A stretch of DNA of 64,000 bases from Occultella glacieicola (lineage in GTDB: Bacteria > Actinomycetota > Actinomycetes > Actinomycetales > Beutenbergiaceae). The notes under the pieces are model-generated. The model did no database searches and had not been told where the DNA came from. It saw only the letters and a list, made by a program, of their open reading frames with translations. The stretch covers positions 310,001-374,000 of the forward strand of contig NZ_SMNA01000001.1 in assembly GCF_004353825.1 (NCBI RefSeq), given 5' to 3'. The position numbers and the translations under genes are program-made. Below, piece after piece: positions 1 through 64,000 of this stretch. Each line of letters begins with the position of its first letter. The first letter of the stretch is position 1.

Positions 1-1693
<1,693 letters not shown>

Positions 1694-1801
1694 TTACCCC
1701 GAGCATGCCGTCCAGGGCACCGGTCGGGGTTCGCCGGACGGTGCAGCCGGAGAGTGGCGTCCGGGTGAGGCAACGCACGTCAGTCGCCGGTCAGTCGTGG
1801 G

Positions 1802-3040
1802 TCAGCCGCCGGTCAGCGTCAGGAGGATCAGGCCCAGGTTCAGGGCGACCACCGCGACCACGATGCCGGTCAGGACCCACCGGATCACGGGGCCGTTCGC
1901 GGACTCGCCCATCAGGGTGCGATCCGACGTCAGGCGGAGCAGCGGCACCAGGGCGAACGGGATCCCGAAGCTCAGCACCACCTGCGAGATCACCAGGGCC
2001 CAGGTCGGGTCCACGCCGGCGGCGAGCAGCACCAGCGCCGGCACCAGGGTCACCGCACGGCGGGTCAGCACCGGGATCCGGCGGTGCAGCAGGCCGGCCA
2101 TGATGGTGGCACCGGCGTAACTGCCGACCGAGGTGGACGCGAGCCCGGAGGCGAGCAGCCCGATCGCGAACACCATGCCGATCGCCGGACCGAGGGCGTC
2201 CGTGACCGCGGCGTGGGCGCCCTCGATGGTGTCCGTGCCGGGGACGCCTTGCAGGCTGGACGCGGCGAGCAGCAGCATCGCGATGTTCACGCAGCCCGCC
2301 ACCCCGAGCGCGGCCACGACGTCCCAGCGGGTCGCCCGGAGCAGGGTCGGGAGCCGGGCCTCGCCCTTGCCGTGCCGGTCCCGTGCCAACGCCGAGTGCA
2401 CGTAGATCGCGTGCGGCATCACCGTGGCGCCGAGCATCGAGGTCGCCAGCAGGACGCTGTCCGCGCCGGCGAAGTGGGGCACCAGACCGCGGGCCATCTC
2501 GCCGCCGTCGGGAGGGTTGACGAACAGACCGGCCACGAACCCGACCGTGATCACGGCGAGCAGCGCGACGATCACGGACTCGAACCGCCGCTGGCCATGC
2601 CGGTCCGCGACCAGCAGCATCAGCATCGAGATCACCCCGACGATCAGGCCGCCCAGCGGCAGGGGCAGTCCGAACAGCAGGTTCAGTGCGATCGCGCCAC
2701 CGATCACCTCGGCCAGGTCGGTGGCCGCCGCGACCAGTTCCGCCTGCGCCCAGTACGCCAGGCGCGGCTTGCGGCGCAGCCGGCGGCCGAGCAGCTCGGG
2801 CATCGTGGCGCCGGTGACCAGCCCGAGTTTCGCGGACTGGTACTGGACCAGCACGGCCATCAGGTTCGCCGCCACCAGCACCCACAACAGCAGATATCCG
2901 TACCGTGCGCCCGCGGTGAGGTTCGCGGCCACGTTCCCCGGGTCGACGTAGGCGACGGCGGCTACGAAGGCCGGACCGAGCAGCGGAAGGAGGCGACGAC
3001 GTCGGGCATCGACCTGTGTGTCCGTGGTGCTGGTCGCCAC
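1802..3040 (-). CDS. mntH: NRAMP-family divalent metal (Mn2+/Fe2+) : H+ symporter
   Basis: Integral membrane metal transporter with about 11 hydrophobic segments. The metal-coordinating DPGN motif of TM1 is at residues 33-36, and the TM6 motif [11 protein letters not shown] is present, so both halves of the NRAMP substrate site are intact. I place the start at the GTG at 3040 (412 residues). It is preceded by GGAGG at 3046-3050 with 5-nt spacing, whereas the ATG at 3052 has no ribosome-binding site and would sit 4 nt from a palindromic operator. The family imports Mn2+ or Fe2+ driven by protons. The 22-bp inverted repeat at 3057-3078 is the likely site of metal-dependent repression. The gene is divergent from lpd. 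Confidence 0.93.
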
Positions 3041-3056
3041 GAGTGCCTCCATGGGA

Positions 3057-3078
3057 AAAGTTCGGGTGACCGAACTTT
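3057..3078. promoter_or_regulatory. Palindromic operator upstream of mntH (candidate metalloregulator site)
   Basis: Perfect inverted repeat with arms AAAGTTCGG and CCGAACTTT separated by GTGA. It lies directly upstream of the NRAMP gene and 73 nt before lpd. Size, symmetry and position fit a dimeric metalloregulator such as an MntR/DtxR-family repressor; the regulator is not encoded in this window. Confidence 0.65.
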
Positions 3079-3151
3079 AGCCCACTCCGGCCCTCGGCGG
3101 TGTGACCAACGGCTCACTTCCGCGCCGCCGTGTCGGACTAAGGTTGGGAGG

Positions 3152-4552
3152 GTGACTGGACACTATGACGTTGTTGTTCTCGGCGCCGGGCCCGGCGGAT
3201 ACGTCGCTGCCATTCGTGCGGCGCAGCTCGGGCAGAGCGTGGCGATCGTGGAGAAGCAGTACTGGGGCGGTGTCTGCCTGAACGTCGGCTGCATCCCGTC
3301 CAAGGCGCTGCTGCGGAACGCGGAACTGGCCCACATCTTCAACCATCAGGCGAACACGTTCGGCATCACCGGTGAGGTGAGCTTTGACTTCGGCGCCGCC
3401 TTCGACCGCAGCCGGGACGTCGCCGACGGGCGCGTCAAGGGCGTGCACTTCCTGATGAAGAAGAACAAGATCCGCGAGTACGACGGTCTCGGGTCGTTCG
3501 CGGACGCCAAGACCCTGAACGTGGAACTCAGCTCCGGCGGGACCGAGCAGATCACGTTCGACAACGTCATCATCGCCACCGGCTCCACCGTGCGACTGCT
3601 GCCCGGTGTCGAGCTGAGCGAGAACGTGGTCACCTACGAGGAGCAGATCCTCACCCGCGACCTGCCCGCCTCGATCGTGGTCGTCGGCGCCGGCGCGATC
3701 GGCATGGAGTTCGCGTACGTGCTCAAGAACTACGGCGTGGACGTGACCATCGTCGAGTTCCTCGACCGGGCGCTGCCGAACGAGGACGTCGAGGTCTCCA
3801 AGGAGATCACCAAGAGCTACAAGAAGCTCGGCGTGAACATCCTCACCTCCACCAAGGTCGAGACCGTCACCGACGACGGCTCCTCGGTCAAGGTCGCCTA
3901 CACCGACGCGAAGGGCAACGCCGGCGAGATCGTCGCGGACAAGGTCCTGATGTCGATCGGGTTCGCCCCGCGGGTGGACGGCTACGGCCTGGAGAACACC
4001 GGCGTGCAACTGACCGAGCGCGGCGCCATCGCGATCGACGAGCGGATGCGCACGAACGTGCCCGGGATCTACGCGATCGGCGACGTCACCGCGAAGTTGC
4101 AGCTCGCGCACGTCGCCGAGGCCCAGGGCGTGGTCGCCGCCGAGACGATCGCCGACGCGGAGACCGTGGAGCTCGGCGACTACCGGATGATGCCGCGCGC
4201 CACGTTCTGCCAGCCGCAGGTGGCCAGCTTCGGCCTCACCGAGGCGCAGGCCCGGGACGAGGGCTACGACGTCAAGGTCGTGAAGTTCCCGTTCACCGCG
4301 AACGGCAAGGCACACGGCCTCGGCGAGCCCACCGGGTTCGTGAAGCTGGTCGCCGACGCGAAGTACAACGAGCTGCTCGGCGGTCACCTGATCGGCCCGG
4401 ACGTCTCCGAACTGCTGCCGGAACTGACGCTCGCGCAGAAGTGGGACCTCACGGCGAACGAGCTGGCCCGCAACGTGCACACCCACCCGACGCTGAGCGA
4501 GGCGCTGCAGGAGGGCTTCCACGGCCTGACGGGTCACATGATCAACTTCTGA
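3152..4552 (+). CDS. lpdA: Dihydrolipoamide dehydrogenase (E3)
   Basis: 466 residues from a GTG start with GGGAGG just upstream. FAD-binding GAGPGG is at residues 11-16, and the redox-active disulfide CLNVGC has cysteines at 42 and 47. The NAD+ motif GAGAIGMEF and the C-terminal catalytic pair HTHPTLSE (His and Glu from the partner subunit) are also present. The protein reoxidises dihydrolipoyl groups of 2-oxoacid dehydrogenases to give NADH. Long stretches such as [20 protein letters not shown] and the ending [11 protein letters not shown] match mycobacterial LpdC, which serves both pyruvate dehydrogenase and the peroxynitrite reductase/peroxidase system; length is normal. It is a single-gene unit, divergent from mntH, and is followed after 2 nt by a long nested hairpin. 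Confidence 0.97.
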
Positions 4553-4554
4553 TT

Positions 4555-4655
4555 CGCTCACCGGGGCCACCCTGGCTCGAGTGCGCGGAACCCCTGGTCC
4601 GGCGCGGGTTGACCGGGGGCTTGCGCGCACTCATCGCCCAAGGTGCCGGTGAGCG
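4555..4655. repeat. Three-tier nested inverted repeat (extended hairpin) downstream of lpd
   Basis: Three concentric inverted repeats lie in 101 nt. The outer pair is CGCTCACCGG (4555-4564) and CCGGTGAGCG (4646-4655). The middle pair is GAGTGCGCG (4579-4587) and CGCGCACTC (4624-4632). The inner pair is CCCCTGGTC (4591-4599) and GACCGGGGG (4611-4619), with one G-T pair. It begins 2 nt after the lpd stop. It could be a terminator, a structured RNA or a remnant of a small mobile repeat. The remaining gene-free stretch 4656-4851 holds nothing I can identify. Confidence 0.6.
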
Positions 4656-4851
4656 GGTCTGGCGCTGCCGTCGCAACGGGTCCATCATGGGCGCACGGCT
4701 CCGGCAGCCGGCCGCCTGCCCCGCATCGCCTCGCGCGTTCGGGATGGTGAATGCCGATCACGCACGGCCTCGTCAACGGACTCGACGAACCCCGCGCGGA
4801 GGACGTCGGCAACGCAGGCACCGGATGGTCGCTCCGCCGTGAGGATTCGTC

Positions 4852-5853
4852 ATGAACACCGTGCCCACACCCGATGAGGCCAAGGCGCAGGCCAGGCGCC
4901 TGCGCACCGCCCTGACCGCCGCCGGGTTCGAGGTCGGCCATGCGGCCGCGCTCGAACTGATCGCGAGGACCCACGGGCTGGCGGACTGGAACACCCTGAC
5001 CGGGACCACCCGCACGACCAGCGCCGCAGGCCGCCTAGGGGACCCGAGCGAGACCGCCGGCGGCGCTGCCACGGCGACCTCCGCCGTCGTGCCGATCCTG
5101 CGGATGTTCGACTGGGACAAGGCCCAGGACTTCTACCTCGGCTACCTCGGCTGGACCGTCGACTGGGGGCACCGGTTCTCCGATCACTCGCCGCTGTACG
5201 TGCAGGTCTCCTCGCCCGACGGTGCGCGGCTGCACCTGTCCGAGCACCACGGCGACGGCACGCCCGGGACCGCGGTGCTCATCGAAGTCGCGGACGCCGG
5301 CGCGGTCCACGCCACGCTCTCCGCGAAGGACTACTCGTTCGCTGCGCCGGGCCTGGAGCAGGTGCCCTGGGGGCAGACCGTGACGGTCCACGACCCATCC
5401 GGCAACCAGCTCACCTTCCTGCAGGCCGACGGGGATCGGGCCCGCGCCGACCGGGAGCTGCCGCCGATCGTCACCGGGATCACTGTTCCGCTCGAGCCCG
5501 GGGCCGCCTTCGATCTGTTCACGTCGTTCAGTTGGTGGGTCGAGTACGGCCGGGAGGTCGGCGCCCCGGTCACGGTCTCGGATGAGGTGGCGTTCGAGAA
5601 CGGTCGGGGCCGGCTGCCGATCGGGCGCGTGCTGCACCGGCACCGCCCCACGCACTGGGCGATGACGTTCACGCTCGCCCAGGATCCCGCGACGCCGACC
5701 CGGCTGGACGTGCACTTCCGGCCTGTCGCCGGCGGCACCGAGGTTCGGCTGGAACACGGAGGCTGGGATGCGCGCAACGGCGAACGGCGTGGGCAGTTCA
5801 ACGACTGGCCGGTGATCCTGGCGCACTTCGAGGCCGCGGCACGGGCGGTCTGA
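4852..5853 (+). CDS. Three-domain protein: glyoxalase-associated helical domain + VOC domain + START/AHSA1-like domain
   Basis: 333 residues. Residues 1-45 form the short helical domain often fused to or encoded near glyoxalase-like proteins (DEAKAQARRLRTAL, then ARTHGLADWNTLTG). Residues about 77-190 are a VOC (glyoxalase/bleomycin-resistance) fold, starting VPILRMFDWDKAQDFY and ending DPSGNQLTFLQ. Residues about 205-333 look like a SRPBCC/START ligand-binding fold, beginning GITVPLEPGAAFDLFT and ending LAHFEAAARAV. The VOC part contains His and Glu residues that could bind metal (HLSEHHGDG), but the chemistry cannot be assigned. The gene is alone between lpd and a converging SDR gene. The helical-VOC pair is common in actinobacteria; the added START domain is less usual. 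Confidence 0.82.
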   Translation: MNTVPTPDEAKAQARRLRTALTAAGFEVGHAAALELIARTHGLADWNTLTGTTRTTSAAGRLGDPSETAGGAATATSAVVPILRMFDWDKAQDFYLGYLGWTVDWGHRFSDHSPLYVQVSSPDGARLHLSEHHGDGTPGTAVLIEVADAGAVHATLSAKDYSFAAPGLEQVPWGQTVTVHDPSGNQLTFLQADGDRARADRELPPIVTGITVPLEPGAAFDLFTSFSWWVEYGREVGAPVTVSDEVAFENGRGRLPIGRVLHRHRPTHWAMTFTLAQDPATPTRLDVHFRPVAGGTEVRLEHGGWDARNGERRGQFNDWPVILAHFEAAARAV

Positions 5854-5865
5854 CGCGGCCGGCCT

Positions 5866-6720
5866 TCAGGGGCCGATCGACCTCGAGACCGCGCCGGCAT
5901 CGCGCGGCAGGAACCCGGCCGCGTTCTCCTGTGCCCACTGGGCGAAGGTGCGTGCAGGGCCGCCGGTGACGTCCTGGACGGTGGAGAGAACCTTTCCCGC
6001 GGTCGCAGGTGGGTTCGTCGCCAGGTTGATCCCGAACTCCACGTAGTCGTCGTCGTATCCGTAGCCGCGCAGGCGTTCTCGTTCCTGCGCCTCGGTCAGC
6101 TGCACGAGGGCGAGGTCCCGGCCGGTCGTCTCCGCGAGGATGCGGATCCGTTCTTGCGGCGTGAGCGCCTCGGGGCCGGTCAGTGGATAGGTTCGGCCGT
6201 CGTGCCCCGGTTCGGTCAGGGCGCTGGCGGCGACGGCTGCGATGTCCGCCTCGTGGACCATCGCGCTCGGGTAGGTGGCGAGCGTGGACAGGGTGCCGTG
6301 GGTGCTGAGCTCGTCGGCCCAGTCGAACGTGTTGGCCATGAACTCGACCGGGTGTAGCAGGGTCCATCCGATCGCGCTGCCCTTGAGCGCGGTCTCGACA
6401 CTGGTCCGGGACCAGCTCCCGAGCACGGACGCGCGACGGACCTTCTTCCGCTCGGCCAGGTCGACGAGTTCCGCCCCGTTCGTCAGGTCGCCGAGGTCGT
6501 CGCCGCCGAAGGTGATGAGGTGGATCGCGTCGACTCCTTCGAACGCGTCTCCGAGGGTCTCGATCATGGTGAGATCGCCGCCGAGCACCTCGACGCCGTC
6601 CGGGAAATTGGTGTTCCGGGGGTTTCGGGTGAGGGCTCGAACGTGATGGCCGCCCCGGTGAAGCTCTTCGACGAGGTGGCGTCCGACCTTTCCGGTTGCT
6701 CCGGTGACCAGGATGCGCAT
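5866..6720 (-). CDS. NmrA/atypical SDR-family NAD(P)-binding protein
   Basis: 284 residues. The N-terminal nucleotide-binding loop GATGKVGRHL at residues 7-16 is the GxxGxxG form of atypical short-chain dehydrogenases and NmrA-type sensors. The central part includes the substrate-side stretch WTLLHPVEFMANTF, typical of NAD(P)H-binding azoreductase-like/NmrA proteins rather than classical SDRs. There is no YxxxK catalytic pair in the usual place, so the protein may be a redox sensor or a reductase of unknown substrate. It follows the VOC gene (6753-7319) by 32 nt on the same strand, so the two form an operon read away from the WYL regulator at 7406. Confidence 0.88.
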   Translation of the reverse strand: MRILVTGATGKVGRHLVEELHRGGHHVRALTRNPRNTNFPDGVEVLGGDLTMIETLGDAFEGVDAIHLITFGGDDLGDLTNGAELVDLAERKKVRRASVLGSWSRTSVETALKGSAIGWTLLHPVEFMANTFDWADELSTHGTLSTLATYPSAMVHEADIAAVAASALTEPGHDGRTYPLTGPEALTPQERIRILAETTGRDLALVQLTEAQERERLRGYGYDDDYVEFGINLATNPPATAGKVLSTVQDVTGGPARTFAQWAQENAAGFLPRDAGAVSRSIGP

Positions 6721-6752
6721 GCTGATCGGTCCTTTCTCCTCTGGTCGGGCGG

Positions 6753-7319
6753 TCAGCGCGTGCGGGGGTCCTGGAGCGAGGACATCGCGTCCATCAGGCT
6801 GGAGTGGATGTAGTCGAGCTCCGGCGTGGAGGCCGACTCCCAGGACTGTTCGTCATCGCCGGAGGCGTCGCCCTCGGACCAGTCGCTCTCTGCGCCGTCC
6901 CAGGTGGTGGCACTCGGGTTGTGCTGGTAGACCCACCACAGGTGGCCGAACGGGTCGGCGAAGCGTGCGAGCACGTCACCCCAGAACTCCGTCGGTTCGG
7001 TGACGATCCGGGCTCCGCCGGCGGCGGCGCGTGCCAGGACGGCTGCCGGATCGTCGACGTACACGCGGACGAACGCCGGGGTGTAGGGCCATCCGGGCTT
7101 GCGGTCGGCGATGGTGACGGTGGAGTCGCCGATCCGGAGTTCGGAGTGCAGCACCAGCCCGTCGGTGTCGGCGGTACGGGCTTCCGAGACCTCGGCCGCA
7201 CTGAACACGTCGGCCAGGAAGGCGATCAGGCCCGGGGCGTCGTCGGACCAGATGAACGGGTCGACGGTCGCGGAGCCGACGGGAGCGGCGGGAACGGTCG
7301 ACGGCGTGGGAGCAGACAT
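6753..7319 (-). CDS. VOC-superfamily (PhnB/glyoxalase-like) protein
   Basis: 188 residues from an ATG at 7319 with AAGGAG upstream. A single VOC module covers about residues 18-130, with VDPFIWSDDAPGLIAFLADVF at the N-terminal half and EPTEFWGDVLARFADPFGHLWWVY at the end of the fold; the FADPFGHLW ending is typical of PhnB/YdeH-type VOC proteins. The acidic tail from about 138 (SDWSEGDASGDDE) is low-complexity. Function is unknown: family members include lyases, dioxygenases and drug-binding proteins. It is transcribed with the downstream SDR gene and divergently from a WYL regulator 86 bp away, the usual layout for regulator and target. Confidence 0.88.
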   Translation of the reverse strand: MSAPTPSTVPAAPVGSATVDPFIWSDDAPGLIAFLADVFSAAEVSEARTADTDGLVLHSELRIGDSTVTIADRKPGWPYTPAFVRVYVDDPAAVLARAAAGGARIVTEPTEFWGDVLARFADPFGHLWWVYQHNPSATTWDGAESDWSEGDASGDDEQSWESASTPELDYIHSSLMDAMSSLQDPRTR

Positions 7320-7349
7320 GGGACTCCTTCTGTTCTTGGTTGGTCCTCC

Positions 7350-7365
7350 AAGTCTCGCGCGACTT
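7350..7365. promoter_or_regulatory. Near-perfect 16-bp palindrome in the VOC/WYL divergent promoter
   Basis: AAGTCTCGCGCGACTT is symmetric except for one base pair. It lies in the 86-bp intergenic space between the divergent VOC and WYL-regulator genes, a natural place for the regulator to bind. No direct evidence links the two. Confidence 0.4.
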
Positions 7366-7405
7366 CCGGTCGGTATCTGGCCACAAGTGAAACTAGTCTG
7401 GAGGA

Positions 7406-8368
7406 ATGTCGACCAGCACCCGGGCCCTCGACCTCCTCGGGCTCCTGCAGAGCCGGCGGCACTGGCCCGGAACCGAACTCGCCCGCCGGCTCAACGTGAG
7501 CCAGCGGACCCTCCGCCGCGACGTCAACGGCCTGCAGCAGCTCGGCTATCCGATCATCACGACCCGGGGGACCGGCGGCGGCTACCAGCTCAGCGCCGGG
7601 GCATCCCTTCCGCCACTGGTCCTCAGCGAGGACGAGGCCGCGGCCACGGTGCTCGGGCTGAAGGAGATCGCCACGGGTGTGCACCCATCCTCGGCCGAGT
7701 CCGCCGTCAGTGCGATGGCAAAGATCGTGCAGGTCCTGCCGCCCCGCATCCGAGGTCGGATCGACAGTCTGCGGGCCGTGGCGGTTCCGGCGGGCGGCCC
7801 CGAGAACCGCGCCATGATCGGCGACATCACCGCCCTCACGACGCTGGCTCTCGCCTGCCGTGACTCCGACTCGGTGGTGTTCGCCTACAGCTCCCGGGCA
7901 GGCGAATCGTCGCGGCGGACGGTGCAACCACACCGGATCGCGAATGTGGAGAACCGGATCTACCTCATCGCGTGGGACCTGGACCGCGCGGACTGGCGTA
8001 CGTTCCGCGTCGACCGCATCACTGAGCCGCGGCGCACCGGAGCCAGGTTCGCGCCGCGCCGTCTGCCCGATGACGACCCGGTCTCCTACGTGCGCTCTCG
8101 GATCGGCGTCCTGCCGTCGCGCTACCGCGTACACGCCACAGTCCACGCGCCCGCCGAACGGATCCGGGCCGAGATCCTGCACTACGGGACCGTGGAGCCG
8201 GTGGACGACACCTCATGCGAGGTCCACATCGCCGCCGAGTCGCTGGACTGGGCGGCCTTCTGCCTCGTTGCGATCGGTGCCCCGTTCGTTGTGCACGGGC
8301 CGGTCGAGGCGATCGACCACATGAGGGCGTGGGGGCGCGGACTGCTCCACGCCACCGAAGCCGGCTAG
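7406..8368 (+). CDS. DeoR/YafY-type WYL-domain transcriptional regulator
   Basis: 320 residues. N-terminal winged helix-turn-helix at residues 1-60 (LARRLNVSQRTLRRDVNGL is the recognition region), a linker, then a WYL ligand-sensing domain at about 140-225 with NRIYLIAWDLDRADWRTFRVDRI, and a C-terminal WCX region. WYL regulators sense nucleic acids or small ligands and control defence or metabolic genes. Here the gene is divergent from a VOC-SDR pair, its probable target. GGAGG lies only 1 nt before the ATG, too close for a normal Shine-Dalgarno. TAGTCT at 7394-7399 could be a -10 element, so the transcript may be leaderless. The 230 bp after the stop hold nothing recognisable. Confidence 0.9.
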   Translation: MSTSTRALDLLGLLQSRRHWPGTELARRLNVSQRTLRRDVNGLQQLGYPIITTRGTGGGYQLSAGASLPPLVLSEDEAAATVLGLKEIATGVHPSSAESAVSAMAKIVQVLPPRIRGRIDSLRAVAVPAGGPENRAMIGDITALTTLALACRDSDSVVFAYSSRAGESSRRTVQPHRIANVENRIYLIAWDLDRADWRTFRVDRITEPRRTGARFAPRRLPDDDPVSYVRSRIGVLPSRYRVHATVHAPAERIRAEILHYGTVEPVDDTSCEVHIAAESLDWAAFCLVAIGAPFVVHGPVEAIDHMRAWGRGLLHATEAG

Positions 8369-8598
8369 CTGGTGCTGCTGCGGAGGCGTGAGAGCGCGCC
8401 GGCGATCGCAACCGAGTGCCGCAGCCGCAAGCGCATGGCCTCGCTGCTCCACGAGTCCAAGCCGCGCCTCTGTCTTCCAGCGAAGCACAGAGACGGTCCT
8501 CGCTGGGCACCGCCCGTCCGAGGGAGCGTCACCCCGGTGGGACCATCGACCCGGCGGTCGCCTCGTCACGCCCGTAAGGTCAAGCTCATGAGGCACAC

Positions 8599-9168
8599 GT
8601 GAAGCGGGCCATCGCCCGCCTGTACTGGCGGCTGAGCCGGTGGACGCTGAGGTCCGAACCGGTGGATCCGCGCGGCGCGGGCATCATGCTCGGCGCGCCG
8701 CACACCTCCAACTGGGACTTCGTGTTCATGCTCGCGATCGCCTGGAAGGACGGGTTCAAACTCCGGTTCCTCGGCAAGCACCAACTGTTCAAGAAGCCGT
8801 TCGGCACGATCATGCGCGCCCTCGGTGGGATCCCCGTGGACCGTCGCGACCCCTCCACGGTGGTCGCCGAGGTGGTCGAACGGGTCAACGCCGGCGAACG
8901 GTTCCACCTCGTCATCACCCCGGAGGGCACCCGCACCGGTGCGCCGTACTGGCGGTCCGGGTTCTACCGGATCGCCCGCGAGACCCACCTGCCGGTGACC
9001 CTCGGCTACGTCGACCGGAACACGATGACCACCGGCCTGGGCCCCACGATCGAACTGACCGGGGACGTCGTCGCGGACATGGACGTCATCCGCGCGTTCT
9101 ACCAGGGCAAGACCGGGGTCCGGCCGGCGAGGACGATCGAGCCGCGCCTGCGTGACGAGGAGGGCTGA
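8599..9168 (+). CDS. 1-acyl-sn-glycerol-3-phosphate acyltransferase family protein
   Basis: 189 residues from a GTG at 8599; GAGG lies 5 nt upstream. The acyltransferase block I motif appears as HTSNWD (the NHxxxxD-type catalytic His/Asp pair, in the variant seen in many actinobacterial homologues). Block III is EGTR, and IPVDRRD belongs to block II. The family transfers acyl chains from acyl-CoA or acyl-ACP to lysophosphatidate or related glycolipids at the membrane. At under 200 residues it is the short form with no N-terminal membrane segment. An ATG 11 nt earlier opens only a four-codon frame and is not the start. The gene is alone on its strand between the WYL regulator and the MerR gene. 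Confidence 0.9.
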   Translation: MKRAIARLYWRLSRWTLRSEPVDPRGAGIMLGAPHTSNWDFVFMLAIAWKDGFKLRFLGKHQLFKKPFGTIMRALGGIPVDRRDPSTVVAEVVERVNAGERFHLVITPEGTRTGAPYWRSGFYRIARETHLPVTLGYVDRNTMTTGLGPTIELTGDVVADMDVIRAFYQGKTGVRPARTIEPRLRDEEG

Positions 9169-9225
9169 AACGCTCGGTCCCGGCCGGGTCTGCAGCCCCG
9201 GCCAGGTCCTCAGCGGCTCAGCGGC

Positions 9226-10020
9226 CTACTCGCCGCTGAACGTGGCGCCCTCGGCGTAGGCGCGCATCGCGTCGCGCACGAACGTGGCGCCCTCGGTCCC
9301 GCCGTAGTTCGCCGCGAACCGGTCGTCCGCGACGTACATGTCGGCCAGCCCGAGGAAGTAGCCGCGGGACACCTCGTTCGAGGCGACCCCGAGCCACTCG
9401 TGGTGCCGGGCACTGATCGCCCGCACCCGCTCGTCGTCGGGGTCGAGCCCCTCGGCCGCGGCCCGGGCGTAGTCGGACCCGATGTCGGCCTGGCGCTGCT
9501 GGAAGTCCTTCTTCTCGGCGTCGCTCAGCGAGCGCCACCAGGCGTCGCCCTTGGCGTACGCGTCACGACCCCAACGTTGCTCGACCTCGTCCCGGTACTG
9601 GGTGTGGTCGAAACCGTCGAACATCTCCTCTGCCATGAGTTCTTCACCTCCTTCCCTTCTGATCACCGTGGTCCGAACGGACGCGATCTGTCGATCGAGC
9701 CGGTCGCGCTCCTGCTGGAGCAGGTCCAGGTGGGTCCGCAGCGCGGTGGCCTCGTCCTGCGAGCGGTCGAGGACCTCGGCGATGGTGCCGAGGCCGAGCC
9801 CCAGGTCGCGCAGCAACAGGATGCGTTGCAGGCGGACCAGGGCCTCGCCGTCGTAGTGGCGGTAGCCGTTCGCACCGATCCGTGACGGTGCCAGCAGCCC
9901 GATCTGGTCGTAGTGACGCAGCGTGCGACTGGTCGTCCCGGTGAGCCGGGTGATCTCGTGCATGGACCATTGCGCGTCGGACGACGCGCGGTGTTCGAGC
10001 ACTGTGTCGGTCCGGTTCAT
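9226..10020 (-). CDS. MerR-family regulator with C-terminal TipAS antibiotic-recognition domain
   Basis: 264 residues from an ATG at 10020 with AGGAGG upstream. Residues 20-90 are the MerR winged helix (MHEITRLTGTTSRTLRHYDQIGLL). A dimerising helix follows, and residues about 145-264 are a TipAS-like helical domain (QRWGRDAYAKGDAWWRSL, then RHHEWLG and FVRDAMRAYAEG). In Streptomyces TipA this domain binds thiopeptide antibiotics covalently and activates efflux genes; Mta and SkgA belong to the same group. The promoter has a MerR-type 19-bp spacer with an internal dyad, so autoregulation is likely. I see no adjacent efflux pump; the only neighbour across the promoter is an LLM oxidoreductase. 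Confidence 0.93.
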   Translation of the reverse strand: MNRTDTVLEHRASSDAQWSMHEITRLTGTTSRTLRHYDQIGLLAPSRIGANGYRHYDGEALVRLQRILLLRDLGLGLGTIAEVLDRSQDEATALRTHLDLLQQERDRLDRQIASVRTTVIRREGGEELMAEEMFDGFDHTQYRDEVEQRWGRDAYAKGDAWWRSLSDAEKKDFQQRQADIGSDYARAAAEGLDPDDERVRAISARHHEWLGVASNEVSRGYFLGLADMYVADDRFAANYGGTEGATFVRDAMRAYAEGATFSGE

Positions 10021-10048
10021 CGGGCCCTCCTGGGTTGTCGGTGAGACC

Positions 10049-10079
10049 AGTGTGGACGTTGACGTCGCGTCAAAGTCAA
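10049..10079 (-). promoter_or_regulatory. MerR-type promoter with 19-bp spacer and internal dyad
   Basis: Read on the minus strand, a -35 TTGACT (10079-10074) and a -10 CACACT (10054-10049) are separated by 19 bp. The spacer contains the dyad TTGACG-CGA-CGTCAA (10073-10059). The overlong spacer with a central dyad is the hallmark of MerR-activated promoters, and it drives the MerR-TipAS gene itself. Confidence 0.65.
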
Positions 10080-10146
10080 GGCGAGTTCCGGGGCGACGGG
10101 CGCCGGGTCGGGGAATGGGCTGCGCGGCGACCCGGTTGGCCACTGC

Positions 10147-10968
10147 ATGACTCTCGAACTCGGCAGATACGGCGTCTGGTTGGGCGCTCCCAAGGTGGAC
10201 GCGATCCTGGCCGGGGAGGTGGAGCGGCTCGGCTACGGGACGCTCTGGCTCGGTGGCATCAACGACTCCGAGCTCGCCGCCCCGGAGGTGGTGCTCGCGG
10301 GTACGTCGTCGATCACGGTGGCCACCGGCATCGTCAACATCTGGGCGACGGACGCCGAGCGCACGGCGCGGTCCTATGCGCGCCTCGCACACACCTTCGG
10401 AGACCGGTTCGTCCTCGGCGTGGGCATCGGGCACCCCGAGAACACGAGCGAGTACGCCTCCCCGTACGACACCACCGTGGGATACCTGGACACCCTGGCC
10501 GCCCAGGGCGTACCGACCGCCCGGACCGTACTGGCCGCCCTCGGGCCCCGGGTGCTCGGCCTGGCGAGGTCCCGCACCGCCGGCGCTCACCCCTACCTGA
10601 CCATCCCGGCGCATACCCGCAGGGCGCGGGAGATCCTTGGCGAGGGTCCCGTGCTCGCCCCGGAGCAGAAGGTGGTCCTCGAGACAGATCCGGAGCGTGC
10701 GCGGGCGGTCGCCCGCGAGTTCCTCGCCCCGTACCTTGGCTTGTCCAACTACCTCCGGATGCTGCGTGATGTCGGCTTCGCCGAGGCGGACCTGGCCGAC
10801 GGCGGAAGCGACGCGCTCGTCGACCAGCTCGTGCTGCACGGGGACGCGGTCACCGTGGCCGCCGGCCTGCGCGCGCACCGGGACGCGGGCGCCGACCACG
10901 TGGCTGTCCAGCCGCTGACCGATCCCGTGCGAACCCTCGGTGAGCTCGCGCCGCTGCTCGACCTCTGA
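10147..10968 (+). CDS. LLM-class flavin/F420-dependent oxidoreductase
   Basis: 273 residues from an ATG at 10147. Sequence landmarks are those of luciferase-like monooxygenases: YGVWLGAPKVDAILAGEVERLGYGTLWLGG at the first strand-helix (residues 7-36), ATGIVNIWATDAE in the second, and FVLGVGIGHPENTSEYASPYD in the third. The shortened barrel is typical of the actinobacterial TIGR03620-like subgroup, usually assigned to coenzyme F420. Substrate unknown. The gene is divergent from the MerR-TipAS gene, sharing a 126-bp spacer, so it could be a target of that regulator. It converges on the flavoprotein at 10972 with a 3-nt gap. Confidence 0.9.
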   Translation: MTLELGRYGVWLGAPKVDAILAGEVERLGYGTLWLGGINDSELAAPEVVLAGTSSITVATGIVNIWATDAERTARSYARLAHTFGDRFVLGVGIGHPENTSEYASPYDTTVGYLDTLAAQGVPTARTVLAALGPRVLGLARSRTAGAHPYLTIPAHTRRAREILGEGPVLAPEQKVVLETDPERARAVAREFLAPYLGLSNYLRMLRDVGFAEADLADGGSDALVDQLVLHGDAVTVAAGLRAHRDAGADHVAVQPLTDPVRTLGELAPLLDL

Positions 10969-10971
10969 CCC

Positions 10972-12048
10972 TCACGCGGTCAGCCGGGCGGGCTCCCGGG
11001 TGCGCAGCAGGTGCCGCACCACATAGCCCGCGTCGCGGCCCGCGCCGCCGATCAGCATCGACGCGAACGCGTACTGGAACGGCACCCCGAGGAAGTACAG
11101 CCCCGGGAACTCCGAGACGCCGCGTTCGCTGACCGGGAACCCGGCCTCGTCGGTGACCGGCAGGTCGATCCAGGAGTAGTCGTGGCGGTAACCGGTGCAC
11201 CAGATCACGCTCGCGACCTCCACGGCGGTCCCATCCGCTACCGGCAGTCCGTCGTCGACCCCGGTCACCCGTCCGACCCGCCGCACCCCGGCGGCCCTCA
11301 GGTCCTCCTCACGCACCCGCACCAACGGCGCACCGTGGCTACGCACCTCGCCGCGCATGCGCCGTCCGATCGGGGTGCGCATGGTGAGCAGGTTCCGGGT
11401 GGCCCAGAACCAGATCGGCAGGACCACGCGGGCTTCCGGCCCTTCGATCCGGAACGGCATCTGACCGTTCGCCCGGCCGGCGAGGGTCGTGGGGTGGGTG
11501 GCGGCCGTCTCGTGGGCGATGTCCGCTCCTGAGTGCGAGGCGCCGACCACCAGGACGTCCCCCGGCGGCAGGTCGGCCGGGCCCCGGTACGTGGTCGAGT
11601 GCCACTGCCGGATGCCCGGGTCCAGGTCGGCCGCGAAACCCGGCACGTACGGCTCCTGGTGCGGCCCGGTCGCGACGACGACGTTCGGTGCCTCGAACCG
11701 CTGCCCGCCCGCTTCCGCCACGAACGATCCGCCGACCGGGCGCAGCGACTCCACCCGCACACCGGAGCGCACCGGCAGGGCGAAGTGGTCGGCGTAGGTC
11801 CGCAGGTAGGCCGCGATCTCGTCGCGATCGGGGAAGTGCCGCGGGTCGCCGGGGCAGTCGAGCCCGGGCAGCGAGGAGTACCTGGCGGGGGAGAACAGGC
11901 GCAGGGAGTCCCAGTGCCCCTCCCAGTGCGCGCCGACATGGTCCTGCGCGTCGAGGATCACGAAGTCCACGCCGGACTGGGCGAGGTGGTAGCCGGCGGA
12001 CAGGCCGGACTGGCCGCCGCCGATGACGATCGTGTGGTGCGTACTCAT
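10972..12048 (-). CDS. FMO-like flavin-containing NAD(P)H oxidoreductase
   Basis: 358 residues. I chose the ATG at 12048 because GGAAGGAA lies just upstream; a longer reading would add an unsupported 19 residues. FAD-binding GGGQSGLSAGYHL begins at residue 9 and the second (NAD(P)H) Rossmann motif VVGASHSGADIA is at about 157-168. ATGPHQEPYVPGF is the ATG motif of FMO/BVMO-type enzymes, and WCTGYRHDYSWI closes the FAD domain. The family oxidises amines, sulfur compounds or ketones in the cytosol; substrate cannot be read from sequence. It is transcribed toward the LLM gene and lies just downstream of the first TPR-LuxR regulator on the same strand. Confidence 0.88.
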   Translation of the reverse strand: MSTHHTIVIGGGQSGLSAGYHLAQSGVDFVILDAQDHVGAHWEGHWDSLRLFSPARYSSLPGLDCPGDPRHFPDRDEIAAYLRTYADHFALPVRSGVRVESLRPVGGSFVAEAGGQRFEAPNVVVATGPHQEPYVPGFAADLDPGIRQWHSTTYRGPADLPPGDVLVVGASHSGADIAHETAATHPTTLAGRANGQMPFRIEGPEARVVLPIWFWATRNLLTMRTPIGRRMRGEVRSHGAPLVRVREEDLRAAGVRRVGRVTGVDDGLPVADGTAVEVASVIWCTGYRHDYSWIDLPVTDEAGFPVSERGVSEFPGLYFLGVPFQYAFASMLIGGAGRDAGYVVRHLLRTREPARLTA

Positions 12049-12171
12049 GGCCGTTCCTTCCGTGGGTCGTGTCTCGACGCTAGGAAGGTGGCGCGCTGGG
12101 CGCATCGACCGTTCTGAGCATTGCCCGACGGCGGAGCGTGGGTATTTCTGCCGGGCGCGGCCGGCGTCGGG

Positions 12172-13851
12172 CTACTTCGGCGCCGTGCCGGCGCGGATCA
12201 CGTCGTGCTCGTAGGCCCACGCGGTCGCCGCGGAGCGGGAGGGTAGGTCCAGCTTCGCGAGGATGTTCCCGACGTGCCGGGCGACCGTCTTCTCGCTCAG
12301 GTGCAGCGTGGTGGCGATCGCCCGGTTCGTGTGCCCGGCGCCGATCAGCCGCAGCACTTCGACCTCGCGGGCGGAGAGCGGGTGGGCGGGGCGTGACGCC
12401 GCCCTCGGGTGCAGCAGCGTGTCCACCCGCGCGGCGTCCGGGGCCGCGCCGAGCCGGGCGAACGTCGCCGCGGCGCTGCCGAGCTCGAGGGCGGCGCCGG
12501 CGTCGTCGGCCAGCTCACGGCAGGCCAGCCCGATGAGTTCGCGGGTGCCGGCCTGCTCGTAGGGAGCCTCCAGGCTCGCCCACACGCTCAGGGCCGCTCG
12601 CAGCGGTGGCAGGGCGGCGGACGGATCGCCCTCGGTGAGCGTGGCGGCGCCGACGGCGTGGCCCGCGAGGGCCGCGAGGTACTGGCAGGATCGCTGCCCG
12701 GACAGGGTCGTCAGTTCGTCGGCGGCGCCGCGCACCGCGGCGGTATCCCCGAGGGCCCGGGCGATCGTGACCCGGGCGGCGAGCAGCACCGGCCGGGCGA
12801 ACGGGTCGACGGTCTCCTCGAGGGTCCGGGTGAGGGTCGCGGAGGCGGCGGATCCGTCTCCGCGGGCGAGCAGGAGCAGCGCGTATCCGGGCTGTGGCTG
12901 GCGGCCGAACGTATTGGCCCGCCGGAAAGCCTCCTCGGCGACGTCCCAGTCCCCGCGCAGCCGGTGCAGTTCGCCCTCCTGGTACCAGGCGTCGCCGGCC
13001 GCGCCCTGACCGGGCGGGTCGGAGAGCCGTTCCCGGGCGAGCCTGGCCTGGGTCGCGGCGTCGGCCCAGGCGCCGTGCAGCTGCAGCACCTGGGAGCGGT
13101 GCACCAGGCACTGGCCACGGTAGGGGACCAGCTCGGGCTGGCTCTCGCACCATCGGCTGAGCGCGGCCGTCCACTCCTGGGCCCGGCGCACGTCGAGCAG
13201 GATCCGGCAGGCGTCGATCACCGCGCAGTACGCGAGCCCGGCGATCATCTCGGTGACCTCACCGGCGGTGACCGCGACCATCACCTCGTCCAGATGGCCG
13301 ACCGCCGTGACCGCCTCCGCCGTCGAGGCCATCCCGGGCATCAGGGCCGCCCGGCCGGTGCCGAGCCTGGCGAGGGCCAGGAGGTCGGGGTCGCGGTGTT
13401 CGCGGCCGAGGTCGAGGGCCCGGCCGAAGAGGTCCTTGGCTCCGTCGGTGTCCCCGGCGAACGCCCGCTGCAGGCCGAGCGGAACCAGCAGCAGGCCCCG
13501 CTCGGCGCCGTCCAGGCCCGCCCCGTCGAGCACGGCACCGCCCCGTTCGAGCCATGCCCCGGCCTCGGACCATCGCCCGGCCTGGGTCAGGACGAACCCG
13601 ATCCAGAACGCGGTCCGGGCGGCCGCCGTCGGGTCGGTGTCGACGTCGAGCTGGAACCCGCTGGTGAAGGCGGCGATGCACTCGGCCTCGTTGCCGCTGA
13701 GGTAGGCCGCCTTCGCGAACCGGTCCAGGTCCGCGGAACCGAGCGGTGCGAGGTCGTCGGCCTCGCGCAGGGCGCGGAGCGCGCCCGCCCAGGCCCGCCG
13801 CTGGTACAGCGCCCGGCCGGTCTGGAGTGGGTCGGCGCTCGGCACGGACAC
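12172..13851 (-). CDS. LuxR-type regulator with long TPR-like N-terminal region (paralogue 1)
   Basis: 559 residues from a GTG at 13851; an in-frame stop lies a short way upstream and no better start exists. Residues 1-480 form alpha-helical pairs rich in Ala, Leu and Arg, resembling tetratricopeptide repeats (QRRAWAGALRALREADDLAPLG at the start), with no P-loop ATPase domain. Residues about 490-555 are a LuxR/GerE helix-turn-helix (LSAREVEVLRLIGAGHTNRA, then HLSEKTVARHVGNIL). The layout is that of an LAL-type regulator lacking its ATPase. The gene is divergent from the Old Yellow Enzyme gene across 280 bp and upstream of the FMO gene, so both are plausible targets. It is clearly related to 16930-18552. 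Confidence 0.9.
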   Translation of the reverse strand: MSVPSADPLQTGRALYQRRAWAGALRALREADDLAPLGSADLDRFAKAAYLSGNEAECIAAFTSGFQLDVDTDPTAAARTAFWIGFVLTQAGRWSEAGAWLERGGAVLDGAGLDGAERGLLLVPLGLQRAFAGDTDGAKDLFGRALDLGREHRDPDLLALARLGTGRAALMPGMASTAEAVTAVGHLDEVMVAVTAGEVTEMIAGLAYCAVIDACRILLDVRRAQEWTAALSRWCESQPELVPYRGQCLVHRSQVLQLHGAWADAATQARLARERLSDPPGQGAAGDAWYQEGELHRLRGDWDVAEEAFRRANTFGRQPQPGYALLLLARGDGSAASATLTRTLEETVDPFARPVLLAARVTIARALGDTAAVRGAADELTTLSGQRSCQYLAALAGHAVGAATLTEGDPSAALPPLRAALSVWASLEAPYEQAGTRELIGLACRELADDAGAALELGSAAATFARLGAAPDAARVDTLLHPRAASRPAHPLSAREVEVLRLIGAGHTNRAIATTLHLSEKTVARHVGNILAKLDLPSRSAATAWAYEHDVIRAGTAPK

Positions 13852-14131
13852 CGGGACGTCACCGGCCCGGTCGTCGCGTCGAGCCGAACCCGACGGCGTC
13901 GCTCACCTCATCGATGCTACGCGCGTGCGGGCCCGTGCGGGGCCGACCGGCGGGATGCTCAGGGACGACCGCGAAGCACCACGGCTGCCCCGGGGAATAC
14001 CTGTCGTCGTCGGAGGTTGGACACGAGGCGCGCCGGCCCGTCCGCCGGGGAACCAGACCACCCCGGAGCGGTCCGGCGCGGACCCACCCGTCGCCGTCAC
14101 CGCGGCCGTAGATCTCCGGGAGCCCGACCGC

Positions 14132-15229
14132 ATGAGCTTGCTGCTGACCCCGTTCAACCTCGGCAGGATCACGTTCCGCAACCGGCTCTGGGTCGCGCCC
14201 ATGTGCCAGTACTCGGCGGTCGACGGCGTACCGAACGACTGGCACCACGTGCACCTGGCGCAGTTCGCGTCGGGCGGTGCCGGCCTTGTCATCGCCGAGG
14301 CGACCGCGGTGGTGCCCGAGGGTCGTATCTCGCCCGGCGACACCGGCCTGTGGAACGAGGCGCACGGTGAGGGCTGGTCGACGATCGCCGCGTCGATCCG
14401 CGCTCGCGGGGCGGTCGCCGGTATCCAGCTCGCCCACGCGGGCCGCAAGGCGTCGACGTTCGCGCCCTTCGCCGACGAGCGGGGCTCGGTGCCCCGCGAT
14501 CGCGGCGGCTGGCAGACGGTGGCGCCGTCGGCGATCGCGTTCGAGGGACTCACGGAACCGGTGGCCCTCGACCTCGCCGGCATCGACGCCGTCGTGACCG
14601 CGTTCGCCGAGGCCGCCACGCGTGCTGTCGCAGCGGGATTCGAGGTTCTCGAGATCCATGCCGCGCACGGGTACCTGCTGCACCAGTTCCTCTCGCCACT
14701 GTCGAACCACCGCGACGACTCCTACGGCGGATCGCTCGAGAACCGTGCTCGCCTGCTGCTGCGGGTCGTGGCGGCCGTGGCCACGGCCGCGCCGGACGCG
14801 ACCGTGTTCGTGCGGTTCTCGGGCACCGACTGGGCCGACGGCGGATGGGACGTCGCGCAGACGGCGACCGTGGCGACCTGGGCGGCCGAGCGCGGCGCGC
14901 AGTTCTTCGACATCTCCAGCGGCGGACTCGTCGCCCACCAGCGGATCACGGTCGGACCCGGGTACCAGGTGCCGGTGGCGGCTCAGGTCCGCCGTCTCGC
15001 CGGGGTGCCGGTCAGCGCCGTCGGCGAGATCACCGACGGCCCGCAGGCGGAACAGATCCTCGAGGCCGGGGACGCCGACGCCATCATGGCCGGGCGCGAG
15101 TGGTTGCGAGACCCGCACTTCGCGCTGCGGGCAGCGACCGAGTTGGGCGAGACGGAGGCCGCGAGCTGGCCCCCGCAGTACCTGCGTGCTCGCCCGCGCG
15201 GGGCCAGTGCGCCGCAGCCCGTCCGGTAG
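14132..15229 (+). CDS. Old Yellow Enzyme family NADH:flavin oxidoreductase (YqjM/NamA-like)
   Basis: 365 residues from an ATG at 14132 with GGGAG upstream. An (alpha/beta)8 FMN barrel with the YqjM signature: Cys25 and Tyr27 in APMCQYS, which tune the flavin; HAGRKAS for the substrate-binding/FMN region; and HAAHGYLLHQFLSPLSNHR followed by DSYGGSLENR. The enzymes reduce activated C=C bonds of enals, enones and nitro compounds with NADPH and often act in detoxification. Length is normal. The gene is divergent from the first TPR-LuxR regulator and converges on a methyltransferase gene across a strong terminator. Confidence 0.95.
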   Translation: MSLLLTPFNLGRITFRNRLWVAPMCQYSAVDGVPNDWHHVHLAQFASGGAGLVIAEATAVVPEGRISPGDTGLWNEAHGEGWSTIAASIRARGAVAGIQLAHAGRKASTFAPFADERGSVPRDRGGWQTVAPSAIAFEGLTEPVALDLAGIDAVVTAFAEAATRAVAAGFEVLEIHAAHGYLLHQFLSPLSNHRDDSYGGSLENRARLLLRVVAAVATAAPDATVFVRFSGTDWADGGWDVAQTATVATWAAERGAQFFDISSGGLVAHQRITVGPGYQVPVAAQVRRLAGVPVSAVGEITDGPQAEQILEAGDADAIMAGREWLRDPHFALRAATELGETEAASWPPQYLRARPRGASAPQPVR

Positions 15230-15274
15230 CGCGTGCCGCACCACCCGAGTACTGCCACTGATCGGCGGACGTAA

Positions 15275-15303
15275 GCGCCGCCGTCGGGCTCCGACGGCGG
15301 CGC
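15275..15303. terminator. Bidirectional hairpin terminator between OYE and methyltransferase genes
   Basis: Perfect 13-bp stem GCGCCGCCGTCGG / CCGACGGCGGCGC with a 3-nt loop. It lies in the 85-bp space between convergent genes ending at 15229 and 15315. Confidence 0.85.
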
Positions 15304-15314
15304 CTGCGCCGCGG

Positions 15315-16451
15315 TTACGGCCGCGCCACGAAGTACGCGTTGAACGGGTCCGCCGGGACGTCCACGATCGCGACGTCGGTGAACCCGGCATCGCCGAGCA
15401 TCCGTTCGGCGAGCTGGGTGCCCCAGACGGTGCCGAGGCCGTCGCCGTCGAGGCCGAGGGAGACGCTCATGCAGTGGAACATCGAGATCGCGTAGAGGTA
15501 GCTGCCCCACGGCAGGGCGGCGTTGTCCTCGACGTTGCTGGACGCCTTGATGTCCACCATCAGGAACACCCCGTCCTCGCGCAGCGCCGACCGGATGTTC
15601 GCGAGCACCCGCGCGGGGTGGGCCTGGTCGTGGACGGCGTCGAACGCGGTCACCAGGTCGAAGTGACCGGGCTCGTCGACGCCGGCGACGTCGACAGCCT
15701 CGAAGCGGGTGTTGGTCAGTCCCCACTCGGCGGCCTCGGCGCGGGCGTTCGCGATGCCCTCGGCGGAGAAGTCGTAGCCGACGAACCGGCTGGCCGGGAA
15801 CGCCTTCGCCATCAGGTTGATGGCGTGCCCGGAGCCGCAGCCCACGTCGAGGACGTCGATCCCCGCCGTCAGCCGGTCCGGCAGCCCGGGGACGAGCGGC
15901 AGGATCCCGTCGACCAGGACCGCGTCGTTCACGGTGGCGGACTCCTCCGCCATGGTGGCCTGGAATCGCGGGTACTCGGCGTAGTCGAGCCCACCGCCGT
16001 GCTGCAGGCTCTCCAGCACCCGGTCCTCCACGCCGCCGAGCATCGGGATGTACTGCATGAGCTGGGCGAGGTTGTCCGGACCGGCCGCCCTGGTCAGCAC
16101 AGCGGCATGCGAGCGGGGGAACTCGAACGTCACGCGGGCCGGGTCGTAGCGGACGATCCCGGCTGCCGACAGCCCTCCGAGCCACTCCCGCACGTACCGC
16201 TCGTCGAGACCGGCCGCGTCGGCGATCTGCTGGCTGGTCGACGGCGGCAGGGTCGCCATCGTCTCGAACAGCCCGGCCCGGTGGCCGATGCTGGTGAGGA
16301 TGGCGATCGCGCTGGAGTTGAGGATCTCGAGGTAGCGGCCGGTGAGGGCGGCGGTCTCCTCAGCCTCGGTCGTCGACGCCCCAGAGGGCTCCGACGGGCT
16401 CGGCGGCGACGGGAGGGTGGTCGGGGCCGGGGCGGGGTAGGTCGTACTCAA
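15315..16451 (-). CDS. Class I SAM-dependent methyltransferase with N-terminal winged helix
   Basis: 378 residues. A Pro/Ser-rich tail (1-30) is followed by a winged-helix region (about 35-115: GHRAGLFETMATL, then QQIADAAGLDERYVREWLGGLSAAGIV) typical of O-methyltransferase-like and Rv2258c-like proteins. The Rossmann methyltransferase motif I is DVGCGSG at 202-208. Motif II/III regions follow as VGYDFSAEGI and FDLVTAFDAVHDQ. The protein methylates an unknown acceptor. Its start lies inside the upstream membrane-protein gene (92-bp overlap, same strand), so the two are translated from one message. The second TPR-LuxR gene lies just upstream on the same strand. Confidence 0.9.
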   Translation of the reverse strand: MSTTYPAPAPTTLPSPPSPSEPSGASTTEAEETAALTGRYLEILNSSAIAILTSIGHRAGLFETMATLPPSTSQQIADAAGLDERYVREWLGGLSAAGIVRYDPARVTFEFPRSHAAVLTRAAGPDNLAQLMQYIPMLGGVEDRVLESLQHGGGLDYAEYPRFQATMAEESATVNDAVLVDGILPLVPGLPDRLTAGIDVLDVGCGSGHAINLMAKAFPASRFVGYDFSAEGIANARAEAAEWGLTNTRFEAVDVAGVDEPGHFDLVTAFDAVHDQAHPARVLANIRSALREDGVFLMVDIKASSNVEDNAALPWGSYLYAISMFHCMSVSLGLDGDGLGTVWGTQLAERMLGDAGFTDVAIVDVPADPFNAYFVARP

Positions 16452-16755
16452 GGTGACTCTCCTTCTCGGGGGTTGCCACCGGCCCCGGCACGCCGCGCGT
16501 GTGGCGCAGGTACAGGACCAGCATCAGGCCGGTGGTGATGAGGTAGAAGCCGTGCAGGAACCAGATCGGCCCCGCCGGCAGGCTGTAGATGTACAGCGAA
16601 TGCACCACGTTGCCCGTGTTCGCGAGCAACAGGTTGCCGAGGCTGTAGGAGGCGAGGTCGCGGGTGCGGAGGGCCTTGAGGACCATCGGCATGACGCTGC
16701 CCGCGAAGATCACGGTGGAGATGCTGCCCGCCACCACGGCGACGCTGGCGTCCAT
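16360..16755 (-). CDS. Small three-helix membrane protein, SemiSWEET/PQ-loop-like
   Basis: 131 residues. I chose the ATG at 16755 because GGAGG lies 6 nt upstream; the adjacent GTG at 16758 would be only 3 nt from it. Three hydrophobic segments are at about residues 4-22, 40-57 and 64-84, followed by a Pro-rich cytosolic tail. The pattern VIFAGSVMPMVLKALRTRDLASYSLGNLLLANTGN, a Pro in helix 1 followed by a basic loop and SxSLGN, is like that of SemiSWEET/PQ-loop half-transporters, which are small and dimerise. This assignment is by pattern and modest. The last 92 bp overlap the methyltransferase gene, which suggests coupled translation. Confidence 0.72.
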   Translation of the reverse strand: MDASVAVVAGSISTVIFAGSVMPMVLKALRTRDLASYSLGNLLLANTGNVVHSLYIYSLPAGPIWFLHGFYLITTGLMLVLYLRHTRGVPGPVATPEKESHLEYDLPRPGPDHPPVAAEPVGALWGVDDRG

Positions 16756-16929
16756 CACGATCCTCCCTCGGACTCGGCGTGAACTGGTGCGTCTACGCTA
16801 GGAATTCCGGGGGTCCTGGCGAATCGGGAGAATCACCCAAACCTGCGACGCGGGTATGGGGTGTTCGTCCCAGGGCGCTCCCCGCCGCGGGGGTGCGGTT
16901 CCGCGGCCGGGGGTGCGGTCGTGCCGCGG

Positions 16930-18552
16930 CTACCCGAGCCGGGTCAGCCGGTGCTCGTGCGCCCAGGCGGCGGCCGCGGTGCGGGACGAGACGTCGATCT
17001 TGGTGAAGATGTTCGCCAGGTGCCGGTCCACGGTCTTGACGCTGATGAACAGGGCGGCGGCGGCGTCCCGGTTGCTCGCGCCCGCGGCGATCTGCCGCAG
17101 CACCTCCGCCTCGCGCGCCGTGAGCCCACCGGGCAGCGGGACGGTGCCCAGGCGGGCCACGTCCGGCAGTGCGCCGAGCTCGGCGTAGATCGCCACTGCC
17201 GTGGCCAGGTCGGACTCGGCCGCCGCGTCGTCGCCGAGCCCGGTGTGGGCGGTGGCGCACAACTCGTAGATCCGGGCGGTCTCGTACCGGGCTCGCAGGG
17301 TGCGGTAGCCGGCGGCGGCCCGGCGCAGCACGGGCAGCGCCTCCTCGTGGCGCTTGCGGGCCACCAGCACCGCGGCCCTGGCGTGCACCGCCCAGGCTCG
17401 GAAGCCCTCGGTGGCGTACTCGGCGGCGATCGTCTCGAGGTCGCGGCACAGCCGGTCCGCCTCGTCGACCCGGCCCTCGGCGATCGCGATCTCCACCGCC
17501 GGCCCCAGGAGCCGGGCGCAGGCGAGCCGGTCCCGGCCGGCCATGGTCGCCCGCAGCGCCGCACCGGCTTCGCGGACCCGGCCCTGCGTCAGATCGAGCA
17601 GAGCCGCACCGGGCTGGATCTCCGCGCCCAGTTCGTGGGCCCGGTCGAACGACTCACGGGCGCCGGTGGTGTCGCCGCGCAGCCGCCGGATCTCACCGAG
17701 CTGGTAGTACGCCTCACCGGCCACCCAGTTGTTGACGCCGGCCAGCTCGGCGCCGCTGCGCACGATGCCGGCCTCCGCCGTCGTCCAGTCACCCTCGGTG
17801 CAGAGCAGCTGCAGGCGGTGGATGCGGCAGATCCCGGAGTACACCACCTCGCCGCGGAACTGCTCGCACCACTGCTCGGTGGCCGCGGTCCAGGCCCGCA
17901 TCCGGCTCAGGTCGCCGAGGTTGTGACAGATGTGGATCACGGTGCAGTAGACGTCGCCGGCCCACTCGGGCGGCATCTGCCCGGCGAGCACCGGCAGCAT
18001 CGCCTCGTCCAACTGGGCGAAACCACCCGCGGGGTCGCCGGTGTGGGCGTCCGCGAGCCCGGAGAGCACGAGGCCGAGCGAGGTCAGCTGGGGGGCGTGG
18101 TACCGGCGTCCCATCTCGCGCAGGGTGGCCGCGGTCTCCCGGGCCGGGCCGACGCCGAAGAAGTCCATCTCGACGACGGCCTCCAGGTAGCGGAGGTAGC
18201 CGTGCTCGACGCCCTCGGGCAGCTCGGCGAGGATCCGCCGGGCCCGGTTCACCCATCCGGACGCGATCACGATGTCGCCGCGGATGAACCAGAGCAGACC
18301 GATGTTGAGGGCCTTCATGGCCGCACCGGTGGGGTCGCCCTCCTGCTGGTAGCGGTCGAAGACCTCCTCGGAGAGGTCGAGGGACTCGCGGGCCGCGCCG
18401 ACCCACCAGGTGGCCCGGCTGAGCAGGTCCAGGTCGGCCGTCGAGAGCGCGCCGAGGTTGCGAGCCCTGGACAGATCGCGGTGCGCGGCCTGCCAGTCCC
18501 CGCGGGCGAACTCCAGTCGCCCCGCATCCAGAACCGCTGTTGGATCATCCAT
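16930..18552 (-). CDS. LuxR-type regulator with long TPR-like N-terminal region (paralogue 2)
   Basis: 540 residues from the ATG at 18552. The helical TPR-like part (1-465) begins GRLEFARGDWQAAHRDLSRARNLGALSTADLDLL, paralleling paralogue 1. It ends with a LuxR/GerE domain (LTAREAEVLRQIAAGASNRD, then FISVKTVDRHLANIF and SSRTAAAAWAHEHRL). There is no ATPase domain. The two proteins share the same length class, architecture and end motif (SRxAAxAWAxEH), so they are paralogues by duplication. It lies upstream of the PQ-loop-like and methyltransferase genes on the same strand and divergent from a winged-helix protein gene. I infer control of the small membrane-protein/methyltransferase unit. Confidence 0.9.
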   Translation of the reverse strand: MDDPTAVLDAGRLEFARGDWQAAHRDLSRARNLGALSTADLDLLSRATWWVGAARESLDLSEEVFDRYQQEGDPTGAAMKALNIGLLWFIRGDIVIASGWVNRARRILAELPEGVEHGYLRYLEAVVEMDFFGVGPARETAATLREMGRRYHAPQLTSLGLVLSGLADAHTGDPAGGFAQLDEAMLPVLAGQMPPEWAGDVYCTVIHICHNLGDLSRMRAWTAATEQWCEQFRGEVVYSGICRIHRLQLLCTEGDWTTAEAGIVRSGAELAGVNNWVAGEAYYQLGEIRRLRGDTTGARESFDRAHELGAEIQPGAALLDLTQGRVREAGAALRATMAGRDRLACARLLGPAVEIAIAEGRVDEADRLCRDLETIAAEYATEGFRAWAVHARAAVLVARKRHEEALPVLRRAAAGYRTLRARYETARIYELCATAHTGLGDDAAAESDLATAVAIYAELGALPDVARLGTVPLPGGLTAREAEVLRQIAAGASNRDAAAALFISVKTVDRHLANIFTKIDVSSRTAAAAWAHEHRLTRLG

Positions 18553-18713
18553 GATCTGCTCCGGAACAACGGTATACCCGGGCCCGACGGCGGAAGGTCA
18601 CCTTTCCTCGCGATCGTCGCCGTGGTCGAGGGGGTCGTAGGGGGCCGTAGGGGTCAGGTGCTGACCGCTACCGCGCCTAGCCTGGGTGGCACACCGACGG
18701 CGAGGGGAAGCAG

Positions 18714-19949
18714 ATGGCGGCACGAACGACGGGGGCGGGTGCCTCGACCGGCCGGCCGGAGGACTGGGACCGGCTCCTGGCGCGCCGCCTCGCGACCCAC
18801 CGCCTGCTCGACCCGGAGCCGGCCGGAGCGGACCGCGCGCAGGCGATGACCGCCGTCGTCGATGCGATCCTGGGCGCGCACGCCCAGGTGATGGTGGCCG
18901 GTGAGACGTCGATCGGCCTGCGCGTGGACGGCGCGACCCGCTCCGACGTGCGCCACGCCGTCGAGGAGACGCGCACCCTCGTGAAGGCCCACGGCCCGCG
19001 GGGGACGGTGCATCTGCTCTCCGCCGACGGGCTGGCCCGGTGGGTCGGTGCGATGAGCTGGATCGGGGCCTCGGGCTCGACCCCTCCCGTCGCGATGCGG
19101 CTCACCCCGGAGCAGACCGAGACGGTCCTGGCGGCGCTCGGCACGGCCCTGGCCGGTGCCGAGCTGACCGTCGACGAACTCGACGAGGCAGTCATCGGGG
19201 CCACCGGACCGTGGGCCGGTGACCTGGTGATGCCGGCCTTCGGTGGCTACTGGCCGAGGTGGCGGCAGCTGATCGGCACCTCGGGTCATCGCGGCCTGCT
19301 CTGCTTCGGTCGGCCGCGGGGCCGGAAGGTGACGTACACGAGTCCGAGGACGTGGCTGCCCGGGTTCGATCCGCGGCCCGGGGCGCGCGCCGCCGTCGAC
19401 CTCGTGCACGCCTACCTGGCCGGGTACGGGCCGGCCACCGCCGCCGAGTTCGCGACCTGGCTGGCGATCCGGCCCGCCCGCGCCGTGGAGCTGTTCGCAC
19501 GCGCCGAGCAGGACCCGCGCCTGGTCCGGGTCGACCGGGTCGACCGGGTCGACCGGGGCGCTGCCGGCGTCGGCGTCGCCTGCCTGGACGTGGCCGACGC
19601 GCCGGACGTCGAGCCGGGAATGGGACAGGTCCGGCTGCTCCCGCTCTTCGACGCCTACGGGGTGGGCAGCCGGCCGAGGGAGCGGATCTTTCCGGGCCGG
19701 GCGTCCGAGCGGGCTCTCGCCGGCGGGCAGGCGGGGAACTTCCCGGTCGTGCTCGTCGACGGGGTGGTGGCCGGCGTCTGGCACCAGCGCCTGGCCGGCA
19801 AGCGGGTGCGGATCACGGTCGAGATGCTCGAGCCGCCCACGGCGGCGCGGCGCAACGCCGTCGAGGACCAGGTGGACCGGGTGGCCGCCGTGCTCGAGGC
19901 CACGCCGGACCTGACGTTCGGGGAGATCACCGTCGGCGCCCACGCCTGA
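18714..19949 (+). CDS. Winged-helix DNA-binding protein of the HTH_42/AlkZ-like family
   Basis: 411 residues from an ATG at 18714, with GAGGGGA upstream. The whole length matches the HTH_42 winged-helix family: WDRLLARRLATHRLLDPEP at the start, AILGAHAQVMVAGETSIGLRV, the conserved RGTVHLLSADGLARWVGAM, then GRKVTYTSPRTWLPG and the C-terminal VDGVVAGVWHQRLAGKRVRI. The family includes AlkZ/YcaQ DNA glycosylases that unhook interstrand crosslinks, and AlkX-like paralogues; the glycosylase chemistry is not proven here. A triplicated nonamer (GTCGACCGG, 19531-19557) gives VDRVDRVDR inside the protein, a probable slippage site. It precedes a GAP-family gene on the same strand. Confidence 0.85.
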   Translation: MAARTTGAGASTGRPEDWDRLLARRLATHRLLDPEPAGADRAQAMTAVVDAILGAHAQVMVAGETSIGLRVDGATRSDVRHAVEETRTLVKAHGPRGTVHLLSADGLARWVGAMSWIGASGSTPPVAMRLTPEQTETVLAALGTALAGAELTVDELDEAVIGATGPWAGDLVMPAFGGYWPRWRQLIGTSGHRGLLCFGRPRGRKVTYTSPRTWLPGFDPRPGARAAVDLVHAYLAGYGPATAAEFATWLAIRPARAVELFARAEQDPRLVRVDRVDRVDRGAAGVGVACLDVADAPDVEPGMGQVRLLPLFDAYGVGSRPRERIFPGRASERALAGGQAGNFPVVLVDGVVAGVWHQRLAGKRVRITVEMLEPPTAARRNAVEDQVDRVAAVLEATPDLTFGEITVGAHA

Positions 19950-20074
19950 ACCGCGCCGGCTACCGGGCCGGGACGCGGGCGCGCTAGCGTTCGACCTGCC
20001 TGCCCGCGGGGTCCGCCGGGTTGTGCCGTCGGCCGGCCGGACGTTCGCGGACCACCAGAGGCGAGGTGGGCACG

Positions 20075-20776
20075 ATGCTCGAAGTGCTGGGCGCCATCCT
20101 TCCCTTCGCACTCGGGGTGTCGGTGAGCCCGGTCCCGGTCATCGTGAGCGTGCTGATCCTGCTCTCGCCGCGCTCGCGCGCGAACGGCCTCGCCTTCCTG
20201 CTCGGCTGGACGGTCGGCGTCGCCGCGGTCGTCGCCGTCCTCACCGCCCTCGCCCGCTACCTGCCCACCGACTCCGGCGACGGTCCGAACCCGGTGGCCG
20301 GTGTGCTGCAACTGGCACTCGGGCTGTGGCTGCTGGTCCTGGCGTGGCGCAAGTTCCGACCGGGCGAGCCCGATGCCGAGGCCGCGGTCGACCCGGACAC
20401 CGGGCTCCCGGTCCCGGAGCTGCCCGGCTGGATGTCATCGGTCGCGAGCACCACGCCGGCCCGGTCGTTGCGCGGTGGCGTGTTGTTCGCCGGTGCGAAC
20501 CCGAAGAATCTCGCATTCGCGGCCGGCGCCGCCATCGCCATCGGCACGGCGGGCCTGCCCGTCGGCGATGTCGTCCTGCTCGTCGCGGCCTACACCGTGA
20601 TCGCGTCGCTGACGGTGCTGCTGCCGGTCGGGGTGCACCTGGCGTTCCCGGCGCGGACGCAGCAGCCGTTGCGGGCTCTCGAGGTGTGGCTCGTGCGCAA
20701 CAACGCCACGATCGGCGTCGTCCTCCTGCTCGTCTACGGCGTTCTTCTGATCGGTCAGGGCATCGGGAGCTTCTAG
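20075..20776 (+). CDS. GAP-family (Sap-like) six-helix membrane transporter
   Basis: 233 residues. I use the ATG at 20075 because it follows GAGGTGGG and opens directly into the first membrane helix (LGAILPFALGVSVSPVPVIVSVLILL). Six hydrophobic segments are visible, three on each side of a polar loop at about 98-130 carrying TPARSLRGGVLFAGANPKN. The SPVPVI start and GGxLxAxNPKN repeat are characteristic of the GAP/LysE-like family, whose best-known member in mycobacteria (Gap/Sap) helps export glycopeptidolipid or sulfolipid. The cargo here is unknown. It is followed by a terminator hairpin. Confidence 0.88.
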   Translation: MLEVLGAILPFALGVSVSPVPVIVSVLILLSPRSRANGLAFLLGWTVGVAAVVAVLTALARYLPTDSGDGPNPVAGVLQLALGLWLLVLAWRKFRPGEPDAEAAVDPDTGLPVPELPGWMSSVASTTPARSLRGGVLFAGANPKNLAFAAGAAIAIGTAGLPVGDVVLLVAAYTVIASLTVLLPVGVHLAFPARTQQPLRALEVWLVRNNATIGVVLLLVYGVLLIGQGIGSF

Positions 20777-20803
20777 CCGGCCGGGGTCCTCACGCGGCCG
20801 CAA

Positions 20804-20829
20804 CCCGGCCCCCGCACGCGGGGACCGGG
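20804..20829. terminator. GC-rich terminator hairpin between convergent genes
   Basis: Arms CCCGGCCCCCGC and GCGGGGACCGGG (one C-A mismatch) with a minimal loop. It sits between genes ending at 20776 (+) and 20844 (-). Confidence 0.75.
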
Positions 20830-20843
20830 CTGGGCGTGAGCGT

Positions 20844-22298
20844 TCAGGCCAGCCGGTTGCGCTGGGCGTTCTCGGTGTCGAGAAGCCCGTGCAGGTGACC
20901 GTCCGTGCCATCGAGGACGAACCCGGGGCGGCTCACCGAGTGGTTCTCGGTGCTCCGCTCATCGGTCCGGGTGCCGCTGTCGTCGGTGACGGCACCGGTG
21001 CTCTGCGTGCTCGAGGCGTCGGCGATCTCGGACGCGAAGCCCGAGTCTCCGATCGCGAACGGGAACGCGTAGCCGATCAGGTGCACGGAACTGCTGTCGG
21101 AACGGTCGGCGTCACCGGCCGAGGCCGAGGCGTCCGACCGGGTGTCGGTCCAGACCCAGGGCGCTCCGGTGACGTCGCCGGTCTGCCCGACGAACGCGGT
21201 GCGGGTGGAGTCCCACACGTGCTCCGTCGAGGTGGCGGTGCCCTCGTCGTCGGCGACGGTCGAGGTGGTGTGCCGCTCGCCGGTGGTGGCGGACTCACCC
21301 GCGGTGGTCAGGCCACCGAGGTGGAACGGTGCGCCCGCCACGATCGCGGTGTCGGACGCCGACGCCGAGGCGTCGACACCGTCGACCCCGCCCGCCTGGG
21401 TGGCGGCCGAGTCGGTGCTGTTCCAGAGCCCGGCCGCCGGCTCGAGGGCGAGGTCCAGTCCGTCGACGCCGATGGCGTTCGACGACGACTCCGAGACGGC
21501 CTCGGAGGTGGTGGCGGTTCGCTCGGAGTTCGTCACGCTCGACTCGGTCTCCCGCTCGGAGGAACGCTCGTCCGCAGCCGCGGCGGTGATCCCCTCGAAC
21601 GAGATCGGCGACGAGGCCTCGATCGCGGTCTGCGAGGAGGACTCGGCGCCGTCGACGCCGTGCTCGTCACCGGTGGAGGTGGCCGCCGACTCGCGGTCAC
21701 CGCTCAGGGCGGCGGTCGGGTCGATGTCGAGCTGGCCGACCTCGAGCGCACCACCGGTGGCGGAGGACTCCGACGTCGACTCGGTGGTCGACGCCGTGCC
21801 CTCGTCCGTGGTGGTCGCGGCCGACTCCTCGGAGCTGCTCTCCGACTGCTGCGCGCCGGTGACGGTGACGCCGCCGACGCTGATCGGGGCCTGCACCTCG
21901 GCGGCGGAACTCAGCGAGTCCTCCGTCGAGGCGCTGTCACCGGCCTCGTCGGACGAGGTCCAGCTCTCGGTGTCGAGCATCGCAGCCGGGTCGACCGCGA
22001 TCTCGCCGACGTCGATCCCGAGCTCGCTGTGCGAGGAGGACTCCTGCGCACTCGCGGTCTCGATGGTGTCGCCGTTCTCGTCGGTCTGTGACGAGGACTG
22101 CTGCTCCGAGGAGTGGTCCTCGGTCTCGATGCCGAGCGACAGTCCGCCCAGCTCGATGGGTGCGGCGATCGAGGACTCGGTGGAACTGTCCTGCTCGTGA
22201 CTGCCGGTGTCGTCGGCGTACGCGGCGAGCGAGCCGGCGAGCCAGAGCCCGCCCGCCAGTCCCGCGACGCCGAGGCTTCGTTGCATCCAGGTCTTCAT
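20844..22298 (-). CDS. Secreted Ser/Thr-rich protein with about 92-residue two-motif repeats
   Basis: 484 residues with a Sec-type signal peptide (MKTWMQRSLGVAGLAGG, cleavage likely near AYA-DD at 28). I recognise no family. A motif of the type APIxxGGxTxxG recurs at 45-56, 136-148, 229-240 and 322-334. A second motif (GIDVGEIAVDPAAML-like) recurs at 93-108, 185-198 and 276-291. Each motif returns about every 92 residues, and the gaps are very rich in Ser, Thr, Glu and Asp. The C-terminus lacks LPxTG and a membrane helix, so the protein is probably released or held non-covalently. The Ser/Thr linkers would suit O-mannosylation. It is downstream of, and probably co-transcribed with, another secreted repeat protein. 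Confidence 0.85.
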   Translation of the reverse strand: MKTWMQRSLGVAGLAGGLWLAGSLAAYADDTGSHEQDSSTESSIAAPIELGGLSLGIETEDHSSEQQSSSQTDENGDTIETASAQESSSHSELGIDVGEIAVDPAAMLDTESWTSSDEAGDSASTEDSLSSAAEVQAPISVGGVTVTGAQQSESSSEESAATTTDEGTASTTESTSESSATGGALEVGQLDIDPTAALSGDRESAATSTGDEHGVDGAESSSQTAIEASSPISFEGITAAAADERSSERETESSVTNSERTATTSEAVSESSSNAIGVDGLDLALEPAAGLWNSTDSAATQAGGVDGVDASASASDTAIVAGAPFHLGGLTTAGESATTGERHTTSTVADDEGTATSTEHVWDSTRTAFVGQTGDVTGAPWVWTDTRSDASASAGDADRSDSSSVHLIGYAFPFAIGDSGFASEIADASSTQSTGAVTDDSGTRTDERSTENHSVSRPGFVLDGTDGHLHGLLDTENAQRNRLA

Positions 22299-22391
22299 GG
22301 TCTCTCTTCCGATAGGTGGGCAGCCGACGGTGGCCGGTCCGCCCGGGATGGTGCGCGGCGGTCGCCGGCACCGGGTTCGGAGCGAGAGGGG

Positions 22392-23633
22392 TCAGTCCGG
22401 GGCGAAGCCCGGACGCGTGCTCAGTGGATCTGCGAGGAGGTCGTCCTCGCCACGGTCACCGGCCCCGAGCAGGGCCGGGACGGGAGTGGCTGCCGCCAGC
22501 ACCGCGTGCTCGGAGGAGGCGTGCACACCGCCGCTGGAGCCGAACGCCGAGGTGGGCGGCAGCGGGGCGGGCAGCGGCCGCGGCTGACCGTCGGCGGGTC
22601 CCGGACGGTCACCGGTGGGGGCCGAGCCGGCCGTGGTCCCGACGGTGCCCACGGTGCCCACGGTGCCCACGGTGCCCACGGTGCCCGCGGTGGGCGACGA
22701 GGAGGGTGCGACGGCGCCGGCCGGGTCCAGGATGGCGTCGTCCACGGTCGGTGCTGGGCCGGTGTCCGGACCCCCGACGGCGGCCGGGATCGTTCGCGAG
22801 GAGTCCTGCGGTGTGTCCGGGGTGCGCGGCGGGCTCGGCGTTGTCGGGCTCCCGGGGACGACTCCCGAGCCGGGCAGCAGCGGGTCGGTGATCGGGGCGA
22901 TGGCGTCGGTGACCGGGGCGAGTGCCCCCGTGATCGGTTCGACGGCGTCGACGACCGGGCCGAGCGCGGCCGTGATCGGGCGCAGGGCGTCGTTGACCGG
23001 CGCCAGAGCCCCGCCGGTGCTGCCGAGCACGGGCTCGACGACGGGAGCGATCGCCTCGACGACCGGCTCGGTGAGCGCGCCGGCCGAGGACGCGACGACG
23101 GGTTCGACGATCGTGTCGGTGACCGGCTCGACGACGGTGTCGGTGACCGGCTCGACGACGGTGTCGGTGACCGGCTCGACGACGGCGTCGGTGACGGGTT
23201 CGAGGACGGTGTCGGTGACGGGTTCGACGACCGTCTCCGTGACCGGTGGCACGACCGATTCGGCGACTGGTTCGACGACGGGCTCAACGACGGTCTCGGC
23301 GACCGGTTCGACGACGGCCTCGGTGACGGGTTCGACGACGGTCTCCGTGACCGGTGCCACGACGGTCTCGGCGACCGGTTCGGCCAGGGTCTCGGCCACG
23401 CTGGTGACCGGGTCGGTCACGGGCTGCCCGACCTCCTCGACGAGCCCGCCCAACAGGCCGGCGCCCTCGTCGCCCTCACCGTCGTCCGCGGCGGCCGGTC
23501 CGGCGAGGAGTACCCCGACGCCGATCGCCCCGCAGACCAGCAGCAGGCTCCGCAGCAGCAGGCGCAGCCATCGGGCGACGGCGACGTGGTGAGGGCGCGC
23601 GGGGGCCCGCTCGGCCATCACTGCCGAGGCCAT
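22392..23633 (-). CDS. Exported proline-repeat protein (12 octads then 6 heptads)
   Basis: 413 residues. I use the ATG at 23633, which has GGAGG 7 nt upstream. Basic N-terminus, hydrophobic segment at 23-45 and cleavage likely after GPAAA (about 49). Residues 79-178 are 12 octapeptides of the form V-T-D/E-T-V-V-E-P, with one half unit at 119-122. Residues 212-253 are six heptapeptides of the form P-V/I-T-D-A-I-A. The C-terminal part is Pro/Gly/Thr-rich and contains five GTV units (22642-22686 at DNA level). No catalytic domain or sorting signal is visible. The regular proline spacing suggests a stiff wall-spanning stalk. Family unknown; it is upstream of the 484-residue secreted repeat protein. 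Confidence 0.85.
   Translation of the reverse strand: MASAVMAERAPARPHHVAVARWLRLLLRSLLLVCGAIGVGVLLAGPAAADDGEGDEGAGLLGGLVEEVGQPVTDPVTSVAETLAEPVAETVVAPVTETVVEPVTEAVVEPVAETVVEPVVEPVAESVVPPVTETVVEPVTDTVLEPVTDAVVEPVTDTVVEPVTDTVVEPVTDTIVEPVVASSAGALTEPVVEAIAPVVEPVLGSTGGALAPVNDALRPITAALGPVVDAVEPITGALAPVTDAIAPITDPLLPGSGVVPGSPTTPSPPRTPDTPQDSSRTIPAAVGGPDTGPAPTVDDAILDPAGAVAPSSSPTAGTVGTVGTVGTVGTVGTTAGSAPTGDRPGPADGQPRPLPAPLPPTSAFGSSGGVHASSEHAVLAAATPVPALLGAGDRGEDDLLADPLSTRPGFAPD
22642..22686. repeat. Five tandem copies of a nonamer inside the proline-repeat gene
   Basis: The unit ACGGTGCCC is repeated five times without interruption and encodes a GTV run on the minus strand. Such an array can change copy number by slippage in steps of three codons without frameshift. 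Confidence 0.9.
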
Positions 23634-23737
23634 CGGACCACCTCCCGTCTGGAACACCGACGAACATCCGCACCTCGTCCGTCACCACCCATTCGGAAGC
23701 CGGACAGGATCGGATGGGTGCCGATTCCCCGAGGGCA

Positions 23738-24664
23738 TCAGCCGCGCCCGGGCAGGTGGGTGCGCGCGGCCATCCGGGGTCCGCGCCGCGGCGGTGCCAC
23801 CCCGGCGGCCATCACGAGGCGTTGCACCCGGCCGCGATGCGGACGGAACGGTTCGAGCAGAACGGCCAGTTCGCCGTCGTCCACCGTTCTCCCGGTGAGC
23901 GCCCACCCGACGTTACGGGCGACGTGGTAGTCGCCGAAACTCACCGCGTCGGCGTCGCCGAACACGCGCGAGCGCACCTCCGCGCTGGTCCACACGCCCA
24001 CGCCCGAGAGCGAGAGCAGGGCCCGGTCGGCGTCCGCGGACGAGCCGCGGGCGAGTCGCTCCAGGGACGGCGCGACCCGCGCGGCGGCGACGATCGCGCG
24101 CGAGCGGGCCGGGTCGATGCCCAGGTGCAGCCACTCCCAGCTGGGGATCGCCGCGAGCGCGGCCGCCGCGGGCGGCGCCCGCAGACCATGGTTACCGGCG
24201 GGGCCGGGCGCGGGTTCGCCGTGGCGCTGGACGAGTCTGCGCCAGGACCCGAACGCCTCCGCCCCGGTGACCTTCTGCTCGATGACCGTCGGGACCAGCG
24301 CCTCCAGGACCAGGTGGGTACGGGTCAGGGGCAGGTGCGGGTGCCGACGGGCGAGCGGTGCGAGCGCCGGGTGCGCGGCCGGCTCGAACCCGGTGTCGTC
24401 GTCGAACGCGCCGAGCATCGCGGGGACGGCATCGAGGACCCACGCCGCGCCGTCGCCCCAGGCCAGCGCGTGCACCGGTGCGGCCGGCTCGTCCTGCTGC
24501 AGCCGGAGCGCCGCGGTCCCCCGGGGCGTGCGCACGCCGCGCCAGTAGGCGCCACCAGGCTCGCGTCGGAAGCACGGGTCGTACGCGCCGCGGCGCAGTG
24601 CCGACAGCGTCGGCCCCAGAGGGGTCGCCCGGACCGGCTGCCAGGTGCGCTCCAGCCCGCTCAC
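23738..24664 (-). CDS. AlkA-like DNA-3-methyladenine glycosylase (HhH-GPD family)
   Basis: 308 residues from a GTG at 24664. The helix-hairpin-helix with GPD-type loop reads LSLSGVGVWTSAEVRSRVFG at about 217-236. The likely catalytic aspartate is Asp245 in SFGDYHVARNV, in the same place as the AlkA aspartate, and LVPTVIEQKVTGAEAFGSW is the conserved helix before it. The enzyme should remove alkylated bases from DNA in the cytosol as the first step of base-excision repair. There is no Ada-like or Fe-S cluster extension. It is divergent from a small SRPBCC gene and downstream of nothing on its strand. Confidence 0.88.
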   Translation of the reverse strand: MSGLERTWQPVRATPLGPTLSALRRGAYDPCFRREPGGAYWRGVRTPRGTAALRLQQDEPAAPVHALAWGDGAAWVLDAVPAMLGAFDDDTGFEPAAHPALAPLARRHPHLPLTRTHLVLEALVPTVIEQKVTGAEAFGSWRRLVQRHGEPAPGPAGNHGLRAPPAAAALAAIPSWEWLHLGIDPARSRAIVAAARVAPSLERLARGSSADADRALLSLSGVGVWTSAEVRSRVFGDADAVSFGDYHVARNVGWALTGRTVDDGELAVLLEPFRPHRGRVQRLVMAAGVAPPRRGPRMAARTHLPGRG

Positions 24665-24747
24665 CTCGCGAGTGTAGGCACGGCTGCCGGGATGATTCCC
24701 CCGGGCGGGGGATCCGCCGCCGGCCGGCCGCTGACAGCCTCAAGGTC

Positions 24748-25293
24748 ATGAGCCTCGCCGACCAGTTCCTGCCGACCGCCGAGTTCGCCGAACGGCACGC
24801 GACCGTCATCGACGCGCCACGTGACGTCGTCTGGGACGCCCTGATGGCGTTCCGCTTCCGGGACCTGCGCCTCGCCGCCCCACTGTTCGCGGCCCGCGCC
24901 GTGATCGGGGTGGCCTTGAACGGACGACGGTACCGGCCGCCGTCGGGCGCGATGTTCCTGCCGCTCGCGCAGGAGGAGGGCCGCGAGCGTGTGCTCGGGC
25001 TGCTCGGCCGGTGGTGGCGGTTCGGCGAGGCCGACTCCCGGGCCGACGTCCGCGACGCCCACGACTTCCGCGCGTTCGACGAACCCGGCTACGGCAAGGC
25101 GATCATGGCCTTCGAACTGGAGGATGCGGGGCCGGGGCGCACCCGGGTGGTGACCCGGACGCGGATCGTGACGACCGACGCTGCGGCGCATCGGGCGATG
25201 GCGCGTTACTGGCTGCTGATCCGCCCGGGCAGCGGGTTCACCCGGCATCTCATGCTGCGGGCGATCGGGCAGCGGGCGCGCGACGCGGCGTAG
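24748..25293 (+). CDS. SRPBCC/START-like small ligand-binding protein
   Basis: 181 residues from an ATG at 24748, with AAGG just upstream. The N-terminus ATVIDAPRDVVWDALMAFRFRDLRLAAPLFAARA has the strand-then-helix beginning of polyketide-cyclase/START-type proteins. The middle strand GKAIMAFELEDAGPGRTRVVTRTRIVTTDAAAHRAM and the final long helix SGFTRHLMLRAIGQRARD also fit that fold. No catalytic residues can be assigned and no ligand is known. It is followed by a possible terminator (CCGGCCCG / CGGGCCGG at 25310-25334) before the dehydrogenase gene. Confidence 0.75.
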   Translation: MSLADQFLPTAEFAERHATVIDAPRDVVWDALMAFRFRDLRLAAPLFAARAVIGVALNGRRYRPPSGAMFLPLAQEEGRERVLGLLGRWWRFGEADSRADVRDAHDFRAFDEPGYGKAIMAFELEDAGPGRTRVVTRTRIVTTDAAAHRAMARYWLLIRPGSGFTRHLMLRAIGQRARDAA

Positions 25294-25309
25294 GCGGCGT
25301 CGGCACCGG

Positions 25310-25334
25310 CCGGCCCGAGGGGTGAGCGGGCCGG
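25310..25334. terminator. Possible terminator hairpin after the SRPBCC gene
   Basis: Arms CCGGCCCG and CGGGCCGG with a 9-nt loop, 16 nt after the stop at 25293. The DNA is GC-rich, so chance pairing is possible. Confidence 0.45.
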
Positions 25335-25368
25335 ACGGAGTGCGGCGCCGACGGCTACGGTGCGGGGC

Positions 25369-26391
25369 ATGGATCCATCGGTGAACACGCGCACCCCCGC
25401 GACGGTGCGCTGGGGCATCATCGGCGTCGGCAACGTCACGGAGGTCAAGAGCGGACCCGGCTTCCAGCAGGCCGACGCCTCCGAGCTCGTCGCGGTGATG
25501 CGCCGGGACGGCGCCAAGGCCGCGGACTACGCGCGTCGCCACGGTGTGCCCCGCTCCTACGACGACGCCGAGGCCCTGATCCATGACGACGAGGTCGACG
25601 CCGTCTACATCGCCACGCCTCCGGACTCGCACCGCGACTACGCGATCGCCGTCCTCGAGGCCGGCAAGCCCGTCTATGTCGAGAAGCCGATGGGCCGCAC
25701 CACCGTCGAGTGCGAGCAGATGAACGCCGCCGCGCAGCGCGCCGGGCTGCCGCTGTTCGTCGCCTACTACCGGCGCGCCATGCCGCGGTTCGTCACGGTC
25801 AAGGACCTGCTCGACGGCGGCGCGATCGGTACGGTGCAGGCCGTCGCCATCCGCAACCAACAGCCGGCGCCGATCGCCGAGGGCGGCGAGATGCCGTGGC
25901 GGGTGCGACCGGAGATCTCCGGGGGCGGTCACTTCGTGGATCTTGCGTCCCACACGCTGGACCTGCTCGACCATCTGCTCGGGCCGATCGCGCGGGTCAG
26001 CGGGTACGCCGCGAACCGTTCCGGCGCCTACCCGGCGGAGGACCTGGTCAGCGCGGCGTTCGAGTTCTCCTCCGGCGTGGGGGGCACCGGCCTGTGGTGC
26101 TACGCCGCCGGGGAGTACCGCGACGAGGTCGAGGTGATCGGGGATGCCGGGTCGCTGACCTTCTCGACGTTCGCGCAGGAGCCGCTGCGACTGTTGCGCG
26201 GCGACGTCGAGGAACGGATCGAGGCGCCGTACCCGGCCACCGTGCAACAGCCCCTGATCCAGGCCGTCGTCGACGACCTCACCGGGGTGGGCACCAGCCC
26301 GAGCACCGGGACCAGCGCCATCCGCACCGCGCGGATCGTCGACACCCTGCTCGCCTCCTACCGCGCCGAGCACGGGCTGACCTTCGTCTGA
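25369..26391 (+). CDS. Gfo/Idh/MocA-family NAD(P)-dependent oxidoreductase
   Basis: 340 residues from an ATG at 25369 (a GTG 9 nt earlier is also possible). N-terminal Rossmann motif GIIGVGNV at about 15-22 and the family's EKP motif as YVEKPMGRTTVECEQMN, where Lys helps catalysis. The C-terminal beta-sheet domain contains GGHFVDLASHTLDLLDHLLG, whose His/Asp residues line the active site. These enzymes oxidise or reduce sugars, inositols or related polyols. The stop overlaps the start of the TauE/SafE gene (TGATG), so the two are translationally coupled; a sugar-sulfonate or similar pathway is a guess from the pairing only. Confidence 0.93.
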   Translation: MDPSVNTRTPATVRWGIIGVGNVTEVKSGPGFQQADASELVAVMRRDGAKAADYARRHGVPRSYDDAEALIHDDEVDAVYIATPPDSHRDYAIAVLEAGKPVYVEKPMGRTTVECEQMNAAAQRAGLPLFVAYYRRAMPRFVTVKDLLDGGAIGTVQAVAIRNQQPAPIAEGGEMPWRVRPEISGGGHFVDLASHTLDLLDHLLGPIARVSGYAANRSGAYPAEDLVSAAFEFSSGVGGTGLWCYAAGEYRDEVEVIGDAGSLTFSTFAQEPLRLLRGDVEERIEAPYPATVQQPLIQAVVDDLTGVGTSPSTGTSAIRTARIVDTLLASYRAEHGLTFV

Positions 26392-27197
26392 TGCCCGCTC
26401 TCACCGACTTCACCGCGCTCGCCTGGGTGCTGCTCGTGGTCGGGGCGCTCATCGTCGGGCTGTCCAAGGCGGCCCTGCCGGGGGCGAACACGATCACCAT
26501 CGCGATCTTCGCGGCGCTGCTGCCGCCGAAGGAGTCGACGGCGGTGCTGTTGATCCTGCTCATCGTCGGGGACGTCTTCGCGGTCTGGGCGTACCGGAAA
26601 CACGCCGACTGGCCGACGTTGAGGCGGCTCGTGCCGACCGTGCTGGTGGGGGTCGCCCTCGGCGTGGTGTTCCTCGCGCTCGCCGGTGATGCGTGGGTGC
26701 AGCGGGTGATCGCGGTCATCCTGCTGCTGGTGATCGGGGTGACGCTCGTGCGCCGGGCCGCTGGGCGGCGGGCGGAGATCCGGGCGGCGGCGCGCTCTGC
26801 GACCGGGGCCGAGACGGTGGAGGCTGAGCCGGCCGGCTCGCTCGCCCGCCGCCTCCAGACCGGCATCTACGGCACGCTCGGCGGCTTCACCACGATGGTC
26901 GCGAACGCCGGCGGGCCCGTGATGTCGATGTACTTCATCGCGTCCCGGTTCTCGGTCAAGCGGTTCCTCGGCACGTCCGCGTGGTTCTTCGCGCTCGTGA
27001 ACGTGACGAAGGTGCCGTTCCAGGCCGGCCTCGGCCTGATCACGGTCCCCGGGCTGCTGCTGGATCTGCTGCTGATCCCGGCCGTGATCGCAGGGGCCTT
27101 CTTCGGCCGGTGGCTGGCACCGCGGATCGACCAGGCGCTGTTCGAGAGGCTGGTCATCGTGCTGACCGTGGCGGGGGCGGTGTACCTGCTCTTCTGA
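26391..27197 (+). CDS. TauE/SafE-family sulfite/sulfonate (organic anion) permease
   Basis: 268 residues starting at the ATG that overlaps the preceding stop. About eight hydrophobic segments fall in two halves, separated by a charged loop (about 117-150). The hallmark GLSKAALPGANTITIAIFA is at 19-37 and its counterpart GTLGGFTTMVANAGGPVMSMYFI begins the second half; both are the conserved repeats of the TauE/SafE family. The family exports sulfite, sulfoacetate or other anions, or in some cases imports them. Substrate unknown here. Translational coupling to the Gfo/Idh/MocA gene suggests that the two act on the same or linked metabolites. Confidence 0.9.
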   Translation: MPALTDFTALAWVLLVVGALIVGLSKAALPGANTITIAIFAALLPPKESTAVLLILLIVGDVFAVWAYRKHADWPTLRRLVPTVLVGVALGVVFLALAGDAWVQRVIAVILLLVIGVTLVRRAAGRRAEIRAAARSATGAETVEAEPAGSLARRLQTGIYGTLGGFTTMVANAGGPVMSMYFIASRFSVKRFLGTSAWFFALVNVTKVPFQAGLGLITVPGLLLDLLLIPAVIAGAFFGRWLAPRIDQALFERLVIVLTVAGAVYLLF

Positions 27198-27238
27198 GGA
27201 TCCGCTCCTGTGAGGCTCGGGTGCGCGATGATGACGCC

Positions 27239-27685
27239 ATGGCCGATCCCGATGAGAACGTCCGGCGACGGATCCGGGCCTCGACCCTCTGGTTCGTCGC
27301 CGCGATCCTGACCGCGGCCGCGGCACTGATCGTGTGGGCGCTGACCGTCGGGTTCCCGGTGGTGGGCGACGCCCGGACCGACGCGGTGGCGGTCCAGGGC
27401 GAGAGCGGGCGCGAGCTCGTGGTCCGGTACACCGGTGGCAGCCCCGGTTGCGGGGACCCGCACTCGATCGAGGTCGAGGAGACCCAGACCACGGTCACCA
27501 TCACGACGCTGGTGGTGGCGCCGCACGGGTCCCGGTTCAACTTCGGTTGCGACGACGTCGGGTACGTGATGTACCAGACGATCCGGCTGGAGCGCCCGCT
27601 CGCCGAACGCGACGTCATCGATGGTCCGACCGGTGGGGCTGTCGAAGTGGTGGTCGATGTGGCGACGCTGGTGGCGGCGGACTGA
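27239..27685 (+). CDS. Hypothetical single-pass membrane protein
   Basis: 148 residues from an ATG at 27239. One membrane helix at about residues 16-40 (LWFVAAILTAAAALIVWALTVGF) is followed by an extracellular domain of about 105 residues with the look of a small beta-fold (SGRELVVRYTGGSPGCGDPHSIEVEETQTTVTIT). Two cysteines, one in SPGCGD and one in FNFGCDD, could form a disulfide. I recognise no family. Its 41-bp distance from the TauE/SafE gene would allow co-transcription. It is followed by a 189-bp gene-free stretch holding a palindromic repeat element. Confidence 0.75.
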   Translation: MADPDENVRRRIRASTLWFVAAILTAAAALIVWALTVGFPVVGDARTDAVAVQGESGRELVVRYTGGSPGCGDPHSIEVEETQTTVTITTLVVAPHGSRFNFGCDDVGYVMYQTIRLERPLAERDVIDGPTGGAVEVVVDVATLVAAD

Positions 27686-27732
27686 ACGACCCGCCTCCCG
27701 AAGCGTCGGCTCCGGCCCCGCCTCTCCGAGGC

Positions 27733-27824
27733 GAGATCGCACCTGGCGCACTGACGTCGGACCTCCGCGAGTACGAGATCGACGCGCCCGGTGCTATCTC
27801 ACGGGCGCTTCCGCGGAAGCGCCC
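27733..27824. repeat. Intergenic palindromic repeat element, copy 1
   Basis: Two hairpins. The first pairs GAGATCGCACCTGGCGC (27733-27749) with the region 27775-27800 ending GGTGCTATCTC, with a few mismatches. The second is a perfect 22-bp palindrome at 27803-27824 built on GGGCGCTTCCG and its complement. The same two-part layout, in the opposite order, occurs at 40472-40561. Confidence 0.7.
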
Positions 27825-27874
27825 CACCGGTGCCGGCGGGACCCGGGTTCCGGCCCTCGGCGTAGGGTTGCCTG

Positions 27875-28498
27875 GTGACCGATCCTCGCCGTGGCCCGCT
27901 GCGCCTGCTGCGCGCGACCGCGGTGTCGGTGAGCGTCATCGGCCTCGCCCTCGGCGCGCACGTCGGTGCCGGCGGCAGCCTCGGGGACCTGCTCGTGGTG
28001 GCCGCCGCCGGGGCGTTCACGATGCTGGTCGCGTTCGTGGCCTGCGGGCGCCGCCTGCGGGCCGTCACCGTGCTGGCGCTCCTCGGCGCCGGTCAGGTTA
28101 CGCTGCACCACGTGTTCGCGAGCACGGCCGGACTCGGCGCAGTTCCCGGCTGCACCACCGCGGGCGCCCATACCCACGGCGCGGCCCTCGCCGAGGCCAT
28201 GCAGCACTGCGCACCCGCAGGCGGTGGGCACGCGCTCACCATGACGATGCTCGGCGCCCACCTGCTCGCGACCGTGATCAACGGCGCCCTGCTCTGGCGC
28301 GGGGACCGGGCACTGTTCGCGCTCTGGACCTGGTTGACGCCGTTGCTCACGGTGTTGTCCGAGCGGGTCCTCCCGACGCCCGCGGCAGTCGGCCGGGGCC
28401 GTCGCAGGTCCCCGACACCGCGACGCCCCGACGGGCGGATCGTCTGGTTGGACCTTGCCCCACGACGGGGACCACCCCTGGCGCGCGCCGCCGCCTGA
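27875..28498 (+). CDS. His-rich multi-pass membrane protein, probable metal handling
   Basis: 207 residues from a GTG at 27875. About five hydrophobic segments. Histidines are concentrated in and between them: 29, 78, 79, 99, 101, 111, 119 and 129, with Cys93 and Cys112 in the loop GCTTAGAHTHGAALAEAMQHC. This loop looks suited to copper or another soft metal. The next gene encodes a CopC-domain protein, and similar small membrane proteins occur next to CopC/YcnI genes in actinobacteria, so I infer a role in copper acquisition or delivery. A hairpin at 28501-28520 follows the stop; co-expression with CopC would need read-through. Confidence 0.75.
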   Translation: MTDPRRGPLRLLRATAVSVSVIGLALGAHVGAGGSLGDLLVVAAAGAFTMLVAFVACGRRLRAVTVLALLGAGQVTLHHVFASTAGLGAVPGCTTAGAHTHGAALAEAMQHCAPAGGGHALTMTMLGAHLLATVINGALLWRGDRALFALWTWLTPLLTVLSERVLPTPAAVGRGRRRSPTPRRPDGRIVWLDLAPRRGPPLARAAA

Positions 28499-28500
28499 AT

Positions 28501-28520
28501 CCGCACGCTCACGCGTGCGG
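28501..28520. terminator. Hairpin after the His-rich membrane protein gene
   Basis: Perfect 8-bp stem CCGCACGC / GCGTGCGG around TCAC, 2 nt after the stop at 28498. It may be a terminator or an attenuator within a two-gene unit. Confidence 0.65.
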
Positions 28521-28603
28521 CGGGGTCGGTGGCGCGAGCATCAGCGCTTGCGTCCGGGGCTGTACTCCCGGACATCACCGACCGACCCCTGTGAGGTTCA
28601 CCC

Positions 28604-29344
28604 ATGTCCCTGTCCACAGCCACACTCCCGGCCTCAGCGGCCTCAGCGGCCTCAGCGGCCTCAGCGGCACAGAATGGCACGACCCCGCACCGAGCAGCAC
28701 CACGCCGAACGGCATCCCGAGCGGCACGGGGCGTGCGCGCCCTGGCGACGATCGCCGTCGCCGGCCTCCTCGGCCTGACCCTTCACGTGAGCGCCGCCCA
28801 GGCGCACGACACCCTGGTCTCCTCCGCCCCGGCGGAGGGGGAGACCCTCACCGTGGCCCCCACGGAGGTCCGGCTCACGTTCAACAACGAGATCCTCGAC
28901 CTGAACGCCGCCATCGTCCTGACCGACCCCGACGGCGCCGTGCTGACCGAGGAGCCGCCGGTCGTCGACGGCGCCGACGTGGCACTGCCAGTGCCCGACG
29001 GCGTACCCGCCGGCGTCTGGACGGTCACCTGGCGGGTCGTCTCCTCCGACGGCCACCCGATCTCCGGCACGTACGACTTCACCGTGGACACGCCCGCCGA
29101 GGCCACCACGACGCCGGCGCAGCCCACGGAGACCACCGAGCCGACCGAGGCCGTGACCACCGACGACGCCGAGCCCGCCGCGTCGGACGCGCCGTCGGAG
29201 TCCGCCTCGCCCGCGGACGAGGATGCGGACGATGGCGGATCCGGACCCGGCGAGATCATCGCCTTCGTGGCCCTCGCCCTGGCCGTGATCGGGGTGGCCG
29301 CCGCGCTGGTGGTACGCCGGATGCGGTCGGGAGACCGCCCCTGA
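28604..29344 (+). CDS. CopC-domain copper-binding protein with C-terminal membrane anchor
   Basis: 246 residues from an ATG with GAGG 7 nt upstream. An unusually long basic leader and signal peptide end at AQA-H68, so His68 would be the mature N-terminus, as in CopC proteins that bind Cu(II) through the N-terminal amine and His1. The CopC fold continues to about 165, with the second copper motif SSDGHPISGTYDF (Asp149, His151). A Thr/Glu/Pro-rich linker follows (165-212), then a membrane helix at about 216-236 and RRMRSGDRP. The protein should sit outside the membrane and pass or buffer copper. The leader contains four tandem nonamers (28631-28666) giving an Ala/Ser run. Confidence 0.92.
   Translation: MSLSTATLPASAASAASAASAAQNGTTPHRAAPRRTASRAARGVRALATIAVAGLLGLTLHVSAAQAHDTLVSSAPAEGETLTVAPTEVRLTFNNEILDLNAAIVLTDPDGAVLTEEPPVVDGADVALPVPDGVPAGVWTVTWRVVSSDGHPISGTYDFTVDTPAEATTTPAQPTETTEPTEAVTTDDAEPAASDAPSESASPADEDADDGGSGPGEIIAFVALALAVIGVAAALVVRRMRSGDRP
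28631..28666. repeat. Four tandem GCCTCAGCG nonamers in the copC leader region
   Basis: Perfect uninterrupted array coding for SAA-type tripeptides before the signal peptide. Copy-number change would lengthen or shorten the leader in frame. Confidence 0.9.
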
Positions 29345-29383
29345 CCCCAAGCCGTCGCGGGCGGGGCGGCGTAGCCTGGGTGG

Positions 29384-29740
29384 ATGTCACCCTGGCTCGT
29401 CGCCCTGCTCGCGCTGGTGGCGCTCGCGGTGATGATCGAGGCGCTGTTGCGCACGGAACGGCGCCCGCGCGACCGCCGCGGTGAGGGCCACGGCGGTGGC
29501 ACGTTCGGGATCATCGACGAGGTGTTCGCCCCGACCCGGCACGAGGCGCTCCAGGAGTTGGCGCAGCAGCGCGAACTGCCGGCACCATCGCCGACGCCCG
29601 CCGACCCGCCGTGGGGGGCGTTCGTCTACGGCGACGACGGTGCGATCGTGGCGGTCGAGGTCACCGGCGACGACCGGTCCGCGGACCGGCGCGGCACCGG
29701 TCCGGACACCACGGACCGCAGCGGTATCCACGAGCGCTGA
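29384..29740 (+). CDS. Small membrane-anchored hypothetical protein
   Basis: 118 residues from an ATG at 29384. A single N-terminal hydrophobic helix (WLVALLALVALAVMIEALL, residues 4-22) is followed by RTERRPRDRR, then a Gly/His patch (GEGHGGGTFGIIDEVFAPTRHEALQELAQQRELP) and a short domain around WGAFVYGDDGAIVAVEVTGDD. The segment GIIDEVFAPTRHEAxxEL is seen in small actinobacterial membrane proteins of unknown function. The gene lies 33 nt before recC and may share its transcript, but nothing shows a functional link. Confidence 0.75.
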   Translation: MSPWLVALLALVALAVMIEALLRTERRPRDRRGEGHGGGTFGIIDEVFAPTRHEALQELAQQRELPAPSPTPADPPWGAFVYGDDGAIVAVEVTGDDRSADRRGTGPDTTDRSGIHER

Positions 29741-29773
29741 GCACGTGTCCGACCCCGCGGATATGGTTCCGGC

Positions 29774-32700
29774 GTGACCTTGTTCCTGCACCGCGCGGCC
29801 GCCACCGGCGCCCTGGCCGACGGGCTCGCCGACCTCCTTGCGGAGCCCCTGGCCGACCCGTTCGCGCAGGAGGTCGTCGCGGTGCCCGCCAGGGGCGTGG
29901 AGCGGTGGTTGGCGCAGCGGCTGTCCCACCGCCTCGGTGTCGGAACACGCGGAGGCGACGGCGTCTGCGCGGGCGTGCGATTCCTCAACCCGCACTCGCT
30001 CATCTCGCTGGTGCTCGGCATCGAGCGGGACGACCCCTGGCACCCGGACCAGCTCGCGTGGACCGTGCTGCGGGCCATCGACGAGTCCCTGCACGAACCC
30101 TGGGCGGGCCCGCTGGCGACCCACCTCGGGGCGGACGGCACCCTCGACGAGACCGAGCAGGACCTGCGTCGGGGACGCCGGTACGCCGTCGCCCGGCGGC
30201 TCGCGGGGCTCCTCTCCGGGTACGCCGTGCAGCGGCCCGCGATCGTCGCCGACTGGCGCACCGGTGGCGGTGGCGACGGGCTCGGCGAGCCACTGCCCGA
30301 AGACCTGGCCTGGCAGCCGCACCTGTGGCGGGCCGTCCTCGAACTCGTCGACGCACCGGCGCCGGACCTGCGCCACGCGGAGGTCGTGGCCGCGCTGCAG
30401 GCCGGCGGCGCGGACCTGGAACTACCGGGCCGCCTCTCGCTGTTCGGGCACACCCGGATCGCCACCAGCGAGGTCGAGGTCCTGGCCGCGCTCGCCGAGC
30501 ACCGGGACGTGCACCTCTGGCTGCCGCAGGCCTCGCCGGCCGCGTGGAAGTCGCTGCGGGCGGTCGTCTCGGCCGGACCCGCGCCGCGGATCGAGGACGC
30601 CTCGGTCGACCACATCGATCACCCCCTGCTCGCCTCGCTCGGCCGCGATGCACGCGAACTGCAGCGCACCCTGGCCACGGCGTCCGAGCAGGACGAACTG
30701 GAGGACGAACTGCTTCCCGACGGCGACGGGTCGCCCGGGCAGCCGCCCTCGCTGCTGCGGTGGTTGCAGCAGGACCTCAAGGCGGACCACGTCCCGACGG
30801 CAGCCGAGCGGGCCGCGCGGATCGTCGCGGCCGACGACGTGTCGGTCCAGATCCACGCCTGCCACGGGCGCGGACGCCAGATCCAGGTGCTGCGGGACGT
30901 GCTCACCGGCCTCCTCGAGGACCACCCGGAGCTCGAGCCGCGCGACATCCTCGTGATGTGCCCGGACATCGACGCCTACGCGCCGCTCGTGCACGCCGGC
31001 TTCGGGCTCGGCGAGGTGGTGCGTGCGGTGCGACCCGACGCGGACGACGCCGGTCACCCGGCCCACCGGCTGCGCGTCATGCTCGCCGACCGGGCGCCCG
31101 GCTACACCAACCCGCTGCTCGGCCTCGCCGCGCGCCTGGTCGAGCTGGCCGGCGGTCGGCTGACCGCCGGGGAGGTCCTCGACCTGGCCCGGTCGGCGCC
31201 GGTACGGCGCCGGTTCTCCCTCGACGACGACGACCTCGACCGGATCGCGGGCTGGGTCGAGGAGGTCGCGATCCGCTGGGGGCTGGACGCGAACCACCGG
31301 GCCACCTACCAGCTCGGCAACTTCACGCAGAACACCTGGCGGACCGGACTCGACCGGGTGCTCACCGGCGCCGCCCTCGACGGGCGGGACACCACCCACC
31401 TCGGGCAGACCGTGGCGTTGGACGACCTCGACAGCGGTGACATCGACCTCGCCGGCCGGCTCGCGGAACTGATCGACCGGATCGGCACCACGCTCGGTAC
31501 CCTGCATGAGTGCCGGGCCGCGGGGGACTGGACCCGCACGTTGCGCGAGGGCGTGCTCGGGCTCGCCGACGTGGCGCCGGCGGACGCCTGGCAGGCCACC
31601 CAGCTCGAACGGGAGCTCGCCCGGATCGAGTCCGCCGCCCGACGCGGCACATCCTCGACCGACCTCGCCCTCTCGGACGTGCACACGATGCTCGCCGAAC
31701 ACCTGGCCGGCCGGGCGACCCGGTCGAGCTTCCGGACCGGCACTCTCACCGTGTGCACCATGGTGCCGATGCGGTCGGTGCCACATCGGGTCGTCGCCCT
31801 GGTCGGCCTCGACGACGGCGTCTTTCCCCGCACCACCACGCCCGATGGGGACGACGCCCTGTCCCGGAGTCCGGTCACCGGTGAGCGGGACACCCGGGCC
31901 GAGGACCGGCAGCTCCTCCTCGATGCTGTCATGGCCGCCGAGAAGGCCCTCATCATCACCTACACCGGTGCCGACGAGCACACCGGTGCCGAACGCCCGC
32001 CCGCGGTGCCGCTCGGCGAGTTGCTCGATGCGCTCCACGGGACCGCCACGCGACCCGAGGAGATCCCGCTGGTGCGGCGGCACCCGCTGCAGCCCTACGA
32101 CGCGCGCAACCTCGGCGGGTCCACCGCCGGTGAGCCCGCGCTGCTCCCGGCGGGGCGGCCGTTCAGTTTCGACCCGAGCGCGCTCGCGGGCGCCAGAGCC
32201 CACCTGTCCCGTCCGGCTGGCGGCGGCGTCGCCGTGACGGACGTGACCGGCGTGCTGGTTCCCGAGCCGCTGCCGCCCCTGGGCGGCGAGGACGTCGACC
32301 TGGCGAACCTGCAGCGGTTCCTGGCCCAGCCGGCCCAGGCGTTCCTGCGTCAGCGGCTCGGCCTGATCCTGCCCGACGGCCCCGAGGCGGCGTCCGAGGG
32401 CATCCCGATCGACCTCGACGGCCTCGAGAAGTGGCAGATCGGCAACCGCATGCTCGACGCGGTCCTCGGCGGCACCCGCCTCGACCAGGCCCGCCGGGAG
32501 GAACACTGGCGCGGCAGCGCGCCTCCGGGTGAGCTCGGCAATGCCCTGCTGGCCGACGTCGCCGCGAACGTCGACGGCATCGCCCGCGAGACCCTCGCCC
32601 GCCGCGACGGGCCGGCCACGGGCACGGACATCGACATCGAACTCCCGGACGGTCGCCGGCTCACCGGCACGGTCGCGGACCTGTACGGCACTCCGATGCG

Positions 32701-33253
32701 GGCGATCACCTCGACGTACTCCTCGATCCGCGCGAAGCAGCGCCTTCGGTCCTGGGTCACCGCACTCGTGCTCTCCGCGGCTGGTCATGCCGGCGCGACC
32801 AGCCACGTCCTCGGCCAGTTGAGGCTGGGCCGGCGCTCCTACGTCGGGCACTACGAACACGGGCCGGTGGACCAGCAGGTGGCGCTCGCGATCCTGGTCC
32901 AGCTGGTCGACCTCTACGACCGCGGCATGGCCGAGCCGCTGCCGCTGCCGATCCAGACCGCGAACGCGTTCGCCCAGACCTTCCGGGCGCAGGGGGGCGA
33001 CGAGGGCGCCGCCATGGAGGCGGCCGAGAAGAAGTGGAAGACGGTCTCGGGCTGGTACACGAGCGTCGGGGAGCAGGACGATCCTGCCTTCGTCCGGGTC
33101 TTCGGTCCGGACGCCGGCCTCTGGGACGTCGCCGGGGAACCCCGCGAGGACGAACACTGGCGCACGGGGGTCGGAACCAGATTCGGCCAGCTCGCACTGC
33201 AGCTCTGGGAGCCCGTTCTGGTCCTCGGCGCCGAGAGCGAGGAGCGGTTGTGA
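29774..33253 (+). CDS. recC: Exodeoxyribonuclease V gamma subunit RecC
   Basis: 1159 residues from a GTG at 29774. RecC has inactive helicase and nuclease domains and scans for Chi. The landmarks here are FLHRAAATGALADGLADLL at the N-terminus, VPARGVERWLAQRLSHRLG, the insert beginning GGDGVCAGVRFLNPHSLI, FGHTRIATSEVEVLAALAEHRDVHLWLPQ, HACHGRGRQIQVLRDVLTGLLEDHPELEPRDILVMCPDID and, in the middle, RSVPHRVVALVGLDDGVFPR. No complete Walker A is present, as expected. With RecB and RecD it forms the ATP-driven helicase/nuclease that processes double-strand ends before RecA loading. The stop overlaps the recB start (GTGA). Confidence 0.95.
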   Translation: MTLFLHRAAATGALADGLADLLAEPLADPFAQEVVAVPARGVERWLAQRLSHRLGVGTRGGDGVCAGVRFLNPHSLISLVLGIERDDPWHPDQLAWTVLRAIDESLHEPWAGPLATHLGADGTLDETEQDLRRGRRYAVARRLAGLLSGYAVQRPAIVADWRTGGGGDGLGEPLPEDLAWQPHLWRAVLELVDAPAPDLRHAEVVAALQAGGADLELPGRLSLFGHTRIATSEVEVLAALAEHRDVHLWLPQASPAAWKSLRAVVSAGPAPRIEDASVDHIDHPLLASLGRDARELQRTLATASEQDELEDELLPDGDGSPGQPPSLLRWLQQDLKADHVPTAAERAARIVAADDVSVQIHACHGRGRQIQVLRDVLTGLLEDHPELEPRDILVMCPDIDAYAPLVHAGFGLGEVVRAVRPDADDAGHPAHRLRVMLADRAPGYTNPLLGLAARLVELAGGRLTAGEVLDLARSAPVRRRFSLDDDDLDRIAGWVEEVAIRWGLDANHRATYQLGNFTQNTWRTGLDRVLTGAALDGRDTTHLGQTVALDDLDSGDIDLAGRLAELIDRIGTTLGTLHECRAAGDWTRTLREGVLGLADVAPADAWQATQLERELARIESAARRGTSSTDLALSDVHTMLAEHLAGRATRSSFRTGTLTVCTMVPMRSVPHRVVALVGLDDGVFPRTTTPDGDDALSRSPVTGERDTRAEDRQLLLDAVMAAEKALIITYTGADEHTGAERPPAVPLGELLDALHGTATRPEEIPLVRRHPLQPYDARNLGGSTAGEPALLPAGRPFSFDPSALAGARAHLSRPAGGGVAVTDVTGVLVPEPLPPLGGEDVDLANLQRFLAQPAQAFLRQRLGLILPDGPEAASEGIPIDLDGLEKWQIGNRMLDAVLGGTRLDQARREEHWRGSAPPGELGNALLADVAANVDGIARETLARRDGPATGTDIDIELPDGRRLTGTVADLYGTPMRAITSTYSSIRAKQRLRSWVTALVLSAAGHAGATSHVLGQLRLGRRSYVGHYEHGPVDQQVALAILVQLVDLYDRGMAEPLPLPIQTANAFAQTFRAQGGDEGAAMEAAEKKWKTVSGWYTSVGEQDDPAFVRVFGPDAGLWDVAGEPREDEHWRTGVGTRFGQLALQLWEPVLVLGAESEERL

Positions 33254-36200
33254 TCTCCCAGGACTTCTCCATCACGGACCCGCTGCCGTCCGGCACCGTG
33301 CTGCTCGAAGCCTCGGCCGGCACGGGCAAGACCTGGACCATCGCGGCGCTCGTGGCCCGCTACGTCGCCGAGGGCCGCGCCCAGCTCACGGAGATGCTCA
33401 TCATCACCTTCGGCCGGGCCGCGAGCCAGGAACTGCGGGCCCGGGTGCGCGAGCAGCTCGTCCAGGTCGAGCGGGCGCTGCAGCATCCGCAGCCCGCTGC
33501 CGGCGCCCCGGGCCCGCTGATCGACCTCCTGCTCGACGTCGATGAGGCCGAGCGGGACCGAAGGCTCGGCCGGGTCCGCCGGGCGCTCACGTCCTTCGAC
33601 GAGGCCACGATCGCCACCACCCACCAGTTCTGCCACCAGGTGCTGCGCTCCCTCGGCGTGGCCGGGACCTCCGACGCGTCCGCGCAACTGGTCGAGGACC
33701 TCGACGAGTTGCTCGTGGAGGTGGTCGACGACCTCTACCTGCGCGGCTTCGTCGGTTCGCGGCAGGCGCCGTTCTTCAGTCGGCGGCAGGCCCTGGATAT
33801 CGCCCGGGCGGTCGTCGACGACGTCCACGCCGAGTTGCGTCCCGACCCGGACACCGGCGACCGGCGCAGTGAGCCGGTGCGACGGGCGCGGTTCGCCCAG
33901 GCCGTCCGCGCCGAGCTCGAACGCCGCAAGCGTCGGCTCCAGGTGATGCACTACAACGACCTGCTCACCCAGCTCGCCGGAGCCCTCGCCGTTCCGGACT
34001 CCCTCGCGGCGCAGCGGATGCGTACCCGCTGGAAGGTCGTGCTGGTCGACGAGTTCCAGGACACCGACCCGATCCAGTGGCAGGTCCTCGAGCGCGCCTT
34101 CGCGGGCCACGCCACCATGGTTCTCATCGGCGACCCGAAGCAGGCGATCTACGCCTTCCGCGGCGGGGACGTCGTCACCTACCTCAAGGCGGCGGCACAC
34201 GCGCAGGACAGGCGCACGCTACCGACCAATCACCGCAGCGACGCGCCGGTCGTCGACGCACTCCAGGGCATGCTCCGGGGTGCGGCGCTCGGCGACACCG
34301 AGATCGCCGTGGTTCCGGTCCGGGCCCGGAGGCAGGGTTCGCGGCTGCACGGACTGCCGCGCCCGGGACCCGTGCGGCTCAGGCAGGTCCTCAGGAAGCA
34401 GCACCTGGGTGGCAGCGCCGCCATCGGCGCCACCCGTGACCACATCTCCCGGGACCTGGCCCTCGACATCGCCGAGCTGCTCGCGTCGGGTGCCACCTTC
34501 GACGACGCTCCTGACCTCGACGGTGACCCGCTGCCGCCGCGTCCGATCCAGGCTCGCGACATCGCCGTCCTGGCCCACACGAACCGGGACCTGCTCGCCG
34601 CCCAGAAGGAGTTGCGGCGGCTCGGCATCCACGCGGTCAGCGCCGGGGGCGGCAGCGTCCTGCGTAGCCGTGCGGCGCACGACTGGCTCGCCCTGCTCGA
34701 GGCGATGGCCGCCCCACACCGGGCCACGCTGACCCGTGCCTCAGCTCTGACCGACCTGGGCGGGATGACCGCCGTCGCCCTGGACGCGGGCGGCGACGAC
34801 CTCGACGACGAGCTGTCCGCGCGGCACCGGCGCCTCGCCGACGTCTACGACCGGCAGGGCGCCGCGGCGGTCCTCGAGGCCGTGGGGATCGAGGGTCTGT
34901 CCGCTCGGACCCTTGCTCACGTGGGTGGGGAGCGCACCCTCACCGACCTGCAACATGTCGGGGAACTCCTGCACGAGACCAGCCAGCAACCCGGCGGTGG
35001 CCGGCTGGGGCTCGCCGGTCTGATCGAGTGGCTCCGGGCGCAGATGGCCGACGACGCCGTGCAGGCCTCCGGGGCCCGGACCCGGCGCCTCGACTCCGAC
35101 GCAGCGGCCGTACAGCTCGTCACCATCCACTCGAGCAAGGGGCTGCAGTACCCGATCGTCTACTGCCCCGCCCTCTTCGACCGCCACGTGGCCAAGACGC
35201 CGGACATCCCGCAGTTCCACGAGGCGGACGGGGCGCGCACCCGGTGCCGCGACGTGGGTGGTGAGACCGACAACCAGGGCTGGTCGGACTCCGTCGCCCG
35301 GCACAAGGCCGAGGAGGCAGGGGAGGCGCTCCGGTTGCTCTACGTCGCGGTGACCCGGGCCCAGTCCCAGGTGGTGATGTGGTGGTCACCCACCAACAAC
35401 ACGCCGAACTCGGCCCTGCACCGCCTGTTGTTCGGACGGGATCCCGACGGCGTCGCCGTGGTCCCGGACGCGGTCCCCACGCCCCGCTCCGATGACCTCG
35501 CCACCGCGAAACTGCGCGCCTGGGCCGACCACGGGGCGTTCGCGCTCGAGGCCGCCGACCACGCCGCGGTCGTCCCCGCGCCCCCGGCCGCGCCGGTGCC
35601 GGAGCTCTCGATCCGTGGGCTCGACCGGGCGATCGACACCGGCTGGCGGCGGACCTCCTACACCGCGCTCAGCACCCCGAAGGGTGCCGACGGACCCGAA
35701 CCCGGCGGTGTGGGCAGCGAGCCCGACCTCACCCCACGTGACGACGAGCCGGACACCCCGCAGCCGGTCCTGACGGCCGAGCCGACCCTGCCCGGGCTCG
35801 ACACCCTGATCCCCGGGGCGGACGTGCCCTCCCCGATGGCGCACCTCCCGGTCGGTGCGACCTTCGGCTCCCTGGTACACGGTGTGCTCGAACACGCCGA
35901 CCCACAGGCTCGGGACCTGCGTGCCGAACTGCTGGGGCAGATCCGGGAGCAGCTGGTGTGGTGGCCGGTGGACCTGGAGCCCGAGGACCTGGCCGATGCG
36001 CTGGTCGCGGTCTGCGACAGTCCCCTCGGGCCACTCGCTCCCGGGCTCACCCTGCGCGACATCGGCAGCCGGGACCGCCTCTGCGAACTGGACTTCGAGT
36101 TGCCGCTGGGCGGCGGGGACGTCCGGGGCGTCGGGCCCCGGGGTCGGTTGGGCGACCTCGCGCCGTTGCTGCGCCGGCACCTGAAGGCAGGCGACCCGGT

Positions 36201-36675
36201 CCGGGACTGGGCGGACGTCCTCGACTCCCAGCCGATGCTGGCCCAGCAGGAACTGAGCGGCTACCTGACCGGGTCGGTCGACGTCGTGCTCCGCACGAGC
36301 GGAACGGCCGGCACCTACCTGGTGGTGGACTACAAGACGAACTGGCTCGGCCCGTTCAACGACCCGGAGCAGCCGCTCACCGCGGCGGCCTACCGCCCCG
36401 AGGCGCTGGCGGAGGCGATGGGGCACTCGTCCTACCCGCTGCAGGCCCTCCTGTACGCCGTGGTCGCGCATCGGTTCCTGCGCTGGCGGTTGCGCGACTA
36501 CGACCCCCGCAAGCACCTCGGCGGCGTCCTCTACCTGTACGTGCGGGGCATGTGTGGACCGCAGACGCCGGTCATCGACTCCGAACCGTGCGGGGTCTTC
36601 TCCTGGCGACCGCCGGTCGCGCTCGTGCAGGACGTCTCCGACCTGCTCGACGGCCTCTCGGAAGGTGCGGCATGA
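33250..36675 (+). CDS. recB: Exodeoxyribonuclease V beta subunit RecB
   Basis: 1141 residues from a GTG that overlaps the recC stop by 4 nt. UvrD-type helicase motifs: Walker A LEASAGTGKTWTIAA (Lys27), motif II DEFQDTDPIQW, motif III GDPKQAIYAFRGGDV, motif V TIHSSKGLQYPIVYCP and motif VI RLLYVAVTRAQ. The C-terminal nuclease domain has the catalytic VDYKTNWLG (Asp and Lys) and the QALLYAVVAHRFL helix, so both helicase and nuclease should be active. RecB is the 3'-5' motor and the only nuclease of the complex. The stop overlaps recD by 4 nt. Confidence 0.97.
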   Translation: MISQDFSITDPLPSGTVLLEASAGTGKTWTIAALVARYVAEGRAQLTEMLIITFGRAASQELRARVREQLVQVERALQHPQPAAGAPGPLIDLLLDVDEAERDRRLGRVRRALTSFDEATIATTHQFCHQVLRSLGVAGTSDASAQLVEDLDELLVEVVDDLYLRGFVGSRQAPFFSRRQALDIARAVVDDVHAELRPDPDTGDRRSEPVRRARFAQAVRAELERRKRRLQVMHYNDLLTQLAGALAVPDSLAAQRMRTRWKVVLVDEFQDTDPIQWQVLERAFAGHATMVLIGDPKQAIYAFRGGDVVTYLKAAAHAQDRRTLPTNHRSDAPVVDALQGMLRGAALGDTEIAVVPVRARRQGSRLHGLPRPGPVRLRQVLRKQHLGGSAAIGATRDHISRDLALDIAELLASGATFDDAPDLDGDPLPPRPIQARDIAVLAHTNRDLLAAQKELRRLGIHAVSAGGGSVLRSRAAHDWLALLEAMAAPHRATLTRASALTDLGGMTAVALDAGGDDLDDELSARHRRLADVYDRQGAAAVLEAVGIEGLSARTLAHVGGERTLTDLQHVGELLHETSQQPGGGRLGLAGLIEWLRAQMADDAVQASGARTRRLDSDAAAVQLVTIHSSKGLQYPIVYCPALFDRHVAKTPDIPQFHEADGARTRCRDVGGETDNQGWSDSVARHKAEEAGEALRLLYVAVTRAQSQVVMWWSPTNNTPNSALHRLLFGRDPDGVAVVPDAVPTPRSDDLATAKLRAWADHGAFALEAADHAAVVPAPPAAPVPELSIRGLDRAIDTGWRRTSYTALSTPKGADGPEPGGVGSEPDLTPRDDEPDTPQPVLTAEPTLPGLDTLIPGADVPSPMAHLPVGATFGSLVHGVLEHADPQARDLRAELLGQIREQLVWWPVDLEPEDLADALVAVCDSPLGPLAPGLTLRDIGSRDRLCELDFELPLGGGDVRGVGPRGRLGDLAPLLRRHLKAGDPVRDWADVLDSQPMLAQQELSGYLTGSVDVVLRTSGTAGTYLVVDYKTNWLGPFNDPEQPLTAAAYRPEALAEAMGHSSYPLQALLYAVVAHRFLRWRLRDYDPRKHLGGVLYLYVRGMCGPQTPVIDSEPCGVFSWRPPVALVQDVSDLLDGLSEGAA

Positions 36676-38528
36676 CCGAGACCACGACGGCACCGCCGCT
36701 CGAGCTCTTCGAACCCACCGACGAGCGTGACCGCCGGCTCGCCCGGGACGCGACCGGACTCCTGGGGGCGCTGAACGCGGCGGGCCTGCTGACCGCGCCG
36801 GATCTGCACGTGGCCAGGACCCTCGGCCGAGCCGCCGGTGGCATCGAGGTGACGTCCGCGGACGCGGCCCTGGTTGCGGCCGCGCTGGCGACCCGCGCCG
36901 TCCGCACCGGATCCGTGGCCGTGGACCTCGCCCAGCTCGACGCGGCGCTGCGCGCCCTCGAGAACCCGCCGGTCCTGCCGTGGGCAAATCCCGACGAGTG
37001 GCTCGAGCAGCTACGGGACAGTTCGCTCGTCCGCAAGGGCGCGCTGGTGCTCGAGCACGGGCTGGTCTACCTGCAGCGCTACCACCATCAGGAGGTCCAG
37101 GTCGTCGCCGACCTGATGGCGCGGGCTGCGCAGCCGGCGCCGGTCGTCGACGCCGACCTGCTCCAGGCGGGCCTGTCCCGGGTGTTCGGGGACGGCTGGG
37201 AGGAACAGCGGGACGCGGCCCGGGTGGCCATCGGCTCCTGGACCAGTGTCCTCACCGGTGGCCCGGGCACGGGCAAGACCAGCACGGTGGCCGGGGTGCT
37301 CGCCCTGCTGGCCGAGCAGGCCGAGCCGGGGCGGCCGCTACGGGTCGGGTTGGCCGCCCCGACCGGCAAGGCCGCCGCGCGCATGCAGGAGGCGGTCACG
37401 GACGCGCTCGAGCAGATCCTGGCGCGCACCGACGAGCCCGTCACCCGGGCGCTGCTCGAGCCGCTGGCGGGCGTGCGAGCGGTCACCCTGCACCGGCTAC
37501 TCGGCAGGCGGCCGGACTCCTCGACCCGGTTCCGTCACGACCGCGACCACCACCTGCCCCACGACGTGGTGCTCGTCGACGAGACGTCGATGGTCTCGCT
37601 GACCCACATGGCCAGGCTGCTCGAGGCCCTGCGCCCGACGACCCGGCTGATCCTGGTCGGCGACCCTGACCAGCTCGTCTCGGTCGATGCCGGCGCGGTC
37701 CTCGCGGACCTCGTCGCCGGCGCCGAGGAGGCCGCCGGGCCCGACCCGGGCCCGGTCGCCGTCGTCCGCTTGCTTACGCCACACCGCTTCGGCCGGACCA
37801 TCGGCGCCCTGGCGGACGCCGTGCGCCTGGGCGACGGGGACGCCGTCGTCGACGCCCTCCGTGCGGGCGGCCACGACTCCGGGGTGATCTGGGTCGAGGA
37901 TCCCGACCCGACCCGGGCCCTGCGGCCGATCCTGACCGACCACGCCCTCGCCGTCTACCGGGCCGCCCAGGCCGGTCGCGCCGACGACGCCCTTGACCTG
38001 CTCGGAAGGCGCCGGCTCCTGTGTGGCCACCGCGAGGGACCGTGGGGCGTGCGCACCTGGAACCGCCACGTCGAGGACTGGCTCACCGAGGACACCGGGG
38101 ACGTGCTCTACGACCCCATGTACGTCGGCCGTCCGCTGCTCGTCACCGCCAACGACTACGCGACGGGCGTCCTCAACGGGGACACCGGCGTGGTCGTCGC
38201 GACCCGGCGCGCGGACGGTACCCGCGGCCGGGTCGCCGTGATCCGGGGCAGTGCGGGCGACCAGCCGTTCGGTCCGAGCCGCCTCGGCGACGTCGACACG
38301 ATGCACGCCATGACGATCCACAAGGCGCAGGGCAGCCAGGCCGAGGAGATCACCGTGCTGCTCCCACCGGAGGACTCGCCGCTGCTGACCCGGGAGCTGT
38401 TCTACACGGCGATCACCCGGGCCGAGCGCACCGTGCGGGTGGTCGGCAGCGAGGCGGCCGTCCGAGCCGCGATCACACGCCGGGTCCAGCGCGCCAGCGG
38501 CCTGCGGCAGCGGCTCGCGACCGGCTGA
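36672..38528 (+). CDS. recD: Exodeoxyribonuclease V alpha subunit RecD
   Basis: 618 residues starting at an ATG that overlaps the recB stop (ATGA). A superfamily 1B 5'-3' helicase: Walker A LTGGPGTGKTSTVAG, motif II VLVDETSMVSLTHM, motif III LVGDPDQLVSVDAG, motif V MTIHKAQGSQAEEITVLLP and motif VI ELFYTAITRAERTVRVVG. The N-terminal region (1-190) is the RecC-contacting part. Presence of RecD means the enzyme is the full degradative RecBCD, not only RecBC. The gene ends 1 nt before the end of the convergent tetR-type gene, so there is no room for a terminator. Confidence 0.97.
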   Translation: MTETTTAPPLELFEPTDERDRRLARDATGLLGALNAAGLLTAPDLHVARTLGRAAGGIEVTSADAALVAAALATRAVRTGSVAVDLAQLDAALRALENPPVLPWANPDEWLEQLRDSSLVRKGALVLEHGLVYLQRYHHQEVQVVADLMARAAQPAPVVDADLLQAGLSRVFGDGWEEQRDAARVAIGSWTSVLTGGPGTGKTSTVAGVLALLAEQAEPGRPLRVGLAAPTGKAAARMQEAVTDALEQILARTDEPVTRALLEPLAGVRAVTLHRLLGRRPDSSTRFRHDRDHHLPHDVVLVDETSMVSLTHMARLLEALRPTTRLILVGDPDQLVSVDAGAVLADLVAGAEEAAGPDPGPVAVVRLLTPHRFGRTIGALADAVRLGDGDAVVDALRAGGHDSGVIWVEDPDPTRALRPILTDHALAVYRAAQAGRADDALDLLGRRRLLCGHREGPWGVRTWNRHVEDWLTEDTGDVLYDPMYVGRPLLVTANDYATGVLNGDTGVVVATRRADGTRGRVAVIRGSAGDQPFGPSRLGDVDTMHAMTIHKAQGSQAEEITVLLPPEDSPLLTRELFYTAITRAERTVRVVGSEAAVRAAITRRVQRASGLRQRLATG

Positions 38529-38529
38529 G

Positions 38530-39138
38530 TCAGACCGGCGGGCCCAAGGTGCGGCCCAGCGCCTCCAGCACCCGGTCCAACCCGGCCCGGCGCGAGTTCG
38601 CTTGGGTGGCGTACAGATGTCCGGCGGCGAGGGTCATCCACAGGTACAGCTCCACCCAGACCGGGTCCAGCCCCGGGTCGATCGAACCGTCGGACTGCCC
38701 GCGCCGGACCGTACGGGTCACGGGCTCGCGCGGCAGGGTGTCGCCGCCGGCGGCGACGGACACGGATGGATCGGCCAGGGCCTCGTCGGTGATCAGCGGG
38801 TTGTCGGCGAAGAGCAGGGACAGCACCGGGCCGAGCTCGAACAGGTGCTCACAGAGGCGCTCCAACGCGCTCAGACCGGTGCCCGCGCTCAGGTCGGCGG
38901 CGACGTGCGCGGCGATGATGCGTCGCGCCCCCTCCGCCTGCACCCGGGCGAGCAGCGAGGCGCGGTCGGAGAAGTGCCGGTACAGGGACGTCCTGCCGAC
39001 GCCGAGACGGCGTGCCACCTCGCTGAGCGAGGCGGAGGGGTCGGCCGCGAGGATCTCGATCGCGCCGTCGATCATCGCCTGCCGCGAGAGCGCACCGACG
39101 CCCTGGGCCGGGTGGTCGGCATCGCGCGTCCTGGTCAC
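38530..39138 (-). CDS. TetR-family transcriptional regulator
   Basis: 202 residues from a GTG at 39138. N-terminal helix-turn-helix at about 25-65 (ASLSEVARRLGVGRTSLYRHFSDRASLLARV) and an all-helical ligand-binding domain with no recognisable ligand signature. On the minus strand TAGAGT (39151-39146) would be a -10 about 8 nt from the start, so the message may be leaderless. The gene is divergent from a membrane protein with a PH-like domain across a long symmetric operator (39142-39180) that it probably binds, repressing both genes. It converges on recD with a single intervening base. Confidence 0.9.
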   Translation of the reverse strand: MTRTRDADHPAQGVGALSRQAMIDGAIEILAADPSASLSEVARRLGVGRTSLYRHFSDRASLLARVQAEGARRIIAAHVAADLSAGTGLSALERLCEHLFELGPVLSLLFADNPLITDEALADPSVSVAAGGDTLPREPVTRTVRRGQSDGSIDPGLDPVWVELYLWMTLAAGHLYATQANSRRAGLDRVLEALGRTLGPPV

Positions 39139-39141
39139 CTG

Positions 39142-39180
39142 TGGAACTCTACCGTACCGGGCTGGTACAGTGCTGTTCCA
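39142..39180. promoter_or_regulatory. Symmetric operator with mirrored promoters between tetR-type and membrane-protein genes
   Basis: Two nested inverted repeats share one centre at 39161: TGGAAC / GTTCCA (39142-39147, 39175-39180) and GTACC / GGTAC (39154-39158, 39164-39168). Each half contains a -10-like hexamer, TAGAGT on the minus strand (39151-39146) and TACAGT on the plus strand (39166-39171). Occupation would block both promoters. Confidence 0.7.
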
Positions 39181-39197
39181 CCACGTGGGAGGGGATC

Positions 39198-39788
39198 ATG
39201 GCACGGGACTTCAACGCAATGGACGACTACCACCGACGTCTCGCGGAAGGCGCCGCCGAGGCACCGGAGCCGAGCGCCGCCGTCGGGCCCCGACCGCCGT
39301 CGAGCGACGAGCCGGCCACCGTGCTCGCGATGGGCACACAGGACAAGTGGCTGGTCGCGGTGATCGGCGCCGCGCTCGGGGTCGGCGTGGGCTTCCTGCT
39401 GCCCTGGCTGGGCACGGTCGCCGCCCGGTACCCGATCCCGTTCGCCGGGCCGATCGAACACCTCAGCTCCTTCGAGGCGCCGGAGCTGATGGTGCTGCGT
39501 CCGGTCATCGGTGCCTTGGTCGGTCTCGTCGTGGCCGCGGTCGTGATCTCCGGGAGTCCTCGCATCACCGTCTCCGGCGCCGAGATCCGGATCGTCAAGG
39601 GGGACGACGAGCGCCGCATCGAGCGGGCCCAGGTGGCCGGCGTGTACCGGGAGGGCAGCGCGCTGATGATCGACTCCGTCGAGGGCCGGCAGCTGTACAA
39701 GGGCGACGTCGAGGCGCCGCGGGTGAAGGTCCGGGATGCGTTCGTCGCCCACGGCTACCCGTGGGAGATGGTGGACGCCAAGGGCTGA
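39198..39788 (+). CDS. Two-helix membrane protein with PH-like domain (YqeB-like)
   Basis: 196 residues from an ATG at 39198 with GGGAGGGG upstream; an earlier in-frame codon at 39141 lies inside the operator and is not used. Two membrane helices at about 51-75 (LVAVIGAALGVGVGFLLPWLG) and 105-125 (LRPVIGALVGLVVAAVVISG). Then a PH-like beta domain (PRITVSGAEIRIVKGDDERRIERAQVAGVYREGSALMI), ending KVRDAFVAHGYPWEMVD. This layout matches what I know of the YqeB family, whose function is unknown. It is divergent from a TetR regulator through a shared symmetric operator, so expression should rise when that repressor binds its ligand. Confidence 0.8.
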   Translation: MARDFNAMDDYHRRLAEGAAEAPEPSAAVGPRPPSSDEPATVLAMGTQDKWLVAVIGAALGVGVGFLLPWLGTVAARYPIPFAGPIEHLSSFEAPELMVLRPVIGALVGLVVAAVVISGSPRITVSGAEIRIVKGDDERRIERAQVAGVYREGSALMIDSVEGRQLYKGDVEAPRVKVRDAFVAHGYPWEMVDAKG

Positions 39789-39794
39789 GTCACC

Positions 39795-40385
39795 TCAGGA
39801 GTCGGTGGCCGGCCACGCCGCGCGCAGGTCGTCCCACTCCTCGCGGAGCACGCCCATGACGACCGAGTCGTGGACCCCGCCCGACCAGCGCCGTGCCCGG
39901 CGGAACCGCCCCTCCTCCACGAAACCGAGTCGGCGGCCGACGCCGATCATGCCCTCGTTGCCCGAGTAGGTGGCGAAATCGAGGCGGAGGGCGTCGGTGG
40001 TGTCGAAGAGGTAGGAGGTCCACAGCGCCATCGCCTCGGTGGCCAGGCCGCGGCCCCAGTACGCCTCGTCGTGGATGCCGATGCCGAGGCGCCGCCAGTC
40101 GGTCTCGCGGCTCTCCCAGTACCAGCTCACGGCACCCACGAGCGTGTCCTCGGAACGGTCCACCACCGCGAGCATGCCGCGCGGATCGGGGCGAGCCGCC
40201 TCCTCGGTCGCCGCCAGCGTGAGGATCCCGACCCGCATCGCCTCCATCGACTCCGCGGTGGGCGCCGCGAAGTACGGGCCGTTCGTCAGGTGCCAGGGGC
40301 GCGCCGGGTCCAGCAGTGAACGGACCCGCGGGTCGTCGGCCACGGTCCAGTCCCGCAGTTGCACGCGGGTTCCGGTGATCTCCAT
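39795..40385 (-). CDS. GNAT acetyltransferase, RimJ/RimL-like
   Basis: 196 residues from an ATG at 40385. The N-terminus TGTRVQLRDWTVADDPRVRSLLDPARPWHLTNGPYF is the RimJ/RimL-type opening. The acetyl-CoA loop is YWGRGLATEAMALWTSYLF (the R-G-x-A form), and the C-terminal DFATYSGNEGMIGVGRRLGFVEEGRFRRARRWSGG is the standard ending in which the N-N-x-S position reads GNEGM. The family acetylates ribosomal-protein N-termini, antibiotics or small amines; no substrate can be named. It converges on the PH-like membrane gene with a 6-nt gap and has the palindromic repeat element copy 2 upstream. Confidence 0.9.
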   Translation of the reverse strand: MEITGTRVQLRDWTVADDPRVRSLLDPARPWHLTNGPYFAAPTAESMEAMRVGILTLAATEEAARPDPRGMLAVVDRSEDTLVGAVSWYWESRETDWRRLGIGIHDEAYWGRGLATEAMALWTSYLFDTTDALRLDFATYSGNEGMIGVGRRLGFVEEGRFRRARRWSGGVHDSVVMGVLREEWDDLRAAWPATDS

Positions 40386-40471
40386 CGGTGCCCACCGTAG
40401 GACACGGTTCGTCCAGTGCCCGACGGCGGGGCGGGGCGACCCGGTGGGTCGACCGGTGGTTCGCCGCGGCG

Positions 40472-40561
40472 CGCTTCCGCGGAAGCGTGGGGACCGACAT
40501 CGCACGTGGCGCCCTGACCTCGCACGACCACACGGTGCGAGGTCAGGGCCTCACGTGCGAT
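40472..40561. repeat. Intergenic palindromic repeat element, copy 2
   Basis: A perfect 16-bp palindrome CGCTTCCGCGGAAGCG (40472-40487) is followed by a 27-bp inverted repeat (40499-40525 and 40535-40561; 25 of 27 pairs) with a 9-nt loop. Both parts resemble the element at 27733-27824 in reverse order, sharing ATCGCAC, TGGCGC, CTGAC and TTCCGCGGAA. It lies in the 198-bp gene-free space between the GNAT and MarR genes. Confidence 0.8.
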
Positions 40562-40583
40562 CTCACCGCTGAACGCGGGTCGG

Positions 40584-41051
40584 TCAGCCGCGGCGCTGGT
40601 CGGCGACCCGGTCGAGGATCGCCTCACCGACGCGTCCGAAGGTGGCCAGGTCCTGGGCGCTGACGGCGTCGACCACGAGTGTGCGCGCGTGCCGGACGTG
40701 ACCGGGTGCGGCCGCCTCCACGCGGTCGCGGCCCTCGTCGGTCAGGATCGCGTTCGTGGCCCGGCGGTCGTCGGCACAGGTCTCCCGCCGGACCAGGTCC
40801 TGGCGCTCGAGTCGCTGCACCACGTGGGACAGCCGGGACAGCGAGCCGTTCGTGAGTTCCGCGAGGGCGCTCATCCGCAGCACGCCGTCGTCGGACTCGG
40901 CGAGCATCGCCAGGACCATGTACTCATAGAAGCTCAGCCCGGCGTCCCGGGTGAGCTGGGCGTCGAGGGCGCCGGGCAGCTTCGTGATCAGGCCCGTGAG
41001 CGCGAGCCACGTTGCGCGCTCCTCCTGGGTCAGCCAGTGCGGCTCCGACAT
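40584..41051 (-). CDS. MarR-family transcriptional regulator
   Basis: 155 residues. The ATG at 41051 is preferred because AGGAG lies 5 nt upstream; a GTG two codons earlier overlaps that site. Winged helix: LSFYEYMVLAMLAESDDGVLRMSALAELTNGSLSRLSHVVQRLERQDLVRRETCADDRRATNAILTDEG without gaps, covering residues about 40-110, with the wing containing the family's DxRxx motif (ADDRRATN). MarR proteins sense phenolic or oxidising ligands and repress divergent or adjacent genes. There is no divergent gene here, since the AarF gene is on the same strand beyond 41148, so self-regulation through the AT-rich site at 41063-41077 is the simplest guess. Confidence 0.92.
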   Translation of the reverse strand: MSEPHWLTQEERATWLALTGLITKLPGALDAQLTRDAGLSFYEYMVLAMLAESDDGVLRMSALAELTNGSLSRLSHVVQRLERQDLVRRETCADDRRATNAILTDEGRDRVEAAAPGHVRHARTLVVDAVSAQDLATFGRVGEAILDRVADQRRG

Positions 41052-41062
41052 CTCCACTCCTT

Positions 41063-41077
41063 TTGTTTATGGTTCAA
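41063..41077. promoter_or_regulatory. AT-rich imperfect palindrome upstream of the marR-type gene
   Basis: TTGTTTATGGTTCAA, with TTG/CAA ends and a central AT-rich block, lies between the Shine-Dalgarno of the MarR gene and the end of the AarF gene. It stands out in base composition from its surroundings and has the size of a MarR-dimer site. Confidence 0.45.
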
Positions 41078-41147
41078 GTAATCCTAGTTGCGGTGTGTCA
41101 TCTGTCAAGGCTCCGCGCAGCGGCGCCGCCGAGGGGTGGCCCCGCGG

Positions 41148-43133
41148 TCAGCCCTCGTCGGTCTCCCGTCGGAAGATCACGATCAGCACCCGGAGCACGA
41201 GAATGACGCTGATGCACAGCAGGGTGCTCCCGAGCACGTGGTAGACCCCGATCTCCGGAGTGACCAGGGGACCGGGGCCGACGGCGAACAGCACGACGGA
41301 CATGAGGCCCGCGGTCGCTCCCAGGAGCGCCAGCAGCGCCAGGTGCCACAGCCCGGTCACGAACCGCCGGTCCCGTGGGTCGGCCAGCAGCCTGACGCCG
41401 AGGGACAGCCGCCCGTGCTCGGCGGCGTCGGCCAACCGGTCCGCCCGGCGGGGCAGCCGTCGCAGGATCGGCAGTGCGGTGGCGAGCTCGTGGGTGACGC
41501 TGGCCCGCACCGCGTCCGGAGTGAGTTCCCGGGCGATCCGGCTCGCTCCCGCGGCCCGGGTGGCGCCGAGGAGGTCGTACCCGGGATCGATGCTGGTGAC
41601 CGTCCCCTCGAGGGTGGCCACAGCCCGGAACACCGCCGCGACCTCCGGTCGGATGCCCAGCCGCTGCGTCGCCACGAGCCGGAACAGCGCCCCGAACGCG
41701 GCCGCGCCGTCGGTGCTGCCGGCCGTGGTGAACCGCAGGATGATGATGCCGATCTCCTGCTCCAGGCCGCGTTCGTCGACGTGCTCGGGCCGGTCCACGA
41801 GTTCCAGGAGCGCGTCGGTGGCGGCGAGGGAGTCGCCGGAGCCGAGCGCGGCGACGAGCCGGCCGACGTTCGCGCGGGTGACCGATCCGAGCCTGCCCAC
41901 GGAGCCCAGGTCGAGCATGGCGAGGGTGCCGTCGGCCTCGACGAGCAGGTTCCCCGGGTGCAGGTCCACGTGGAAGATGCCACTGGTCAGCAGCTGCTCG
42001 ATCACGACGTGCAGGAGGGTGTCGGCGACCTCCCGACGGCGCTCCGCGCCGAGAGCGGCGAGCCGCTCCTCGGCCGCACCGAGGGGGATGCCGGCCATCC
42101 GCTCCATGACCAGCACGCGCGGTGTGCACAGGTCCGTCCGCGGGATCGGCACCCGGACCCCCGCGGTTCCCTCGGCGCGCAGGGCGGTCGCGACCGAGAG
42201 CATGTTGCCCGACTCGATCGTGAAGTCGAGTTCCTCGGCGAGGGCGTCCGAGAAGCCGTCCACGAGCCCCGGCAGGCCGAAGGTCGCGCCCCATTCGGTT
42301 CGGGCCGCGAGGGTGCGGGCCAGCCGGGCGATGATGTCCAGGTCGCGCTCGACCTCCGTGCTGATGCCGGGCCGCTGTGCCTTGACGACCACCTCGGAGC
42401 CGTCCAACAAGCGGGCGGCATGGACCTGCGCCACCGACGCGGCGGCCAGGGGCTCGGGGTCGATGGACTCGAACACGTCCGCGATGTCGCGGCCGAGCTC
42501 GGACTCCAGCACGCGGCGGACCCGGTCCCAGGGCACCGGCGGCGCGTCGTCCTGCAACGCGGCCAGCTCCGTCGTGAACTCGACCGGCAGCAGGTCGCGC
42601 CGGGTCGAGAGCTGCTGCCCGAGCTTGACGAAGGTGACGCCGCCGTCCTCGAGCGCCCGGCGCAGCGACCGGGCCAGGTCGCGCCGCTCCGGGGCGGTCC
42701 GCACGCCCCGGTGCACCCGTCCCCGCAGGAACCTGGACAGTCCGTGCTTGGCCAGCACCCTCAGGATGTGCAGGTAGCGACGCGTGCGGGACAGCCGGGT
42801 CCGGCCGGACCGCCACAGCTCCAGCGGACCCGGCAGGGACCCGTCCGGGACCAGCGCCTCGATGATCACGAGGATCGCCATCGCCATGATCACCACGAAC
42901 CCGGACAGGAGCGCGACGTACAGACCCAGCGTGAGCGGGTCCTGGCCCACCTCCGGCGCCGGAAGGATCCACTCGAGCACCGCCGGGCCCAGGGTGCCCG
43001 CGATGAAGGCGGCCACGATCGTGCGCAGCAGGCCCATCCGCACGCCCAGCAGCCTGCGCACGAACAGTGCGAAGACGACCACGGAGAAGATCACACTGAC
43101 GACGGTGAGTGAGCTCCCCAGGAAGTCGATCAT
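41148..43133 (-). CDS. AarF/UbiB/ABC1-family atypical kinase, membrane-anchored
   Basis: 661 residues from an ATG at 43133. About three N-terminal membrane helices (8-28, 35-55, 70-93), then the UbiB-like kinase core (about 150-480). The family signature KxGQ is at Lys170 (FVKLGQQLSTRRDLLP). The A-rich loop is AAASVAQVHAARL, in place of the glycine-rich loop, and EELDFTIE, FHVDLHPGNLL and AMLDLGSVG supply the catalytic and Mg2+ residues. A further hydrophobic pair is at 585-655. UbiB/COQ8 proteins are ATPases that support quinone synthesis and lipid homeostasis; in actinobacteria the link would be menaquinone or lipids, which is inference. All core motifs are intact. Confidence 0.92.
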   Translation of the reverse strand: MIDFLGSSLTVVSVIFSVVVFALFVRRLLGVRMGLLRTIVAAFIAGTLGPAVLEWILPAPEVGQDPLTLGLYVALLSGFVVIMAMAILVIIEALVPDGSLPGPLELWRSGRTRLSRTRRYLHILRVLAKHGLSRFLRGRVHRGVRTAPERRDLARSLRRALEDGGVTFVKLGQQLSTRRDLLPVEFTTELAALQDDAPPVPWDRVRRVLESELGRDIADVFESIDPEPLAAASVAQVHAARLLDGSEVVVKAQRPGISTEVERDLDIIARLARTLAARTEWGATFGLPGLVDGFSDALAEELDFTIESGNMLSVATALRAEGTAGVRVPIPRTDLCTPRVLVMERMAGIPLGAAEERLAALGAERRREVADTLLHVVIEQLLTSGIFHVDLHPGNLLVEADGTLAMLDLGSVGRLGSVTRANVGRLVAALGSGDSLAATDALLELVDRPEHVDERGLEQEIGIIILRFTTAGSTDGAAAFGALFRLVATQRLGIRPEVAAVFRAVATLEGTVTSIDPGYDLLGATRAAGASRIARELTPDAVRASVTHELATALPILRRLPRRADRLADAAEHGRLSLGVRLLADPRDRRFVTGLWHLALLALLGATAGLMSVVLFAVGPGPLVTPEIGVYHVLGSTLLCISVILVLRVLIVIFRRETDEG

Positions 43134-43201
43134 GGGCCCGAGTCTCCCGGCAACAGGCGGGCGGCGGCAAACCTCTCAGGGGTGAGTGCAGCGCCGCTCA
43201 C

Positions 43202-43639
43202 TCATCCGGAGGAGGGAGGAACCTGACCGAGGTCGTCCCACTCGGCGACCAGGCGGGGCGGGCTGACCAGCCGGTAGGAGGCGTCCACCAGCTCGAACAC
43301 CTCGTCCCAGTCGACCTGCGCCACCGTGGTGCCGCCCCGAGCGAGGTCCAGCCCGATCCAGCCGTACGCCCCCTCGTACGCGGGCAGGTAGTACCGCTCG
43401 TCCTGCTCCAGGGCCGGGCGCTCGGCCTCGTCCGGCAGCACCAGGATCGAGTGGTCGTACCGGACCCGGGTGGCGGCCGGGCCCTTCGTGCCACCTCCGT
43501 AGGTGACGAAGATCTTCGCGGTGCGGAACGTCGGCCGGCCGTGGCTGACCCGCTCGGAGACCCCGGGGAACCGGCCACAGATCGCCCGGACCCGGGCCAG
43601 GTAGGGGTCATCGTCGTCGAACATCTGCGGGTGCGCCAT
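43202..43639 (-). CDS. MmcQ/YjbR-family protein
   Basis: 145 residues from an ATG at 43639. The family pattern is clear: VRAICGRFPGVSERVSHGRPTFRTAKIFVTYG at 17-48, then PALEQDERYYLPAYEGAYGWIGLDL and the final helix VFELVDASYRLVSPPRLVAEW. The YjbR/MmcQ fold is a small double-wing-like domain in cytosolic proteins; some are described as DNA-binding, but the cellular role is unclear. It sits alone between the AarF gene (same strand) and the divergent LssY-C protein gene, with 73 bp to the latter, so the two may share a control region. Confidence 0.92.
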   Translation of the reverse strand: MAHPQMFDDDDPYLARVRAICGRFPGVSERVSHGRPTFRTAKIFVTYGGGTKGPAATRVRYDHSILVLPDEAERPALEQDERYYLPAYEGAYGWIGLDLARGGTTVAQVDWDEVFELVDASYRLVSPPRLVAEWDDLGQVPPSSG

Positions 43640-43712
43640 GGTGCCTCTCAGAGCGGGGTCGGCAACAGCGTGGGGCCCTCGTGCAGTCCCGCCGCCACGT
43701 TACCGTTGCAGC

Positions 43713-45077
43713 ATGCGAGGGACGCTGAGCGAACGGGCCCATGCGGCCGTCGAGGAGGTGCAGGAGAACCCGATCCGGTTCGCGGACCGCGTGTTCTTCA
43801 CCTTCGCGACCATCGCCGCCGGGTGGCTCGCGTTCCTCCTGATCCACCAGTTCGTCACGGCCGGCTGGCGCCACCTCTGGGCGTTCCTGCCGTTCTGGCT
43901 GATCGTCACCTACCTGCTGCTGCCACGGATCCACTCGCTGCTCACGAAGGTCTACGTGCCGGACTACTTCATCGGCCGGTCCCGGACCCGTGAGGGCTTG
44001 CTCGGGGACCCGGTGAACGTCGGATTCCGGGGCAAGGAGGACCGCATCCACGAGGCCATGCTCCGCGCCGGGTGGCACCGGGCCGACGAGATCAACCTGA
44101 CCAGCAGCCGCCGGATGGTGGTCTCCACGCTGATGCGCCGGTCCTACCCGGACGCGCCGGTGAGCCCGCTCTACCTGTTCGGGCGTCGGCAGCGGTTCAC
44201 CTACCAGCAGGAGGTCGAGGGGAACCCCGCCAAGCGCCACCACGTGCGGTTCTGGCCCTGCCCGAAGGGCTGGCGGCTGCCCGGCGGACACCGCGCGAAC
44301 TGGCTGGCTGCCGGGACCTATGACACCGCCGTCGGCCTCAATCTGTTCACGCTGCAGGTGACCCACCGGATCGACGCGGACATCGATGCCGAGCGCGACC
44401 ATATCGTCGCGACCCTGACCGCGCCCGAGGCCGAGAACGCCGGCATCCGGGTGAAGCACCTCGAGAACTTCTCCACGGGGTACCACGCGCGCAACGGCGG
44501 CGGCGACGCGATCCGCACCGACGGGGACCTGCCGATCGTCGACCTGCGGGCGCTGCCGCCGGCGTCGGCGGAGATCGCGGCGACCGTCGCCTCCGATCGC
44601 CGCGACGCCGAGCAGGGCCGGGCGGTGCCGCTGACCGTCGCCCTCGGTCTGCTGATGATGCTGCTGCGCGTCGTGGCCGGGGTGTTCTCCCTGAGCTGGG
44701 TGCTGCACCTGGCCCGCGAGTCGATCGGCGACCTCCGGATCCTCGCCCCGATCATGGATCTCGGCTTCAGCGTCGAGCAGGGATTCGTGCTCGTCCGCCT
44801 GGTCATCGTCAGCTACCTGCTCGCCTACCTCCTGCTCTCCTATCTGGTCTACCGCGGCTCCAACTGGGCCCGGATGGTCACCATGGCGATCAGCGCGGTG
44901 AGCATCATCCTGTACGCCGTGCTGTGGCTGACCGGCGCCCCGGAGAGCGCGCTCTCGAGCAATCTGATCGGGTCCTCGCTGGAGATCCTGGTGCTCCTCG
45001 CCTTCTCGGGGGAGACGGCGCGGCGCTTCACGAGTGGGAAGAACCCCGCCCGGAACCATCCGATCGACGGCGTCTGA
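43713..45077 (+). CDS. Membrane protein with LssY C-terminal-like domain
   Basis: 454 residues from an ATG at 43713. Two N-terminal membrane helices (about 29-50 and 55-76), a soluble domain of about 220 residues and four C-terminal helices (about 305-440). The soluble domain carries the LssY-C pattern: GDPVNVGFRGKEDRIHEAMLRAGWHRADEINL, SPLYLFGRRQRFTYQQEVEGNPAKRHHVRFW and NWLAAGTYDTAVGLNLFTLQVTHRIDADIDAERDHI. LssY-C domains occur in lipid-phosphatase-like and surface proteins; no catalytic role is established. It ends 28 bp before the iron boxes of the haem operon and is probably not part of that regulon. Confidence 0.82.
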   Translation: MRGTLSERAHAAVEEVQENPIRFADRVFFTFATIAAGWLAFLLIHQFVTAGWRHLWAFLPFWLIVTYLLLPRIHSLLTKVYVPDYFIGRSRTREGLLGDPVNVGFRGKEDRIHEAMLRAGWHRADEINLTSSRRMVVSTLMRRSYPDAPVSPLYLFGRRQRFTYQQEVEGNPAKRHHVRFWPCPKGWRLPGGHRANWLAAGTYDTAVGLNLFTLQVTHRIDADIDAERDHIVATLTAPEAENAGIRVKHLENFSTGYHARNGGGDAIRTDGDLPIVDLRALPPASAEIAATVASDRRDAEQGRAVPLTVALGLLMMLLRVVAGVFSLSWVLHLARESIGDLRILAPIMDLGFSVEQGFVLVRLVIVSYLLAYLLLSYLVYRGSNWARMVTMAISAVSIILYAVLWLTGAPESALSSNLIGSSLEILVLLAFSGETARRFTSGKNPARNHPIDGV

Positions 45078-45105
45078 GTGTGAGACCGGTCACTCCGTGA
45101 ACCTA

Positions 45106-45124
45106 TTAGGCAAGCCTTGCCTTG
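45106..45124. promoter_or_regulatory. DtxR/IdeR-type iron box 1 upstream of hmuT
   Basis: TTAGGCAAGCCTTGCCTTG matches 12 of 19 positions of the DtxR/IdeR consensus TTAGGTTAGGCTAACCTAA as I know it. It is 1 bp from a second box and 40 bp before the hmuT start, fitting iron-dependent repression. Confidence 0.8.
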
Positions 45125-45125
45125 T

Positions 45126-45144
45126 TTAGGTTAGCCTCTCCTGA
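45126..45144. promoter_or_regulatory. DtxR/IdeR-type iron box 2 upstream of hmuT
   Basis: TTAGGTTAGCCTCTCCTGA matches 15 of 19 consensus positions, including the whole left half. The tandem arrangement suggests two repressor dimer pairs and tight control. Confidence 0.85.
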
Positions 45145-45164
45145 GAACAGGGAGGTGGGTGCGC

Positions 45165-46304
45165 GTGGGTGCACGTCGATCGATGGTCTCCTCGGACGGC
45201 CGGCCGGGCCGCACCGGACGCAACCGCGGCGCCCGCCCGTTGGTCGTGCTGGCAGCGGTCCTCGCGCTCGTGGCCGCGTGTGCCGGGGGCGCCGGCGGCG
45301 CCGGTGTCGCGGCCGACGGCGGAGCGCGGCTGGCCGAGGTGGAGCCGCTCGCCGATCCCGGTGCGTACGTCGGGCCGAGTTCGGCAGTGCTCGCCGACTC
45401 CGCGATCGTGCCGATCGCGGACGAGCCGCAGCCGGTGCTGCCGGTCACGGTCACCGACGCCCAGGGGACCGCGGTCACGGTCACCGACGTCAGCCGGATC
45501 CTCGCGCTGGACATCTATGGGTCCACCTCGCGCACCGTGTTCGAACTCGGGCTCGGCGACAATCTCGTGGGCCGGGACACCTCGTCCTCCTACCCCGAGA
45601 TCGCCGACCTGCCGCTGGTGACCGCGAACGGCCACGAACTCAACGCCGAGGCGATCCTCGACCTCGCGCCGACGCTGATCATCACCGACACCAGCCTGGG
45701 GCCCTGGGACGTCGTCCTGCAGATGCGGGACGCCGGTATCCCCGTGGTGGTGGTCGACTCCCACCGCAGTCTCGAGGGCGTCGGACTGCTCATCCGGCAG
45801 GTGGCCGACGCCGTCGGGCTGCCTGCCGAGGGCGCCGAACTGGCCGAACGCACCGACGCCGACACCGAGGCCACGGTGGCGCGGATCGCCGCCGTGGCGC
45901 CACCCGAGGGTGAACGGCTGCGGATCGCGTTCCTGTACGTGCGGGGCCAGTCCGGGATCTACTACCTGTTCGGCACCGGTTCCGGGACCGACTCGCTGAT
46001 CGCCGCGCTGGGCGGTGTCGATGTCGCCACCGAGATCGGGTGGGACGGGATGCGACCGCTCACCGACGAGGGCCTGATCGCCGCGCAGCCGGACCTCGTC
46101 CTGGTCATGAGCAAAGGCCTGGAGTCGGTCGACGGTGTGGACGGGCTGCTGGAGGCCGTACCGGCGCTCGCCTACACCCCGGCCGGTGAGAACCGCCGCG
46201 TGGTGGACATGGACGACAGTCAGATCCTCTCCTTCGGGCCGAACACCGCCGACGTGCTCGATGCGCTCGCGGTCGCGATCTACGCACCCGAGGCCAACCC
46301 ATGA
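45165..46304 (+). CDS. hmuT: Haem ABC transporter substrate-binding lipoprotein
   Basis: 379 residues from the GTG at 45165, 9 nt after GGAGG; the GTG at 45159 is only 3 nt from it. The leader ends with the lipobox LVAAC (VVLAAVLALVAACAGG), so the mature protein is a lipoprotein on the outer face of the membrane. The periplasmic-binding-fold body has the HmuT-type motifs VSRILALDIYGSTSRTVFELGLG, ANGHELNAEAILDLAPTLII (a His in the position of the haem-ligand histidine) and YYLFGTGSGTDSLIAALGGVD. It should hand haem to the HmuU permease. It is the first gene of an iron-box-controlled operon. Confidence 0.93.
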   Translation: MGARRSMVSSDGRPGRTGRNRGARPLVVLAAVLALVAACAGGAGGAGVAADGGARLAEVEPLADPGAYVGPSSAVLADSAIVPIADEPQPVLPVTVTDAQGTAVTVTDVSRILALDIYGSTSRTVFELGLGDNLVGRDTSSSYPEIADLPLVTANGHELNAEAILDLAPTLIITDTSLGPWDVVLQMRDAGIPVVVVDSHRSLEGVGLLIRQVADAVGLPAEGAELAERTDADTEATVARIAAVAPPEGERLRIAFLYVRGQSGIYYLFGTGSGTDSLIAALGGVDVATEIGWDGMRPLTDEGLIAAQPDLVLVMSKGLESVDGVDGLLEAVPALAYTPAGENRRVVDMDDSQILSFGPNTADVLDALAVAIYAPEANP

Positions 46305-47542
46305 CCGCGTACGCACCCGTGCGGCTGGCCCGCGCGGCGCCGGGGGACGGCGACACGCTCGAGGTGATGGCCCCGGACCCCAACGGTTCGCCCGTGGGGA
46401 CCGACCCGGAACCTGGCGCCGGCGCGCGCCCGGCGGCCGAGTGGGCGGGCGCTGGTGCCGCGTCGTCGAACGCTCCGGCAGGTCGCGCCGCACCGCTCGC
46501 GCCGTCGCGGGCCGGACGCGTGGCGGTGCTGTTCGCCGCGCTCACCGTCGCGCTCGTGGCGCTGCTGATCCTGTCCGTGGGGCTCGGGCAGATGGGGATC
46601 ACCCCGGCCGAGGTGCTCGGCTCGATCCTGCGCCGACTCGGTCTGGTTGTGCTGCCCGGGCCCACCCACCCGAACGCGGAGTCCGCGCTCTGGGCGGTCC
46701 GGATGCCCCGGCTGCTCCTCGCCGCCCTGGTCGGGGCAGCGCTGGCCACCGGGGGCGTGCTCATGCAGGGCGTCTTCGGGAACCCGCTCGCCGAGCCCGG
46801 CGTGATCGGAGTGTCCTCCGGTGCGGCCGTGGGCGCCTGCACCGTGATCGTGCTCGGCCTGAACACCCTCGGCACCTGGACCGCTGTGGCCGCAGCCTTC
46901 ATCGGTGGGCTGATCACGACCGCGGTCGCCTACTCGACGGCGCGACAGGAGGGGCGCACCGAGGTGGTCACCCTGGTCCTCACCGGCGTGGCCGTCAACG
47001 CCGTGGCGGGGGCCATCATCGCGTTCCTGACCTTCCTCGGGGACACCTCGGCGCGCGAGGAGATCGTGTTCTGGCAGCTGGGCAGCCTGAACGGCACCCG
47101 GTGGGAGCACGTGCTGGTCGCGGCGCCGGTGATCGTGCTCGGGGTGGCCGCCGCCGGGCTGTTCGCGCGCCGGCTGGACCTGCTCGCCCTCGGGGAGCGG
47201 CCGGCCCGGCACCTCGGCGTCGACGTCGAGCGGCTCCGGATCGTCGTCATCGTCGGCGTCGCCGTCCTGACCAGTGCGGCCGTGGCGTTCTGCGGCGTGA
47301 TCGCCTTCGTCGGGCTCGTGGTGCCGCACCTGATCCGGATGCTCGTGGGCCCCGGACATGCCGCGCTGCTGCCCGCCAGCGCGCTCGGTGGCGCCGTGCT
47401 ACTGCTCGCAGCTGACCTCGCCGCCCGCACGGTGGTGCCCTACGCGGACCTACCGATCGGCATGCTCACCGCGCTCGTCGGCGGACCGTTCTTCTTCTAC
47501 CTGATCCGCCGGACCCGACGCGGCGCGGGGGGTTGGTCGTGA
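46301..47542 (+). CDS. hmuU: Haem ABC transporter permease (FecCD family)
   Basis: 413 residues; ATGA overlap with hmuT. An N-terminal extension of about 70 residues rich in Ala, Gly and Pro precedes about nine membrane helices of the FecCD type. Conserved points are the MPRLLLAALVGAALATGGVLMQGVFGNPLAEPGVIGVSSGA region (the family's first signature), FWQLGSLNGTRWEHV and the cytoplasmic coupling loop GVIAFVGLVVPHLIRMLVGP with its gate to the ATPase. It forms the haem channel of HmuTUV. The long tail before the first helix is unusual for the family and may be disordered. Confidence 0.94.
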   Translation: MTAYAPVRLARAAPGDGDTLEVMAPDPNGSPVGTDPEPGAGARPAAEWAGAGAASSNAPAGRAAPLAPSRAGRVAVLFAALTVALVALLILSVGLGQMGITPAEVLGSILRRLGLVVLPGPTHPNAESALWAVRMPRLLLAALVGAALATGGVLMQGVFGNPLAEPGVIGVSSGAAVGACTVIVLGLNTLGTWTAVAAAFIGGLITTAVAYSTARQEGRTEVVTLVLTGVAVNAVAGAIIAFLTFLGDTSAREEIVFWQLGSLNGTRWEHVLVAAPVIVLGVAAAGLFARRLDLLALGERPARHLGVDVERLRIVVIVGVAVLTSAAVAFCGVIAFVGLVVPHLIRMLVGPGHAALLPASALGGAVLLLAADLAARTVVPYADLPIGMLTALVGGPFFFYLIRRTRRGAGGWS

Positions 47543-48516
47543 GCGCGCCGGTGGTGCGGGACCCGGGCACGTCCGCCGGCCCGGCGGGGGCCGGGCGGCC
47601 CGATGTCGCTCTGCCGGACGCGGCCCCGGCGGCGCTGACCCGGCCCGATCCCGGGCTGCCCGACGCCGGTGCGAGGGCGCCGGCCGGCCCGTATCCGTGG
47701 GACGCACCGGAGCCCGGTGCCGCACTGATCGGCTGCGAAGGGCTCGGCCTGCGCCTTGGGGGGCGGCCGGTCCTGGTCGACGTGGACCTGCGGGTGCACG
47801 CCGGTGAGGTCGTGGCCCTGGTGGGGCCCAACGGCGCGGGCAAGTCCACCCTGCTCGCCGCACTCGCGGGCGACCTCGACCCCGAACAGGGCCGGGTGCT
47901 GCTCGGCGAGCACGACCTGCGCACGGTGCCGGTGGCCGAGCGTGCCCGGGCCCGGGCCGTGCAGGTCCAGGAGGCTCGGCTCTCGTTCGCGTTCCGCGCC
48001 GAGGAGGTGGTCCGGATGGGTCGGGCGCCGTGGCGGGGGACCCGGTTCGCCGACGATGACGACGCGGTGGTCGCGGATGCCCTGCGGACGAGCGAGGTCG
48101 AGCACCTGGCCGGGCGCCTGTTCCCGACCCTCTCCGGCGGTGAGAAGGCGCGCACGGCGTTCGCTCGCGCCGTCGGGCAGGAGACGGCCGTACTCATGCT
48201 CGACGAACCGACGGCCGCCCTGGACATCCGGCACCAGGAGCGCCTGCTCGCCGAGGTTCGCGAGCGGGCCGTCGCCGGGGTCGGGGTGGTGGTCGTGCTG
48301 CACGATCTCACGCTCGCCGCCGCGTACGCGGACCGGATCGTCCTGCTCGCCGACGGGCGGGTCCGCGCGGACGGGCCCCCGCGTGTGGTGCTCACCGCGG
48401 ACCTGCTGACCGAGGTCTATCGGTACCCGATCGCCGTCGTCGAGCACGGGGACTCCGGCGCGCTCGTGGTCCTGCCCCTGCGCGATCGGCGCAGCCCGCA
48501 GAAGGAGGAGTCATGA
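47539..48516 (+). CDS. hmuV: Haem ABC transporter ATP-binding protein
   Basis: 325 residues from a GTG that overlaps the hmuU stop. Walker A GPNGAGKS at 96-103, Q-loop within VQVQEARLSFAF, signature LSGGEKARTAFARA, Walker B VLMLDEPTAALD and the switch histidine VVLHDLTLAA are all intact, so the protein is an active ATPase. About 60 Pro/Ala/Gly-rich residues precede the domain, paralleling the extension of HmuU. It energises haem import through HmuU. The stop overlaps the next gene (ATGA). Confidence 0.95.
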   Translation: MSAPVVRDPGTSAGPAGAGRPDVALPDAAPAALTRPDPGLPDAGARAPAGPYPWDAPEPGAALIGCEGLGLRLGGRPVLVDVDLRVHAGEVVALVGPNGAGKSTLLAALAGDLDPEQGRVLLGEHDLRTVPVAERARARAVQVQEARLSFAFRAEEVVRMGRAPWRGTRFADDDDAVVADALRTSEVEHLAGRLFPTLSGGEKARTAFARAVGQETAVLMLDEPTAALDIRHQERLLAEVRERAVAGVGVVVVLHDLTLAAAYADRIVLLADGRVRADGPPRVVLTADLLTEVYRYPIAVVEHGDSGALVVLPLRDRRSPQKEES

Positions 48517-49802
48517 ACGCGACGAACGACCGGTGGCGCACCGTGCTCGCCGCCACCGCAGCGGCGGTCGCCCTGTGCGCGGCATCCGTGCTGACCGCCG
48601 CCCCGGCGGCCGCGGCCGGGAACGTCACCATCGACAGCGACCTCGGCGCCGCCCAGGTGTCGCTGACCGGGCCCACGACGGTCTCGGTGACCGGGTCCGG
48701 CTTCCAGTCCGTCCAGAACGGCTTCGGCGGCGTCTATGTGCTGTTCGGGTGGGTCTCGGACCCTGGTGGCGGGTCCTGGCGCCCCAGCGAGGGTGGACAC
48801 ACGGGTGACACCTACCTGTACGTGCCTGACACCGAGGCCATGGACAACGACGGCTACCAGCGGTTCGTCTCGTTCCCCGGCTCCAGCACGGATTCCGCCG
48901 CGAACGGGGGCCTGCTCGCCGCGGACGGCACCTTCTCGCTCTCGATGGTCATCCCGGGGCCAACCTTCACCGCCCAGGACCGCGACGGCAACGCCGCGAA
49001 CGTGGACTGCCGGGAGGTCGGTTGTGGCATCATCACCGTCGGCGCGCACGGCGTGGTCAATGCGAACAATGAGTCCTTCACGCCCGTGACGTTCATCGAC
49101 ACCTCGGGTTCACCGGGCACGAGCGGCACGGGCGGTACGGACGCGGCGACCGAACCGACGGCGGCCGGCGTCACCGACACCGAGACTCCGGTGGCGGGGG
49201 CCGACGAGACCACGGTCACCACCGGCCCGGCCACGATCGGAGTGGACCAGACGGCTGTGGTGCAGGGCCGGGTGGTCGGCTTCACCGGGCAGGGCTTCAC
49301 ACCGGGTGAGCAGGTCCTGGTGACCCTCGCCGGAGGTCTCGCCGCGGCCGGTCCCTATACCGCCGGCCAGTTCGGCGAGGTCGCCGGGACGCTGGCCCTG
49401 CCTACGGACATCCGGCTCGGCAGCCACGTGCTGCGGATGTCCGGCGCCGGGTCCGGGCAGGCGCCCGAGATCACGCTGACCGTCATGCCAGATCCGAACG
49501 CCGCGCCACCGCTCGCGCAGGGGCCGCCGGGACTGTCCTGGGCGTTCCTCGCGGTCGTGATCGTCGGGGCGGTACTCCTGGCGCTCATCCTGTCCTCCCT
49601 GATCGCGGCCCTGGTGCGGCGCCGACGCCGCAAGCGCGGTGCCGCCGCGGCGGCGCCGGTCGCCGGTTCGGGGAGCGAGGTGCCGATGGGCCCGGCGCCC
49701 GGGGCCGGTGGCACGAGCACCGCCGCGGTCAGCCGGACCGACGAGACTTCCGTCCTGGCGCCGGCGGGCCGGACCAACAGCCGCCGTGAGGTGGGCGTAT
49801 GA
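48513..49802 (+). CDS. Secreted, membrane-anchored surface protein of the haem operon
   Basis: 429 residues. Signal peptide (cleavage likely at AAAA-G near 34), then an Ig-like beta domain (about 35-200) with VSVTGSGFQSVQNGFGGVYVLFGWVSDP. It has two cysteines close together (VDCREVGCGIITVG) and the ending NANNESFTPVTFID. After a Thr/Glu-rich linker comes a second beta domain (about 235-320: VVQGRVVGFTGQGFTPGEQVLVTLAGG). A membrane helix at about 340-365 is followed by RRRRRKRG. There is no HtaA signature and no clear haem ligand. The 4-nt overlaps with hmuV and the next HtaA gene make a role in haem capture or transfer likely. Family not recognised. Confidence 0.85.
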   Translation: MNATNDRWRTVLAATAAAVALCAASVLTAAPAAAAGNVTIDSDLGAAQVSLTGPTTVSVTGSGFQSVQNGFGGVYVLFGWVSDPGGGSWRPSEGGHTGDTYLYVPDTEAMDNDGYQRFVSFPGSSTDSAANGGLLAADGTFSLSMVIPGPTFTAQDRDGNAANVDCREVGCGIITVGAHGVVNANNESFTPVTFIDTSGSPGTSGTGGTDAATEPTAAGVTDTETPVAGADETTVTTGPATIGVDQTAVVQGRVVGFTGQGFTPGEQVLVTLAGGLAAAGPYTAGQFGEVAGTLALPTDIRLGSHVLRMSGAGSGQAPEITLTVMPDPNAAPPLAQGPPGLSWAFLAVVIVGAVLLALILSSLIAALVRRRRRKRGAAAAAPVAGSGSEVPMGPAPGAGGTSTAAVSRTDETSVLAPAGRTNSRREVGV

Positions 49803-51073
49803 AGCGGCGCCTCCTCGCGGCCCTCGCGCTGACCGCCGCCCTCGCGTTCGCGGCCGCTCCCGCGCAGGCCGACGACGTCAACGTCACCGTGACCATCCCC
49901 GGTTCCGCGGGACCGGTCACGCTCAGCGACGCACAGCTGCGCTGGGGCCTGAACGGCGAGGTCGGCAGCGGTGCGTTCTTCGGCGGATGCAACTTCCTCT
50001 CGGCGGGCATCGCCGGGGACGCCGGGAGCTCCCACGTCTGGTCGAACGACAACCCGTACTACGCCTCGTCGGACGGGAACGTCACGATCGAGCGACCCGT
50101 CGGGTCCGAAGCCGGCGCCACCTACCGGGAGGCCACCTGGGACGAGCGCTGCCTGGACCCGGCCGGCAACCGGCTCGGCTCCACCGGGTTCAACTCCAGT
50201 GGCCAGCAGGTGGTCATCGACGGCGGCACCGGTGAGATGGACCCCGACGCGGGCACGGCGACCGTCCGCTGGGACGGCTCGTTCACCGTGGTCTTCTACG
50301 GGGGGATGACGTACTGGTGGGCATCCGACCCGGTCCTCACGGTGGTCGACGGCATCGGCACGCTGACGGCCACCGCGGGCGGGTTCGGGGCCTCGATGGA
50401 GAACACCTCGACCTGGGTCGCGCTGCCGGAGCGCCAGATCGTGCTCGCGGACCTCGGCGCCGTCGACCTGGAGGCCGAAAACGGGTTCGCCGGACTGCCC
50501 GCGTACACCGGGGTCACGGTGAGCCTGCCGGCGGGCGCCACCGAGCAGGTGCGCACGGGCGAGGCCTGGGGCTCGTTCCCCCAGTCCTTCATCGACTTCC
50601 AGTTCCGGACCGGGCAGGCTTCCTACTGGTACTCCTCCGGTGGCCTGCGCGATCGCGCCAAGCCGGCTACCGCCGTCTACGTCTCGTACGACGCGCAGCA
50701 CCCGGTCACCGTGCCGCCACCCACGCTCGTCGACCCGCCGACGGGCCTCGGCCCGGGCGCGGGAACCGGTGGCGGCACCGGACTCGGGAGCGGGACGGGC
50801 GGCGGCGGCGGCCGGACGCCGTCGGTCGTGGCGCCCACACCCCTCGCGCCGCTGGTGACCGATCCGGACCCGCCGTTCCTCCAGACCGCCGCGTTCGCGC
50901 CGGACACCCTGCTCCCGTCGGCGGGACTGATCCCGGACGGCGGGTATCTGCCCGGCATGGACCCGGCCGAGCAGCTCGCCTGGGCGCTGACCGGCGTGTT
51001 CGCCCTCTCCGGGGCCGCCCTGGTCGGCTTCCGCAAGGGCTGGCTCATCCTGCCGTGGCTGATCTCCCGCTGA
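49799..51073 (+). CDS. HtaA-domain haem-binding protein, membrane-anchored, cysteine-pair variant
   Basis: 424 residues; ATGA overlap with the preceding gene. Signal peptide 1-24. One HtaA-type beta domain (about 39-290) opens with LRWGLNGEVGSGAFFGGCNFLSAG and continues through WDGSFTVVFYGGMTYWWASDPVLTV and NTSTWVALPERQIVLADL to FIDFQFRTGQASYWYSSGG. Cys64 and Cys118 are positioned for a disulfide, and many Tyr/Trp residues could serve as haem ligands. A Gly/Pro/Thr linker, a C-terminal helix (about 395-412) and a short basic tail follow. HtaA proteins of corynebacteria bind haem and pass it to HmuT; this domain diverges from theirs. It is the last gene of the first iron-regulated unit. Confidence 0.85.
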   Translation: MKRRLLAALALTAALAFAAAPAQADDVNVTVTIPGSAGPVTLSDAQLRWGLNGEVGSGAFFGGCNFLSAGIAGDAGSSHVWSNDNPYYASSDGNVTIERPVGSEAGATYREATWDERCLDPAGNRLGSTGFNSSGQQVVIDGGTGEMDPDAGTATVRWDGSFTVVFYGGMTYWWASDPVLTVVDGIGTLTATAGGFGASMENTSTWVALPERQIVLADLGAVDLEAENGFAGLPAYTGVTVSLPAGATEQVRTGEAWGSFPQSFIDFQFRTGQASYWYSSGGLRDRAKPATAVYVSYDAQHPVTVPPPTLVDPPTGLGPGAGTGGGTGLGSGTGGGGGRTPSVVAPTPLAPLVTDPDPPFLQTAAFAPDTLLPSAGLIPDGGYLPGMDPAEQLAWALTGVFALSGAALVGFRKGWLILPWLISR

Positions 51074-51103
51074 GTCGGTAACCGCAACGCAAGGCGCACT
51101 AGA

Positions 51104-51122
51104 TTTAGCAAGGTCAACCTAA
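51104..51122. promoter_or_regulatory. DtxR/IdeR-type iron box upstream of the HtaA-WxL gene (left)
   Basis: TTTAGCAAGGTCAACCTAA matches 13 of 19 consensus positions, including the right half ACCTAA. It is 55 bp before the start at 51178. Confidence 0.78.
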
Positions 51123-51123
51123 C

Positions 51124-51142
51124 TAAGGTAAGGCTTGCCTGA
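51124..51142. promoter_or_regulatory. DtxR/IdeR-type iron box upstream of the HtaA-WxL gene (right)
   Basis: TAAGGTAAGGCTTGCCTGA matches 14 of 19 consensus positions and is 1 bp from the left box, the same tandem spacing as upstream of hmuT. Confidence 0.82.
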
Positions 51143-51177
51143 TTTAGTATCTTTCCCCACGATAGGAGAGGCATCAC

Positions 51178-52566
51178 ATGCACAGCACATCCGCGGCCGG
51201 GTCGTCCGGCCGTCGCGTCCTGGCCGGGCTGGGGGCCCTGGCGGTCGCACTTTCGGCGGGAGTCGCGATCGCGGCACCTGCCCAGGCCACAGCGACCGAG
51301 GTCGACGACGTCACCCTGCGCTGGGCCATGAGCGAGGAGGCCGGCGGTGGCGCCTATTTCGGCGGCTGCAACTTCCTCGTCGCCGGGTCTGCCGGCAACA
51401 CCGGCAGCAGTCGGGTCTGGACCGAGGCCGACGGCTTCTACCAGACCGAGGTCGGTAATGTCGCGATCGAGAAGCCGACCGCCGCCGGCGGCTGGGTCCA
51501 GCCCACCTGGGCCACGAAGTGCCAGAACGCCAGCGGCGCGGCCGTGGGCACCGGTGCCGGCAGCACCACCGGCGCCCAGGTGGTCCTGTCCGCAGGAACC
51601 GGCACCGTGGACACCGAGGCCGGCACCGCGGAGATCTCGTGGGACGGTGACTACACCGTTGTGTTCTACGGTGGCCTGACCTACTGGACCGTCAGCGACC
51701 CCACCCTCACGGTGGCCGCGGACGGGACCGGTACCCTCACCGGCACCGGGTCGGGCTGGGGAGCCTCCATGGAGGACCCGACCCTGTGGGAGGAAATCAC
51801 GCCGACGGTGATCGAGCTCGCGACGTTCACCGGGCTGAGCGTCGACGCCGACGGCTTCACCGCGACGCCGGAGTACCTCGGCATCGAGGTGGACCCGGGC
51901 GAGGGCGTCAGCCCGCAGGTCCGGACCGGCGCGAACTGGGGATCGTTCCCGCAGTCGTACGTGACCTTCCAGTATGCGACCGGGCAATCCTCCTACTGGT
52001 ACTCCTCGGGCGGTTCGGCCGACCCGAAGAAGCCGGCCGCGCCGGTCGCGGTGACCTGGACCGTGAATGACGAGGGCGAGCCCGGTGACGGCGACGTGCC
52101 GATCGAGGTGATCGTGCCCGAGGAGCCGGTCGAGCCCGAGCCAGGGGTGTTCTCCTGGACCATCCAGGGCAGCGGCGCCGTGAGCCTGGGCACGGCCACC
52201 GCGAACGCGAGCGGGTTCGCCGCCAACGGCAACCTGCACTCGATCGAGATCGAGGACACCCGTGAGGGTGGCCAGCAGTTCTCGATCTCCGGTGTGGCCG
52301 GCGCCTTCGGGTCCGGGTCGAACAGCTTCGCGGGTGGCGCGCTCGGCTGGACCCCGGCCCTGACCGGTGAGCTCGCGGGCGTGCAGCCCGGCGCCGCGGT
52401 GGCCGCCGGCAACCCGGGCCTGGGCAGCACCCAGACCCTGGTCTCCGGCTCGGCGGGTCACGCGCTCGGCACGGTCACGGTGGACGCGCAGCTCGCGCTG
52501 CTCGCCCCCGCGGACACCCCGGCCGGGGCGTACACCTCGACCCTGACCCTCACCGCGCTGGGCTGA
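51178..52566 (+). CDS. Secreted HtaA haem-binding domain fused to a WxL-like wall-binding domain
   Basis: 462 residues. Signal peptide to about 37. The HtaA-type domain (about 44-295) parallels the preceding gene: LRWAMSEEAGGGAYFGGCNFLVAG, Cys64 with Cys115 in WATKCQN, WDGDYTVVFYGGLTYWTVSDPTL and YVTFQYATGQSSYWYSSGG. A Glu/Pro hinge (300-322: VPEEPVEPEPG) leads to a C-terminal beta domain (323-462): FSWTIQGSGAVSLG, then QQFSISGVAGAFGSGSNSFAGGALGWTPAL and the end PAGAYTSTLTLTALG. That ending is typical of WxL-like domains, which bind peptidoglycan non-covalently. There is no LPxTG and no C-terminal membrane helix. Tandem iron boxes precede the gene. Confidence 0.83.
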   Translation: MHSTSAAGSSGRRVLAGLGALAVALSAGVAIAAPAQATATEVDDVTLRWAMSEEAGGGAYFGGCNFLVAGSAGNTGSSRVWTEADGFYQTEVGNVAIEKPTAAGGWVQPTWATKCQNASGAAVGTGAGSTTGAQVVLSAGTGTVDTEAGTAEISWDGDYTVVFYGGLTYWTVSDPTLTVAADGTGTLTGTGSGWGASMEDPTLWEEITPTVIELATFTGLSVDADGFTATPEYLGIEVDPGEGVSPQVRTGANWGSFPQSYVTFQYATGQSSYWYSSGGSADPKKPAAPVAVTWTVNDEGEPGDGDVPIEVIVPEEPVEPEPGVFSWTIQGSGAVSLGTATANASGFAANGNLHSIEIEDTREGGQQFSISGVAGAFGSGSNSFAGGALGWTPALTGELAGVQPGAAVAAGNPGLGSTQTLVSGSAGHALGTVTVDAQLALLAPADTPAGAYTSTLTLTALG

Positions 52567-52677
52567 GCAGCACCGGTCCAGCATCCTCCGAGCAGTACGG
52601 CGACCCCGGTCGGCGGAGCCCAGCGCTCCCTCGGCCGGGGTCACCGGCGGTCGCCCCCGCGGCCGGAAGGGAACGAC

Positions 52678-53712
52678 ATGGACAGCGCCACGGCACGTTC
52701 CGGCCAGGCGCCCCCGACGGCGCGCGTGCGACCCCCCGATGTCGCCACGGCCGCCGTGTCGGGCCGCCTTCGGCGGGTGCTGTGGGGCCTCGCGCTCGCA
52801 CTGCTGGTGGGCTTCAACGGTGGCGGTCAGGTACCGGCGGCCGCGGAGGTCGCAACCGATGAGCTGACCTGGAGCGTGGCTCCGGCGGACAACGACCGGG
52901 GCGCCGCCCGCCCCAACTTCACCTACGCGGTGAGCCCGGGCGATGTCATCGCCGACGCATTCGTGGTCACCAACCTCGGGACGGGCGAACTTCCGCTGAC
53001 CATCTACGCCGCGGACGGCTACACGACCCCGCAGGGACACCTCGACCTCCGACCGGCCGACGTGGTGCCGGCGGACCTCGGCTCCTGGGTCACCCTCGAC
53101 ACCAGTGAGATCACCCTCGGAGCGGGCGAGAGCGTCGAGGTGCCCTTCACCCTGAGGGTGCCGGTCGACGCAAGCCCCGGCGACCACCCCGGCGGCATCG
53201 TCGCGGCCTACACCTCCGCGGCTGACGGTGGCACCGTGCGGCTGGATCGACGCCTCGGCTCCAGGCTGCACGTGCGGGTCGCCGGCGAACAGAACGTGGG
53301 GCTCGAGATCTCGAACGTGCAGCTGAGCCAGGACATCGCGATCAATCCGGTCACGCCCGTGCCGACCGTCCTGACCTACACGGTCACGAACGTCGGCAAC
53401 GTGCGCACCCTGGCCCATGAGTCCGTCACGCTCGGCGGCCCTGGCGGCTCCACCGTGACGGGAACCGTCGAGGAGATCATGCCGGGTTCCACCGTGGAGC
53501 GATCGGTGGTCCTGAGCGGTTGGCCGGTGATCCGGGTCGGTGTGGACCTGGTCCTCACGCCCGAGGCGGTCGACGGCGCGATCGGCGCCGAGGTGGGCGC
53601 CACCGCCGGCGCCTGGGCCATTCCGTGGGGATGGCTGGCGGTGCTGCTCCTGATCGTCGCCGGGGCGGTGGTGATCGGGGTGCGTCGCGGCCGTCGCGAG
53701 AGGACGCGCTGA
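52678..53712 (+). CDS. DUF916-type (WxL peptidoglycan-binding domain) membrane protein
   Basis: 344 residues from an ATG at 52678. Membrane/signal segment at about 33-50, then a DUF916/WxL peptidoglycan-binding domain (about 58-180): LTWSVAPADNDRGAARPNFTYAVSPG, then ADAFVVTNLGTGELPLTIYAADGYTT and ESVEVPFTLRVPVDASPGDHPGGIVAAY. A second beta domain (about 190-300) is followed by a C-terminal helix at about 313-333 and RRGRRERTR. In Firmicutes such proteins are encoded beside WxL proteins and anchor them. Here the partner is the HtaA-WxL protein 111 bp upstream, on the same iron-controlled transcript. The gene converges on the Ogt gene with a 13-bp gap. Confidence 0.86.
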   Translation: MDSATARSGQAPPTARVRPPDVATAAVSGRLRRVLWGLALALLVGFNGGGQVPAAAEVATDELTWSVAPADNDRGAARPNFTYAVSPGDVIADAFVVTNLGTGELPLTIYAADGYTTPQGHLDLRPADVVPADLGSWVTLDTSEITLGAGESVEVPFTLRVPVDASPGDHPGGIVAAYTSAADGGTVRLDRRLGSRLHVRVAGEQNVGLEISNVQLSQDIAINPVTPVPTVLTYTVTNVGNVRTLAHESVTLGGPGGSTVTGTVEEIMPGSTVERSVVLSGWPVIRVGVDLVLTPEAVDGAIGAEVGATAGAWAIPWGWLAVLLLIVAGAVVIGVRRGRRERTR

Positions 53713-53725
53713 CCCACCGCGCCGG

Positions 53726-54352
53726 TCAGGCGGCCCGCTCCAGCCGGAGGAGCGCCGCCTTCGCGTCCGGACCGCCCACGTAGCCGCCGAGCGAGCCGTC
53801 CGCGCGCAGGACCCGGTGGCACGGGACGACGACCGGCAGTGGGTTCGTCGCACAGGCCGAACCGACGGCCCGGACGGCTCCGGGGTTGCCGACCCGGAGC
53901 GCGACCTCGCGGTAGGACTCCGTGTGTCCGTAGGAGATGTCCGGCAGGTGCCGCTGGACCAGGCCACGGAAGCCATGGGACAGCCGGCGGTCCAGGGCGA
54001 GGTCGAACGCGGTGCGCTTCCCTGCGAAGTACTCCTCGAGCTGCCGGGCCGCGGGCGCCAGCCGGGCCGGGGCGCGCAGGACCCGTGGCCCGATGCCGGC
54101 GGCGAGCCCGCCGAGGACCTCCTCGAAGCCCTCGCGATCGTAGGCGAGGCGCACGAGTCCGACGTCGGTGGTGGCGAGCAGCAGCCTCCCGACCGGGGAG
54201 TCGACCTCGGTGTAGGCGACGTCGACGAGGCCTTCCCGGCCGGCGGTCTCCACGAGGCGCTGGTGCAGCCGGTCCAGCGTGTCCCGGTCCGGGGTGGTGC
54301 CGGCGATCAGGTCGGCGGGTTCGCCGGAACGTGCGATGGTGTTCGGGTTCAT
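53726..54352 (-). CDS. ogt: Methylated-DNA-protein cysteine methyltransferase
   Basis: 208 residues from an ATG that overlaps the sigma-factor stop. The active-site motif is VVVPCHRVLRADGSLGGYVGG with acceptor Cys178, and the preceding helix SYREVALRVGNPGAVRAVGSACATNPLP is the standard recognition region. The N-terminal ribonuclease-like part begins near 47 (YTEVDSPVGRLLLATTDVGLVRLAY). The protein removes O6-alkyl groups from guanine by transferring them to its own cysteine. There is no Ada-type DNA-binding domain. About 40 residues before the fold (DTLDRLHQRLVETAGREGL) are extra compared with minimal MGMTs and occur in sigma-linked actinobacterial forms. Confidence 0.95.
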   Translation of the reverse strand: MNPNTIARSGEPADLIAGTTPDRDTLDRLHQRLVETAGREGLVDVAYTEVDSPVGRLLLATTDVGLVRLAYDREGFEEVLGGLAAGIGPRVLRAPARLAPAARQLEEYFAGKRTAFDLALDRRLSHGFRGLVQRHLPDISYGHTESYREVALRVGNPGAVRAVGSACATNPLPVVVPCHRVLRADGSLGGYVGGPDAKAALLRLERAA

Positions 54353-54855
54353 CGGGTGAGTCCCTCCTGGGCGGGGCCGGTCAGGTGCCGACTGCGGCGC
54401 AGCGCGTGCAGTCCATCGGCGGCGGCGCGGCGCACGGCCGCGGGGGTGCCACCGATCAGTTCGGCGGTCTGGGTGTGGGGCAGGCCGCCGAGGTAGTGGT
54501 AGGCGACGGCGAGGCGTTGCCGCTCGGGCAGCGCGGCGACGGCGGTCCAGATGTCCGGGTCCGCCTCGCCCGGGACGCCGAGCGTCGAGGTCCGCTCCGG
54601 CATCTCGGCGGCGGGGATCGCCTGGCGGGCCCGGGTCCGGGTGACGTCGATCGCCTTGCGGTGCGCGACCCGGACCAGCCAGGCCTCCACGTTGGTGGTG
54701 GCCGGGAGGTCCGGCCATTCCCGCAGGGCGGCGAGGAACGTCTCGGACCAGGCGTCGTCGGCGTCCGGGCCGGGGCCGAGGACCGCGCGACAGACCCGCA
54801 GGACGGTCGCGCCGTGGCGCTGTACCGCTTGTTCGAAGGGCTGTTTCATCGTCAT
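54349..54855 (-). CDS. ECF-like RNA polymerase sigma factor
   Basis: 168 residues from an ATG at 54855 (another ATG two codons on is also possible). Sigma region 2 covers about 5-75: PFEQAVQRHGATVLRVCRAVLGPGPDADDAWSETFLAALREWP, then NVEAWLVRVAHRKAIDVTRTRARQ. Region 4 covers about 105-160: ALPERQRLAVAYHYLGGLPHTQTAELIGGTPAAVRRAAADGLHALR. No anti-sigma gene is adjacent; instead the stop overlaps ogt, so the two proteins are made together. That coupling is seen in other actinobacteria and suggests a sigma factor used in the alkylation or DNA-damage response, though this is inference. Confidence 0.9.
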   Translation of the reverse strand: MTMKQPFEQAVQRHGATVLRVCRAVLGPGPDADDAWSETFLAALREWPDLPATTNVEAWLVRVAHRKAIDVTRTRARQAIPAAEMPERTSTLGVPGEADPDIWTAVAALPERQRLAVAYHYLGGLPHTQTAELIGGTPAAVRRAAADGLHALRRSRHLTGPAQEGLTR

Positions 54856-54918
54856 CACCAGGTAGACGCGCGGTCGGGGCGGAATGTGAGGTCGGCGAGG
54901 CAAGCCTAGGATCCGAGC

Positions 54919-55296
54919 ATGGATCCGCTCTCCGAAGCCGACACGAACGCGGTGATCGCCATCGTCATGGACCTGGCCCGTGCCGGCAGCACGGAGGAAC
55001 TCCTGGAGTTCTTCGACCACGGTCTCGACGTCGACGTCCGCGACCCCGAGGGCAACACCGCCCTGATGCTGGCCGCCTATCACGGCCGGGGGTCGACGGT
55101 CGCCGCACTCATCGAGCGCGGCGCCGACATCGACCTGCGCAACGGCCGGGACCAGTCACCGATCGCGGGCGCCCTGTTCAAGGGCGAGGACGAGATCGTG
55201 GCGGCCCTGCGCGGGGCCGGTGCCGACCTCGACGCCGGAACCCCGAGCGCCCGCGCAGCCGCCGAGCTGTTCGGTCGGGCGCACCTGCTCGAGTAG
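54919..55296 (+). CDS. Ankyrin-repeat protein
   Basis: 125 residues from an ATG at 54919. About three ankyrin units: MDLARAGSTEELLEFFDHGLDVDVRDPEGNTALMLAAYHGRGSTVAALIERGADIDLRNGRDQSPIAGALFKGEDEIVAALRGAGADLD read without a break shows the GNTALMLAAYHG and GADIDLRN consensus repeats. Small cytosolic ankyrin proteins act as protein-binding adaptors. In Pseudomonas, ankB beside katB is needed for full catalase activity. Here the ankyrin gene converges on a catalase gene, so a similar partnership is possible but the gene order differs. Its promoter region is shared with the divergent sigma-factor gene (63 bp). Confidence 0.9.
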   Translation: MDPLSEADTNAVIAIVMDLARAGSTEELLEFFDHGLDVDVRDPEGNTALMLAAYHGRGSTVAALIERGADIDLRNGRDQSPIAGALFKGEDEIVAALRGAGADLDAGTPSARAAAELFGRAHLLE

Positions 55297-55317
55297 CGGT
55301 CCACCGCAGGGGTCGGT

Positions 55318-55352
55318 GAGGGTGCTGATGTGGCGACCACTTCAGCACTCTC
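55318..55352. repeat. Hairpin repeat unit 1
   Basis: GAGGGTGCTGA (55318-55328) and TCAGCACTCTC (55342-55352) form an 11-bp stem (one G-T) with a 13-nt loop. Unit 2 lies 54 bp on. Outer arms GGTCGGTG (55311-55318) and CACCGACC (55409-55416) could close both into one branched structure. Confidence 0.75.
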
Positions 55353-55371
55353 GCGCACCCGACCCGCGCGT

Positions 55372-55406
55372 GAGGGTGCTGAATCGGCTGCCATCACAGC
55401 ACTCTC
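55372..55406. repeat. Hairpin repeat unit 2
   Basis: GAGGGTGCTGA (55372-55382) and ACAGCACTCTC (55396-55406) repeat unit 1 arms with the same 13-nt loop length but a different loop sequence, which implies that the stems and not the loops are conserved. Confidence 0.75.
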
Positions 55407-55422
55407 GACACCGACCACAGCA

Positions 55423-55463
55423 CGACGGCCCGGCCACCACGCGAGGTGACCGGGCCGCCGTCG
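55423..55463. terminator. Terminator hairpin between ankyrin and catalase genes
   Basis: Left CGACGGCCCGG and right CCGGG-CCG-CCGTCG pair with a 3-nt bulge around a loop containing CCACC and GGTGA. It lies between convergent genes ending at 55296 and 55504. Confidence 0.7.
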
Positions 55464-55503
55464 ACCGCTTGTGACGGGCCGCGACCACCGCGACCCACAG
55501 CAA

Positions 55504-57012
55504 TCAGACCAGCTCGCTGATCCGGTCGTCGTCGCCGAGCGCGCCGGCCTTGTGGGCCTCGATCGCGCGCCGGACACCCTGGCCGTAGGCCGGGTCGGCC
55601 TGCGCGCAGTGGTTGAGGTGCCGCTCGATGGTGGCCTCGGAGGCGCCGTCGATCGCACGGGCCGTGTTCGCGAACAGGGCCGACTGCTGTTCCGGGCTCA
55701 TCTGCCGGAACAGGTCGCCCGGCTGCTCGAAGTAGTTGACGTCGTCCTCGCGGTACTCGTATCGGTCCGCCGCACCCTCCAGCGCGAGCGCCGGCTCGTG
55801 GTAGGCGGGCTGGTCGGAGAACCGGTCGTAGCTGTTCGGGGTGTACCCGGGCACGCCGCCCTGGTTGCCGTCCACGCGCATCTGCCCGTCGCGGTGGTAG
55901 GTGTTCACGTTCGTGGCCCCGCGCGGGTAGTTCACCGGGATCTGGTGGTGGTTCACGCCCACCCGGTAGCGCGCGGCGTCACCGTAGGAGAACAGCCGGC
56001 CCTGCAGCATCCGGTCCGGGGACGGGCCCACGCCGGGCACCATGTTGCTGGGTGTGAACGCGGCCTGCTCGACGTCGGCGAAGTAGTTCTCCGGGTTCCG
56101 GTTGAGCTCGAACTCGCCGACCTCGATCAGCGGGTAGTCCTTCTTCGACCAGACCTTGGTCAGGTCGAAGGGGTGGAACCGGTAGTCCTTGGCGTCCGCC
56201 TCGGGCATGACCTGGATGAAGAACGTCCACTTCGGGAACTCGTCGCGCTCGATCGCGTCGAACAGGTCCCGCTGGGCGGACTCCCGGTCGCCGGCCACGA
56301 GCTTGGCGGCCTCGGCGTCGGTGAGGTTCTTGATGCCCTGCTGGGTGCGGAAGTGGAACTTGACCCAGAACCGCTCGTCCTCGGCGTTGATGAAGGAGTA
56401 CGTGTGGGAGCCGAACCCGTGCATGTGCCGGTACCCGTCCGGGATGCCGCGGTCGGACATCACGATGGTGACCTGGTGCAGCGCCTCGGGCAGGTTCGTC
56501 CAGAAGTCCCAGTTGTTCTCGGGGGAGCGCAGGTTCGTGCGGGGGTCACGCTTGACGGCCCGGTTCAGTGCCGGGAAGTGGTGCGGGTCGCGGTGGAAGA
56601 ACACCGGGGTGTTGTTCCCGACCACGTCCCAGTTGCCCTCCTCGGTGTAGAAGCGCAGCGCGAAGCCACGGATGTCCCGCTCGGCGTCAGCCGCGCCTCG
56701 CTCCCCGGCGACGGTGGAGAACCGGGCGAACATCTCGGTCTGCTTGCCGACCTCGGAGAACAGCGCCGCCCTGGAGTACCGGGTGATGTCCCGCGTGACC
56801 GTGAACGTGCCGAACGCGCCTGACCCCTTGGCGTGCATGCGGCGCTCCGGGATGACCTCCCGGCTGAAGTGCGCCAGCTTCTCGAGGAACCAGACGTCCT
56901 GCAGCAGCATCGGGCCGCGCGGGCCGGCGGTCACGGCGTTCTCGTTGTCCGGGACGGGGGCACCCGCCGCGGTGGTCAGGGGGCGGGTGTTGTCGTGGTA
57001 CTGCTCTGGCAT
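55504..57012 (-). CDS. katA: Monofunctional haem catalase
   Basis: 502 residues from an ATG at 57012 with AAGGAG upstream. Catalytic His60 lies in [16 protein letters not shown]. The distal Asn is in [13 protein letters not shown], and the haem-ligating tyrosine region is [23 protein letters not shown]. Length of about 500 with no C-terminal flavodoxin-like domain places it in the small-subunit clade that binds NADPH. It decomposes H2O2 to water and oxygen in the cytosol. The fur-type gene 13 bp upstream on the same strand is the likely peroxide-sensing regulator and is probably co-transcribed. It converges on the ankyrin gene. Confidence 0.97.
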
Positions 57013-57025
57013 TCCTGGGTGCTCC

Positions 57026-57511
57026 TTAGTGGTGGTGGGACATCTCTGGGCGCGGCGGCGCCGGGTCGGCGGGTCCGGCCGCACCGCCGGACAGGCAGGC
57101 GGGGCAGGTGCCCCAGTAGGTGATCTCGACGGCGTCGATGACGAAGCCGGGCGCCTGCGGTTCGGCGAGCGGGATCGCGTTCGGTGCGACGTGGACGTCG
57201 GTGAGCGAGCCGCAGCGCCGGCAGACCGCGTGCTGGTGGTCGTCCCAGCGCAGGCCCTCGTACCGCGCCGACGAGTTCGGCAGGTCGATCCGTCGGGCCA
57301 GGTCCGCGTCCACGAGCGTCTTGAGGACGTCGTAGACGGCCTGCGTCGAGCAACTGCCGATCCGCTCCCGGACCAGCCCGATGATCGTCGCCGCGTCCGA
57401 GTGCGGATGCTCGTGGATCACGGTCAGGACCGTCACCCGCGGGCGCGTCACGCGCAGCGCCGCCCCCCGCAGGAGCTCTTCGGCCTCGGACTCGATCACC
57501 CCTGCAGTCAA
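57026..57511 (-). CDS. furA: Fur-family regulator (FurA/PerR-like)
   Basis: 161 residues from a TTG at 57511; a GTG at 57499 is an alternative start and would remove four residues. The winged helix (about 15-85) contains [25 protein letters not shown] and [31 protein letters not shown]. The metal-site strand [19 protein letters not shown] and the second cysteine pair CPACL form a structural Zn site. The residue set resembles mycobacterial FurA, which represses catalase-peroxidase. It lies 13 bp before katA, so it should repress both and respond to peroxide through iron-dependent oxidation. The C-terminus ends in SHHH. Confidence 0.92.
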
Positions 57512-57521
57512 TCACCTTTTC

Positions 57522-57534
57522 TGGATTGATTCCA
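57522..57534. promoter_or_regulatory. Candidate Fur/PerR site before furA-katA
   Basis: TGGATTGATTCCA has TGGA/TCCA arms around an AT-rich centre, 11 nt upstream of the furA start. It is the only AT-rich symmetric motif in this promoter and fits autoregulation. Confidence 0.5.
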
Positions 57535-57564
57535 AACAGCGATCCAGCGCGGGCCGCGGCGGCC

Positions 57565-58800
57565 TCAGCCCAGGATGATCCAGAGCAGCGCGATGATGGC
57601 CACCACGGCCGCGCCGGCGAGGATGCCGGGCAGGACCGACATGTCGGAAGCCGTCGTGGGCGCAGGCTCGATCGAACGGGCGACGGCGGGGAGTGCCACG
57701 GTGGGTCCGTCGCCCTCGTCCGTGGTGAGGTCGGGCGAGGCGGCCTCGCCGGGCTCGTCGCCGTCCGGTCCGGTGCCGGCCGGCTCGGGCGGCTCCTCGG
57801 CCTCCGTGGGATCCACCAGATCGGCGCGGCCCGCGTCCGGGTGATCGAGCAGCGTCACGCCCTCGTCGGAGTCGGGGTCGGCGCCGCCGTCGCCGGATGC
57901 CCCCACAGCGACCGGGCGGGGGGTGCGCACGTGCGCCCCGGCGGAGGGGTTCGCGGCCTCGATGATCATGGTCGGCAACGACTCGCCCAGGGACGCGCCC
58001 GCGTCCGGGGAGAGCGCGATGCCGTCCGTGACCGCACCCACGAAAACAGGCTCGGCGGCGAGCAGGTCCGTATCGCCGTCGGGCTCGGCGATCACGTCCG
58101 CCACCACCACGGTGACGTTGTCACGGGTGCCCAGCACCAGCGCCGCGTTGATCAGGGCGCGGGCGGCCTCGGCCGGATCCGGGCGGGTGAGCAACTCCCC
58201 GATGTGCTCGGCGGACACGTAGTCGGACAGGCCGTCGCTGCACAGCAGCAGCCGGTCACCGGGGGTCACGGTCAGGGCGATGATGTCCAGGTCCGCGCCG
58301 CCGGCCTGGTCGTCGAGGGACCGCAGCAGCATGGACCGGTACGGGTGCGTGCGGGCGCGTTCGGGGGTCAGCTGACCCTGGTCGATGAGTCGCTGCACGT
58401 GCGTGTGGTCGGTGGTGACCTGGTAGAGCGAACCCTCGTGCAGGGCGTAGACGCGGGAGTCCCCGATGTGCCCGATGGTGACGTGCTCGCCGTCGCTGGC
58501 CACGGCGAGCAGGGTCGTACCCATCGACTCGAGCATGGCGTCGGCCTCGGACATGCCGTGCAGCGCCCGCCGGGACGCCCGTCCCGCGTTCAGCAGCTGG
58601 GTCGGGATGTCGGTGCCGGGGGAGTGCTCCACCTCGGCGAACACCCGGACCGCCACGCTCGAGGCGACCTCGCCGGCCGCGTGCCCACCCATCCCGTCGG
58701 CGAGCACCAGGAGCCGCGGGCTGCCGAGGGCGGAGTCCTCGTTGTTCGTCCGGACTGTTCCGAGGTCGGTCTGCACGGCGTAGCGGAAACTCACCGCCAT
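57565..58800 (-). CDS. PP2C-family Ser/Thr protein phosphatase with C-terminal membrane helix
   Basis: 411 residues from an ATG at 58800, with GAGG 11 nt upstream. PP2C motifs in order: RYAVQTDLGTVRTNNEDS, ADGMGGHAAGEVASS (metal ligands), TTLLAVASDGEHVTIGHIGDSRVYAL, HPYRSMLLRSLDD, LLLCSDGLSDYV and GTRDNVTVVVADV. All metal-binding aspartates are present. A Glu/Asp/Pro linker (about 250-380) leads to a membrane helix at the very end (LAGAAVVAIIALLWIILG), so the catalytic domain is cytosolic and tethered, as in PstP. It should reverse the action of Ser/Thr kinases. The next gene upstream on the same strand encodes a pseudokinase-like membrane protein, a likely partner or target. Confidence 0.95.
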   Translation of the reverse strand: MAVSFRYAVQTDLGTVRTNNEDSALGSPRLLVLADGMGGHAAGEVASSVAVRVFAEVEHSPGTDIPTQLLNAGRASRRALHGMSEADAMLESMGTTLLAVASDGEHVTIGHIGDSRVYALHEGSLYQVTTDHTHVQRLIDQGQLTPERARTHPYRSMLLRSLDDQAGGADLDIIALTVTPGDRLLLCSDGLSDYVSAEHIGELLTRPDPAEAARALINAALVLGTRDNVTVVVADVIAEPDGDTDLLAAEPVFVGAVTDGIALSPDAGASLGESLPTMIIEAANPSAGAHVRTPRPVAVGASGDGGADPDSDEGVTLLDHPDAGRADLVDPTEAEEPPEPAGTGPDGDEPGEAASPDLTTDEGDGPTVALPAVARSIEPAPTTASDMSVLPGILAGAAVVAIIALLWIILG

Positions 58801-58932
58801 CGTGTGCACCGCCTCTGACTGTCAGCCGCCCCCGGGGGGCGGGGAGCATGGGAGCGAGTCTCACCCTACAACGCGGCGTGGCGGTGGAAGGCCCGCTGTG
58901 ATGGACCGGGCTGCCCATCGGGATCCGTCCGG

Positions 58933-61698
58933 TCAGAGCGCGTTGTGCTTCTGCAGGTACCGCAGCGCGGCCCACCCGAGCGGCACCCGGATCCAGAACG
59001 TCAGCACCCGGAACAGGACCGCGGCGGAGGCGGCCGTCGCGGTGGCGATGCCGGCGGTCCGCAGCCCGGTGGAGAGGGCGAACTCCACGGTGCCGATGCC
59101 GCCCGGGGTGGGCACCGCGGACCCGACGGCGGTACCCGTCAGGTAGATGATCGCCAGCGTCGTGGCCGGCAGGGTCTCGCCGAACGCGGCCAGGGCCGCG
59201 GCGAACGACGCCAGGTAGCCGAGCGTCTGCACCAGGTTGCCCCCGAGGGCGATCGCGAGACGGTGCGGCTGACCCACCACCCAGACCAGCCGCGGCCAGA
59301 CCTGCCGCAGGGTGGGGGTGATCTTCGCGATCACCCAGCGGCGCAGGGCCGGGACCGCGAACGCGACCCCGACCACCAGGGCGAGCGCACCCCCGATGAT
59401 CAGCACGGCTCCGGACGGGAAGCCCTGCAGCGCCCCGGAACTGCCGGTCAGCAGCGCGATCGCGATCAGCAGGAGCACCGTGGTCACGAACTGGGACACC
59501 TGCAGCAGGGCCACCGTGGCCAGCGCCACCGGCGTCTCGAGACCGCGTTTCTGCATGTACCGCAGGTTGAGCGCCGCCGGACCCACCCCGGCCGGGGCCA
59601 CCAGGGTCACCACGGAGGCGGCGACCTGCACCAGGGTGGTGCGCCAGAGTCCGAGCTTCTCGGGGGAGAACCCGACCAGGCCCATCGCGGAGCCGACGTA
59701 GGTGATCAGGCCGAGGGCGAACGCCACGATCATCCAGACCGGGTTCGCGTCGCTGATGACCTGGGCGATCTCCTGGAAGTTCAGGGTGGTCAGCAGCGCC
59801 CAGCCCGCCACCACCGCGATGGTCAGGGTGATCACCGTGCGGGCGCTGAACCTGGAGAGCTGGATCGGCTCGACGATGCCCGCCGTCGGGATGAACTCCA
59901 CGAGGTGGGCTCGCAGCGCCGTCATCCCGGCCTTGTCGGCGCGGGCCTCGGCCCGGGTCTGGATCGGCAGGGCGACCGGCTGCAGCAGCGGTGCGATCTC
60001 CGTGAGCTGTTCGATGGAGATGACCCGGGCGGCGGCCGCGATCGCGCGCTCCGGGCCGACCCGCAGGGAGAGCAGGGTGAGGAGTTGCGTACGGTCGACG
60101 CGCCGGGCCAGCGAGCTCGACGCGATCTCCCCCTCCTCCCAGCCGTTCAGCCAGACCTCGCCCGCGAACGGACCGTCGGCCTCGCCGATGATCAGGGAGT
60201 CGGCGGTGAGGTTGCGGTGCGCGAGGCCGGCCTTGTGGGCGATCCGGAGCTGCTCCCACGCGTTCACCATGACCTCGTCGGTGAGCGCGTCGGCCGGGAG
60301 GTCGGAGAGCTGCCGGGCGTGGCCGACGTGCTCGCCGAGCAGCAGCACGGAGTCCTCGGTCTCGGCGATACCGCGCAGGCGCGGGCTGTTCACCCCGGCG
60401 GCGTTCGCCGCGTAGTACATGAGGGCCGCGCGCTCGGCGGCCTGCCGCAGCGAGACGGCGGTCCGGCGGGCGAGCCCCCGGCGCACGATCGTGGAGATGA
60501 CGGCGCTGAGCATGCCGATCACCTGACGGTCGCCGTCGAGCACGACGGCATCCCAGCGCACGTTGTCGGAGTCGATGACGGCGTACATCCGGTTCGCGCC
60601 CTCGCGCTCGTTCGCGACGGTGGCGGACTCCGGCAACTGGGCGAGCAGGTTCGTCTCGGTGTCGCTCGGGCCGGCCGGGGCGAACGCAGCAGGTTCGTCC
60701 GGTCGGGCGGGGTCGCCGGGCGGGTCGGCGACGGCGGAGGTCACCCGGGTGGACTCGTCCGGTGCGGTAGGGGTGTCGGTGGGTCCCCCATGGACGGTAT
60801 GGTCCGTCGGCGCCGCCGCGGCGCCGGCCGGCCACGACGAGGGCGCGTCGGCGAACTCGGTGGGTGCGGCGAACGTCGGCGCCGTGTACCCAATCGGCCC
60901 GGACGCCTGGACCACGTCCTGACGCAGGTCCTCGGCGAGCGTGGAGTCACCGATCCGGATCACCCGGACCGGGTCCACGCCGGCCCGCCGGATGCCCTCG
61001 ACGAGTTCGAGCCCGTGGGCGCGCTGGCTCAGCACTCCGGACAGGTACCGCATGCCCAGGCCCGCGGCGCGCCCGATGAGCACGGAGACGATCGCCGCCA
61101 CGAGGGTCGCGGTCCCGGTGATCACCGTGACGATCAGGACGAACCAGAGCAGGTTCCACGAGATCCGCACCACGCGGCGCCGGTCACGTGTTCCGACCGC
61201 GGTCAGGAACGCGGCCAGCGCCGCGGCCGGCGCGGAGATGGTGATCACCCAGGCGCCCTCCTGGAACCGGAGCAGCGAGCGGGCCAGGGCGTTCGTGGCG
61301 AACGTGTCCAGGAGCCAGATCGCGGCGAGGGCCACGACGTAGCCGATCGCCGCGGCCGCGACCGCGTCCAGGACGGCCCGGACGTTGCGCCGGGCCAGTT
61401 GCTCGATCACGACGATGATCGGCAGCACGAGGATGAGCAGGCCCTCGATCACGTTCACCGGGACCAGCAGGATGGTGCGGACCACCCGGGCCAGGGCGGA
61501 CTGCACGTCCTCGGTCACCCCGGTGGTGGTGGCGTAGGCGTACACGGCCAGCACCAGCACGACCGCGATGCCCAGCAGCGAGACCAGCATCAGGACCAGG
61601 TCGACGGGACGCCGCACCCGGGTGAGCGGGATGTCCAGGATCCGCACCTGTCGAGCCGGCCCCCTCGGGGTCACCGGCTCTGCGGAATCGGTGGACAT
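58933..61698 (-). CDS. Pseudokinase-like domain fused between membrane regions; C-terminal LPG-synthase-type flippase fold
   Basis: 921 residues from an ATG at 61698 (AGGA 8 nt upstream). N-terminal membrane region with five or six helices (about 33-210), a Pro/Ala/Thr linker (260-348), and a soluble region (about 350-600) with the outline of a kinase C-lobe but degraded catalytic residues: where HRD is expected it reads GLAHRNLTADSLIIG, and no DFG is visible (VWLNGWEEGEI instead). From about 620 comes an UPF0104/LPG_synthase_TM region with some eight helices (GLVGFSPEKLGLWRTTLVQ, then GTAVGSAVPTPGGIGTVEFAL), as in the flippase half of MprF. There is no aminoacyl-transferase domain. It sits 132 bp upstream of the PP2C gene on the same strand. 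Confidence 0.85.
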   Translation of the reverse strand: MSTDSAEPVTPRGPARQVRILDIPLTRVRRPVDLVLMLVSLLGIAVVLVLAVYAYATTTGVTEDVQSALARVVRTILLVPVNVIEGLLILVLPIIVVIEQLARRNVRAVLDAVAAAAIGYVVALAAIWLLDTFATNALARSLLRFQEGAWVITISAPAAALAAFLTAVGTRDRRRVVRISWNLLWFVLIVTVITGTATLVAAIVSVLIGRAAGLGMRYLSGVLSQRAHGLELVEGIRRAGVDPVRVIRIGDSTLAEDLRQDVVQASGPIGYTAPTFAAPTEFADAPSSWPAGAAAAPTDHTVHGGPTDTPTAPDESTRVTSAVADPPGDPARPDEPAAFAPAGPSDTETNLLAQLPESATVANEREGANRMYAVIDSDNVRWDAVVLDGDRQVIGMLSAVISTIVRRGLARRTAVSLRQAAERAALMYYAANAAGVNSPRLRGIAETEDSVLLLGEHVGHARQLSDLPADALTDEVMVNAWEQLRIAHKAGLAHRNLTADSLIIGEADGPFAGEVWLNGWEEGEIASSSLARRVDRTQLLTLLSLRVGPERAIAAAARVISIEQLTEIAPLLQPVALPIQTRAEARADKAGMTALRAHLVEFIPTAGIVEPIQLSRFSARTVITLTIAVVAGWALLTTLNFQEIAQVISDANPVWMIVAFALGLITYVGSAMGLVGFSPEKLGLWRTTLVQVAASVVTLVAPAGVGPAALNLRYMQKRGLETPVALATVALLQVSQFVTTVLLLIAIALLTGSSGALQGFPSGAVLIIGGALALVVGVAFAVPALRRWVIAKITPTLRQVWPRLVWVVGQPHRLAIALGGNLVQTLGYLASFAAALAAFGETLPATTLAIIYLTGTAVGSAVPTPGGIGTVEFALSTGLRTAGIATATAASAAVLFRVLTFWIRVPLGWAALRYLQKHNAL

Positions 61699-61776
61699 GT
61701 CCACGATCCTAGGTGAGAGCCTCCCTGCGGCCGCAGGTGTGTCCAGGCGCGGCGCGGCCGAGGATTCGGGGGGTGC

Positions 61777-62598
61777 TCAGGTCATGCCGAGCGCGGCCAG
61801 CCAGGCGACCGGGAGCAGGGCGTAGCCCACGAAGCCCACGACATCGATCAGCGTATGCGCGATCACCAGCGGCATCACGCGCCGTCGGCCCCACCGCGAG
61901 CAGTAGAACAAGCCGAAGACGACGCCCATGATGACGTTCCCGAAGAACGGCCCCCAGCCCTGGTACAGGTGGTAGGAGCCGCGGATGAGTGCGGAGACCA
62001 CGATGATCGACCACAGCCGCCAGCGCTTCTCACGCAACCGCTCGAACAGGTACCCGACCACGAGGACCTCCTCAAGGAGACCGTTCTTGAGGGCGGCGAG
62101 GATCAGGATCGGGACCGCCCACCAGTACGGGTCGAGGGCCGAGGCCTGGACCGAGACGGTGATGCCGAGGGCGCGTCCGGCCAGGTACAGCCCGAGCCCG
62201 GGGATGCCGATGATCGCTCCGAGGGCCAGGCCCCAGCCGAAGTCTCGACCGGGCCGGCTCAGGTCGAGGCCGATCCGCCGGAACGGGTTGCGGCCGGTGT
62301 CGCTGAGCAGATAGAGCGCGAGGGCGACCGGGATCAGCGCGAACGTCAGGGAGAGCACCTGGTAGAGCAGATCCCAGTAGGGCCGCTCGGACAGCGGCGG
62401 GTTGAGGGTGGCGGTCTGGTCCCCGAGGGGGCCGCGGGTGAGGCGGTCGAGGATGTTCACCACGGCATAGACGCCGGACCTGCCCAGGGACAGACCCATG
62501 ACGATCCAGATCTCGACGGTCAGGCGTCGGGACCGGGCCCTGGCCGACGGCGCGGGTGCGGTCAGGGAGGGTGTCTCCGGTTCGCCCTGGGTCGCCAT
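61777..62598 (-). CDS. CPBP-family intramembrane metalloprotease
   Basis: 273 residues from an ATG at 62598. About eight hydrophobic segments. The CPBP/Abi signature is complete: NGLLEEVLVVGYLFERLR with the catalytic Glu176-Glu177 pair, RGSYHLYQGWGPFFGNVIMGVVFGLFY with His210, and VIAHTLIDV with His248. The family includes CAAX proteases and bacteriocin-immunity proteins that cut membrane substrates. The substrate is unknown. It is divergent from a small helix-turn-helix protein gene, with two matching palindromic sites in between, so it may be under that protein's control. Confidence 0.92.
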   Translation of the reverse strand: MATQGEPETPSLTAPAPSARARSRRLTVEIWIVMGLSLGRSGVYAVVNILDRLTRGPLGDQTATLNPPLSERPYWDLLYQVLSLTFALIPVALALYLLSDTGRNPFRRIGLDLSRPGRDFGWGLALGAIIGIPGLGLYLAGRALGITVSVQASALDPYWWAVPILILAALKNGLLEEVLVVGYLFERLREKRWRLWSIIVVSALIRGSYHLYQGWGPFFGNVIMGVVFGLFYCSRWGRRRVMPLVIAHTLIDVVGFVGYALLPVAWLAALGMT

Positions 62599-62634
62599 AC
62601 GCCGGTTATAGCGCATCCACCTGCGCCGCAGCAG

Positions 62635-62654
62635 GCGTCAAGAACGATTGACGC
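62635..62654. promoter_or_regulatory. Operator site 1: GCGTCAA-N6-TTGACGC
   Basis: Perfect 7-bp arms with a 6-nt spacer (GAACGA), in the space between the divergent CPBP and small-HTH genes. It shares the core CGTCAA-N6-TTGACG with site 2. Its right arm also reads as a -35 (TTGACG) for the plus-strand gene, with GTAAAT 17 nt downstream. Confidence 0.75.
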
Positions 62655-62662
62655 ACCTGGCA

Positions 62663-62682
62663 CCGTCAATGTAAATTGACGG
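62663..62682. promoter_or_regulatory. Operator site 2: CCGTCAAT-N4-ATTGACGG
   Basis: Perfect 8-bp arms with spacer GTAA. The core is identical to site 1 with the same 6-nt core spacing; the two centres are 28 bp apart. It overlaps the presumed -10 of the HTH gene. Confidence 0.78.
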
Positions 62683-62708
62683 ATATGAACGACTCGGAGG
62701 TGAGGTCG

Positions 62709-62936
62709 ATGAGTGCCCTGTCCGCCGCTGCCGAGGACGACGGCGACATCTTCGCCGGGCTCGCGGCGCTCGTGGAACTACGCCACCGGGCCGATGCCCG
62801 CGAGGCGGTGCTCGTCCGCCGGGCCCGCAGCGAGGGGCTGACCTGGGCCGAGATCGCGGTCCTGCTCGGGGTCTCCAAGCAGGCCGTGCACAAGAAGTAC
62901 GGCGGCTCGCGGTTCGAACGGCGGGGGCCCGCGTAG
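62709..62936 (+). CDS. Small helix-turn-helix DNA-binding protein
   Basis: 75 residues from the ATG at 62709, which has GGAGG 8 nt upstream; the ATG at 62685 lacks such a site and lies at the probable transcription start. The body is almost only a helix-turn-helix: LVELRHRADAREAVLVRRARSEGLTWAEIAVLLGVSKQAVHKKYGGSRF read continuously is one long helix followed by the HTH (GLTWAEIAVLLGVSKQAVHKKYG). The type resembles small actinobacterial HTH proteins with sigma-region-4-like domains. The double palindrome upstream suggests autoregulation and control of the divergent protease gene. Confidence 0.85.
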   Translation: MSALSAAAEDDGDIFAGLAALVELRHRADAREAVLVRRARSEGLTWAEIAVLLGVSKQAVHKKYGGSRFERRGPA

Positions 62937-63078
62937 GTCGGCCTGCCGACGCGGCCAGGCCAACGGTCCGGAGCGACTCCACCGGTGAGGCAGACACTTC
63001 CGTCTGAAGAAGAACGTTCCATGGTGCTGATCGGACGGGAGGTTCTGCCTGACGACGGGAGGCTATGGCTCGCGCGGG

Positions 63079-63699
63079 TCAGCCCGCGGGAACGGCGTGC
63101 CCGCCGGTGAGGTCGACGAGGCGCGCCGCGACCAGGTCGAGATCGGCTCGGGCCGCCTCCCGGTCACGGGTGGGCAGCATGTCACCCCAGTGCGACAGGA
63201 ACGTGCCGCGCAGTTGCAGCATTCCGGTAGGTCGCGCGAACAGCCACCAGTGCAGGTGCTCCTGGCCGTCGCCCCACCGGGCCACCTGGATCCGTGGTAC
63301 GTCGAGGACATCGCAGGCGGCCCGCTCGATCGCGGTCAACAGCTCGCCCATCCGCGCGGCGGTGGCCGGTCGGAGGTCGCGCAGGTCGGCATGCGCACGG
63401 GGCATCAGGAATGCGCCGAAGGGGAGGGACTGGGCCGCTTGGGGGACGCCGAGAAAGGCGTGCTCGTCGTGCCAGATCACATACGAGGGATCGAGGTGCG
63501 CAGCCGCAGCGCACATGAAGCAGTCCGCGCCGCCGGCGCCCTGACGGGTGGGCTCCTCGGCGGGTTCGACGATGGCGCGAGGCCGCAACTCGCCCTCGAA
63601 CGGCCAACTCGGCCAGTCCGCCCAGCCGAGCTCGCGGTATCCGGTCGCCTCGATCGTGGCACTCACACGCCGGAACCACTGCGCCGCCGACTCCGTCAC
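63079..63699 (-). CDS. HIT-like (histidine triad) protein
   Basis: 206 residues from a GTG at 63699. Two cysteines (Cys60 and Cys63 in GADCFMC) and later histidines suggest a zinc site as in HIT proteins. The core strand PFGAFLMPRAHADLRDL matches the HIT pattern of a histidine in PRxHxxxL. The catalytic motif reads EHLHWWLF (His148, His150), a His-x-His with the third histidine replaced by Trp, so nucleotide hydrolysis may be altered or absent. About 55 N-terminal residues (WFRRVSATIEATGYRELGWADWPSWPF) are outside the fold. Substrate unknown. It is close to the BNR-repeat gene, 21 bp away on the same strand. Confidence 0.75.
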   Translation of the reverse strand: MTESAAQWFRRVSATIEATGYRELGWADWPSWPFEGELRPRAIVEPAEEPTRQGAGGADCFMCAAAAHLDPSYVIWHDEHAFLGVPQAAQSLPFGAFLMPRAHADLRDLRPATAARMGELLTAIERAACDVLDVPRIQVARWGDGQEHLHWWLFARPTGMLQLRGTFLSHWGDMLPTRDREAARADLDLVAARLVDLTGGHAVPAG

Positions 63700-63720
63700 G
63701 GCTCTCGCGCTCCCTCCGGC

Positions 63721-64000
63721 TCAGCGCTTCTCGATCAGGCCGACGACCTCGCAGGCGTAGTGCTGGGACGCCGTCATGGAACCACGGAACCACAGCACGG
63801 CGCGGGTGTCGGGGTCGCCCGGGACCACGATCGGGCGCAGGTTGTCGACGTCGGAGTTCTCGGTGACCGGCGTCCAGTCCCAGGACGCACCGCCGTCGGT
63901 GGTCCGGCCGTGGAAGATCTCGTGGTGGTCGAGCGCCGAGTCGTCGCGCGGGTCGATCGGGGTGGAGGCGTAGACCGAGTCCAGGTCGTAGGGGTCGATC
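63721..64000 (-). CDS. C-terminal end of a BNR-4-type repeat protein, cut by window edge
   Basis: The last 92 codons are visible, with the stop at 63721-63723. Residues include DPYDLDSVYASTPIDPRDD, then HHEIFHGRTTDGGASWDWTPVTENS and DPDTRAVLWFRGSMTASQHYACEVVGLIEK. The phrase TTDGGASWDWTPVT is a BNR/Asp-box, and the ending resembles BNR-4 repeat proteins that form beta-propellers and act on or bind polysaccharides. The start and most of the propeller lie outside the window, so a signal peptide or catalytic residues cannot be checked. Its transcript runs toward the HIT-like gene. Confidence 0.75.
   Translation of the reverse strand, partial: IDPYDLDSVYASTPIDPRDDSALDHHEIFHGRTTDGGASWDWTPVTENSDVDNLRPIVVPGDPDTRAVLWFRGSMTASQHYACEVVGLIEKR

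Follow-up and report, generated by a model that had tools for sequence, protein, structure and literature searches.

How is a haem receptor kept at the surface of a Gram-positive cell if its own chain lacks a membrane anchor? This question is raised by a locus of Occultella glacieicola located in the window, i.e. the whole stretch of 64,000 nucleotides that was analysed (Table 1). The order of genes is hmuTUV, P0004, P0003, a pair of iron-box-like sites, P0001 and P0002. The hmuTUV neighbourhood is real, as documented by Pfam and NCBIfam matches for HmuT, HmuU and HmuV across positions 45159 to 48516. A previous sequence-only reading gave the range from 49799 to 53712 for its receptor; this range covers P0001 and P0002, but it also includes the separate gene of P0003 (49799 to 51073). 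The ectodomain of P0004 is homologous to the middle domain in longer HtaA–WxL fusions, and a P0004 homologue is found in 35 of the 41 loci carrying a WxL-like domain. We propose that P0001 is a haem-receptor module of the HtaA type that is secreted and would be anchored by a second polypeptide.

Table 1. Features of the locus; positions refer to the window.
Feature	Position	Strand	Basis or remark
Two iron-box-like sites	45106..45144	.	5' of hmuT; 6 + 3 mismatches to DtxR/IdeR consensus
HmuT-like haem substrate-binding protein	45159..46304	+	PF01497, 111 bits
HmuU-like permease	46301..47542	+	PF01032, 310 bits
HmuV-like ATPase	47533..48516	+	NF010068 haem ABC ATPase, 289 bits vs cut-off 261
P0004, membrane-anchored protein	48513..49802	+	Hydropathy; without significant Pfam family
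P0003, HtaA-like domain + hydrophobic C-terminal membrane tail	49799..51073	+	Hydropathy for tail
Two iron-box-like sites	51104..51142	.	Between P0003 and P0001; 6 + 5 mismatches
P0001, HtaA-like + WxL-like fusion, 462 aa	51178..52566	+	Signal-like segment at N-terminus; C-terminus without membrane helix
HtaA-like (CR-fold) domain, P0001 residues 42-296	51301..52065	+	Family-level Pfam scan, fold, profile alignment
Glu/Pro-rich hinge, P0001 residues 300-320	52075..52137	+	Model pLDDT <50
WxL-like C-terminal domain, P0001 residues 323-462	52144..52563	+	Family alignment, profiles
P0002, WxLIP (DUF916) homologue, 344 aa	52678..53712	+	Proposed docking partner
Long conserved hairpin with lower-confidence tip, P0002 residues 168-201	53179..53280	+	Candidate strand lent by WxLIP to WxL; putative role after available text of PMC10599100
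C-terminal membrane helix, P0002 residues 317-343, basic tail	53626..53706	+	Model; hydropathy peak 2.5

The N-terminal part of P0001 was assigned by family-level scans and folds, because neither single-sequence searches (Pfam, NCBIfam, PDB sequences) nor a search of the PDB with the profile of the fusion were informative. Full-length P0001 has no Pfam match at E<=1, and the mature protein reaches 16 bits with HtaA (PF04213), i.e. less than the cut-off of 24. Within the family alignment, 22 of the 58 members, P0001 included, match PF04213 at E<=0.05 (best 1.2e-7), and the HtaA part exceeds the cut-off in the fusions of two genomes (G188, G098). In a Foldseek search with the AlphaFold model of P0001 (pLDDT 91.9), ranks 1 to 4 are occupied by chains of 8smu (HtaA CR2) and 9bch (HbpA) with a probability of 1.00, modest E-values of 7e-5 to 4e-4 and TM-scores by target length of up to 0.66. 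The HtaA CR structures 6jsc and 6jsa rank lower, and the matches include the pilin-type subunits 6k73_D, 6fqa_D and 2wmp_B (E 1.6e-3 to 1.9e-2), for which the matched region of P0001 is not given. The divergent HtaA profile agrees moderately with the canonical one (85.7%), in an alignment restricted to the middle part. The claim of an HtaA-type domain is thus supported by the CR fold and the family-level matches, although P0001 itself stays below the Pfam cut-off.

Judged from its residues, P0001 may bind haem, but this is not assured, because the candidate axial tyrosine of helix 1 (Y60; register not fixed) varies between Y (29) and F (22) among the 51 aligned domains. Tyr164 is invariant (51/51) and was aligned by hhalign with the canonical helper His of the beta6-beta7 loop, a position where ChtA likewise has Tyr. 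Y275, a candidate haem-propionate tyrosine (Y 44, F 6, L 1 of 51), lies in a motif that by eye resembles FYxAGxxLDP, and two cysteines are invariant in all 51 domains. The frequent Phe at the axial position, the presence of HbpA among the top fold matches and the invariant cysteines would also be compatible with a domain that binds a haem source (compare HbpA and haemoglobin) or another iron ligand rather than haem. We regard this alternative as doubtful, given the invariant Tyr164 at the helper position, the lack of any PF04213 match at E<=0.001 in the own genome that could take over the haem step, and the presence of a canonical HtaA domain at the corresponding place in five genomes (L109 with 62 bits, G130, G158, G027 and G008).

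The WxL-like domain of P0001 comprises about 140 residues and ends at the C-terminus of the protein. P0001 has no match with WxL (PF13731), nor has any other protein of its genome, and no WxL chain was retrieved from the PDB sequences by either the WxL-like or the WxL profile. The WxL assignment of residues 323-462 accordingly fails for P0001 alone, but it holds at the family level, where 11 of 58 alignment members match PF13731 at E<=0.05 (best 8.2e-6) and the profile match between the WxL-like family and WxL-type proteins amounts to 99.3%. The PF13731 cut-off is passed in five of 248 genomes, one of which (G083) owes this to a short match confined to positions 9-54 of the profile. Both WxL tryptophans are absent from P0001, whose corresponding positions read F368-S-I (first) and L458-T-A (second); in the family, the first Trp is present in 40 and the second in none of the 46 aligned members. 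The Asp at -8 and the Arg at -6 of the first motif, a feature known from PMC9772566, are conserved (D360 in 46/46, R362 in 45/46), with a spacing that is exact in P0001 and up to three residues longer in some members. In its own genome the WxL-like domain occurs only once (101 of 101 candidates scored), and a second, small WxL protein beside P0001 is absent from the genome, unlike in the clusters described in the available text of PMC10599100. The proposed Glu/Pro hinge was recovered as a low-confidence segment of the model, and hydropathy confirmed that P0001 has an N-terminal hydrophobic segment and no C-terminal membrane helix. Membrane tails were detected by the same approach in one of 40 fusions, compared with 56 of 86 HtaA-only and 35 of 38 WxLIP ORFs.

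The next gene encodes a DUF916-type membrane protein, as previously proposed on the basis of the letters: P0002 combines a PF06030 match, a WxLIP fold and a C-terminal membrane helix. It scores 26.3 bits by hmmscan, just under the cut-off of 27.3, and 28.3 bits, above the cut-off, in the genome search; all 33 alignment members of its family match PF06030 at E<=0.05 (best 4.8e-12). P0002 is the only PF06030 protein of the whole 5.3-Mb genome and adjoins the sole WxL-like domain. The best fold matches of its AlphaFold model are the Enterococcus faecium WxLIP structures 9i1y (E 1.6e-10) and 9i25 (6.7e-10), the latter according to its entry title "bound to long WxL", with alignments of 262-269 columns and TM-scores by target length of 0.59-0.66, followed by pilus chaperones. 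The profile match with WxLIP has an E-value of 0.0014. A second domain of the DUF3324 type is absent from the Pfam matches of P0002 and its alignment family, but the fold alignment extends over the length of the WxLIP structures, which comprise two domains.

In our proposal, the WxL-like domain of P0001 would dock non-covalently on the ectodomain of the tail-anchored P0002, probably by taking a beta-strand from its long hairpin in donor-strand style, and the HtaA-like domain would thereby be held outside the membrane on a flexible hinge. Under iron limitation, with control through DtxR-type boxes, P0001 would capture haem, which would then pass to P0003, the HtaA-like protein with a membrane tail, and from there to HmuT and HmuUV. 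We consider this scenario of docking, iron-limited capture and relay as a whole moderately probable. The gene set and order, the co-occurrence, the domain homologies and the predicted folds are documented in the current study; the physical complex of P0001 and P0002, the strand donation, the regulation by iron, the binding of haem to P0001 and the sequence of haem transfer are inferred. The sequence-only reading had the receptor apparently docked to the wall. Its WxL-type docking is retained, but the likely anchor is a membrane-held partner, because P0002 ends in a membrane helix and matches WxLIP structures best. The evidence favours docking on such a partner over direct binding to the wall, and P0001 may be in contact with the wall.

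Direct binding of the WxL-like domain to peptidoglycan, as proposed for WxL proteins of Firmicutes, with P0002 merely stabilising a receptor on the wall surface, would agree with the peptidoglycan binding ascribed to published WxL proteins in the available text of PMC10599100 and with the first domain of the WxLIP partner, which is named for this activity. It is nevertheless unlikely in view of the reduced size of the domain and the loss of both tryptophans in P0001, the lack of a second WxL protein in the genome and the membrane helix of P0002 itself. P0001 could alternatively be a releasable haemophore that diffuses, takes up haem and re-docks on P0002 as a landing site. Donor-strand contacts are generally long-lived, which speaks against rapid exchange. 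This scenario appears improbable to us, even if 39 of the 40 fusions lack a membrane tail of their own in hydropathy plots, the hinge of P0001 is flexible and ChtA and HtaA are also secreted according to the available text of PMC12494546.

The same arrangement was searched for in other genomes and recurs in many actinobacterial genera. Among 70 selected loci, 41 contain a WxL-like ORF, which is directly followed by a WxLIP homologue in 38 cases (37 identified by script and L113 by eye); two of the remaining loci end at contig edges (L087, L091) and one (L071) has no WxLIP. WxLIP is missing from the DNA covered at each of the 29 loci that lack the WxL-like domain. In 248 order-level genomes, 55 of 84 WxL-like tails (rows reaching the C-terminal domain, picked by eye) are followed on their own strand by PF06030 at a distance of 0.18-0.6 kb, and the other 29 have no PF06030 close downstream at E<=0.01. 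A coincidental neighbourhood of WxLIP and an unrelated Ig-like domain, for which the missing WxL match of P0001 in the single-sequence Pfam search might be quoted, is largely refuted by this co-occurrence (38/41 versus 0/29; 55/84 in the order draw) and, also in view of the family-level PF13731 and profile matches, hardly credible.

Homologues of hmuTUV are present in 32 of the 41 loci with the WxL-like domain, a haem context in favour of the proposal, but also in 24 of the 29 loci lacking it; this comparable frequency provides no specific tie between WxL and haem. The correlation of distance matrices from 29 loci is highest for WxL and WxLIP (0.85; partial 0.53), closely followed by HtaA and WxLIP (0.80; partial 0.46) and by HmuU and WxLIP (0.78; partial 0.36), and the mirror-tree test thus does not single out the docking domain. 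The distribution of the HtaA–WxL fusion looks patchy. Across 396 genomes drawn from the phylum (three candidates were scored in most of the genomes listed), only the own genome combines the HtaA part with the tail, and a plasmid search with P0001 gave no match. Alignment A2 omits L069, a near-copy of L068, as well as L109, L113 and L118, whose HtaA part is canonical or very divergent, and L006, with a stop codon inside the gene, is in no alignment.

The tandem iron-box-like sites were found again as pairs at 45106/45126 and 51104/51124, with 6, 3, 6 and 5 mismatches, respectively, to the 19-base DtxR/IdeR consensus. They are rarer in simulated sequence: 20 simulated sequences of 64 kb contained no site with <=5 mismatches and 0.15 sites per sequence with 6. 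P0001 may hence be controlled by iron, but sites with <=5 mismatches lie 5' of only 13 of 40 fusion genes, which counts against this part of the proposal.

The locus shares with the HtaA/ChtA/HtaB and hmuTUV system of Corynebacterium the CR-like fold, the hmuTUV neighbourhood, iron-box-like sites and a second, membrane-tailed HtaA-like protein (P0003). It differs in that P0001 lacks a membrane helix of its own and instead ends in a WxL-like tail, with WxLIP as a separate partner, and its domain is longer than the corynebacterial CR domains, with two invariant cysteines, Tyr164 in place of the helper His and an axial-Tyr candidate that is not strictly conserved. The 198-residue chain of the haemoglobin receptor HbpA (9bch), which matches the fold of P0001 with an E-value of 2.2e-4, lacks the added WxL-like domain. 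HtaA proteins are known to be held also by other means than a plain membrane helix: the available text of PMC10924467 describes an HtaA-domain LPXTG protein of Streptomyces albidoflavus. These Streptomyces proteins, LPXTG- or tail-anchored, resemble the current case in the variety of anchors on actinobacterial HtaA proteins, but there the anchor is part of the same chain and here it is a partner protein. Like the WxL–WxLIP clusters of Lactobacillales and Bacillales, the locus encodes a secreted protein with cargo that ends in a WxL-like domain, beside a DUF916 protein with a C-terminal membrane helix, and the Asp and Arg upstream of the first motif are conserved. In contrast, the clusters reported here belong to high-GC actinobacteria and have a haem receptor as cargo, an hmuTUV neighbourhood and a single WxL protein, whose family has lost the second Trp in 46/46 aligned members and, in P0001, the first one too.

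The HtaA–WxL/WxLIP locus joins two known kinds of system; among the papers searched, none combined WxL with HtaA. Docking on a separate anchor has so far been described mainly for surface proteins of gut bacteria. With regard to the route of haem via CR domains across the thick Gram-positive wall, whether CR domains rapidly pass haem among themselves is asked in the available text of PMC12494546. Receptor and anchor on separate chains can be genetically removed or swapped, which makes haem crossing testable in non-pathogenic actinobacteria. In the available text of PMC10599100, the helix of WxLIP is proposed to insert into membranes of the host, an idea that agrees poorly with the location of WxLIP-type proteins next to haem importers of Occultella, Arthrobacter and Cellulomonas. 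A tentative and wider possibility, which we rate as rather less than probable, is a plug-in system of haem capture, with a detachable HtaA–WxL receptor, exchangeable CR cargo, strand donation by WxLIP and cycling between docked and free haemophore, iron-regulated together with HmuTUV. If so, WxL–WxLIP would represent a general docking joint of Gram-positive surfaces and not an adhesion device of gut commensals. The counterpart of the P0001 gene in O. aeris exhibits 94% identity, and a haem oxygenase gene is present in the own genome.

The organization of the haem locus of O. glacieicola, in which an HtaA-like domain (residues 42-296) and a WxL-like tail (residues 323-462) are fused in the protein P0001, is summarized in the table. 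Among named organisms, Occultella aeris comes closest at this locus, with a P0001 identity of 94%. The 5.34-Mb genome carrying the window matches the WxL-like domain profile at a single place, P0001 (101 of 101 candidates scored), and a genome search places the single PF06030 match in P0002, the WxLIP (DUF916) homologue. A haem oxygenase is also encoded, away from the haem locus, and two DtxR-family regulators lie elsewhere in the genome. A Fur-family regulator adjoins a gene that appears catalase-like from its sequence; a few kb separate the pair from the haem locus.

Haem locus of O. glacieicola and the nearby pair of a catalase-like and a regulator gene (positions in the window)
Feature	Position	Strand	Remarks
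HmuT-like	45159-46304	+	
HmuU-like	46301-47542	+	
HmuV-like	47533-48516	+	
P0004	48513-49802	+	membrane anchored by hydropathy; without significant family
P0003	49799-51073	+	HtaA-like, membrane tail
P0001	51178-52566	+	fusion
P0002	52678-53712	+	DUF916/WxLIP homologue
Catalase-like gene and adjoining Fur-family regulator	55504-57084 and 57026-57511	-	PF01475 match for regulator

The mature part of P0001 reaches 16 bits against the HtaA family PF04213, below the cut-off of 24. Our alignment comprises 58 members, of which 51 carry the HtaA-like and 46 the WxL-like domain; PF04213 matches 22 of the 58, P0001 among them, at E<=0.05 (best 1.2e-7), and the HtaA-like domain passes the cut-off in fusions of two genomes (G188 and G098). 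Profile-profile comparison of the divergent with the canonical HtaA domain gave a probability of 85.7% over 95 aligned columns. The AlphaFold model of P0001 (built with 58 sequences; pLDDT 91.9) has as its four best Foldseek matches the HtaA CR2 of C. diphtheriae (8smu) and HbpA (9bch), with E-values from 7e-5 to 4e-4; HtaA of C. glutamicum (6jsc, 6jsa) follows further down, amid low-probability viral envelope matches. Based on the family matches, the profile alignment and the Foldseek ranking we regard the predicted domain as a divergent CR-fold domain. The solved CR domains described in PMC12494546 bind haemin through an axial Tyr on helix 1, a helper His in the beta6-beta7 loop (Tyr in ChtA) and a propionate-binding Tyr. 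Tyr164, which aligns to the helper His position, is invariant (51/51), the helix-1 candidate Y60 is Tyr in 29 and Phe in 22 of the 51 aligned domains, and Y275 is Tyr in 44 of them. Haem binding by the HtaA-like domain is a plausible prediction. The Cys residues at positions 64 and 115 are invariant in all 51 domains and likely form a disulfide.

PF13731 does not match the tail of P0001, and it matches 11 of the 58 alignment members (best 8.2e-6). The WxL-like family profile aligns with a 99.3% probability to a profile of actinobacterial proteins that includes three proteins over the WxL cut-off (in L042, L043 and L044). The Asp at -8 and the Arg at -6 of the first WxL motif, described as structural in WxL domains (PMC9772566), are kept in 46/46 and 45/46 WxL-like domains, respectively. 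The first WxL Trp is present in 40 of the 46, with Phe in Occultella, but the second is found in none of them and is replaced by Leu, Ile, Val or Phe. Partner, position and profile thus all liken the tail to a WxL domain, but P0001, which lacks both Trp, does not pass the dual-Trp test that defines such domains.

Against PF06030 (cut-off 27.3) the proposed docking partner P0002 reaches 26.3 bits with hmmscan and 28.3 bits when the genome is searched, and all 33 members of its alignment match this family at E<=0.05. The three best PDB matches of its model (pLDDT 87.1) are Enterococcus faecium WxLIP structures, including the protein alone (9i1y; E 1.6e-10) and an entry labelled 'bound to long WxL' (9i25; 6.7e-10); pilus chaperones such as CfaA come next. 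Pilin-type subunits (6k73_D, 6fqa_D, 2wmp_B) occur among the weak fold matches of P0001, with no stated range in the protein. According to a prediction by Hassan et al. (PMC10599100), the WxL sandwich is completed by a hairpin from WxLIP. In P0002, residues 168-201 form a long, conserved hairpin whose tip is modelled with lower confidence. From the fold matches, this prediction and the conserved hairpin we infer that the P0002 hairpin would donate a strand to the WxL-like tail of P0001. Against the overall reading of a docked haem receptor stand chiefly the missing Trps, the variation at the axial-Tyr candidate, the absence of another WxL protein from the genome and a mirror-tree test that does not discriminate the docking domain.

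The mode of anchoring was assessed by the hydropathy of the last 60 residues, leaving out ORFs that run off a contig. One of 40 fusions (L074) scored as having a membrane tail, probably because a strand region was misread, versus 56 of 86 ORFs with HtaA only and 35 of 38 WxLIP ORFs. The WxL-like tail therefore occupies the place of the membrane tail present in most sister proteins. Given a partner that is itself tail-anchored, we favour docking of P0001 at the membrane side over direct binding of the wall.

The 70 loci from our scan of named genomes were selected with peptide patterns from the HtaA-like portion and are therefore not a random sample; they contain 41 ORFs with a WxL-like domain, of which 40 have it fused to the divergent HtaA-like domain and L109 has it fused to a canonical HtaA. 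The fusion genera include Occultella, Arthrobacter, Cellulomonas, Brachybacterium, Pseudoclavibacter, Luteimicrobium, Herbiconiux, Labedella, Microbacterium and Streptomyces. The script places a WxLIP gene directly next in 37 of the 41, and inspection by eye adds L113 as a 38th. Of the other three, L087 and L091 sit at the ends of contigs, and L071 has none next. Conversely, WxLIP is absent from all 29 loci without a WxL-like domain (flanks of up to 9 kb per side). Homologues of hmuTUV are similarly frequent in both sets (32/41 vs 24/29). L071 is the one exception to the pairing: in this Pseudoclavibacter helvolus locus the fusion (8758-10527) has an altered C-terminal end, and neither a WxLIP nor an hmuTUV homologue was found. 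In L006 (G119) the fusion gene (1501-2874) contains one in-frame TAG.

Two broader draws give an overview of the distribution. P0001 matches occur in at least 56 of 248 genomes of the order-level draw (with at most six candidates scored per genome), where PF06030 lies close downstream on the same strand for 55 of 84 WxL-like tails. Some of the tails belong to genomes with no PF04213 match (G065, G121, G135, G177), and the WxL-like/WxLIP pair is therefore not confined to haem proteins. In the phylum draw 23 of 396 genomes have a P0001 match, and, among the candidates scored, O. glacieicola alone showed both the HtaA part and the tail.

Iron-box-like sites, scored against the 19-base DtxR/IdeR consensus, precede hmuT (3 and 6 mismatches) and P0001 (5 and 6). 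They represent four of the five sites with up to six mismatches in the 64 kb, for which simulation expects 0.15. Among the relatives a site with up to five mismatches is located upstream of 13 of 40 fusion genes, which thus lends weak support to iron-box control across the family.

WxL domains are described in PMC10599100 as nearly confined to Lactobacillales and Bacillales, and no paper in the library that we searched combines WxL and HtaA. Since actinobacterial records already carry the DUF916 label, the novelty lies in the haem-domain/WxL-like fusion and its recurrence and not in the individual domains.

That the docked slot serves haem is best supported by the occurrence of canonical HtaA domains in this position. 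In Oerskovia flava (L109, 10379-12079) the fusion slot is occupied by an HtaA domain of the canonical type (62.4 bits against a cut-off of 24) with the motif W-G-F-K-E-S-F-R-R-Y; by eye, a P0004-type middle domain separates it from the WxL-like tail, and the following WxLIP (36.7 bits) is over the cut-off. Four genomes (G130, G158, G027 and G008; loci L129-L132) share the order canonical HtaA, P0004-type domain and WxL-like tail, followed by WxLIP. The P0004 ectodomain has no Pfam family; a P0004 homologue is present in 35 of the 41 loci that have a WxL-like domain and in 25 of the 29 that lack one, and the domain recurs inside longer HtaA-WxL fusions, e.g. L076 186-1892 (profile match 98.9%). 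It is probably an undescribed part of the haem system. On a plasmid of Cellulosimicrobium protaetiae (L128, 7118-15624) a DUF916 gene follows a short hypothetical gene and precedes genes for LamG-type and family-43 glycosidase proteins, an arrangement suggesting that the docking pair may serve other cargo.
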